Positions 1-36,718 of a stretch of DNA of 36,718 nt are shown piece after piece. The stretch comes from Candidatus Gastranaerophilales bacterium. Lineage in GTDB: Bacteria; Cyanobacteriota; Vampirovibrionia; Gastranaerophilales; Gastranaerophilaceae. The notes beneath the pieces are model-generated. The model was not told where the DNA came from, did not search any database, and saw only the letters and a program-made list of their open reading frames with translations. The first letter of the stretch is position 1, and every line of letters begins with the position of its first letter. Made by a program: the position numbers and the translations under genes. The stretch spans positions 1-36,718 of the forward strand of contig CANPYC010000020.1 of the NCBI GenBank assembly GCA_947587615.1, written 5' to 3'.

Positions 1-1
1 T

Positions 2-736
2 ATTGAAACATTGGGCGGTGTTATGACCCCATTAGTTCCAAGAAATACAACAATACCTGTATCTAAATCTCAAACATTCTCAACAGCAGACGACAATCAA
101 ACAGCCGTTGATATTCACGTACTTCAAGGTGAAAGAACAATGGCAGGAGATAATAAATCTTTAGGTATGTTTCGTTTAGATGGTATACCGCCGGCAATGA
201 AAGGTATGCCTCAAATTGAAGTTACTTTTGATATTGACGCAAACGGTATTGTAAACGTTACGGCTAAAGATAAAGCAACTAATAAAGAACAAAAAATCAC
301 AATTACAAATTCATCAAATCTATCTGAATCTGATATAGATAGAATGGTTAAAGAAGCTGAATCTAACGCTGAAGCCGATAAAAAGAAAAAGGAAGAAGCT
401 GAAGTTAAAAATAATGCTCAATCTTTAATCGGTGCAGCAGATAGAATTGTTAAAGACTTTGAAGGTAAAATTTCAGACGATAATAAGAAAAAACTTGAAG
501 AACAAAAAGACGCATTGAAAAAAGCGCTTGATGAAAATAAATCTAACGATGAATTGAAGAAATTATCGGAAGAATTGCAACAAACAATGTATGCAATTTC
601 ACAAGCAGCTTATCAGCAGGTTCAACAAGAAAGCGCTCAAGGTCAAGCAACGGGAAATGCGCAAGATGCAGCATCAACAAATAATAATGATAAAAAAGAT
701 GATGATGTAATTGACGCAGAATACACAAAAGAATAA
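2..736 (+). CDS. dnaK: DnaK (Hsp70) chaperone, C-terminal part (5' end outside window)
   Basis: This is the last 244 residues of the Hsp70 chaperone DnaK, which binds exposed hydrophobic peptides in the cytoplasm with DnaJ and GrpE. The frame is already open at base 2, so the ATPase domain lies outside the window. What is seen is the end of the substrate-binding beta domain ([37 protein letters not shown]), then the charged helical lid rich in Lys and Glu. The tail is Gln/Asn-rich and ends [11 protein letters not shown], matching the usual DAEY-type DnaK terminus. The apparent start at base 11 is only an internal TTG. A hairpin about 75 bases downstream probably ends the transcript. The identification is certain from the motif set. 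Confidence 0.97.
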
Positions 737-810
737 ACTCAAAGTGAAGCCTGAGCGCTTGGCTGCTCTTGCTAAACACGACTGAGAGTTAAATATATAA
801 TAAATATAAG

Positions 811-845
811 ACCGGTAATACAAGGAAGTGTTGCCGGTTTTATAT
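811..845 (+). terminator. Probable rho-independent terminator after dnaK
   Basis: ACCGGTAA (811-818) can pair with TTGCCGGT (831-838), with one G-T pair and a 12-base loop. A T-rich run (ttttatatatat) follows. It lies about 75 bases after the dnaK stop and reads in the dnaK direction. Confidence 0.6.
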
Positions 846-1440
846 ATATGTTTATTGGCGGATTTTAAGGGTAATTTAATCCCTAAAGCTCGCTTTAGCG
901 TCAAATTATCGGTGTATAAAAAGTGAATATAATATGCCCTAAAATGCTTTAATCTGCAAAAATCATCACTAAGCGTCATTTTTACTCCGCTTGTCGTTGT
1001 TATGAGGATGAAAGGATGAAAAAGGATGAATATTCTAATCGGGTTTATTATAAAGCAAATATACTTTAAGTAATTTTTATAACCTTAGATATCTCCTTGC
1101 CGTCATTAACAAGGGTATAGCATGAAGGAATGAATTAGATTTATTATAAAAAAAATAAGTCCTGAAACAATTTCATATCTTGGAATGCTCATGCATTCGG
1201 CAAAATTGCTGCGGGCTTGATTTATTGTTTCTTCTTCAGCTTTTTTGATGCTGCCTCGCCTTCGCAATGACGTTTGAGAAACAAGCACCCCTTATTCCTA
1301 ACAACGCAAACTTGGAATACTTGTTCTTATCAGTCATTGCGAGAAGTATCAGCGAAGCAATCTTTAATCTTGGATTATCCGAAGTATTCAAGGAATAAAT
1401 CACTCGCTTAAAAACTTCTTTCGATACACCGTATTATTTT
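846..1440. other. Gene-poor stretch between dnaK and the LysM gene
   Basis: I see no supportable gene in these roughly 600 bases. The short ORFs lack ribosome binding sites and low-complexity-free coding character. The stretch holds a small palindrome (CTAAAGCTCGCTTTAG, about 882-897), a short GGATGAAA-type reiteration (about 1006-1030) and two opposed pieces of a GTCATTGCGA-type repeat (listed separately). It looks like decayed intergenic sequence that has accumulated repeats. Confidence 0.6.
1256..1365. repeat. Inverted pair of GTCATTGCGA...GCGAAGCAATC-type repeat fragments
   Basis: At 1334-1363 the plus strand reads GTCATTGCGAGAAG, then AGCGAAGCAATCT. At about 1256-1274 the complementary strand reads GTCATTGCGAAGGCGAGGC. 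The shared core GTCATTGCGA is in opposite orientation in the two copies. Similar GTCATTGCGAG/GCGAAGCAATC elements occur dispersed in many unrelated bacterial genomes; that resemblance is from memory, not from a search. Confidence 0.5.
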
Positions 1441-2574
1441 TTAAGCTTCATCACTAAAAACTTGATTAATTAAGAAATCTGAATATTCGGCTGTCATGTC
1501 GATATTTATTTTTCCATCTCTTAATTTTTCTTTGCCTTCTCCTTGAAATTCGTCAAGATGTAAATAATAAGCTGCAAGTTCTTGCGCAGATAAGAGATCG
1601 TCGCCATCAGATACTTTTATTTCATTACCTTCTTCATCAGTTACCGTCATAAAATTATCGATTATTTCAAACATGCGTGCTCCTTTTGTTCTGATTGAAG
1701 CTTGCATTTCTTCATCATAGGCTTCTTGTTGAGAAGTCAGAGCTTCTTCCTCTTCATCATCAAACTTTCCGTTTTTATTTGTGTCTTGAACAGCTTGAAT
1801 TGTTGGTGTTTTAATATAATCAACAACTTCAGGCAAGATGTATTCGCTCGGTGATAATTTGCCGTCTTTATCGGTATCTTTGAGCTCAACTTCCTGCTGA
1901 GCAAGTTTTAAAACTTGAGCATTATATTCTTCTTCGTTTTGTGGGTCTTTACCTTCCATAAAGTCAAAATCAAGACCAACTTTTTCTCTTTGAGCGTTGT
2001 AATTGTTTTCAATTGATTCATAATCGTCTATGGCTATGTAAGTTGCGTAATCAAACATATCGGTATAAAGCTGAAGTACTTCTAAAGCTTCGTCACTTAG
2101 CTTGTCAAGTGATGATAAATCAATTTTTTGTCCGATTTCAAGTAAATCCGGAGTGGTAATATTATTATTTTCTATAATTTTTGCTACTTGCGCTGCAATT
2201 TCTTCGTCGGCAAGCTCATTATCATAATGTGTTCTTGTAATTTTCCAAAGACTGTCACCTTTTTGAACTTCGTATATATTTTCTTCTTGAGCTCCATAAA
2301 CTGAAGAAAATGCAAAATCTGTAAATTCGTCTAATTCATTATTAAATTCTTCCGTTCCCCTTTGTGGTGCGGGAGTAGTATAAACTTGCGGGCTGTTTTC
2401 TCTAAAATCAAGATATAAATTTTCATAAGCGTTTACTGCTCTATCCATTTCGCTTGTGTTTAAATTTACCATTGATTGATTTTGTGCGGCAATAATATCA
2501 TGCTTTTTAAACCATAAATTCATATCTGAATATAAATTATTGCCTTGTTGTGATGATGATACACCATTACTCAT
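1441..2574 (-). CDS. LysM-domain protein with EF-hand-like calcium loops, function unknown
   Basis: This 377-residue acidic protein has no obvious signal peptide (N-terminus MSNGVSSSQQGNN). Residues about 100-153 form a LysM peptidoglycan/glycan-binding module (YEVQKGDSLWKI start, IGQKIDL end). The C-terminal half carries EF-hand-type loops: DTDKDGKLSPSEY (about 233-245) and DTNKNGKFDDEEE (about 264-276). A third, DGDDLLSAQEL, and a possible fourth near the C-terminus are more degenerate. The domain order suggests a cell-wall-associated or secreted calcium-binding protein, but how it would leave the cell is not visible. A GAGGT site lies about 10 bases before the ATG. It stands downstream of bioC in the same direction with a 94-base gap, so it is probably a separate unit. 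The family is not recognised beyond its domains. Confidence 0.85.
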   Translation of the reverse strand: MSNGVSSSQQGNNLYSDMNLWFKKHDIIAAQNQSMVNLNTSEMDRAVNAYENLYLDFRENSPQVYTTPAPQRGTEEFNNELDEFTDFAFSSVYGAQEENIYEVQKGDSLWKITRTHYDNELADEEIAAQVAKIIENNNITTPDLLEIGQKIDLSSLDKLSDEALEVLQLYTDMFDYATYIAIDDYESIENNYNAQREKVGLDFDFMEGKDPQNEEEYNAQVLKLAQQEVELKDTDKDGKLSPSEYILPEVVDYIKTPTIQAVQDTNKNGKFDDEEEEALTSQQEAYDEEMQASIRTKGARMFEIIDNFMTVTDEEGNEIKVSDGDDLLSAQELAAYYLHLDEFQGEGKEKLRDGKINIDMTAEYSDFLINQVFSDEA

Positions 2575-2668
2575 TATACTTTTACCTCGTGCTTAATATA
2601 TTTAAAATAAAAATTTTTTAAGAAATAAATTGATAAAGAGCTAATTTTTTGTTACATTTCTTAAAATT

Positions 2669-3385
2669 TTAATCAATAATAAAAATAGGGTTGTAAGTAA
2701 GGCTGTTATTGAACCTATCGTTTAAAACCTTCATTTTTTCTTTAAGTTCAACAATTGAAAGCCGGTTTTTTGAAACGGAATTAACCCCTGTTAGCTTGAG
2801 GTGTAAAAGAGCAGATTTTGCGGTTTTGAAATTTAGAGTTTGCGTTTTTTCGATTATGGTTGCATTTTTTGAAAATATTTTTTTTAATTCGGATACAGAA
2901 GGGTAATTTAAGCCGACATTAAAGCATTCTTTAATTTCATAAAGATTTTTCTTTCCAAATGTTGTTATTGCAACTACACCATCTTTAGAAAGGCAGTTTT
3001 TCAGTTTTTCTACGGTTGATACAAAATTATGCGTCCACTGCAAACTTGCGTTTGAAACTATTAAATCAAATTTTTTATCAGTTGAAAAATTTTCAACATC
3101 AACTTTTTTAAAGGTTATTTTAGGGCTTAAATCTTTAATAAAACCAAAACTGTTTATGATATCAAGCGCTAAATAGGAGTTAAAGTCGAAGTTTTTAACA
3201 ATTTCTTTGGTTAAAATACCTGAATATGAACCGATTTCCAAAATATTATTAAAATTTTTTCTATGTATATTTTTTTTAATTAAATTAACAAGTTCAAGCG
3301 CTGTTTGCTTTTGAATAATTGCATTTTTATCATAAGTATTTATGCTTTTTTCAAAATTTTTGGCAATTAAGTCTTTGTCTGGCAT
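2669..3385 (-). CDS. bioC: Malonyl-ACP O-methyltransferase BioC
   Basis: This 238-residue class I SAM-dependent methyltransferase has motif I as LEIGSYSGILT near residue 46 and the post-motif LIVSNASLQWT, typical of BioC (the ASLQW stretch is a BioC hallmark). BioC methylates malonyl-ACP so that the fatty-acid synthesis machinery can build the pimeloyl chain of biotin. The start overlaps the end of bioG by 19 bases, so the two are translated together. The neighbours bioG and bioF make the assignment firm. The other biotin genes (bioA, bioD, bioB) are not in the window. There is no strong terminator before the LysM gene, only a weak TTTAAGAAA/TTTCTTAAA inverted repeat. Confidence 0.9.
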   Translation of the reverse strand: MPDKDLIAKNFEKSINTYDKNAIIQKQTALELVNLIKKNIHRKNFNNILEIGSYSGILTKEIVKNFDFNSYLALDIINSFGFIKDLSPKITFKKVDVENFSTDKKFDLIVSNASLQWTHNFVSTVEKLKNCLSKDGVVAITTFGKKNLYEIKECFNVGLNYPSVSELKKIFSKNATIIEKTQTLNFKTAKSALLHLKLTGVNSVSKNRLSIVELKEKMKVLNDRFNNSLTYNPIFIID

Positions 3386-4020
3386 ATTAATTCCTTAAAT
3401 GATGAATAATTTTCAAAAGGACAATGGGTGGAGTGAATATAGCTTATTTCCGTCTTGTTTCTCCAAAAGTGAAGCTGGTTTTTGGTAGGGATAATTCTAT
3501 CGTCTTCCGATATTATCGCCTTATCAAATTCAATTTGTTTATCAAAACTTATGTTTTGAATTGCGCTCATCTCATCTCTTAATTCTTCAATTGGTCTTGT
3601 AATTGTAACCCCATGGTTTAAATTACCGTTATCAAACATATTTTTAATAAACTTATCGCAATTTGCTTCGTTTAAAAACTTTTGAGTAGCTTTATAAATC
3701 TTACAAGGAATACCTAAGTTATCATCAACAATTTTTGTTGTACCGTTGATTGCAATTTTTTTATCAAAATTATTTAAAATATCATAAAATAAATTACACG
3801 CACAAACCCCCATAGACCAAGCAATTAAATACTTTTTAAGATATTTTTTTAAATTAAACTCTGAAAAATCAAAATTAAAATCTCTATAATCATAAATAAC
3901 TAAAACATTGTAATCATCACACTCTAAGTGCTGAATCGGCGTTTCATTCATTGCCCAGCCGTTAAAAAAGACAATTAATTTTTTATTTTCTTCTTTGTTA
4001 TTTAACCAAAAATACTGCAT
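3367..4020 (-). CDS. bioG: Pimeloyl-ACP methyl ester esterase BioG (DUF452 family)
   Basis: This is a 217-residue alpha/beta hydrolase of the BioG type, the alternative to BioH. It removes the methyl group put on by BioC and so ends chain elongation at pimeloyl-ACP. The N-terminal LIVFFNGWAMN and the nucleophile elbow WSMGV (Ser near residue 70) are characteristic of this family. The probable acid and base are in SEDDRIIP and HSTHCPF near the C-terminus. Length agrees with known BioG proteins. It sits between bioF (3 bases upstream) and bioC (19-base overlap), which is the order expected for a pimelate-synthesis operon. Confidence 0.9.
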   Translation of the reverse strand: MQYFWLNNKEENKKLIVFFNGWAMNETPIQHLECDDYNVLVIYDYRDFNFDFSEFNLKKYLKKYLIAWSMGVCACNLFYDILNNFDKKIAINGTTKIVDDNLGIPCKIYKATQKFLNEANCDKFIKNMFDNGNLNHGVTITRPIEELRDEMSAIQNISFDKQIEFDKAIISEDDRIIPTKNQLHFWRNKTEISYIHSTHCPFENYSSFKELICQTKT

Positions 4021-4023
4021 AAT

Positions 4024-5160
4024 CTATTTAACCTCTATAAATAATTTTTCAACTTCACTAAATTCAATGTTTGATGTTAATGACACTCTAAGCCTTGAAG
4101 TTCCCCTTGGAACGGTCGGGGGGTTAATAGGAAGAACGTAATAACCTAACTTTTGCAGTTCATAGGCTTTTTCTTTTGTATATTTTTCATCGTTTAAAAT
4201 AACCGGAATAATTTGAGAAGCGCTTACTGTCGGGTAGATTTTATGAACTTTATTAAATAAATCGTTTAATTTTTCTTTTTGAGAAATTAAAAAATCAAAC
4301 TTTTCTTCAAGTAAAAAATTGCTCCACATAACGTTAATTGGAGGAATTGCGGTTGAAAAAATGAAACTTGAAGCAAAATTTATAAGATAATCAATTATTG
4401 TTCTATTTGAAAGGCATATTGCACCCATTGAGCCAAGTGACTTACCAAGCGTGATTGTTATTATATCAACTTCATTTAATAAATTTAATTCTGAACAGAC
4501 TCCTGCTAAATTATCCCCAAAAACGCCAAAAGCGTGCGCTTCATCCAGCATTAAAAGGCAGTTATATTTTTTCTTTAGCTCAATCAATTTTTTAATCGGC
4601 GCTATATCTCCATCCATTGAAAACACTGTTTCAGAGATGATTATAGCATTTTTATAATTATTTCTTTTTTGTTTTAGAATGCTTTCTAAATTGTCGCAAT
4701 CGTTGTGTTTATATCTGAAATGTTCGGCGGGGCTTAATTTCAATCCTGAAACAATACTGGCATGGTTTAATTTATCGGAAAATATACAATCGCCTTTATT
4801 AAAAAGAGAGCAAACAACCCCTTGATTGCATTGATAACCCGTATTAAAAAGCAGTGCACTTTCTTTATTGAAAAGTTTAGCTAAAATATTTTCAAGTTTA
4901 TTATAACATCTTGAACTACCCGTTAAAAGACGGGCTGATGCGGAAGAAAAAAGAAACTCGGCGCTGTTTTTATATTTTTCAATAAATTCAAGGGCTAAAT
5001 CTTTATTGGTGCTGATATTCAGATAATCGTTTGATGATAAATTAAGCATTTTTTTACCGTCAACGATAATATATTTTGAATTTTTTTCTTCTATATTTTT
5101 AATGCTTCTAAAACAAAAATTGTCTTTAAGTGCGGTTAGTTTGTTGTTGTAGTTTTGCAT
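4024..5160 (-). CDS. bioF: 8-amino-7-oxononanoate synthase BioF
   Basis: This is a 378-residue PLP enzyme that joins pimeloyl-ACP (or pimeloyl-CoA) and alanine to give 8-amino-7-oxononanoate, the first ring-assembly step of biotin. The motifs are LSSNDYLN, LFNTGYQ, HASIVSG, DEAHAFGVFG (Asp206 and His209 for the PLP ring) and TLGKSLGS with the Schiff-base lysine at about 240. The family more often has TLGKALG. It is the first gene of bioF-bioG-bioC. There is no Shine-Dalgarno sequence before the ATG (a run of T precedes it), but a good promoter ends right at the start codon, so the message may be leaderless (see promoter entry). Confidence 0.95.
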   Translation of the reverse strand: MQNYNNKLTALKDNFCFRSIKNIEEKNSKYIIVDGKKMLNLSSNDYLNISTNKDLALEFIEKYKNSAEFLFSSASARLLTGSSRCYNKLENILAKLFNKESALLFNTGYQCNQGVVCSLFNKGDCIFSDKLNHASIVSGLKLSPAEHFRYKHNDCDNLESILKQKRNNYKNAIIISETVFSMDGDIAPIKKLIELKKKYNCLLMLDEAHAFGVFGDNLAGVCSELNLLNEVDIITITLGKSLGSMGAICLSNRTIIDYLINFASSFIFSTAIPPINVMWSNFLLEEKFDFLISQKEKLNDLFNKVHKIYPTVSASQIIPVILNDEKYTKEKAYELQKLGYYVLPINPPTVPRGTSRLRVSLTSNIEFSEVEKLFIEVK

Positions 5161-5195
5161 AAAAAAATGATAGCATGAAAAAAATTTATTGTCGG
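5160..5195 (-). promoter_or_regulatory. Predicted bioF promoter placing the transcription start at the ATG
   Basis: On the minus strand CCGACA (5190-5195) is followed after 17 bases by TATCAT (5167-5172), which has an extended -10 TGC directly before it. Counting from the -10 box, +1 falls on the A of the bioF ATG at 5160. No ribosome binding site exists between them. The prediction rests on sequence match only. Confidence 0.5.
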
Positions 5196-5252
5196 ACTAA
5201 ATTGGAATTTTTTTATTTTTATTATGATTAGCACTAAAAGCGCTGATGTTTT

Positions 5253-5451
5253 GTTAGGAAACTGTGAAAAATAAAGTTAGGGAATTGCAAAGTTGGAAGA
5301 TTGCTAAATTAGGAAACTGTGAAGTTAGGGAATTATTAAGCTTGAGAATTATGAAGTTAGGGAATTGCAAAGCCGAGAGATTACAAAGTCTAGAAATTAT
5401 GAAGTTGGGAGATTATAAAGTTGAGAGATTATGAAGTTGGGAGATTATAAA
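5253..5451. repeat. Degenerate 16-bp tandem repeat array between clpX and bioF
   Basis: Eleven contiguous 16-base units run from 5276 to 5451, and a twelfth lies at 5253-5268 after a 7-base interruption. Typical units are GTTAGGGAATTGCAAA, GTTGGGAGATTATAAA and GTTGAGAGATTATGAA. The right-most units are most alike and the left ones more diverged. Because 16 is not a multiple of three and all frames are broken, it is not coding. It lies between the clpX terminator and the bioF promoter. The plus strand is purine-rich. No spacers are present, so this is not a CRISPR array. Confidence 0.85.
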
Positions 5452-5475
5452 ACGGGCGGGTTATACCCGCCTTTT
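5452..5475 (-). terminator. Rho-independent terminator after clpX
   Basis: GGCGGGT (5455-5461) and ACCCGCC (5465-5471) form a perfect 7-bp GC-rich stem with a 3-base loop. On the minus strand it is followed by CGTTTTATAAT, so it ends tig-clpP-clpX transcription. Four T's on the other side would let it work in both directions. Confidence 0.8.
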
Positions 5476-5496
5476 AGAATTAAAATTTATTATTTT

Positions 5497-6804
5497 TTAA
5501 GCAATTTCTTCTCTATTTATGTGCTTTGTCGGAAGCTGCACAACCTGCGCTTGAATTTGCTCTTGCTGTTTTTTTTCAACCATTTCTCTTGTTACTGTAT
5601 ATTCTTTAATATCTTCCTTTGAAGGTACTTCATACATTATATCAAGCATAATTTCTTCAACAATTGACCTTAGCGCACGAGCACCCGTTTTTCTTTTCAG
5701 AGCTTCTTTTGCAATTAAATCAATTGCATCATCTTCAAATTTAAGCTCAACCCCGTCCATACCCATTAAACAAGCATACTGTTTAACTATGGCATTTTTT
5801 GGTTTTGTTAAAATTAGCTTGAGAGCTTCTTCGTCCAGAGGATCTAAAACCGTATATACGGGTATTCTTCCGATAAACTCGGGAATTAAACCGAATTTCA
5901 ACAAGTCGTCGGGCTGTAATTTTTTCAATATTTTGGCATTTTCCAGCTCTTTTTCCTCAGCTGTTAACGAGGTGCTGCCAAAACCTATGCTTGAACTTGT
6001 TCCAGCTCTTCTTTCGACAATTTTTTCTAAGCCGACAAAAGCTCCGCCAACTATAAAGAGAATATTATTTGTATTAATCTGTATAAATTCCTGATGAGGA
6101 TGTTTTCGACCACCCTGCGGAGGAACATTTGCAATTGTTCCTTCAATCATTTTTAAAAGAGCCTGCTGTACGCCTTCTCCTGATACATCCCTTGTAATTG
6201 AAGGATTTTCGGATTTTCTTGCGATTTTATCGATTTCATCGATATAAATTATTCCTCTTTCGGCTTTTTTTGAGTCGTAGTCTGCGCTTTGATATAATCT
6301 TAGCAAAATATTTTCAACGTCATCCCCTACATAACCCGCTTCAGTTAAAGTTGTTGCGTCTGCAACCGCAAAAGGAACATTTAACATTTTAGCTAATGTT
6401 TGAGCGAGCAAGGTTTTACCCGATCCGGTAGGTCCTACAAGCAAGATGTTGCTTTTTTGAATTTCAACTTCAGAATCTTTTGAATCCATATTATGAGCAA
6501 TTCTTTTGTAGTGGTTATAAACGGCAACAGCCAAGACTTTTTTAGCGTCATCCTGCCCTACGATATGTTTATCTAAATATTCTTTAATTTCTTGCGGTTT
6601 GGGAATTTTTTCCACTGTTGCTTCTGCGGGTTCTTCTTTTTCATCCTGTTTGAAGTTGAATAATTCTTCGTCCAGAATTTCGTTGCAAAGTTCAATACAC
6701 TCGTCGCAAATACATACGTCAGGTCCTGCTATTAATTTTTTAACCTGGTCTTGAGTTTTTCCGCAAAATGAACATTTTAAATTCGGATCATTAGTCTTAG
6801 CCAT
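5497..6804 (-). CDS. clpX: ATP-dependent Clp protease ATPase subunit ClpX
   Basis: This is the 435-residue AAA+ unfoldase that feeds substrates to ClpP in the cytoplasm. The N-terminal zinc-binding domain has CSFC near residue 11 and CICDEC at 31-36. The Walker A motif GPTGSGKT is at 124-131, followed by the Walker B motif IIYIDEIDK. The IGF-type ClpP-docking loop is present as SIGFGS, and the pore loop GYVG also. The C-terminal small domain ends [22 protein letters not shown] as in other ClpX. The start is supported by AGAAGGA 6-7 bases upstream. It is last in the operon tig-clpP-clpX, 14 bases after clpP. Confidence 0.97.
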
Positions 6805-6818
6805 AAATTTCCTTCTTT

Positions 6819-7412
6819 TTATTTATTGTTATCTTCAAGCGTTATGACTTTGTCAATCATACCGTATTCAACCGCTTCATCAGCCGTCATTATATAGTCT
6901 CTGTCCGTATCTTTTTCAATTTTTTTCAAGGCTTGCCCCGTGTTTGAGGCTAAAATTGAATTTAGGGATTTTTTAATTCTTAAAATTTCATTTGCCTGAA
7001 TTTCAATATCTGTTGCTTGTCCTTGTGCACCGCCTAACGGTTGGTGAATTAATACACGTGAATGCGGAAGAGCAAGCCTTTTGCCTTTAGCACCCGATGA
7101 GAGTAAAAACGCACCCATTGAAGCGGCTTGACCAAGACAAATTGTTGAAACGTCCGCTCTTATATGCTGCATTGTGTCATAAATCGCAAAGCCTGCCGTA
7201 ACAGAACCCCCGGGCGAATTTATATAGAGCATTATATCTTTTTCGGAATTCTCACTATCCAATAAAAGCATTTGAGCTACTATTAAATTGGCAACCATAT
7301 CATCAATCGGCGTGCCTAAGAAAATTATTCTTTCTCTTAAAAGCCTTGAGAAAATATCAAAAGACCTTTCACCTCTTGAGGATTGTTCTATAACAACGGG
7401 TACGAAACTCAT
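6819..7412 (-). CDS. clpP: ATP-dependent Clp protease proteolytic subunit ClpP
   Basis: This is the 197-residue serine peptidase that forms the tetradecameric chamber of ClpXP. The catalytic triad is complete: Ser98 in GQAASMGA, His123 in IHQPLGG and Asp172 in [10 protein letters not shown]. The N-terminal propeptide is very short, since the conserved [19 protein letters not shown] begins at residue 8. An AAAGGAA site lies about 9 bases before the ATG. It lies between tig (21-base gap) and clpX (14-base gap), the usual order in bacteria. Confidence 0.97.
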
Positions 7413-7433
7413 CTTATTGTATTCCTTTCAATT

Positions 7434-8720
7434 CTATTTTGCTATAAATTTGTTGTTATTAAGAAGAAAATCATTAACTTTATTTGCGGTAATTTGTTGT
7501 GAAATTGCAGCAAACGAGTTTGGATTTTTTCTGATTTCTTCAAACAATTGAACGCTCGACATACCATACATTAAAGCCATTTGGTTAATGTGGTTGGATA
7601 TATCGTTTTGATTGATTACAAGATTTTCCTGTGCAGCAATTTTTTCAATTGTAAGAGAATTTTTAATTCTTTTTTGCGCTTCTTCTCTGAATCTTTTTTC
7701 AACGTTTTCTTTGCCTTCTTTATTTACAAGTTCATCAAAATTAGCGCCTTGTTGAGAAGCAGTCATTCTGGCTTCATCCATAATTGCTTGATACTCTCTA
7801 TCAAGCATAGTATCTTGGATATTAATTTCCGTAAGCTCTGTAACCTTGTCAAACACTGCTTCGGATTTTAGCCTGTCGTTTTCATTTTTTGCCATTCTGT
7901 CAAGATAGTTGTTAATATCTTCTTTAAGTAATTCGAGAGTGTCTTTACCCGTTTTTTTAGCTAATTCGTCGTTAAGCTCGGGCATTTGTCTTTCTTTTAC
8001 TTCATGGACTTTGATTTTAAATTGTGCATTAGCACCTTTTAATTTATCTTCATGGTAATTATCAGGGAATTTTACGTCAATTGTAAATTCTTCACCTGCG
8101 CTATGTCCTACAAGACCTTGTGCAAAACCGGGGATAAAATTAGAATTAGCAAGATCTAAAGTATAATTTTTTCCTTCGCCGTGTTCAATTTTTTCATCTC
8201 CGACAAAACCTTCAAAGTCAAATACAACGCTGTCTTTATCTGTTGCGGGTCTGTCAACTGTAGTTAGGGAAGAAAATCTTCTTTGAGTAGCTTCAAGTTC
8301 TTTTTGAAGTGCGTCTTGCGGATTTTTAAATTCCGTGTATTCAATTTCTAAATCTTTATAATTACCGAGCTTAACTTCGGGCTTTAATTCAACAGAAGCC
8401 TTAAGCTTTAAATCTTGACCCAATTCAAACTCGTAGCTTTCAATAACCGGTGAGAATGCAATGTTTAATTTATTATCCGTTACAACTTTTTGAAATTCCG
8501 AAGGGAAAATTCTGTCTATAACTTCTGCTTTAATTCTTTCTATTCCCACATATTTTTCAACAATATTAAAAGGAGCTTTTCCTCTTCTAAAGCCTGCGAT
8601 GTTGATATTATTTGCATAAGCCTTTAGGGTTTGGTTGTATGTTTGTTTAACAACATCCGAGTTAATTGTCATATCTAAAGTTGCGATATTTTTATCATCA
8701 ATTGTAACTGTATTTGTCAT
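7434..8720 (-). CDS. tig: Trigger factor (ribosome-associated chaperone and prolyl isomerase)
   Basis: This 428-residue trigger factor binds nascent chains at the ribosome exit tunnel. The ribosome-binding loop is seen as GFRRGKAPFNIVEKYVG in the N-terminal domain. The FKBP-like PPIase domain follows (VVFDFEGFVG, FIPGFAQGLVGH, VKFPDNY), then the long helical C-terminal arm. I chose the ATG at 8720 (MTNTVTIDDKN) rather than a TTG at 8732, because the ribosome binding site GAGAGG lies inside that 12-base extension. It is first of tig-clpP-clpX. The roughly 300-base AT-rich region upstream must hold the promoter. Confidence 0.95.
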   Translation of the reverse strand: MTNTVTIDDKNIATLDMTINSDVVKQTYNQTLKAYANNINIAGFRRGKAPFNIVEKYVGIERIKAEVIDRIFPSEFQKVVTDNKLNIAFSPVIESYEFELGQDLKLKASVELKPEVKLGNYKDLEIEYTEFKNPQDALQKELEATQRRFSSLTTVDRPATDKDSVVFDFEGFVGDEKIEHGEGKNYTLDLANSNFIPGFAQGLVGHSAGEEFTIDVKFPDNYHEDKLKGANAQFKIKVHEVKERQMPELNDELAKKTGKDTLELLKEDINNYLDRMAKNENDRLKSEAVFDKVTELTEINIQDTMLDREYQAIMDEARMTASQQGANFDELVNKEGKENVEKRFREEAQKRIKNSLTIEKIAAQENLVINQNDISNHINQMALMYGMSSVQLFEEIRKNPNSFAAISQQITANKVNDFLLNNNKFIAK

Positions 8721-8918
8721 GGCACCTCTCAATTATAATATTACATATAATATTATAAACTAAAAACAAAATTCATGGTCAATTTAGAGTATATTTGATA
8801 ATTCCCGTATATTAAAACTAATTTTTTTAATTTTGCTTTTAATTTTTTATATTAACTAAGCGATAAAACATTTTCTCAAGCGTTTTCGTATTTTAAATCT
8901 AAATAGAATAATTTTAAT

Positions 8919-8947
8919 TTGTAAACTTTTGTAAAGAAAATTATATA
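8919..8947 (+). promoter_or_regulatory. Possible promoter for the 9031 gene
   Basis: TTGTAA (8919-8924) and TATATA (8942-8947) are 17 bases apart, and a small palindrome TTGTATACAA (8950-8959) follows. The region is so AT-rich that chance matches are likely. The whole tig/9031 divergent spacer (8721-9030) holds nothing else I can identify. Confidence 0.3.
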
Positions 8948-9030
8948 ACTTGTATACAAAATGTCAATAAAAATTCAATATGTTTTTTTATTAATACATC
9001 AAAATAAAAAACAATAGAAGGATAGAAAAC

Positions 9031-9849
9031 ATGTCACAAGATTTTATTAATTGCACAACCAGTTTACAACATCAAAGCTACAAAGTGAACGACAGACAAG
9101 GCGGTATAAGTGCAGGATTGTCTCAAGAAGCAACAGGATATATTGATACCGCAGCTGCAAGAACTATTGAAAACAAGTACAATGTATTTAACGAATACGG
9201 ATTAATGCCCGAAAATGGAATGGATTTTGTTGACGGCATATTTTCAGAATATTTGCATGGAAATAATCCAAGTATAGTATATGTGCTTGAGACAGATGAA
9301 AACGGACAGGAAGTTAAAAAAGAATCATCCCGCACATATCAGTCAGACGATGGAAGATTGCAAATGGCGGAATTTGCCGGTGATTCAGATGATGATCTAC
9401 CGCAAATCATGGTGTCCTATGATTCAGACGGAATTAACGGCTTTGACAGAACTGCAACTTATGAATTTCATGAAGGTTTTGGATATATAAAAACCGAAGA
9501 AACATTTGATGCAGATGGCGATGGTACAAATGAAGTTGTTTTAAGTAAAGACTATGATATAAGTAAAGAACAAGGCACCAGTAAAGCGCCAAACCCTGAT
9601 TATGGGTTCTTTAGCGGAATTGCAAACTTTGCTAAAAACTTTACCGGCGGAGAAAAAACACCAAAAGAAGTTGAAGTAAATTATACACGTTATCACATGG
9701 ATTGGACGGTAACAGCCGAAATTAATGCTGATGATGCAGGATACAATCCTCATACTAAAGATCATTTTGAATACGTAGAAATAAATGATTCCTACGGTTG
9801 TAACGACCCGCAACAAGCATATACCGTATGGGCAAATGATTTAAAATGA
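9031..9849 (+). CDS. Unrecognised protein with aspartate-rich calcium-type loops
   Basis: This 272-residue protein has no signal peptide or membrane segment. The ATG is preceded by GAAGGA at a good distance. I do not recognise the family. Two Asp-rich loops, DSDGINGFD (near 137-145) and DADGDGTNE (near 168-176), resemble calcium-binding loops of EF-hand, dockerin or FG-GAP type proteins. The rest is rich in Asp, Glu, Asn and Tyr with few hydrophobic stretches, as in extracellular or cell-surface proteins. It has the same acidic, loop-bearing character as the LysM protein at 1441-2574. It stands alone and ends at a strong bidirectional terminator. Confidence 0.75.
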   Translation: MSQDFINCTTSLQHQSYKVNDRQGGISAGLSQEATGYIDTAAARTIENKYNVFNEYGLMPENGMDFVDGIFSEYLHGNNPSIVYVLETDENGQEVKKESSRTYQSDDGRLQMAEFAGDSDDDLPQIMVSYDSDGINGFDRTATYEFHEGFGYIKTEETFDADGDGTNEVVLSKDYDISKEQGTSKAPNPDYGFFSGIANFAKNFTGGEKTPKEVEVNYTRYHMDWTVTAEINADDAGYNPHTKDHFEYVEINDSYGCNDPQQAYTVWANDLK

Positions 9850-9888
9850 CGGACATTAAATAATTGAAGAATATGATTAAAGATTTAT

Positions 9889-9924
9889 AAAATAACAGTC
9901 GTATATTGATGCGACTGTTATTTT
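9889..9924. terminator. Bidirectional terminator between convergent genes
   Basis: AAAATAACAGTCG (9889-9901) and CGACTGTTATTTT (9912-9924) pair perfectly over 13 bp with a 10-base loop. The stem has T-rich flanks on both strands. It serves the plus-strand gene ending at 9849 and the minus-strand regulator ending at 9942. Confidence 0.8.
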
Positions 9925-9941
9925 GATTTGTATAAATTATA

Positions 9942-10610
9942 TTACAGTTGCGCTTTTAGTACAAATTTGTTTTTATTATAGTCTATAAGTCCTTCGTTTT
10001 TTAATTTTGAAAGCTCAAAAGACATAGCACTTCTATCTATATTTAAATAATCGGCGAGTTCTTGTCTGTTGAATTGAATTTCAAAAGAATTGCTTTTGTT
10101 TTTTATACTTTCGTTTGATAAATAGGTTAAAAGTTTATCTCTAATTGTTTTTTGAGAAATGTTTTCAATTTTTTCAATAAGTTCGATATTCTCTTTTGAA
10201 ATTATATTAAATAAATTTCTAATTAAACCTGCATGATGAGAACAAGCATTCTGACACATTCTTGAACATTTTTCATAATTTAAAACCAAAACAAGCGAAT
10301 CGCTTACGCTAAGCGCATTGATATTAGATTCAACGCTGCTTGAAGCAACTAAAGAAAGACCGATATTATTATTCTGATAAAGCTTTTGAATAATCATTCT
10401 TCTGCCCCAATAGGTTTCTTTTTCAATATTTACTTCGCCGTCTAAAATTAAAAATATCTTTGAAATAACATCCCCTTGACGAATTATCATATCACCTGCT
10501 TCATATTTCTTGACATAAGCATTGAAACATTTAAGCATTTTCTCAAGTTCAAAATCGGTCATTCCATAAAAAAGAGGTGAATTTTTAATTTTGTGGTAAT
10601 ATTTTTCCAT
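9942..10610 (-). CDS. Crp/Fnr-family transcriptional regulator
   Basis: This 222-residue regulator has an N-terminal cyclic-nucleotide-binding-type beta-roll (IIRQGDVISKIFLILDGEV) and a C-terminal winged helix. The recognition region is RQELADYLNIDRSAMSFEL. A central cysteine/histidine cluster, CSRMCQNACSHH, resembles that of clostridial Crp/Fnr proteins linked to oxidative or nitrosative stress and may sense a redox signal (inference). The start at 10610 (MEKYYHKIK) is chosen because a longer reading would run through the divergent rubredoxin gene and code for unrelated sequence. It is divergent from rubredoxin and the glycyl-radical gene, with a palindrome 16 bases upstream of its ATG. It probably controls both units. 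Confidence 0.88.
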   Translation of the reverse strand: MEKYYHKIKNSPLFYGMTDFELEKMLKCFNAYVKKYEAGDMIIRQGDVISKIFLILDGEVNIEKETYWGRRMIIQKLYQNNNIGLSLVASSSVESNINALSVSDSLVLVLNYEKCSRMCQNACSHHAGLIRNLFNIISKENIELIEKIENISQKTIRDKLLTYLSNESIKNKSNSFEIQFNRQELADYLNIDRSAMSFELSKLKNEGLIDYNKNKFVLKAQL

Positions 10611-10625
10611 AGATTTTTCTTTCTT

Positions 10626-10641
10626 TGTTGTAATTACAACA
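10626..10641. promoter_or_regulatory. 16-bp perfect palindrome, predicted operator of the Crp/Fnr regulator
   Basis: TGTTGTAATTACAACA is a perfect palindrome in the 86-base spacer between the regulator and rubredoxin. Its centre (10633.5) is at -41.5 if the rubredoxin transcript starts 7 bases after the TATACT box at 10663-10668. That is the class II activator position of Crp/Fnr proteins. No good -35 box is present, as expected for an activator-dependent promoter. The half-site TTGT..ACAA differs from the FNR (TTGAT) and CRP (TGTGA) half-sites. Confidence 0.65.
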
Positions 10642-10662
10642 GAAATGTTGTTAAAAATAGTA

Positions 10663-10668
10663 TATACT
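10663..10668 (+). promoter_or_regulatory. -10 box of the rubredoxin/glycyl-radical operon
   Basis: TATACT matches the -10 consensus at 5 of 6 positions. The bases where a -35 would be (about 10640-10645, CAGAAA) do not match, so activation by the protein bound at the palindrome is likely. The predicted leader is about 22 bases and contains AAAGGAG. Confidence 0.5.
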
Positions 10669-10696
10669 AAAAACATAAAATTGAAAAGGAGATAAT

Positions 10697-10855
10697 ATGG
10701 CAAAATATATATGCGATGTATGCGGTTATGAGTACGACGAAGATTTAGGCGACCCTGATAACGGTATTTCAGCAGGCACAAGATTTGAGGATATACCCTC
10801 CGATTGGGTTTGCCCATTGTGTTCGGTGGGTAAAGAACAATTCAGCAAAGTTTAA
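10697..10855 (+). CDS. Rubredoxin
   Basis: This is a 52-residue one-iron electron carrier. The four iron-binding cysteines are in YICDVCGY near the N-terminus and [11 protein letters not shown] near the C-terminus, with the aromatic and [13 protein letters not shown] elements of the family between them. The usual CPLCGVGK is CPLCSVGK here. The ribosome binding site AAAAGGAGAT is directly upstream. Rubredoxins of anaerobes pass electrons to rubrerythrin, superoxide reductase or flavo-diiron proteins that remove oxygen and peroxide. The partner is not in this window. The next gene, 36 bases on, is a glycyl-radical domain protein, so the pair looks like an oxygen-exposure response unit. Confidence 0.93.
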
Positions 10856-10891
10856 TACGGTAAATAAAGTAGTAAAAAGGAGATATTAATC

Positions 10892-11137
10892 ATGGCAACA
10901 CAACAAGAAGAAAATCTAATCAGCTTATTAGACGGTTATGTTGAAAAAGGCGGACATCATCTTAACGTTAACGTATTCAACAGAGAAACATTGTTAGACG
11001 CACAAGCTCACCCTGAAAAATACCCTCAATTAACCGTTAGAGTTTCAGGATATGCTGTTAACTTTATTAAACTGACAAAAGAACAACAAGATGATGTAAT
11101 CTCAAGAACATTCCATGCACAAATGGGTTGCTGCTAA
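10892..11137 (+). CDS. Stand-alone glycyl-radical domain protein (GrcA/YfiD-like)
   Basis: This 81-residue protein is nearly the same as the C-terminal tail of pyruvate formate-lyase: [33 protein letters not shown] and [14 protein letters not shown]. Gly53 in RVSGYA is the radical-bearing glycine. In E. coli the 127-residue YfiD/GrcA replaces the tail of PFL after oxygen has cleaved the enzyme at the radical glycine, and it is controlled by Fnr and ArcA. This version is shorter, lacks the GrcA-type N-terminus and looks more like a cut-off PFL tail. It ends in Gly-Cys-Cys, which I do not expect. A GGAGAT site precedes the ATG. Role as a PFL spare part is inferred from homology and from its rubredoxin/Crp-Fnr neighbours. 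Confidence 0.9.
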
Positions 11138-11194
11138 AATATAGTAAATACAATTTAGCAAATACAATTAAATACAATTTAATTAAAATTATCT

Positions 11195-11230
11195 AAAGCG
11201 CTTTTATTCTTTAATCTAAGAGCGCTTTTT
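11195..11230 (+). terminator. Terminator after the glycyl-radical gene
   Basis: AAAGCGCT (11195-11202) pairs with AGCGCTTT (11221-11228) across an 18-base loop and is followed by T's. It may also stop tyrS transcription from the other side. Just before it lie three near copies of AAATACAATT (about 11147-11180). Confidence 0.65.
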
Positions 11231-11331
11231 GATTTGCAATTTAGCTAAAAAGTTTTAAGTAAAAAGTTCAGCAAAAATATTTTAGTAAATTTTAATAGTC
11301 TTTAGCTAACAAATAAGCTATCCGATTTAAA

Positions 11332-12543
11332 CTAAACAAAAACTTTAAGAAAAATCTTCTTTCCTTTTTTAATTTTAATTCCCTTACTTAATTCTTCTTT
11401 AGAATAATTAGCTTCAATTGAGTCTGTTTTTTCTCCGTCAACGCTAATACCGCCTTGTGAAATTAAGCGTTTAGCTTCACCCTTGCTTGAGCAGAGTTTT
11501 GTTTGAACTAAAATATCAACAAGAAGAATATTCTCATCCTCAATTGTAATTTTTGCTTGAGGAATGTTTTCATCATCATCCCCTGAAACAAAGAGCGCTT
11601 TTTCTGTATCTTGCGCTTTTTTAGCTTCATCCTCGCCATGAACAAGAGCCGTTAATTCAAAGGCAAGAATTTCTTTTGCCTTGTTAAGCTCTGAACCTTG
11701 CCAGTGCTCCATTTTTTCAATTTCTTCCAAAGGTAGAAAAGTTAGCATTCTGATACATTTTAATACATCATTATCTTCAACGTTTCTCCAATAGTGGTAA
11801 AATTCATAAACGGAGGTTTTGTTTTTATCGAGCCAAACGGCACCCGTTGCGGTTTTACCCATCTTTTTACCTTGCGAATTTAAAAGAAGATTAATTGTCA
11901 TTGAATGTGCGTCACGACCCGTTTTTCTTCTTATTAAATCAGACCCCGCAAGCATATTAGACCATTGGTCATCCCCTCCGAATTGCAGGTTGCAATTGTA
12001 GTGAGAATTTAAATAATAAAAGTCATAAGCCTGCATAATCATGTAGTTAAATTCAAGAAAACTGAGCCCATGCTCCATTCTTTGTTTATAGCATTCCGCT
12101 CTTAACATATTATTAACCGAAAAACAAGCTCCAACTTCTCTTAAAAGTTCGATATAATTAAGCTTTAAAAGCCAATCGGCATTATTAACCATAATTGCTT
12201 TATCGTCGCCAAATTCAATAAAGCGCTCCATTTGTTTTTTAAAGCAGGCGCAGTTGTAATCAATTGTTTCTTTGCTCATCATAGAGCGCATATCAGACCT
12301 GCCCGAGGGGTCTCCTATGTGTGCTGTGCCGCCGCCGATTAAAACAATCGGGCGATTTCCCGCAAGCTGTAAGCGCTTCATTAAACAAAGCGCCATAAAA
12401 TGTCCGACATGTAAAGAGTCTGCCGTCGGGTCAAAACCGATATAAAAACGAGCATTGCCCGAGTTTATTAATTCTTTTACCGTATTCAAGTCGGTAATCT
12501 GGGCAATTAATTGTCTTTTTTGAAGCTCGTCAAATATATTCAT
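11332..12543 (-). CDS. tyrS: Tyrosyl-tRNA synthetase
   Basis: This is a 403-residue class I synthetase that charges tRNA-Tyr. The HIGH-type signature is HVGHFMAL in the N-terminal Rossmann fold (PTADSLHVGH). The KMSKS-type loop is KKMGKTATGAV near residue 230. The tyrosine-binding region is QFGGDDQWSNM. The C-terminal S4 RNA-binding domain is visible as TKLCSSKGEAKRLISQGGI. Length fits the bacterial TyrS family. It stands alone between the convergent glycyl-radical operon and a 560-base spacer. I looked upstream for a T-box leader and saw none. Confidence 0.96.
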   Translation of the reverse strand: MNIFDELQKRQLIAQITDLNTVKELINSGNARFYIGFDPTADSLHVGHFMALCLMKRLQLAGNRPIVLIGGGTAHIGDPSGRSDMRSMMSKETIDYNCACFKKQMERFIEFGDDKAIMVNNADWLLKLNYIELLREVGACFSVNNMLRAECYKQRMEHGLSFLEFNYMIMQAYDFYYLNSHYNCNLQFGGDDQWSNMLAGSDLIRRKTGRDAHSMTINLLLNSQGKKMGKTATGAVWLDKNKTSVYEFYHYWRNVEDNDVLKCIRMLTFLPLEEIEKMEHWQGSELNKAKEILAFELTALVHGEDEAKKAQDTEKALFVSGDDDENIPQAKITIEDENILLVDILVQTKLCSSKGEAKRLISQGGISVDGEKTDSIEANYSKEELSKGIKIKKGKKIFLKVFV

Positions 12544-13064
12544 TTAAGTATTCCAAATATATACTGTTATACAATTCATTTTTTTAAATTTTAGCTCAAA
12601 CATGTATTAAATACAAATTTATTTATTACATTGTTTCAAAATTGTTTTAATTGCGATTTTGCGCTTGCAGATGAGTTTTTAAAGTTTTAATCTTTGTTTA
12701 AAGGGGCTAAGTCTTAGTTTTAGAGAGTGCTTTGATTTCTGAAAATTTATTCAATATCGCAAATATTATTCAATGTTATAAAATTCTAAAAGTGTGAAAA
12801 TGTTGGGTAGGATTTATATTTAACTAATACATTTTTTAGCTGAATCGGTTTAATTAAGATTTTCCAAATTTAAATTAAAAACCACTTTCCTTATGCCGAG
12901 TTATTGTGAGTGATATCTTGGCAATCTTAGAACTTGAACTAAATTATCCTATGAGTTATTTTATTTCTGTTTCTTGCTTTTATAAATGCCTGAGAGCTAT
13001 CTTGCTTGCAGCGAGCGGGTTTTACAACAACGTTATGCTTAATGCGGTAAAAAAGAATTTTAAT
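12544..13064. other. AT-rich spacer between tyrS and the methyltransferase gene
   Basis: About 520 bases lie between divergent genes. One 61-codon GTG-started reading frame (12906-13091) has no ribosome binding site and no recognisable features. I see no T-box, tRNA or other structured RNA. The sequence presumably holds the tyrS promoter. Confidence 0.5.
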
Positions 13065-13092
13065 TTGATTTCAAGCTATTTTAATATATAAT
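13065..13092 (+). promoter_or_regulatory. Predicted methyltransferase promoter with a near-absent leader
   Basis: TTGATT (13065-13070) and TATAAT (13087-13092) are 16 bases apart. The inferred +1 at about 13099 is only 3 bases before the GTG start at 13102, and no Shine-Dalgarno sequence is present. Confidence 0.45.
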
Positions 13093-13101
13093 TTTTTTAT
13101 A

Positions 13102-13959
13102 GTGAAAAAAATCAAAAATAAAAAATGTTACCTATGCGGAAGCGATAACATATTTGAAACGGATTACAAAATCAGAGATAGCAAAGCCTTAAATGTTTTA
13201 AAGTGTGCCGAGTGTTCTTTATTATTCCTGTCTTCGTTTAATCACATAGATAATGATTTTTACAGGCGGGGAGAAATGCACAAAGCAAAACTTACTCCCC
13301 AACAACGGCTTAAAATATCACAAAAAGACGATAAAAGAAGATATGAATTTTTAAAGCCGACGGTTAAAAATAATTCTTTACTTGACTTTGGCTGCGGGGC
13401 GGGCGGTTTTTTAGAGCTTGTTAAAAATGATTGTTCAAAAATTGCGGGTGTTGAAAAAGAAGAAGTTTTGAAAACTTTTTTAGTGAAAAACAATTTTAAT
13501 GTTTATGATGATATTAAAAATGTTGAAGAAAAATTTGATATAATTACAATGTTTCATGTTTTTGAACACTTGAAAAACCCTAAAGATACAATAAAAGAAA
13601 CGCTAAATTTACTTAACGACAAAGGTCAAATTATAATTGAAATTCCAAACGAGGATGATATTTTAATTTCATTGTATAACTTAAAATCATTTATAAATTT
13701 TACTCATTGGAGTTGTCATTTGTTTTATTGGAGAGAAAAAACAATAAAAAGATTGTTAAATGATTTAAACGTTAAAATTAACTACATTAAACCGACCCAG
13801 CGTTATGGTTTAAATAATCATCTTTATTGGCTGATTAAAGGCGAAAGAGGAGGCCATAATAAATGGAAGGTAAACAGTTTTCTTAATCGGCTTTATATAA
13901 ACTTTCTAAAGTTAATTCATAAAACCGATACTCTAATAATAAGTATCTCGAAAAAATAA
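13102..13959 (+). CDS. SAM-dependent methyltransferase with N-terminal zinc-ribbon-like motif
   Basis: This 285-residue protein begins with two Cys pairs, CYLCGSD and LKCAECSLLF, that look like a small zinc ribbon. A class I methyltransferase fold follows, with motif I LLDFGCGAGGFL near residue 96 and the later motif IITMFHVFEHLKNP. This architecture (Methyltransf_23 type) is frequent in surface-glycan clusters and secondary metabolism, but no such genes are adjacent, so the substrate is unknown. The GTG at 13102 is chosen because the first cysteine pair lies only nine residues in and no later start would keep it. It has no ribosome binding site. It converges with the small gene at 13964. Confidence 0.85.
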   Translation: MKKIKNKKCYLCGSDNIFETDYKIRDSKALNVLKCAECSLLFLSSFNHIDNDFYRRGEMHKAKLTPQQRLKISQKDDKRRYEFLKPTVKNNSLLDFGCGAGGFLELVKNDCSKIAGVEKEEVLKTFLVKNNFNVYDDIKNVEEKFDIITMFHVFEHLKNPKDTIKETLNLLNDKGQIIIEIPNEDDILISLYNLKSFINFTHWSCHLFYWREKTIKRLLNDLNVKINYIKPTQRYGLNNHLYWLIKGERGGHNKWKVNSFLNRLYINFLKLIHKTDTLIISISKK

Positions 13960-13963
13960 TACT

Positions 13964-14170
13964 TTATAATTTATTAATATTTTCAAGAAAGACCTCATCA
14001 AACAAAAAATGCCTCTCCATTGCTTCTTTTATCTGTTTGTCGTTTGAATTTATGTCTATCGAATTATCGTTTAAATATTCATTGATTAACTTTACAAGTT
14101 TAAATTTGTCAAGTTCGTATTCTTTGTTTTTAAACGCTATTTTAATTGTATTAAATGTTTTTTGGGGCAT
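13964..14170 (-). CDS. Small hypothetical protein
   Basis: This is a 68-residue Asn/Lys-rich protein (MPQKTFNTIKIAFKNKEYEL start). It has no recognisable domain, signal peptide or membrane segment. GAGAAG stands just before the ATG, which gives some support. It ends 4 bases from the convergent methyltransferase. Predicted to be mostly helical. It could be a real gene or chance. Confidence 0.45.
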   Translation of the reverse strand: MPQKTFNTIKIAFKNKEYELDKFKLVKLINEYLNDNSIDINSNDKQIKEAMERHFLFDEVFLENINKL

Positions 14171-14287
14171 AACTTCTCGCTATTTTCTATATATATAATT
14201 TATATTGTCAATAATTAAAATAAAATATTTTAATTATTGTATATTACATTTATAATATCATGATAATAATTAATTGCAAACATTAAA

Positions 14288-14322
14288 AATAAAGAGCCTT
14301 GAAAAATTAAAGGCTCTTTATT
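14288..14322 (-). terminator. Strong terminator ending the lar/tat cluster
   Basis: AATAAAGAGCCTT (14288-14300) and AAGGCTCTTTATT (14310-14322) form a perfect 13-bp stem with a 9-base loop. On the minus strand it is followed by TTTTTAATG. It lies 29 bases after the nikMN stop codon. Confidence 0.85.
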
Positions 14323-14350
14323 AAAACAACTTATTGTACTTACTTGCAAT

Positions 14351-15232
14351 TTATTTGCAGCTTTTTAATTCCGTTAAAATTTTACACATTAAAAATGCAA
14401 AACCCATAACCAAAGCAACCGCCAATAAATTATTTGTTATAATTAATCCTAATTTATCTTGAATTAAATTTGATAAGTTGTATATTGCACTTTGTGCGCC
14501 AAGGGCGATTGTATCAGCTTTTAAAAGTGCCCAATCCAGCCCGTCGGGTTTTGTTGAAGCATAGTTTGATATAATGCCCGCTAAAATTAAAGTAGCTAAA
14601 AAAAGCGAGGTGTTTATTTTCTTTAGATTAAATTTGTTAAAGCTATAAACAATAAATGCACTAAATATACCTTCAATAATTCCTTGGGGCAGGTGTGATA
14701 TTTGTAAGAGCGAAAATATTTGATAAGAATTATTTACAGTATTTGATAATATTATTTCAACTGCCGCAAACAATGCTCCAAATTGAACCGCAGCAAATGA
14801 AGAAGCTAAGCAGGCAAGAAAATTATTACTTTTTAAAGGTTTATATATTAAAGGATAAACGACAAAACAAGGAATAAAACCCATATTAAAAATATTACAT
14901 CCTAAAGCCGGTAATCCGCCGTCATTGAAAAATAATGCTTGAAGGGTTAAAATTAAAGCCATTGACAAAAAACCGAGATTTTTCCCAAGTAAAATCGCAA
15001 GCAAAACCCCGCCAATTATATGTACACTTGATTGCATAGCAGGAATTGAAAAATTAATCATCTGAAGCGCAAAAACAAAAGCAATTAAAACCATTGTTTT
15101 AATGATATCCTCTTTTTTAAATTCGTTCTTTGCGTTCCTAATTGCCCGAATTGCCCAAATTGTACCAACACCCATAGCGCCACCCATAACAGCAGCTGTG
15201 TAGGGACAAATAATTGAATTACCTAAGTGCAT
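14351..15232 (-). CDS. Nickel ECF transporter substrate subunit NikMN (LarMN-like)
   Basis: This is a 293-residue polytopic membrane protein of the CbiM/NikM family with a fused NikN (PDGLE) domain. The N-terminus MHLGN keeps His2, which with the N-terminal amine binds the metal in NikM. Family motifs are SSVHIIGGVLLAILLG and FFNDGGLPALGCNIFNMG. The C-terminal part has KPDGLDWAL, the PDGLE signature, between two membrane helices. Cobalt and nickel subunits cannot be told apart by sequence alone, but the neighbouring larB and larC point to nickel. The energising subunits (Q and O) are not in the window. The ribosome binding site GGAG overlaps the end of larC. It is last in the cluster. Confidence 0.85.
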   Translation of the reverse strand: MHLGNSIICPYTAAVMGGAMGVGTIWAIRAIRNAKNEFKKEDIIKTMVLIAFVFALQMINFSIPAMQSSVHIIGGVLLAILLGKNLGFLSMALILTLQALFFNDGGLPALGCNIFNMGFIPCFVVYPLIYKPLKSNNFLACLASSFAAVQFGALFAAVEIILSNTVNNSYQIFSLLQISHLPQGIIEGIFSAFIVYSFNKFNLKKINTSLFLATLILAGIISNYASTKPDGLDWALLKADTIALGAQSAIYNLSNLIQDKLGLIITNNLLAVALVMGFAFLMCKILTELKSCK

Positions 15233-15235
15233 ACT

Positions 15236-16027
15236 TTACTCCTTATTAACTTCTATTTGCATAACTCTTAAAATCGGATTTTTATAGTTTCTTTTTCCTG
15301 CTCCATAGCCGATTTTATTAATTGTAAAGCTATCGGGCAGTTTGTTATTCTGCTTATATAGGGCAGCGACAATTGCAGCTCCCGTCGGAGTTATCATCTC
15401 ACCGATATTTGAGGTTATTTTTATCGGAATTTTATACTCTGATACAATCTCACAAACTGCAGGAACAGGTACGCTCAATAGCCCATGCTGACACATAATT
15501 TCACCGGAGCCCTCTGAAAGCGTTGAAAAATAAACATTATTCGGGTTCAATTCACAAAATAAAACACTAAATGATAAAATATCAACAATTGAATCAATTG
15601 CGCCGATTTCGTGAAAATGTATATCTTTAATATCTTTTCTGTGGACTTTTGATTCGGCTAAAGCTACAATATTAAAGATTTTTTTGGCAAGAACTTTCGC
15701 TTCATTAGAGCAGGCTGCTTTATTAATTATACTTACAATATCATCCAAGTTTCTATGGATATGGTGATGCCCGGGGTGATTTTTATGGTCATGTTCGTTG
15801 TGGTGTTCGTCATGGTGTTCTTCGGGGTGCTTTGGTAAAATCACGTTAAAATCAGTTGCATGGATTGAATTAATCAATTTATCCGTAATTTCATAACTGA
15901 ATTCATTTTCTAAATTCAAAGAACTCAAAGCTTCATCAAGCTTTTTTCTATCCGCTCCCAAATCCAATAAGGAAGCTACCGCCATATCACCCGATATTCC
16001 AAAATTACAATCAAAATATAAATCCAT
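15236..16027 (-). CDS. larC: LarC N-terminal domain (LarC1), nickel-pincer cofactor nickel insertion
   Basis: This 263-residue protein matches the first domain of LarC (MDLYFDCNFGISGDMAVASLL; FHEIGAIDSIVDI; TPTGAAIVAAL; GYGAGKRNYKNPILRVM), the CTP-dependent enzyme that inserts nickel into the pincer cofactor of lactate racemase. A His-rich loop at residues 67-91 holds 12 histidines, as in other LarC, and probably binds nickel. Full LarC is about 400 residues; the second domain (LarC2) is missing. In Lactobacillus plantarum LarC2 is reached by a programmed frameshift. That cannot happen here, because nikMN begins 3 bases after the stop and no LarC2-like sequence follows. LarC2 may be encoded elsewhere or the protein may work differently. 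The larB stop TAG abuts the ATG. Confidence 0.88.
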   Translation of the reverse strand: MDLYFDCNFGISGDMAVASLLDLGADRKKLDEALSSLNLENEFSYEITDKLINSIHATDFNVILPKHPEEHHDEHHNEHDHKNHPGHHHIHRNLDDIVSIINKAACSNEAKVLAKKIFNIVALAESKVHRKDIKDIHFHEIGAIDSIVDILSFSVLFCELNPNNVYFSTLSEGSGEIMCQHGLLSVPVPAVCEIVSEYKIPIKITSNIGEMITPTGAAIVAALYKQNNKLPDSFTINKIGYGAGKRNYKNPILRVMQIEVNKE

Positions 16028-16688
16028 CTAAGCTCCTGTAATTAATATGTTTATTTGATTGGCGCAATAACCCGCACTAAAACCGTTATCAATATTAACA
16101 ACGCTCATTCCTTCAGCGCAAGAATTTATCATTGATAAAAGTGCGCTAATACCGTTCATTGAAGCCCCGTAACCAACGGAAACAGGTAGCGCTATAACGG
16201 GTTTATCAACAAGCCCTGTAATAACACTTGCTAAAGCGCCATCCATGCCTGCTGCAACTACTATTACATTACATTTTCTTATTTCATCAATGCAATTTAA
16301 GAGTCTGTTGAGTCCTGCAATGCCGATATCAAAAAATTGTTTTGTGTTGCTTCCGTAAAATTGCGCTGTTTCATCCGCTTCAAGAGCTTTTGGAATATCA
16401 CCTGCACCTGCCGTACAAATTGCAACAAGACCCTTTTTTTTCAATAGGTTTTTGAATGAGTGTTATAACTTTTGAAATTTTATTATAGTTTAAATTTTCA
16501 AATTTATCTTTTAAAAAATTATACTGTTCAAGGCTTGCTCTTGTACCTATTATATTTTGAGAATTATCATAAAACTTTTTAAAGATACTATAGAGCATTT
16601 CGTTTGTTTTACATTCGCAAAACACAGCCTCAGAATATCCCCGCCTTTTTAATCTGTCTAAATCAATGTTAATAAAATCAGAGCTCAT
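16028..16688 (-). pseudogene. larB: LarB (pyridinium-3,5-biscarboxylate mononucleotide synthase), interrupted by one frameshift
   Basis: LarB carboxylates and hydrolyses nicotinic acid adenine dinucleotide in the first step of the nickel-pincer cofactor. The gene is in two frames. The 5' part (16688 to about 16440) encodes DLDRLKRRGYSEAVFCECKT and the N-terminal half. The 3' part encodes GLVAICTAGAGDIPKAL, VVAAGMDGALASVITGLV, LPVSVGYGAS and MSVVNIDNGFSAGYCANQ, the conserved PurE-like catalytic domain. The frames join at eight A's (T-run 16434-16441); seven A's would restore one 219-220-residue protein. The needed shift is +1 (or -2), not the -1 of a classical A AAA AAG slip. It may be a sequencing error, a mutation, or slippage during transcription. 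The start overlaps the previous stop (ATGA). Confidence 0.85.
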
Positions 16689-17725
16689 ATTTTAATATTA
16701 CTACCTAAACAGTGCTTCAAGTCAAGAGTTATTTTTTTATCGTCTTTTTGATAGTCTTGTTTTGTCTTAATACGGTTCAAAAGAGAAACAGCCCCCGCAA
16801 TTAAGACTGTATTAATTAAAAAAGTTGAAAGCATGGCGATATTCTTACTTTTTAAGGTTTTACTTTTTAGGGACATGCTTTTATTTTTTGTTAATTTTGA
16901 TATTTCATCATAGGTCATTATTTTATTATTTTTTATTAAATTAGTGTTAAATAATTTATCGCAGGTTTTATAAATCGGTTTTTCAATGATTTTATCTCCA
17001 AAAAGCATTAAAGGAACAGTTATTGAAAACCTTCTTATATTTTCATTTTTTTCATATTTATCTCTGCTTGAATTAAGATAGCTTAAAATGCTCACAGGGT
17101 AAATTAAAGCGGCATAATGTTTTGTTGTTAAATCGTTGGTTTTTGTAAAATCAAAATGTTTAATTGTTTTATCAAGTACAGGTTCAATTGCTTTATAGAA
17201 AGTTTTATTTTTTGATAAGAGGTTTAATAAAAAAGTTGAGCTCAATGTTGTTAAACTTATTAAACCAAGTTTTTTAATAAGGTTTTTTATTTTGTTTTCC
17301 TTATTTTCCTTGTTTTCTTCATTTGGGTTTTCACTATGTTTGTAATTATTTAAGGCAATAACCGAGCTAAACTTATCTTTATTTGTCTTTTTATAGGTCA
17401 AATAATTTCTAATCGGCGCAATTGAATATATCATAGGAAGAATTATTCCAAAAACACTTGCTATTTTTGAAAATTTTGCCAATTTTTGCGCTTTAATACC
17501 TTTTGCATTTGAAAAAAACTTTGACATTGTTTTTGCTAAAATCGGTGCTGAAAAATAAAATATAGCAGATTCAGAGGTTTCTTGAAAAATTATTTCTCTT
17601 GTTTCATCTTTTGAGCGAGATAAAGCCAATTTTGGAACAAGACAACCTCCCGTATCTTTTAAAAACATAGCGCATGATGTACTTGCTTCAAGCAGTTTTA
17701 TTGGGTTAATCGGACTAAGAGGCAT
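16685..17725 (-). CDS. Unrecognised multi-pass membrane protein between tatC and larB
   Basis: This 346-residue basic protein is not a family I recognise. Membrane-like segments are seen near residues 87-103 (VFGIILPMIYSIAP), 154-170 (GLISLTTLSSTFLLNLL) and 296-315 (STFLINTVLIAGAVSLL), with a weaker one near 54-67. A polar Asn/Glu/Lys-rich stretch lies at 130-148. It overlaps the end of tatC by 11 bases and the start of larB by 4 (ATGA), so it is translated with both. The position suggests it works with the Tat or nickel functions, but that is guilt by association only. It may be lineage specific. Confidence 0.75.
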   Translation of the reverse strand: MPLSPINPIKLLEASTSCAMFLKDTGGCLVPKLALSRSKDETREIIFQETSESAIFYFSAPILAKTMSKFFSNAKGIKAQKLAKFSKIASVFGIILPMIYSIAPIRNYLTYKKTNKDKFSSVIALNNYKHSENPNEENKENKENKIKNLIKKLGLISLTTLSSTFLLNLLSKNKTFYKAIEPVLDKTIKHFDFTKTNDLTTKHYAALIYPVSILSYLNSSRDKYEKNENIRRFSITVPLMLFGDKIIEKPIYKTCDKLFNTNLIKNNKIMTYDEISKLTKNKSMSLKSKTLKSKNIAMLSTFLINTVLIAGAVSLLNRIKTKQDYQKDDKKITLDLKHCLGSNIKI

Positions 17726-18452
17726 TTTTTACTTTCTTTGAAAAAATTAAACCAAGCTCAAATAATAGATATGAAGGAATAAACAGCATAACTTGAGAAA
17801 CAACATCAGGAGGAGTTAAAAAAGCCGATATTATTAACAATATTACAACAACATAAGGTCTTTTTGAGCTGATTGAATAATATGAAACAATATCCCACTT
17901 AATTAAAGAATAAACAACTAAAGGCAATTGAAACATTAAACCAAACACAACGCTAAGCCAAAGAATTAAATTAACAATACTTGTAATATTAAAAACAGGC
18001 TGAATTTGCGAGCTTGAAAAACTCAAACCAAACCTTATTATTAAAGGAAGTATAAAAAACCCGCAAAAACAAACACCCAAAATAAAAAGAAAACTTGAAA
18101 CAAAAACAATTGATTTAATAAATTTTCTTTCATTATCATATAGAGCAGGCTTTATAAACCCCCATAAATTTTTTATTATATAAGGACTTGATACAACCAA
18201 AGAAACAACAAAAGCAAGCTTAATTTGAAGAATAAAAACTTCAACGGGTGTAAAATAGTTAAATTTTATTTTATTATCCGCTATTAAAAAATTTATTAAA
18301 TAATTCAATATTTTAGGAGCGAAAATAAAACAAAAAGGCAGGGTTACACCAATTGATAAAAAACATTTAACAAGTGTTTTTCTTAGTGCTTCTAAATGCG
18401 ATAAAAAGCTTTCATCAGATGAATTATTATCTTTTTTTAAATCTTCTTCCAT
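17715..18452 (-). CDS. tatC: Twin-arginine translocase subunit TatC
   Basis: This 245-residue, six-helix membrane protein is the signal-recognition core of the Tat system, which exports folded (often Fe-S or metal-containing) proteins. N-terminal SFLSHLEALRKTLVK is the conserved TatC start. FFTPVEVF-type YFTPVEVFILQIK, KPALYDNERKF and the C-terminal SAFLTPPDVVSQVMLFIPSYLLFE are family motifs. The start codon shares one base with the tatA stop (TAATG). A partner with an internal twin-arginine motif is encoded just upstream. No tatB is seen, which is common in organisms with a minimal TatAC system. Confidence 0.95.
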   Translation of the reverse strand: MEEDLKKDNNSSDESFLSHLEALRKTLVKCFLSIGVTLPFCFIFAPKILNYLINFLIADNKIKFNYFTPVEVFILQIKLAFVVSLVVSSPYIIKNLWGFIKPALYDNERKFIKSIVFVSSFLFILGVCFCGFFILPLIIRFGLSFSSSQIQPVFNITSIVNLILWLSVVFGLMFQLPLVVYSLIKWDIVSYYSISSKRPYVVVILLIISAFLTPPDVVSQVMLFIPSYLLFELGLIFSKKVKNAS

Positions 18453-18682
18453 TATACCTGCGGATTTTGGACATCATCTTTTAATTGGTATTCCTGCGGT
18501 TTTGGGGTATCATCAACACTGTCTTTAATTTCTTGCGCTTCTTTTTTAATCATTTCCTTTGCTTTTTTAAATTCATAGTTAGCTCGACCAAGCGCCCTTG
18601 CTAATTCAGGTATTCTTTTTCCTCCAAATAAAAGCAAAATTGCAATTATTATTAATGTAATTTCGGTTATACCAAGCGACAT
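18452..18682 (-). CDS. tatA: Twin-arginine translocase subunit TatA
   Basis: This 76-residue protein has one N-terminal membrane helix ([17 protein letters not shown]), then the hinge and amphipathic helix [21 protein letters not shown], the signature of TatA/E. An acidic, proline-containing tail follows. TatA oligomers form the Tat pore together with TatC, encoded immediately downstream with a one-base overlap. It begins 43 bases after the end of the polyferredoxin gene in the same direction. Confidence 0.95.
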
Positions 18683-18725
18683 AAAACCTCCCTTTAATAT
18701 AAATTAAGATATATATTTAATTTAA

Positions 18726-20013
18726 TTATATCATTCTTTGATTTTGAATTGCAAAAATATCTATTGCGCCATTAGGACACTCTTTAGCACATCTTGCGCA
18801 CCCTATACACTTTGAAGGGTCTATCGTTACAATATTATTATCATCTTTATAAATTGCCCCTTTAGGGCATTTTGTCATACAAATTGAACAATTTAAACAT
18901 TTTTCACGATTTAGAATTGCCATTGCTATTCTTGTGTTTTGTTTTTCATCCTGTTTTATTTTCCTTATTGCACCGGAGGGGCAATTTTTAGAACATTCAG
19001 AGCAGTCAAATTTGCAATATCCTTCCCCTTTGGAATAATCTATATGAATAAAAGAAAAATCTTTATTTGCTTTTTGAATAATCTTATTAGGGCAATTATT
19101 AACGCATAAGTTGCAATTTAGGCATTTTTTTGAAAATTCTTCTTCTGATACTGCCCCGGGCGGTAGGATTATATTTTTAATTCTATAAGCAACTTTTTTA
19201 CCGTATTCAAGACTTGCTTTATAAATTGCACCAAAAAGCGCTAAAGCTGAAATTGAATAAATAAAATCTCTTCTTTTTAAGCTGAATTTACAATCTTCTT
19301 TTTTCTTTATTCCATACCCTATTGCGTCTTTTTTGCATACCGATAAACATTTTAAACATTTTACACAAGTAACGTTATCAACAGCTTTTTCTTTTGAATT
19401 AATTGAACCTGTCGGGCAATTTTTTTCACACATTGAACAAGAAACGCATTTTTCTTTATCAATCTTAATTTTATTTAATGATATTTTAGACAACAAGCCC
19501 AATACAGCACCAATCGGACAAATATTCGAGCAAAAAAATCTGTCTTTAAAAAATACAACGGCTAAAACTATCAGTGTTGCAACAATTCCAAAAATTGACA
19601 GTGTTATAGCGGAACCAAATATTGTATATGGGTCAACATATCTTAAAAACATTGCCCCATAACCAAATAAAGCGCCATAAACACCAGCTGCAATAAAATA
19701 TTTCAAAGCCAGATTTTTTTTTGAAGGCTCTATCTTTTTTTGCAAATTTATTAACACCAAGTGAAAATAATTCCTGCAATATTCCAAAAGGGCATAATAA
19801 AGAGCAAAATACCCTTCCAAATAAAAGCGTTAAGATAAACAGGCTAAGAAAAAGTGCAAGTGCAGCTATTGAATAATTAACACTAAGGCGCTGAATTAGC
19901 GCACCAAGCTCAACATCCAAAAATTTAAAAGGATATAATCCCCAAAAAGCAAGGATAGAAGCTATTAAGATAAAAGTTATAATTATGATTCTAATCTTGT
20001 GCGCTTTTTTCAT
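18726..20013 (-). pseudogene. NapH-NapG-like fusion polyferredoxin with internal Tat signal, interrupted by one frameshift
   Basis: Joined across the frame break this is a protein of about 428 residues. The N-terminal part is NapH-like: membrane helices and two CxxxCP motifs (VFCSLLCPFG and FFCSNICPIG), then cytoplasmic-type 4Fe-4S motifs (CVSCSMCEKNC, CVKCLKCLSVC). Next comes KRRDFIYSISALALFGA (arginine codons 19269-19274), a twin-arginine motif before a hydrophobic helix. After it the protein is NapG-like: ILPPGAVSEEEF, CLNCNLCVNNCP, CSECSKNCP, CLNCSICMTKCP and CIGCARCAKECP. So the C-terminal Fe-S domain is probably exported by Tat, with the protein carrying electrons across the membrane. 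The reading frames, 20013 leftwards and up to 19820, join at nine A's (19714-19722) or seven A's (19735-19741). One A fewer restores the frame. Tat genes follow at once. Confidence 0.8.
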
Positions 20014-20015
20014 TG

Positions 20016-20951
20016 TTAGCCTGCAATTTTTTTCTTTTCGTCTGCAATTTTAGTTAATAAATTAGGTATATCAAGCCCTTGCGGACAATTTTTTGAACAT
20101 AAACCGCATTTTATGCAGGCTTCGGGTTTTTCGGAGTCTGCTAAAGTGTCATAATAAACCCCAAAAAGCATTTTATTTTTTGTTACTTTGTATTGGTTAT
20201 ATAAAGAAAATGCGGCAGGAATATTGATTTTATTAGGACAAACCTCCATGCAATATTTGCAAGCCGTACAGTTTATTTCGCCCTGCGATTGAATAATTTT
20301 AGCTATTTCATCGGCTGTTTGTTCTTCTTCAGATGTCATATCTTTATAATTAATAAATGTTTCAATATTTTGCTTAACCTGCTCCAATGAACTCATACCG
20401 CTTAAAACGGTTACAACATTTTTTCTGCTTGCTGCCCATCTTAAACCAAACTCGGCAGGTGTTGTGCTCGGGTATTTTTCTTTCAGTTTTTCCATTGCTT
20501 TATCTGAAAGATTTACAAGCCCGCCACCTCTTAAAGGTTCCATAACAGTAACGGGAATACCTTGTGCTTGAACTATGTCATATTGCTCATGCGCTTTTAC
20601 AACATCCCAATCAAGATAGTTTACCTGAAGCTGTGCAAAATCCCACGGATGCTCAGGCGCAACTTCTTTTAACATGTCAGGTGTTCCATGGAAAGAAAAA
20701 CCGACATATTTTACCATGCCCTGTTTTTTAAAGTCCATAATCTGCTCATACATATCAAAATTGCGATAGTTATCAATCGTATTTTTATTGATATTATGAA
20801 CCATATAAAAATCAAAATAGTCTGTTTGACATCTTTTTAGTTGTTCTTCAAAAATTCTTTTAACAATTTTACCTACCGCCAATAAAGCCAATAAAAAATA
20901 TAACGGATGTTTTACAAGATTAACGTTTTGATTTGATACCAATTTATCCAT
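20016..20951 (-). CDS. Aldo/keto reductase with C-terminal 4Fe-4S domain, N-terminally truncated
   Basis: This 311-residue protein matches the family of Fe-S aldo/keto reductases from anaerobes, which are normally some 370-390 residues. From about residue 33 the match is good: IFEEQLKRCQTDYFDFYMVHN, VKYVGFSFHGTPD, PVTVMEPLRGGGLVNL, and two C-terminal clusters CTACKYCMEVCP and CIKCGLCSKNCP. The first roughly 80-100 residues of the barrel, with the catalytic Asp, Tyr and Lys and the start of the NADPH site, are replaced by about 32 unrelated residues. Only the histidine of the tetrad (MVHN) remains. No remnant is seen upstream in other frames. So the reductase activity is doubtful; the ferredoxin part could still carry electrons. 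The stop is 2 bases from the next ATG. Confidence 0.8.
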   Translation of the reverse strand: MDKLVSNQNVNLVKHPLYFLLALLAVGKIVKRIFEEQLKRCQTDYFDFYMVHNINKNTIDNYRNFDMYEQIMDFKKQGMVKYVGFSFHGTPDMLKEVAPEHPWDFAQLQVNYLDWDVVKAHEQYDIVQAQGIPVTVMEPLRGGGLVNLSDKAMEKLKEKYPSTTPAEFGLRWAASRKNVVTVLSGMSSLEQVKQNIETFINYKDMTSEEEQTADEIAKIIQSQGEINCTACKYCMEVCPNKINIPAAFSLYNQYKVTKNKMLFGVYYDTLADSEKPEACIKCGLCSKNCPQGLDIPNLLTKIADEKKKIAG

Positions 20952-21040
20952 GCCCTGTTTAATAACAATTATTTGAAAATGCTAACATAAGCTAACGGTC
21001 ATGTCAAGTTTAAAGCTCTATCGGGCAGGTTTTTACGGCT

Positions 21041-21874
21041 TCAATTTCCCAAATTCTCCAAAACCTCATTCAAACTTCCGCTCCTGTATCCTAAAAGGTC
21101 TAGTGCTGTGTAGTTAAATCCCAAGTCTTTAAATTTAGAAGTAATTTCATCTTTAATTTCTTTTTGAATTATTTTTTCAAAATCCTCTTCATTAATTTCA
21201 ATTCTTGCAATATCTTTATGTAATCTCACTCTGAATTGCTTAAAACCTAATTTAGCCAGAATTTCTTCTGCGCTATCAATCATATTCAGTTTTTTTTCTG
21301 TAATTATATCGCCATAAGGTATTCTTGAAGCAAGACAAGCAAAAGAGGGTTTATTATATGTATATAAATTAAGCTCTTTAGATAAATTTCTTATATCTTC
21401 TTTTGTAAAGTTATAAATACAAAAAGGACTTAAAATATTTAATTCGCTTAATGCTCTTCTACCGGGTCTATAATCGGTATTATCGCTTATATTTGAACCT
21501 TCAAGAATATTTGAGATATTATTCAGTTTTGCAATTTCAATTATTTTTGAAAAAATTTCATATTTACAAATATAACAGCGCTCTTTTGGATTATTTGCAA
21601 ATTTTTCAATGCTAAAATCAAAAACAATATGTCTGATATTATTCTTTTTGCAAAAAATTTGCGCTTCTTCTATCTCACGTTTTGGAATTTGAGCACTTCT
21701 GGCACTAAGTGCTAATACATTTTTATCTTTTTTATCTTTTTTATCAAGCGCAAGTTTAGCTAAGTATAATAAAAGTGTTGAATCAACCCCTGCGCTATAA
21801 GCAACAACAGCAGAGTTTAAGCTTTTTAGATAATTAATTATATTATCATATTTCTTTTTTAAAATATCGTCCAT
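21041..21874 (-). CDS. larE: LarE, sulfur-transferring enzyme of nickel-pincer cofactor synthesis
   Basis: This is a 277-residue PP-loop ATPase. The PP-loop is AYSAGVDST (usually SGGVDS) at residues about 25-33. NPKERCYICKYEIF, EGSNISDNTDYRPGRRAL and KPSFACLASRIPYG are conserved in LarE. LarE adenylates the carboxylates of the LarB product and turns them into thiocarboxylates, sacrificing a cysteine or using a 4Fe-4S cluster. Candidate cysteines are the two in ERCYICK and one in FACLASR. It lies 89 bases upstream of the reductase gene in the same direction as larB and larC, so one transcript is possible. larA (the racemase) is not in the window. Confidence 0.9.
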   Translation of the reverse strand: MDDILKKKYDNIINYLKSLNSAVVAYSAGVDSTLLLYLAKLALDKKDKKDKNVLALSARSAQIPKREIEEAQIFCKKNNIRHIVFDFSIEKFANNPKERCYICKYEIFSKIIEIAKLNNISNILEGSNISDNTDYRPGRRALSELNILSPFCIYNFTKEDIRNLSKELNLYTYNKPSFACLASRIPYGDIITEKKLNMIDSAEEILAKLGFKQFRVRLHKDIARIEINEEDFEKIIQKEIKDEITSKFKDLGFNYTALDLLGYRSGSLNEVLENLGN

Positions 21875-21955
21875 GGTTTTAATTTAACCACCAAAATTTT
21901 AATAAGACAAATTTAACTAGCCTTAGCAGTTAATTTATTATTTTACATTTCTTTT

Positions 21956-21961
21956 TATAAT
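21956..21961 (+). promoter_or_regulatory. Consensus -10 box 7 bases before the MCE gene start
   Basis: A perfect TATAAT ends 7 bases before the ATG at 21969 and no Shine-Dalgarno sequence is present. The inferred transcription start is therefore at or one base before the start codon. No clear -35 box is seen. Confidence 0.35.
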
Positions 21962-21968
21962 CCGAATT

Positions 21969-22787
21969 ATGAAAAAAATTCTTATTTCAATTTTAATCGT
22001 ATTTACCTTGGCAGGTATTTATATTTACAGAAAAACAAACTATATGTATATAACGGCAAGATTTAGCGAACTAAGACCGATGGAAGAAAATATCCCCGTT
22101 TATTATAAAGGAATTGTTATAGGCAGAGCTAAAGAAAGACGCCATTCCCCGACATCTCGTCATACGCTTATCGGGATGATTTTAAAACCTAAAAATTTAA
22201 TGCTGCCCATTAACACAACCGTTTTATTAAAAAAAGAAAAGAAAAATCACAAAGAAAAAGATTTTTTAGAATTAATCTACCCCAAAGAACCCTCAAGTGT
22301 AATGCTATCAAGCGGAGCGGTAATTGATGGCGAAGCAACGGTTGATGTTAATACGTTTTTATCAAACATGAGAACGAATAATTTAGCCGAAATTGAGCAG
22401 AATTTAGCGTCATCCGCTCAAAATCTTAACTATTCTCTTGAGAGTTTAGGAGCAATATTTGTAACATTAAACGATATCTTAAAAGAAAATCAAAATAACT
22501 TATATCAAACAACAAGCAACTTTAAAAAAGCTTCATCAAATCTTGAGCGCTCAATTAATGATAAAAAGATAAATAATACTTTAAGCTCAATTGAAGAAAC
22601 AACTCAAAATATTGAAAACTTTACAAAAGATTTAAACACAAATACAGCTGATACAATGGAAAACATTAACGAAATTACAAATAATATAAGCTCAATAACA
22701 TGCTCAATAAGAAAAACTTTAGCTAAAAGAATGGGTATGCTAAAGCTTTTCTTTGGCAGAGTTGGAGATGATTGCAGTTGCGACTAA
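21969..22787 (+). CDS. MCE/MlaD-family lipid-transport protein
   Basis: This 272-residue protein has one N-terminal membrane helix (ILISILIVFTLAGIYIY). An MCE/MlaD domain follows at about residues 28-125, with YYKGIVIGRAKE as the conserved G-x-V-x-G-type turn. A long Asn/Thr/Ser-rich, probably coiled-coil tail follows (about 140-250), ending with Cys-Ser-Cys-Asp. MCE proteins form hexamers in the periplasm that move lipids between inner and outer membranes with an ABC transporter. The permease and ATPase partners (MlaE/MlaF) are not adjacent here. Its presence argues for an outer membrane. Confidence 0.85.
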   Translation: MKKILISILIVFTLAGIYIYRKTNYMYITARFSELRPMEENIPVYYKGIVIGRAKERRHSPTSRHTLIGMILKPKNLMLPINTTVLLKKEKKNHKEKDFLELIYPKEPSSVMLSSGAVIDGEATVDVNTFLSNMRTNNLAEIEQNLASSAQNLNYSLESLGAIFVTLNDILKENQNNLYQTTSNFKKASSNLERSINDKKINNTLSSIEETTQNIENFTKDLNTNTADTMENINEITNNISSITCSIRKTLAKRMGMLKLFFGRVGDDCSCD

Positions 22788-22804
22788 GCTTTTAGAATAT
22801 TATT

Positions 22805-23317
22805 TTATTTTAATTTTGAATATTGTTCATCATCAACCGCTTCAAGCCAGATATTCTCTGTTTCAACTCCTTCAACTTCAACTGCTATATGAGAAAACCA
22901 GCTGTCGGGCGCTGCCCCGTGCCAATGCTTAGTATTTGCAGGGATATTTATAACATCTCCCGCCTTCATTTCAATTGGGTCTTTACCCCATTCCTGATAA
23001 TAGCCTCTGCCTCCTATGGCGATTAAAATTTGCCCGCCGCCTTCTTTTGCTTTATGGATATGCCAATTATTTCTGCATTTAGGTTCAAACGTCACATTAA
23101 ACATTTTAACTTGTTTAGCTGAGATTGGAGAAATATAGCTCTGACCGATGAAATATTGCTTATAAGCGTCGTTAGGGCTTCCTATCGGGAATATGATTGT
23201 TTTTTGATAATCGGCTAAAGTTTGCATGGCTGCTGCCTCCTTTTTAAAAATTCCTGCAAATGTTGAATTTGTTGATAAAAATATAATTGCAATTAAAAAT
23301 AATGCTATTTTTTTCAT
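22805..23317 (-). CDS. Exported cupin-domain protein
   Basis: This 170-residue protein starts with a clear signal peptide (MKKIALFLIAIIFLSTNSTFA, cut likely after Ala). A single cupin barrel follows. Metal-ligand-type histidines are in NNWHIHKAKEGG and KHWHGAAP, with GDVINIPANTKHWHG as the second cupin motif. Such cupins are often encoded beside carboxymuconolactone-decarboxylase (CMD) proteins, as here: the CMD stop is one base from this ATG and AGGAGGT precedes the start. The substrate is unknown. Its export, together with that of the CMD partner, is the unusual feature. Confidence 0.85.
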   Translation of the reverse strand: MKKIALFLIAIIFLSTNSTFAGIFKKEAAAMQTLADYQKTIIFPIGSPNDAYKQYFIGQSYISPISAKQVKMFNVTFEPKCRNNWHIHKAKEGGGQILIAIGGRGYYQEWGKDPIEMKAGDVINIPANTKHWHGAAPDSWFSHIAVEVEGVETENIWLEAVDDEQYSKLK

Positions 23318-23318
23318 T

Positions 23319-24144
23319 TTATTTTGTAACCTCCTGCAGTGCTTTTAGTGCGGCAAAACTATCCGGAAAACCGATATAGGGCATAATTTGAATAATTGCT
23401 GCCGTTATTGTTTCAATAGAATTACCTGTTTTTAAATTACCTTTAATATGGCTTTTTAGAGTATCAGTGTTTTTTGTTGTTGTTAAAATTGCAATCGTTA
23501 AAAGTTCTCTTGTTTTAAGGTCTAAACCCTCTCTTGTATAAAAATCACCAAAGCAGACTTCGGTTAAAAATCTTGCAACATCATCTCCCATATTATCAGG
23601 CAGTTTTTTAAAAGTTTTTTTAATTTCATCGCCATAAATCGGGTTTTGAATTTCAAAGCCTTTTTTAAATCTGTCGGCTTCGGTTGCCGTTGCGGTTGAT
23701 TTAAGTTCTTTTTCAAGTCCTCTTTCTTTTATGACTTCGCTAAAAACGGCTATTGCATTAAGAGTTTTTTGGAAAACCGATAAAAGGAGCGCATTGATAA
23801 ATTGCTTCTCTAATTTCAATACATGTGTTTCCTGCATTCAATGCCCCGTTAATATGAGCCTTTAATTGCGGAAGTGTTTGTAAGCAGGTGAGCGTTGTAA
23901 CCGTCAAGAGTTCTCTTGTTTTAATATCTAAATTTCCAACCTCAAAAACTTCGCCAAAAATATATTTTTGTAAAATATCCATAAAGTCTTTATCAGCGCC
24001 CGAATTATTTTCAAGGCTGATATTAAAAAGAGTTTGAAGATTTTTATTTGCAATATCATATCTTGTCATTTTTTCCTCCTTAGCAAATAGTGTTGAATTT
24101 ATTAAAAGCATAAATAATAAAATTGATAATATTTTTTTAAACAT
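23319..24144 (-). pseudogene. Exported double carboxymuconolactone-decarboxylase-like protein, interrupted by one frameshift
   Basis: Joined, this is about 274 residues: a signal peptide (MFKKILSILLFMLLINSTLFA), a first CMD domain (LDIKTRELLTVTTLT, QLKAHINGALNAG, APFIGFPK) and a second (LDLKTRELLTIAILT, LKSHIKGNLKTG, MPYIGFPDSF). No CxxC of the AhpD peroxidase type is present, so it resembles the non-redox CMD branch. The two parts are in different frames. At six A's (T-run 23765-23770) frame one reads PKNS-stop, while the next frame continues with TLNAIAVFSEV; five A's would give FPKTLNAIAVF. It precedes the cupin gene by one base and has a promoter upstream. Frame loss could be an error, decay or slippage. 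Confidence 0.82.
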
Positions 24145-24197
24145 ACTTCCTCTTTAGCGTTTTAGGGTTGTTATAGCGTTACTTAACGATTATTTTA

Positions 24198-24253
24198 ATA
24201 ATATACTGATTTTTGTATAGGGTCAAATAAAATAAAGACAGGCTTTATTTGAC
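24198..24253 (-). promoter_or_regulatory. Promoter of the CMD-cupin operon with overlapping inverted repeat
   Basis: On the minus strand TTGACC (24221-24226) and TATTAT (24198-24203) are 17 bases apart, giving a leader of about 48 bases with AGAGGA before the ATG at 24144. A perfect 10-bp inverted repeat GTCAAATAAA (24222-24231) / TTTATTTGAC (24244-24253) overlaps the -35 box. It may be an operator or a terminator of the broken gene upstream. Confidence 0.55.
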
Positions 24254-24271
24254 AATTTCACTATGCTTTTT

Positions 24272-24505
24272 TTATGATAATCTTACGAGCCCAATTTGAA
24301 AGCAACTGCAAATTTTTTTAAGGAGTTCGCTTGAAACAAAAGATTTTGCATTTTCAATTCTATTAATCGTTTGATAAGTTTGCAAGTTTAAAAGCTCTGC
24401 AAGGTTCTCTTGTGTTAAATTTTTAGTTTCTCTTAAATTTTTCAAATTGTTGCCAAAAATCTTTTTAATATATGATATTTGCTTTTTAGAGAAATAATCT
24501 ATCGC
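24272..24505 (-). pseudogene. XRE-family HTH regulator lacking a start codon
   Basis: The minus strand reads SKKQISYIKKIFGNNLKNL, then RETKNLTQENLAELLNLQTY, then QTINRIENAKSFVSSELLKK, then ICSCFQIGLVRLS and a stop at 24272. This is a typical helix-turn-helix (HTH_3) domain of about 70 residues. No ATG, GTG or well-placed TTG begins this frame. The codon before Ala-Ile-Asp-Tyr would be an ATG if one G were added (ATGCG to ATGGCG at 24505-24507). So the gene seems to have lost its start by a one-base deletion, or the sequence has an error. It belongs to the series of small XRE genes at 24.7-25.5 kb. Confidence 0.6.
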
Positions 24506-24700
24506 ATGACATTACATATTTATAGATTATTATGTTATATTATATTTATTAGCTAACATAATTAAGTATAATTGAGTTTTGTTTTTTAAAACCTCTATCA
24601 AGCTTTTTTATTTTATCTAAAATCAAAGAGGCAGATATGGAAAAGATTTATTGAAATAAGATATTAGAGAACAAGCTCCAACCTGCAAAAACCAATAAAT

Positions 24701-24934
24701 TTATTTATCAAAAACACCATCATCACTTTCAAACTCCGTCAAAAATTGTGCAGGAGTTACGCTAAAACCTTGTGCAATTTTTTCTAAAATATTTAATTTT
24801 ATATTTTGCTTCAAGTTTTCAATTCTAGATAAAATCGCAGGGTCAATATCATTTTCAAATGCAAAAGAATTAAGAGAAATATTGTTCTCCAGTCGTTTTT
24901 TCTTAATGAATTTTCCTAAATTGATGTATTGCAC
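24701..24934 (-). CDS. Small XRE-family HTH protein
   Basis: This is a 77-residue single-domain Cro/C1-type DNA-binding protein. The helix-turn-helix runs from KFIKKKRLENNISLNSFAFE to AILSRIENLKQNIKLNILEK, followed by the usual IAQGFSVTPAQFL. The short tail ends DDGVFDK. There is no sensory or dimerisation domain beyond the HTH bundle. It is one of four such genes in tandem on the minus strand. Confidence 0.8.
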   Translation of the reverse strand: MQYINLGKFIKKKRLENNISLNSFAFENDIDPAILSRIENLKQNIKLNILEKIAQGFSVTPAQFLTEFESDDGVFDK

Positions 24935-24986
24935 AGTTTCCGTTAATCTAAAAGTTATTAAAAATTACAAAATCAGATAGCTTCAA

Positions 24987-25196
24987 TCATTTGAGCAATT
25001 TATATGCCTCAATTTCAAAATATTTTGCTATTTTTTCAAGGCGATTAAGAGTGATATTCATTTTGCATTTTTCAAGCTTTGATATGTATGAATTTTCAAA
25101 ACCTAAAGCCAGCGACAATTCTTCTTTTGTCAGTTTTTTTGCAATTCTATATTTTTCAACATTTTTTGATAAAACTGTCTTTAAGTCTTGGTTCAT
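24987..25196 (-). CDS. Small XRE-family HTH protein
   Basis: This is a 69-residue single-domain HTH protein (MNQDLKTVLSKNVEKYRIAK start; LTKEELSLALGFENSYISKL recognition region). The ATG at 25196 is preferred over a TTG two codons earlier. The Shine-Dalgarno signal is weak. It is 52 bases upstream of the next XRE gene and diverged from it, so the group is not a recent duplication. Confidence 0.78.
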   Translation of the reverse strand: MNQDLKTVLSKNVEKYRIAKKLTKEELSLALGFENSYISKLEKCKMNITLNRLEKIAKYFEIEAYKLLK

Positions 25197-25287
25197 AGTC
25201 AATATTCTGATAGGTTTTATTGAAATTTAACAGGATTATGAGTCCATTGAATCATTCTTTTTTGCTAAGCTGTAGGTTGGGCATTCT

Positions 25288-25506
25288 TTAATCTAATGGC
25301 TTAAATAACATATAAACTTCAACATTTAGTGCTTTTGCAATTAAATCCATTCTTTTAAAACTCGGCGTCTTTTTTCCACGCTCAATTTCAGACAAATAAT
25401 CACAGCTAATCCCTGTTAATTCACTTAAATTATCTTGTGATAATCCAAGCTGTTTTCTATAATATTTTAGATTTTTTCTAAAAATATCTATCGTGCTATT
25501 TGTCAT
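25288..25506 (-). CDS. Small XRE-family HTH protein
   Basis: This is a 72-residue single-domain HTH protein of the Cro/C1 type: NLKYYRKQLGLSQDNLSELT, then CDYLSEIERGKKTPSFKRM, ending LNVEVYMLFKPLD. It has the most canonical HTH sequence of the four. It is divergent from the HAD-like gene at 25573. A 12-bp inverted repeat spans the spacer and covers its first codons (25491-25502 and 25546-25557), which may be its operator. Confidence 0.82.
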   Translation of the reverse strand: MTNSTIDIFRKNLKYYRKQLGLSQDNLSELTGISCDYLSEIERGKKTPSFKRMDLIAKALNVEVYMLFKPLD

Positions 25507-25557
25507 ATTTTGATTTTATTGTTATGATTAGATTAAATTAACAGGCAAATAGCACGA
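25491..25557. promoter_or_regulatory. 12-bp inverted repeat in the XRE/HAD divergent spacer
   Basis: TCGTGCTATTTG (25491-25502) and its exact complement CAAATAGCACGA (25546-25557) flank the 66-base spacer between the XRE gene (minus) and the HAD-like gene (plus). The left copy lies within the first codons of the XRE gene. Each could be a half or full operator, or the trace of a small inverted duplication. Confidence 0.5.
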
Positions 25558-25572
25558 CAAAAGAATAAATTA

Positions 25573-25965
25573 ATGAAAAAATTATATTTAATATTTTTAT
25601 TTTTAGTAACAGCAGCATTCGGGGCAAATATGGAAAAAAGAAAAACAATTATGATAGACCTTGACGGGGTCTTAAATACGTATGATGGAAATTATAGCGA
25701 AAATTATATCCCCGAAGTTAAAAAAGGTGCTAAAGAATTTATTAAAAAACTAAATAAAGACTATGATTTAGTATTGTTTACTACAAGAAACAACCTTAAA
25801 GCCACAAAATGGCTTATTGAAAATAAGATAGATAAATATTTTAAAGACGTTACAAGTGTTAAAACCCCTGCTTATTTATATCTTGATGACCGTGCAATAG
25901 AGTTCAATGGAGATTATCAAAATACACTTAAACAAATTGAAGATTTTAAGGTTTATTGGAAGTAA
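25573..25965 (+). CDS. Small HAD-superfamily phosphatase-like protein, possibly exported
   Basis: This 130-residue protein has the HAD nucleophile motif MIDLDGVLNTYDG (Asp29 and Asp31), motif II LFTTRNN and motif IV YLYLDDRAIEFNG, with a lysine (SVKTPAYL) between them. This compact type is found in phages and bacteria and is probably a small-molecule or nucleotide phosphatase. The first 18 residues (MKKLYLIFLFLVTAAFGA) look like a signal peptide, unusual for this type. An alternative start is the ATG at 25630 (MEKRKTIMIDLDG), which would give a 111-residue cytoplasmic protein. The ribosome binding signal is weak for both. A long perfect hairpin overlaps the stop codon. Confidence 0.75.
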   Translation: MKKLYLIFLFLVTAAFGANMEKRKTIMIDLDGVLNTYDGNYSENYIPEVKKGAKEFIKKLNKDYDLVLFTTRNNLKATKWLIENKIDKYFKDVTSVKTPAYLYLDDRAIEFNGDYQNTLKQIEDFKVYWK

Positions 25966-26018
25966 AATATTAGCCGTTGTTGTTGGGGAAACCCCAACAA
26001 CAACGGCTAATATTTTAC
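25962..26018. terminator. 27-bp perfect hairpin with a 3-base loop at the end of the HAD gene
   Basis: The arms 25962-25988 and 25992-26018 are exact complements over 27 bp, separated by AAA. The tip is GTTGTTGTTGGGG paired with CCCCAACAACAAC, and the base of the stem is AT-rich and includes the HAD stop codon. A terminator role is likely, but the arm is twice as long as in the other terminators here (7-13 bp). Confidence 0.65.
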
Positions 26019-26131
26019 ATATAAAATTGTAGTAATTTGCATTCTACCTGACCAAATCCATTTAATTTTAAATTTATAAAACACCCCCAACACCAAAGCT
26101 ACTTCAAATATACTAAAATCCCCCGTTTTTA

Positions 26132-26181
26132 TTGACCGACGCAAAAATTATGCAGTAATATTTTTTTATATAGTCTATATA
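26132..26181 (+). promoter_or_regulatory. RND operon promoter followed by a palindrome
   Basis: TTGACC (26132-26137) and TAATAT (26156-26161) are 18 bases apart. Directly after, TATATAGTCTATATA (26167-26181) is a 7+1+7 palindrome that would overlap the transcription start and lies just before the ribosome binding site. It is a plausible repressor site, as in TetR/MarR-type pump control, though no such regulator gene is adjacent. Confidence 0.5.
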
Positions 26182-26194
26182 CTTGGGGAATACT

Positions 26195-27373
26195 ATGAAG
26201 CTTAAATTTACAAGAGTGCATGCGGCTGTTTTAATAGCATTAATAATAATTGTTCCGATTTTCTACAACAAAATTATGGCGGCGGTTCTTGGCGCAATGC
26301 AAAAAAAGGCGTTAATGACACCTAAAGAAGTTGTTGTTAATAAACCCACAATACAAAAAGTTTTAGTGAGTGCCCAAGCAACGGGAAGGGTTGAAGCAAA
26401 ATATTCCGTTGACGTAATTGCAAGAGTCAGCGGTTTTTTAATTAAAAAATATTTTAAAGAAGGCGATTTTGTTAAAAAAGGGCAGTTGATTTTTCAAATT
26501 GACCCCAAGGAATACCAGCTTCAGGTTAATAACTCGCAAGCTGCCGTTAATCAGTATAGCGCACTTTTAAAAAACGCTCAACAAGAACTTGATAGAGCCA
26601 ACGCTTTAGTTAAAGAAGATTTAATTTCTCGCTCCGACGCTGATTCAAGTTTAGCTCAAAGAAATCAAAACAAAGCGCTTTTAGACTCCGCACGTCAGCA
26701 ATTGGAACTTGCTAAAGTTAATCTCGGCTATACTTCGATTAAATCGCCGATAGACGGGAGAATAGGAAAAGTTAATATAACGGAAGGTAATTATGTAACG
26801 GCGCAATCGGGTTCATTGGTTAATATTTCCTCAACAGACCCCGTTTATGTTGCGTTCAGCTTAAAAGGAGATGATTTTGTTAAACTTCTTCGATCAAGCG
26901 ATAAGTTGAAAGATGTTCAGGTAAAAGTATATTTTGACGACAATAAAGCTTATGAAAAAATCGGAAAAATAGATTTTGTTGATAATAAAATAGATAAAAA
27001 CTCCGGTTCAATCGCCCTAAGAGCAATATTTGACAACCCTAAAGGCTGGTTGGTACCGGGGAATTATATGAAAGTTGAGCTGATTGCACCGGCGCAAATA
27101 AGCTATTTAACCGTTCCTCAAGCTTCAACAAAGGGAGACGCCATGAGCGGTTATTATGTTTGGGTTGTTAAAGATAATCAAACAATAAGAAAAGATATTA
27201 AAGTTTCATCCGATGTTAATAATTATTGGGTTGTGGATGAAGGGCTTGATGAAGCTGATGATGTTATTGTTTCAGGTATTCAAAGCATAGTTTCCGAAGG
27301 TCAAAAGGTTAGTATAGTTGATATTGACCAATATAATAAGAGTCAACAGAAAAACCAAAAGGCAGGAAAGTAA
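26195..27373 (+). CDS. RND efflux pump periplasmic adaptor (membrane fusion protein)
   Basis: This 392-residue adaptor links the inner-membrane pump to the outer-membrane channel. An N-terminal anchor helix (AAVLIALIIIVPIFY) precedes the lipoyl/barrel-sandwich hybrid (SVDVIARVSGFLIKKYFKEG; FVKKGQLIFQIDPKEY). An alpha-hairpin follows (about 105-175), then the second lipoyl half (LGYTSIKSPIDGRIGKV) and the beta-barrel (VYVAFSLKGDDF; GWLVPGNYMKVEL). The ATG at 26195 is used because GGGGAA lies just before it; a TTG 12 bases earlier would place that site inside the gene. It is first of a four-gene operon with the pump, TolC-like channel and DUF1848 genes. Confidence 0.93.
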   Translation: MKLKFTRVHAAVLIALIIIVPIFYNKIMAAVLGAMQKKALMTPKEVVVNKPTIQKVLVSAQATGRVEAKYSVDVIARVSGFLIKKYFKEGDFVKKGQLIFQIDPKEYQLQVNNSQAAVNQYSALLKNAQQELDRANALVKEDLISRSDADSSLAQRNQNKALLDSARQQLELAKVNLGYTSIKSPIDGRIGKVNITEGNYVTAQSGSLVNISSTDPVYVAFSLKGDDFVKLLRSSDKLKDVQVKVYFDDNKAYEKIGKIDFVDNKIDKNSGSIALRAIFDNPKGWLVPGNYMKVELIAPAQISYLTVPQASTKGDAMSGYYVWVVKDNQTIRKDIKVSSDVNNYWVVDEGLDEADDVIVSGIQSIVSEGQKVSIVDIDQYNKSQQKNQKAGK

Positions 27374-27379
27374 AATAAA

Positions 27380-30300
27380 ATGAAAATTTTTGATAAAGAT
27401 AAACTGTATTTTTTTATAAGAAAACCTCGTTTTGCTCTTGTAATATCTGTTTGTATCGTTATTATGGGGCTTATTTCTCTTGCAAATTTAAAGCAGGAAA
27501 GCTATCCCGATGTTACACCTCCGCAGGTTAATGTTAGAGCAACATATTCGGGAGCTAACTCCGAAGTTATAGAGTCATCAATAGCAACAGTTTTAGAAAA
27601 CAAATTAAACGGTGTTGAAGATTTATCTTATATGACTTCAACTTCAACAGACGGCTCTTACAGCTTAAATATGTTTTTTAAAGTAGGCTCCGATAAAAAT
27701 ATTAACCTTATGAACGTTCAAAACAGAATTCAACAGGCGCAAAGACAACTCCCCGAAGATGTTCAAAGAACGGGCGTAAGCGCAATTAGTCGCTCATCCG
27801 GCTCGGGTGCCGTAATTTTAACCTTATACCCCGAAAAAGGAAACTGGACACAGTTGGATTTAACAAACTACGGTTCAATATATTTAAAAGATGAATTAAA
27901 ACGTGTTGAAGGTGTAGCGGATGTTAGCGTTTATGGTGGCGGTGATTATTCAATGCGCATTTGGCTGGATCCTGAAAAAATGGCAGGGCTTAATATCTCA
28001 GCCAGTGAAGTAAGAAGCGCTATATCAAGCCAAAATACGCAAGTAACGGCAGGCTCTTTAGGCGCACTTCCGACAGATGTTGCTCAAGCACTTCAAATAA
28101 CTCTTAAAACAAAAGGCAGATTGGCAAATGTTGAAGATTTTGAAAATATCATAATCCGCTCAAATATGGATGGTACAAACGTTAAAATAAAAGACATTGC
28201 AAAAGTTGAACTGGGCGCTGAAACTTATGCTAATTTAGGTCTTGTTAACGGAAAACCGTCCTCAATCGTTATGATATCTCAACTGCCCGACGCAAATATA
28301 ATTAATTTATCAAAAGCAGTAAGAAAGAAAGTGGATGAACTTAACTCAAGACTTGATAACGGTATTAAAATCCTCTATGTAAAAGATGATGCAACATATA
28401 TCCATGAGTCAATGAAAGAAGTTGAATTTACAATATTTCTAACGGGTATAATTGTTGTTTTAATAATCTTCCTTTTTTTAGGGGACGCAATGGCAACTTT
28501 AGTACCTTGTGTTACAATTCCCGTTTCTTTAATAGGTACTTTTGTTGCTCTTGAAGCTTTGGGAATGAGTATAAACCTTCTTTCTTTATTTGCGCTTGTT
28601 TTAGCCGTCGGAGTTGTTGTTGATGACGCTATTGTTGTTATTGAAAACGTTAAAAGACATATTGAACAGGGAAAATCCGCAATTATTGCAACTCAATTAA
28701 CAATTGAAGAAGTAGGTTCTTCCCTTGTTGCAATGGCAATGGTTTTAATGGCGGTTTTTGTTCCCATTGTTTTTATGGGCGGTATGACAGGTGTTATGTA
28801 TAAGCAATTTGCGGTTTGTATTGCCGTTTCAATTGCAATATCGGCAATTTGCGCTCTAACCTTATCGCCTGCAATGTGTTCTCATTTTCTTGGCGATAGA
28901 GAGAAAAAACCGATAGAAAATAAGCTTATAAGAAGAATTTCCGCTTATTCAAAAATAATCGTCAAAAAATTCAATGATGTATTTTTAAAAGTCGAAGATT
29001 TTTATATTGAATATGCAAAAATATTTGTCTATAATAAAAAGCTTACAATTATTGTCTATATTGCAATAGTTGCCTTAACTTTATTTTCATTTAAAACAAT
29101 TTCAACGGGCTTTATTCCTGATGAAGATCAAGGAGTATTATTAGCCAGCATAACTCTTCCTGACGGTGCTTCTCTTACAAGAACGGAAGAAGTTGCAAGA
29201 AAATTTATTGATAAAATTAAAACAATAGAAGGTGTTAACCCCGAAAAATTAACCGTATTTGGAGGCGGCACGGGTGGTGTAGCTAATACCGCAACGGGTA
29301 TTATTCTTCTTAATGATTATAAAGATAGAAAAGTTACTCCGATTGACTGGGTTAAAAGAAAATTGCAAGGTAAACCCACAAACCTTAGCCATGTTGCAAT
29401 TTTAAATCAAATAAGAAAAGAAGCAGCAAGCATTAAAGAAGCTTCAATTGTTGCTTTTTCTCCCCCTGCAATTATGGGTATGAGTATGATGGGCGGTTTT
29501 GAATTTCAAATGCTCTCAAAAGGTGAATACACTCCTCAAGAGCTTGAACAGTGGGCTAATAAATTAATTTTAGCTGCAAACCAAGACCCGACATTATCAA
29601 GCGTTTATACATCATTTCAAGCAAACGTACCTCAATATATAGTTGATATTGATACCGAAAAAGCTTTAGCTCATAATGTTGAGCTTCAAGAGCTTTATAA
29701 TACTCTCTCATCAACCTTAGGGACGTATTACGTTAATGACTTTAATAAATACGGAAGGGTATTTAAAGTTCAAATTCAAGCGCTTAGCGACTTTAGAAAT
29801 AAAGCAAGTGATTTAGCGGGAATTTACGTTAAAAATAAAAACGGCGTAATGGTTCCTGTTTTATCTATGGTTAAATTAAGACAAACAATCGGTACCGCTT
29901 CAATTACAAGATACAATATGTATCAATCGGTACAAATTCAAGGTCAACAGGCGGCAGGTAAGAGCTCGGGGGACGCTATGCTTGCAATGGAAGCTGTTGC
30001 TAAAAGAGTTCTGCCAACAGACATTTCTTTTGATTGGTCGGGTACTTCGGCGCAAGAAAGAGAAGCCTCAGGTCAAACGGTTGTAATTGTTGCAATGGCT
30101 TTAGTATTTGTATATCTATTCTTAATAGCCTTATATGAAAGCTATACAATTCCGATTGCCGTTTTATTAATTTCACCTATTGCGGCACTTGGCGCTTTAA
30201 TATTTCAAATGATGATAAATCAATCTTTTGATATTTATTCTCAAGTCGGTATGATTACTCTTATCGGTTTAGCAGCTAAGCAATCAATCTTAATTGTTGA

Positions 30301-30607
30301 ATTTGCAAAAGTTGAACATGAAAAAAACGGGCTTAGCGTAAAAGAAGCAGCGCTTAAAGCAGCTAAGTTAAGATTTAGAGCTATTATGATGACGGAACTT
30401 GCTTTTATCTTAGGTGTTATGCCAATGTTATTTGCCTCAGGTGCCGGTGCTAATTCAAGAATATCCGTCGGCTCAACCGTTTTTGGCGGTATGATTGCAG
30501 CTGCAACAATAGGTTGCGCTCTAACACCCGCTTTTTATGTTATAGTTCAAGAATTTGTTGATAAATTTCCTAAAAAAGAAATTACTCAACAAGATTTGGA
30601 GTATTAA
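27380..30607 (+). CDS. RND efflux pump inner-membrane transporter (AcrB/HAE1 family)
   Basis: This is a 1075-residue proton-driven multidrug exporter, the usual length for the family, with 12 membrane helices and two large periplasmic loops. The paired aspartates of the proton relay are in [17 protein letters not shown] (helix 4) and the lysine partner in [15 protein letters not shown] (helix 10). The start ([40 protein letters not shown]) and the end ([20 protein letters not shown]) are typical. The gene begins 6 bases after the adaptor gene and ends 3 bases before the channel gene. The substrate cannot be told from sequence. Confidence 0.96.
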
Positions 30608-30610
30608 TAT

Positions 30611-32545
30611 ATGAAAAAAATTCATTTTCTTTTGATATTATCAATTGTTTTAATGAGCACAAACCTTAATAATGTTAAGGGTTTTAGCTTAAAGAAAGAT
30701 AAGCCCCTTTCAAGCGTTGAAATAGATATAAATAATATTGATAATGATATAGATAATACTATTGATACGGTTAGTGAAAATTCAAACAAAAGCGACGAAG
30801 CCTTGAATTCAAAAATTCAAAAAAAAGAAAATAAAATTGCTTTATTCAAAAAGAAAAACAAAGAAAAAAATTCAGATGTTACTTCTTTAGATGAAAATTC
30901 GCAAACTCAAGAAGAAAATACTCAAAAAGAAGCTATACAAGTTAGCGAAAATGAAAATACACAAAACAAAACAAAGATAAGCTTTTTTAAAAAGAATAAA
31001 AGCAATAATAAAAAAGTTGACGCAACAAAAGAAAAATCCCTGACAAATGAAACTCAAGATAATCAAATAACAGAGCAAAAAGAAAAAAATAAACTTTTTA
31101 AAAAACCATCAAAAGGGAAAAAAGTTGTAATTGTAGATGAAAAAGAAAAGAAAATAAACCCTAAAAAAGAAAATAAAAGAGAACAAAAAAGAAAAAAAGC
31201 GCAAAATGAAGCTTCAAATGAAGCACAGGGAATGTATGAAACAAAATTCCCCGCAATTCAAAGCTCAATTGAATACAATGAAACCCCCGTAAATAATGCA
31301 GAGCTTAAAGATTTAAAACTTTCAGATTGTATTAAGCTTGCGTTTGAAAATAACCCCGCAATATTATCCGCAATTGCTAATTCGGAAGCCTATAAGGCAA
31401 GAGTTAATATGGCTTGGGCAAATTATTTTCCGACAATCGGAGCGGGTTTAAACTATTCAAGAGTTGACGCACTTCAAACAATGAAAACAGGTGCAAGTGC
31501 TGCTATGATGAATAGAAGATATGACATGTACTATACTCCGACATTAAGCGCTAATATGCTTTTATTTGACTTCGGTAAAACAAAAGCCGTTGCCGATATG
31601 GCAAAAAGAGATTGGGAACAATCAAGATATGATGCTGAAATGAGTATAGAAAACGTTATATATAACGTTAAAACTGCTTATTATAATGTACTTTTTGCAA
31701 AAGCTCAAAAAGTTGTTTATGAAGATACTGTTAAAGATTATGAGCTGCAGCTAAAACAGGCAAAAGCTTTTTTTAATATCGGAAAAAAGGCTAAAATTGA
31801 CGTAACAACAGCGGAATATAACCTTGGAAACGCTAATGTTAATTTAATTAAGGCTAAAAATACTCTTGAATTAGCCTATGTTCAACTCGCTAATGCAATT
31901 GGTATTCCCGAATTTGATAAGATGAATTTAGTTGATGAATTGAACACAAAAGCTTATGATGTTGATTTTAATAATTTAATTGATGTTGCAAATAAATCCC
32001 GTCCTTCTTTGTTGTCGGCTAAAAAGAAAATGGACTCGGCAGAGCTAAACATAAGAAGCGCAAAAAGAGAACTAACACCCGACCTAAGCGCTTTTGGAAG
32101 CTATGACAGGGGTGGTGCTAAGATGGATATGGATTATGGTTATCAATTCGGAGTTCAATTTAACTACTCCGCACTTAATCTTTTAGCCGTTAAAAAGCAA
32201 ATTGATGAAGCAAAAGCACTGTATAAAAAGTATAGTGCAGATTATGAACTTCAAAAACAAAATGTATATCTTGAAGTAAAAAGCGCTTTTATTAGTTTAT
32301 TAAATTCTCATGACAGTTTTGTTGTTGCAAAACTTGCGCTTCAACAAGCAAAAGAACAGCAATATCAGGCTTATAGAAGATATCAAGTCGGCTTAGGTAA
32401 TGCAATTGAATTTAAAGACGCTGAAAATACATACTTAAACGCTAAATTAAATTATTATTCAAATTTACTTGAATATAATTTAAACGCAGCTGAACTTGAG
32501 AGGGTTGTGGGTTCACCGATAAAAGAATCTGATATAGATTTATAA
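30611..32545 (+). CDS. TolC-like outer-membrane channel with a long Lys-rich N-terminal extension
   Basis: This 644-residue protein has a signal peptide (MKKIHFLLILSIVLMSTNLN). A 200-residue low-complexity region follows (about 28-232), rich in Lys, Asn, Glu and Ser. The outer-membrane efflux (OEP) domain, about 235-640, starts LSDCIKLAFENNPAILSAIA and has two repeats, ending ELERVVGSP. Ordinary TolC-type channels are about 420-500 residues and lack such an extension. Inside it, three motifs resemble each other: KIALFKKKNK (about 75), KISFFKKNKSNNKK (about 122) and KLFKKPSKGKK (about 161). The extension would lie in the periplasm and might bind peptidoglycan or the adaptor (inference). The stop overlaps the next ATG. 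Confidence 0.9.
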   Translation: MKKIHFLLILSIVLMSTNLNNVKGFSLKKDKPLSSVEIDINNIDNDIDNTIDTVSENSNKSDEALNSKIQKKENKIALFKKKNKEKNSDVTSLDENSQTQEENTQKEAIQVSENENTQNKTKISFFKKNKSNNKKVDATKEKSLTNETQDNQITEQKEKNKLFKKPSKGKKVVIVDEKEKKINPKKENKREQKRKKAQNEASNEAQGMYETKFPAIQSSIEYNETPVNNAELKDLKLSDCIKLAFENNPAILSAIANSEAYKARVNMAWANYFPTIGAGLNYSRVDALQTMKTGASAAMMNRRYDMYYTPTLSANMLLFDFGKTKAVADMAKRDWEQSRYDAEMSIENVIYNVKTAYYNVLFAKAQKVVYEDTVKDYELQLKQAKAFFNIGKKAKIDVTTAEYNLGNANVNLIKAKNTLELAYVQLANAIGIPEFDKMNLVDELNTKAYDVDFNNLIDVANKSRPSLLSAKKKMDSAELNIRSAKRELTPDLSAFGSYDRGGAKMDMDYGYQFGVQFNYSALNLLAVKKQIDEAKALYKKYSADYELQKQNVYLEVKSAFISLLNSHDSFVVAKLALQQAKEQQYQAYRRYQVGLGNAIEFKDAENTYLNAKLNYYSNLLEYNLNAAELERVVGSPIKESDIDL

Positions 32546-33480
32546 TGATTATTAACACAGGTTCAAGAACGGATACCGTTCAATACTATACTCCTTGGCT
32601 TTTAAAACGTTTTGAAGAAGGTTTTATTTATTCAAGAAACCCTTTTAATCATAATCTTGTTCTTAAATATGAACTTGACCCTAGGGTTGTTGATTGCGTT
32701 ATTTTTTGCTCTAAAAATTATGAGCCGATTTTAGATAAGATTTCTCTTATAACAAATAAATTTAACACATATTTTAACTATACAATAACAGCCTATGATA
32801 AAGATATTGAGCCTAACGTTCCAAGTATTGATAAAAGTATTGAAACTTTGATAAAACTTGCTTCAATTGTTGATAAAAAAAGAATTGCATGGCGCTATGA
32901 CCCGATACTTTTAACTCAAAAATATACAAAAGAATATCATTATAATACTTTTAGCTATATTGCAAACGCACTTGCACCATATATAGATAGATGTATCTTT
33001 AGTTTTGTTGATATGTATAAAAAATTAAAAACAAATATGAAAGAAATTATTCTTTTAAATGATAACGATAAATATGAAATTGCCCAAAATATCGGTACTA
33101 TTACAAGAAAATATAATATTATTGTTCAAACCTGCGCTCAAAAAGAAGATTTTAAAAACCTAGGGATTAATCTTTCAGGCTGTATTACAGCTGAAATATT
33201 AGAAAAAGCAAATAATATTAAATTTACTAAAATTCCAAAATCTAAAAACAGGGCTTTTTGTAATTGTATTGAAAATAAAAATATCGGTGATTATAACACC
33301 TGCCCTAACGGTTGTAAGTATTGTTACGCTAATCAAAACCCTAAAATTGCTCTTGAAAATTATAAAAAACATAACCCCAACTCTCCTTTAATTTTAGGTG
33401 AGCTTAAAGAAGATGATGTTATTAAACAAGCAAAGCAAATATCTTATCTTGTTGAATTTGAGCAAAAGAAATTATTTTAA
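32545..33480 (+). CDS. DUF1848 family protein
   Basis: This 311-residue protein is of the DUF1848 family. It has IINTGSRTDTVQYYTPWLL at the start, AWRYDPILLTQKYT in the middle, and a C-terminal cysteine cluster of the form NCIENKNIGDYNTCPNGC followed by KYCYAN. The cluster suggests a bound Fe-S centre, and the family is often noted as distantly related to radical-SAM/spore-photoproduct-lyase-like proteins; its reaction is unknown to me. The ATG shares a base with the stop of the channel gene (TAATG), so it is translated with the efflux operon, an unexpected partner. No ribosome binding site is needed if coupled. Confidence 0.85.
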   Translation: MIINTGSRTDTVQYYTPWLLKRFEEGFIYSRNPFNHNLVLKYELDPRVVDCVIFCSKNYEPILDKISLITNKFNTYFNYTITAYDKDIEPNVPSIDKSIETLIKLASIVDKKRIAWRYDPILLTQKYTKEYHYNTFSYIANALAPYIDRCIFSFVDMYKKLKTNMKEIILLNDNDKYEIAQNIGTITRKYNIIVQTCAQKEDFKNLGINLSGCITAEILEKANNIKFTKIPKSKNRAFCNCIENKNIGDYNTCPNGCKYCYANQNPKIALENYKKHNPNSPLILGELKEDDVIKQAKQISYLVEFEQKKLF

Positions 33481-33512
33481 ATTTTATGATATTATCTTAC
33501 TAAGGAGTTAGG

Positions 33513-34244
33513 ATGAATATATTTAATATTTTAAAAGAAAATAATTGGCTGAATGAAAACGAGCTTAATGAGCTAACAAACAATAAAAAGATTAAACTTT
33601 TAATTAAAGAGCGCACAACCCCTTTTTTAGAAGAAGATATATTTTCTGCATTTGACGGTTTAACTCCTCAAAAGGTAAAGGTTTTAATTATCGGTCAAGA
33701 CCCTTATCCTGATGTTGAAAGGGCTGATGGAATGGCATTTTCTTTTAAAGACGGAAAACAAAAATCGGATGATTCGCTTAAACATATATTTGAAAATCTG
33801 CAAAAGGCAGGCTATAAAAACGAGTATACAAGTCTGAAAAATTGGAAAAAACAAGGTGTTTTGCTTTTAAATAGCGCACTTACCTTTAAAAAAGAGAAAA
33901 CCAAAAATGAACAACAGAAAACTTTAAAAACAAATATGCTTATTTGGCAGCCCTTTATAACTAAAATTATAGAAAAACTGATTGCTACAAAAGAACAGCA
34001 AAAAGAACCTTTTGTTGTTATGCTCTGGGGTAAAAAGGCAAATGAAATTGAACTGTTTAAAAATGAGAAAGAATATAAAAATATTAAGATATTAAGAGCC
34101 TCACACCCTTGTTCAATGAGCTATAAAAGACCTGTTACGTCGTTAAAATTTTGCGGAATTATTGAACCATTTTGTGAATGTAACCATTTTACACAGTGTA
34201 ATAAATTGCTTAAAAATAATAAAATCAATTGGAGTACAAAGTAA
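33513..34244 (+). CDS. ung: Uracil-DNA glycosylase (family 1)
   Basis: This 243-residue enzyme removes uracil from DNA in base-excision repair. Motif A is VLIIGQDPYPDVERADGMAFSF, with the catalytic Asp in GQDPY; the usual His after Tyr is Pro here, a known variation to note. LLLNSALTF is the uracil-binding motif. VVMLWGKKA and ASHPCSMSY (normally HPSPLS, catalytic His retained) follow, and the C-terminus FCECNHFTQCNKLL, then NNKINW, is typical. AAGGAG precedes the ATG. The gene follows DUF1848 after 32 bases. Confidence 0.92.
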   Translation: MNIFNILKENNWLNENELNELTNNKKIKLLIKERTTPFLEEDIFSAFDGLTPQKVKVLIIGQDPYPDVERADGMAFSFKDGKQKSDDSLKHIFENLQKAGYKNEYTSLKNWKKQGVLLLNSALTFKKEKTKNEQQKTLKTNMLIWQPFITKIIEKLIATKEQQKEPFVVMLWGKKANEIELFKNEKEYKNIKILRASHPCSMSYKRPVTSLKFCGIIEPFCECNHFTQCNKLLKNNKINWSTK

Positions 34245-34269
34245 TAATCTTAGCAAATTATTTCTTTTT

Positions 34270-34304
34270 CAAGTTTTTGTGTAATTGATTGCACAAAAAA
34301 CTTG
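34270..34304 (+). terminator. Imperfect hairpin between ung and the next gene, touching its ribosome binding site
   Basis: CAAGTTTTTGTG (34270-34281) pairs with CACAAAAAACTTG (34292-34304) with one bulged base. It is AT-rich and lacks a following T tract, so it is a weak terminator at best. Its 3' arm ends where GAGGTG, the ribosome binding site of the 34313 gene, begins, so it may instead affect translation. Confidence 0.35.
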
Positions 34305-34312
34305 AGGTGAAA

Positions 34313-35011
34313 ATGCTTACAAATATTTCTTTTGGCTCTACTTATAAAGTAAACAGTAAAGATAATGACTACAATGAATTTTCTAAATTTCAGCAATATG
34401 TACTGAACAAAGTAAACACAAACGAAGTTAAAGCACATTTAGAAGATAATATTGACGATATGAACGGTTATTTCAGACTTTATAACTATCGTATGAATTA
34501 TACTTTGATTGCGCCCGATTATATGGACAGCGATGTTGAAACTTATTGTATGAAAAACGGAATTAAATTTAAAAAGTATGATCATGATAAATTGATGAAG
34601 CCTGAATTGATTCTATCAAGAATTAAAAAACCTGCCGATAATATGGTGTTGGCTAAAGTTAATTCACAAAAGCTTGAAGAGCTGGCTAAAAACCAAAACA
34701 GCAATATAGAACATTGTGAAAATAATTATGATGAGTACTATTTTGAAAAAGCTGATTATATGCTTAAAAGTGCAGATGAAATTCCCGCTGCAACGCTTTA
34801 TATTAATTCCGACAGCTCAAGCGAAGATGTTATAGATTATGTTAAAAATTTTGGTGCGCAAAGACTAAATAAAAATCAATTGTTTATAGACTTTAGCGGT
34901 GACGACTATTGTACATATTTTGCACTTAGAGATTTGGGAATGAAAGATATTCCTGTATATATGAATAAAGACAGCTTTCTGCTGGCTAATACTCTCGGCA
35001 TTTTAGCATAG
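34313..35011 (+). CDS. Unrecognised cytoplasmic protein
   Basis: This 232-residue protein has no signal peptide or membrane segment. I do not recognise the family. It is rich in Asp, Asn, Tyr and Lys and begins MLTNISFGSTYKVNS. The ATG at 34313 is chosen because GAGGTGAAA directly precedes it; a TTG 24 bases earlier would bury that site. The C-terminal part (SGDDYCTYFALRDLGMKDIPVYMN) looks like a folded alpha/beta end. It is followed by a good terminator. Confidence 0.75.
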   Translation: MLTNISFGSTYKVNSKDNDYNEFSKFQQYVLNKVNTNEVKAHLEDNIDDMNGYFRLYNYRMNYTLIAPDYMDSDVETYCMKNGIKFKKYDHDKLMKPELILSRIKKPADNMVLAKVNSQKLEELAKNQNSNIEHCENNYDEYYFEKADYMLKSADEIPAATLYINSDSSSEDVIDYVKNFGAQRLNKNQLFIDFSGDDYCTYFALRDLGMKDIPVYMNKDSFLLANTLGILA

Positions 35012-35061
35012 TTAATAATTTAGCAAAATTAGAGTAAATGAAAAGACTATTTAAATTTTTT

Positions 35062-35098
35062 ATGCAGATTAAAAGTCTTTGATTTTTAGTCTGCATTT
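35062..35098 (+). terminator. Terminator after the 34313 gene
   Basis: ATGCAGATTAAAA (35062-35074) pairs with TTTTAGTCTGCAT (35084-35096), 13 positions with one G-T pair and a 9-base loop, followed by TTAATAT. An overlapping AAAGACT/AGTCTTT pair (35042-35048 and 35074-35080) could form an alternative stem. The rest of the 302-base spacer up to 35313 shows nothing I can name. Confidence 0.55.
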
Positions 35099-35313
35099 AA
35101 TATAATAAAATTAACCGATTAAACGGTATTCAAAATAGCGATAAGATAGAAAGCTTGTTAGGTTTATAGATACGGTTGAAATTTACGGATTTATATTTAC
35201 AAACTTTATAAAATGATGAGTGTTAGCACAAGTCGGACAGGTTTTTAAATTAAAAAATTATGTCGACTAAGCGCTATATTGAATGATTTTATTGAAAATT
35301 CAGGAGAAAATTT

Positions 35314-35853
35314 ATGGCAAAAAAAGTTTTAATACTGTCAGGAAGTCCGAGAGTTAGCGGAAATTCCGATATATTATGTGATGAATTTAAAAAAGGTGCG
35401 CTTGAGGCAGGAAACGAAGTTGAAAAAATAAACGTTGCAAAAATGAAAATAGAATATTGTAAAGGGTGTTATTATTGCATGAAAAACAATGGCAAATGCG
35501 CAATACAAGATGATATGGGTGAAATTTTGCAAAAAATAATAGATTCTGATGTTATAGTTATGGCAAGCCCTGTTTATTTTTATTCGATATGTGCGCAATT
35601 AAAAGCATTGATTGATAGAACGCTTGCACGCTGGCAAGAAGTTAAAGATAAAGATTTTTATTTTATTGTAACCTGTGCAGATAGTGCTGAAGGGCTAAAT
35701 CAAACAATTGAATGTTTTAGGGCATATATGACTTGCGTCGAAAACGCAAGAGAATGCGGGATAATTTACGGGCATGATGTTTATGAAAAAGGCGAAGTTT
35801 TAGATAAACCCGCTATGAAAGAAGCTTATGAAATGGGAAAAAGCATATTTTAG
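35314..35853 (+). CDS. Iron-sulfur flavoprotein / NADPH-dependent FMN reductase-like
   Basis: This 179-residue flavodoxin-fold protein has the FMN phosphate-binding loop VLILSGSPRVSGNSD at the N-terminus. ASPVYFYSICAQLKALIDRT is the second flavin contact. Between them CKGCYYCMKNNGKC (about residues 49-62) is the compact CX2CX2CX6C 4Fe-4S motif of the iron-sulfur flavoprotein family of anaerobes, which reduce oxygen, peroxide or other acceptors. A loosely placed AGGAG precedes the ATG. It stands alone. With rubredoxin and the glycyl-radical protein it fits an anaerobe that meets oxygen at times. Confidence 0.88.
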   Translation: MAKKVLILSGSPRVSGNSDILCDEFKKGALEAGNEVEKINVAKMKIEYCKGCYYCMKNNGKCAIQDDMGEILQKIIDSDVIVMASPVYFYSICAQLKALIDRTLARWQEVKDKDFYFIVTCADSAEGLNQTIECFRAYMTCVENARECGIIYGHDVYEKGEVLDKPAMKEAYEMGKSIF

Positions 35854-36384
35854 AGTATAAATCGCTTGTGATATTATCCTCTAACTATTGCAGCAATATA
35901 CTTAAATCTATAACTTAGTTATACTTCTTTTGGCAAGTTTTATCATATTTTTAATAGGGTATATTTTTCCCTCGTATTATGTCAATTTTGCTATCTTTAA
36001 ACCTTGCTAAATTTTTTTAGGCAGCTAAAATCAAATTTAAAGTTTCATCCGAATCATATATATTTCGGACTTTTATTTTCTAAACCCGAAGCTTGCAAAA
36101 AGATATATTTATGAGATATTGAAGTCCATAATAAGAAATTTTATAACAGTAGTTTTTAGGCTAAATTTCGATAAATATACAAAATTTCTTATTAATATTA
36201 AAGATACAAAAATTATAAAACAGGCATTGTGCTTGATTGTTGTAAAATTTCGTATGTAGTTGCAAGAGTGAAAGAGTGTTGCATTTTCTGTTAATTTTTA
36301 GGGCAATTTAGCGATAAAGCAGCGTGGATTTTGTCCTTGGAACTTGAAACACCAGCCCCCGCTGTTATTACGAGTGTCAGAAGC
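35854..36384. other. Non-coding AT-rich stretch
   Basis: No reading frame here has a plausible start or composition. A 14-bp perfect inverted repeat TAATAAGAAATTTT (36129-36142) / AAAATTTCTTATTA (36181-36194) with a 38-base spacer is present, and a small hairpin TCCGAA/TTCGGA lies near 36048-36070. I cannot assign a function. Confidence 0.5.
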
Positions 36385-36718
36385 ATGGTAGACTAAAGTC
36401 TACCCTACAATTATAACTTCCCGCTGTAGGGTGGACTTCAGTCCACCATTTATAACTAATGCTTTCTTTTCCATGTCATTGCTGTACATGTCAAATAATT
36501 AGAAGCAAGGTAGACTTTAGTTTTAGGATGGTAGACTAAAGTCTACCCTACTGTTACACCTTCGCTTATTATGTTGTGGGTAAGATGGTAGACTAAAGTC
36601 TACCCTACTGTTACACCTTCGCTTATTATGTTGTGGGTAAGATGGTAGACTAAAGTCTACCCTACAATTATAACTTCCCGCTGTAGGGTGGACTTCAGTC
36701 CACCATTTATAACTAATG
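36385..36718. repeat. Cluster of REP-like palindromes in direct and tandem repeats
   Basis: Six near-perfect 18-bp palindromes occur. GGTAGACTAAAGTCTACC is at 36387, 36530, 36587 and 36644; GGTGGACTTCAGTCCACC is at 36430 and 36687. A 77-bp block (36385-36461) with one of each is repeated exactly at 36642-36718, the window end. Two exact 57-bp tandem units (36527-36583 and 36584-36640) each carry one palindrome. A damaged half copy lies near 36508-36520. Within the 77-bp block CCCTAC and GTAGGG flank the spacer, so the two palindromes are in inverted orientation and can fold together. Confidence 0.9.

Follow-up and report, generated by a model that had tools for sequence, protein, structure and literature searches.

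The stretch of DNA analysed here (36,718 nucleotides from a Candidatus Gastranaerophilales bacterium, hereafter the window) probably carries a conserved electron-export cassette that has recently decayed and whose intact relatives would use a NapH-NapG fusion protein, handled by both Sec and Tat, as a wire across the membrane. The main interest lies in the cassette itself and in its near one-to-one tie with Tat in supposed fermenters. The Gastranaerophilales have been described as obligate fermenters that lack respiration genes (Soo et al. 2014, PMC4040986); despite this description, about one-third of the genomes sampled possess an apparent transmembrane electron wire, an exported reductase and Tat, gained or lost together, and we would predict from this that gut bacteria have an electron sink outside the cell that has gone unrecognised. 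The Tat system of the cassette also offers a clear test of the requirements of a minimal, single-client Tat system.

In the window, the fusion gene lies on the minus strand and is divided between two reading frames. The N-terminal fragment (19633..20013, an ORF of 126 aa with a Fer4_5 match) encodes TM1, TM2 and the first CxxxCP motif (FCSLLCP, 19789-19806), its homology stopping near 19745-19759 and giving way to unrelated sequence. The remainder (18726..19759, within an ORF of 364 aa that runs from a TTG, 19820-18726) is in another frame and contains TM3-4, the second CxxxCP motif (FCSNICP, 19515-19532), two cytoplasmic-type 4Fe-4S motifs (~19335-19448), KRRDFIYSISALALFGA with the twin-arginine codons of KRRDFI (19269..19274) ahead of TM5, and then PPGAVSEEEF and the four further cluster motifs of a NapG-like domain (18729..19190, partial TIGR00397 match). 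A tblastn search of the window with an intact homologue (L067) returned two HSPs in different frames (19959-19759 and 19745-18738), and the frame-switch region (19714..19745, minus strand) contains, on the coding strand, runs of A9 (19714-19722) and A7 (19735-19741). The resemblance of the window gene to eleven intact homologues, with E values of 1e-128 to 1e-109 in the first search, is far beyond chance. The original prediction had described a NapH-NapG-like fusion with an internal twin-arginine motif, encoded just upstream of tatA-tatC. Its motif set was recovered in full, and its positions for the arginine codons and its 43-base gap between the gene end and the start of tatA (76 aa; 18452..18682, minus strand; PF02416), with tatC next (17715..18452, minus strand; PF00902, 6.5e-58; TIGR00945 over cut-off), were correct; the single polypeptide that it proposed is rejected for the window, where the two halves lie in different frames.

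The damage extends to the neighbouring genes. The gene for an aldo-keto reductase with a C-terminal 4Fe-4S segment (20016..20951, minus strand) is truncated at its 5' end, and since only residues ~124-407 remain, both the Tat lipoprotein signal and the catalytic D, Y and K are gone. The napHG gene, larB (16028..16688, minus strand) and a gene for an exported carboxymuconolactone-decarboxylase-like (CMD) protein (23319..24144, minus strand) are each split between frames, and tatA, tatC, larC, larE and cbiM are open. Broken genes amount to 4/11 in the module stretch against 0/20 elsewhere in the window (Fisher 0.01, the choice of module-side genes being our own). With a truncated reductase and a frameshifted fusion, the electron pathway is probably dead in the window genome, and the proposed recognition of the internal RR by Tat is unsupported for this copy, whose gene is frameshifted and whose partner reductase has no Tat signal. 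Across gastranaerophilal loci the reductase was broken in 16/76, against 14/370 for the other six genes together, counts in which some loci come from both collections and not all are independent. Loci with a broken reductase (e.g., L074, L130, L154, L176, L181, L184, L188 and L190) differ in the site of the break, and this difference among relatives fits repeated loss of the gene. Phase variation of the reductase was considered and is unsupported, there being no single break site and mostly no long homopolymer.

At the level of the family, the fusion reading fares well. Among named genomes, 80 loci were recovered, which belong to Gastranaerophilales and to gut MAGs that carry the label Alphaproteobacteria or proteobacteria. 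In 78 of them there is, by the ORF filter used, an open single-ORF fusion of 406-457 aa; the intact homologues first found in the order were those of G015, G029, G008, G040, G045, G024, G028, G014, G001, G044 and G012. The internal twin arginines (R244, R245) are invariant in 78/78 while flanking positions vary, and the cluster cysteines vary at only two positions (77/78 and 71/78), with conserved cysteines after the last TMD at 294-304, 328-339, 367-377 and 397-407 forming four 4Fe-4S motifs. On a home-made dG-like scale, which is not that of the published server, TM5 scores +0.85 and TM1-4 score -1.9, -2.6, +0.7 and -1.8, making TM5 and TM3 the least hydrophobic helices; basic residues follow TM5, and residues 266-278 have a median net charge of +1. 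An AlphaFold2 model of moderate confidence (pLDDT 78.6, pTM 0.56) contains a 35-residue helix (242-276) that begins at the RR. A Foldseek search returned no solved structure for the whole fusion, its matches being to ferredoxin modules only. The proposed topology therefore stands for the family on the single ORF, the invariant RR, the weak TM5 and the adjacent tatA-tatC. Both observations that could have told against this proposal, a separate NapG-like gene and an unconserved RR, came out in its favour: none of the close homologues seen had such a gene, and the RR was kept throughout.

The fusion forms the middle of a conserved cassette, in the order aldo-keto reductase (with C-terminal 4Fe-4S and a Tat lipoprotein signal), napHG, tatA and tatC, and it is this setting that is new relative to the literature found; our literature search returned no paper on Melainabacteria with Tat. 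In a survey of 287 genomes of the order, each at least 90% complete, TatC was detected in 109, the fusion in 106 and both in 99 (Fisher 7e-56, a value that overstates the evidence, as related genomes are not independent). Where both occur they are adjacent in 96/99, tatA-tatC directly following the fusion. The same pattern is seen among members of the genus to which the window belongs: those that lack the fusion also lack TatC, except for a remnant in G013. Tat is almost always missing from those genomes of the order that lack the cassette, so tatA-tatC is essentially the cassette's own translocase, and across the order Tat comes close to serving the cassette alone. Beyond tatC, the window encodes a lineage-specific membrane protein (16685..17725, minus strand), found in the same place in L070 and others.

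A reordered cassette is present in gut Alphaproteobacteria, where the reductase is followed by an exported flavodoxin, larB, larC, larE and a membrane protein, and then by napHG, tatA and tatC; the membrane protein has no Pfam match and may be a metal permease. This shuffled form was seen in the MAG loci L158, L161, L163, L166, L169, L177 and L187. TatC is 61% identical between Gastranaerophilales and Alphaproteobacteria, against 62% within Gastranaerophilales, and the reductase only 41% identical between the two groups. As TatC is as alike between the groups as within one of them, the comparison suggests horizontal transfer of the cassette between phyla, mis-binned contigs being a further possibility. 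A more divergent cassette, type II, was also encountered, consisting of reductase, fusion, tatA and tatC with no lar genes (L209-L216; genera g6, g31, g35 and g42).

The intact reductase carries the Tat lipoprotein signal MKRRxFIINSALAxGGxALLxGC at its N-terminus and a double 4Fe-4S segment at its C-terminus, matches PF00248 and the AKR fold, and keeps the tetrad D83, Y88, K114 and H148 invariant in 47 sequences. Its profile matched 112 genomes, including 102/106 fusion-bearing genomes, and the reductase and fusion genes are adjacent in 95/95 pairs with coordinates, with a median gap of 20 bases. The fusion occurs with no detected reductase in G012, G180, G218 and G245, and in some Alphaproteobacteria no reductase adjoins it. 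It is from gene order only that we infer the reductase to be the electron acceptor of the fusion. The CMD-like gene has a homologue beside the module in L073 and L121 (281 aa in L073). In many loci, among them L158, L161, L172, L187, L073 and L114, the reductase adjoins a flavodoxin that has a membrane segment or signal at its N-terminus and is a possible external flavin carrier. Near the cassette, NADPH-dependent FMN reductase-like proteins have Tat lipoprotein-type starts (MKRREFLKNSIITISAMALLSGC; L071:11273-12010 and L172:8204-8947), and by these starts they are likely further Tat clients.

A mechanism can be proposed for the intact relatives. Sec would insert TM1-4 of the fusion, and the RR ahead of the weakly hydrophobic TM5 would pass the C-terminal four-cluster domain to Tat and hence to the outside, as shown for a homologous architecture by Tooke et al. 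2017 (PMC5449189). Electrons would then enter at the cytoplasmic clusters, pass the CxxxCP motifs and reach the outer clusters, from which they would go to the Tat-exported aldo-keto reductase-ferredoxin encoded ~20 bases upstream. As their source, home-made menaquinone would be less likely than a scavenged quinone or cytoplasmic ferredoxin. MqnA was found in 0/9 genomes and MenD over cut-off in 0/12, results that speak against home-made menaquinol as donor; most genomes have a lone MenA-like UbiA prenyltransferase, whether they carry the cassette or not, so that a scavenged precursor might be turned into a quinone.

Not all of the evidence points one way. Since the window copy has kept every key motif, its frameshift may have arisen very recently, may reflect an error of assembly or may be bypassed. 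That it does not exist in vivo, through a sequencing or assembly error in A9 or through RNA polymerase slippage that restores the frame in some transcripts, is a possibility of some weight, though on balance we doubt it. The switch sits at the longest homopolymer of the 36.7-kb window, larB breaks at A8 (16434-16441), and the downstream cysteines and the RR have all survived; yet other A8/T8 runs within ORFs (BioC, ClpX, LarE and TolC-like) are in frame, the run at the break in the CMD gene is only A6, the reductase has lost ~123 codons with no second copy in the genome, and the lesions are clustered in the module. Genuine decay of the window copy is the reading that we retain. For the intact relatives, the RR might be a chance feature, with the NapG-like half kept in the cytoplasm and the protein forming a large cytoplasmic polyferredoxin anchored by NapH. 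The weak hydrophobicity of the helix after the RR speaks for such an arrangement, which we nevertheless regard as very improbable, given the RR invariant in 78/78 beside varying neighbours, the tatAC genes that adjoin the fusion in 96/99 genomes and are mostly missing where it is missing, and the Tat dependence demonstrated for the same architecture (PMC5449189). Export of the C-terminal domain via Tat is accordingly what we predict for the family from these comparisons.

In the window, larC (15236..16027, minus strand; LarC1 domain only) and a cbiM/nikM-type metal uptake gene (14351..15232, minus strand; by tblastn, with PF01891 in a homologue) accompany the frameshifted larB, and larE lies at 21041..21874 (minus strand). 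LarC occurs in 75/85 type I cassette genomes, mostly with larB, cbiM and larE immediately after tatC, and LarC and the fusion go together in 75/83 (Fisher 3e-34). No LarA (PF09861) scored over the cut-off in 41 genomes (30 relatives and 11 cassette genomes), G037 giving a match below it; larB, larC and larE with a CbiM-type transporter and no LarA were seen in the window and in L112-L191. According to a 2024 paper, whose authors infer a client other than LarA, larBCE is present and larA missing in ~15% of genomes (PMC11796402), and the lar genes described here bear on the question of which other proteins use the nickel-pincer nucleotide. One explanation would be that larB-larC-larE make a nickel-pincer-type cofactor for the exported reductase or another protein of the module, a non-LarA user. 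In Gastranaerophilales the lar genes lie next to the cassette, as they do, in a different order, in gut Alphaproteobacteria, a linkage that, with the co-occurrence and the missing LarA, agrees with this explanation. We consider it improbable, however, as 21 type II cassette genomes retain the reductase with no LarC over the cut-off, gastranaerophilal LarC has no LarC2 domain (that of Alphaproteobacteria is full length), the reductase retains an ordinary AKR tetrad, and LarC is present in G220, where the fusion and reductase were not found. An obligate need of the reductase for a pincer cofactor is likewise weakened by the 21 lar-less cassettes that retain reductase, fusion and tatAC, and the literature search gave no paper pairing nickel-pincer with an aldo-keto reductase. 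The fuller version of the idea, in which the lar-linked cassette exports the reductase-ferredoxin or another protein with a nickel-pincer-type cofactor loaded in the cytoplasm, for external hydride chemistry fed by NapH-NapG, seems to us quite improbable. If true, it would provide the first non-LarA client of the cofactor and a reason for fermenters to retain a private Tat system.

The electron-export cassette can be compared with several known systems. The NapG and NapH quinol dehydrogenase of E. coli and Wolinella is alike in its NapH-like (TIGR02163/PRK09477) and NapG-like (TIGR00397) content, with matches of TIGR02163, PRK09477 and TIGR00397 to the fusion all below cut-off; it differs in that NapG and NapH are there two separate genes, whereas the family described here has a single ORF for one polypeptide, in which separate genes over the family cut-offs were not found. 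No nitrate reductase genes were seen beside the fusion, and the fusion genomes differ further from NapGH systems in that no home-made menaquinone pathway was detected in them. The closest likeness is to the polyferredoxins of Tooke et al. 2017 (eLife, PMC5449189), which have an RR before TMD5, include deltaproteobacterial, chloroflexi, nitrospirae and euryarchaeal members, and are exported Tat dependently by dual Sec/Tat targeting, as judged from MBP and AmiA reporters and RR-to-KK changes. The dual-targeting mechanism is already published there for a NapH-NapG architecture and so is not new. The MLMS-1 polyferredoxin (Q1NSB0) and its relatives share with our family the NapH-NapG fusion, five predicted TMDs, the RR before TMD5, four clusters predicted outside, a weak TMD5 and positive residues after it, a placement that rests on these tested features. 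They differ from the cassette in that tatAC linkage and an exported aldo-keto reductase were not found in the passages of PMC5449189 consulted, and from the window copy in that the latter is frameshifted. The actinobacterial Rieske protein Sco2149 resembles the fusion in using Sec first and Tat last, with an internal RR before the final TMD, but has a Rieske 2Fe-2S domain and three TMDs and belongs to another protein family. In Bacillus subtilis, TatAd-TatCd is reportedly linked to PhoD, a dedicated Tat translocase encoded beside its substrate. In both cases the tat genes are tied to a single client locus; in the Gastranaerophilales, by contrast, no Tat besides this one was found, and it comes and goes with the cassette.
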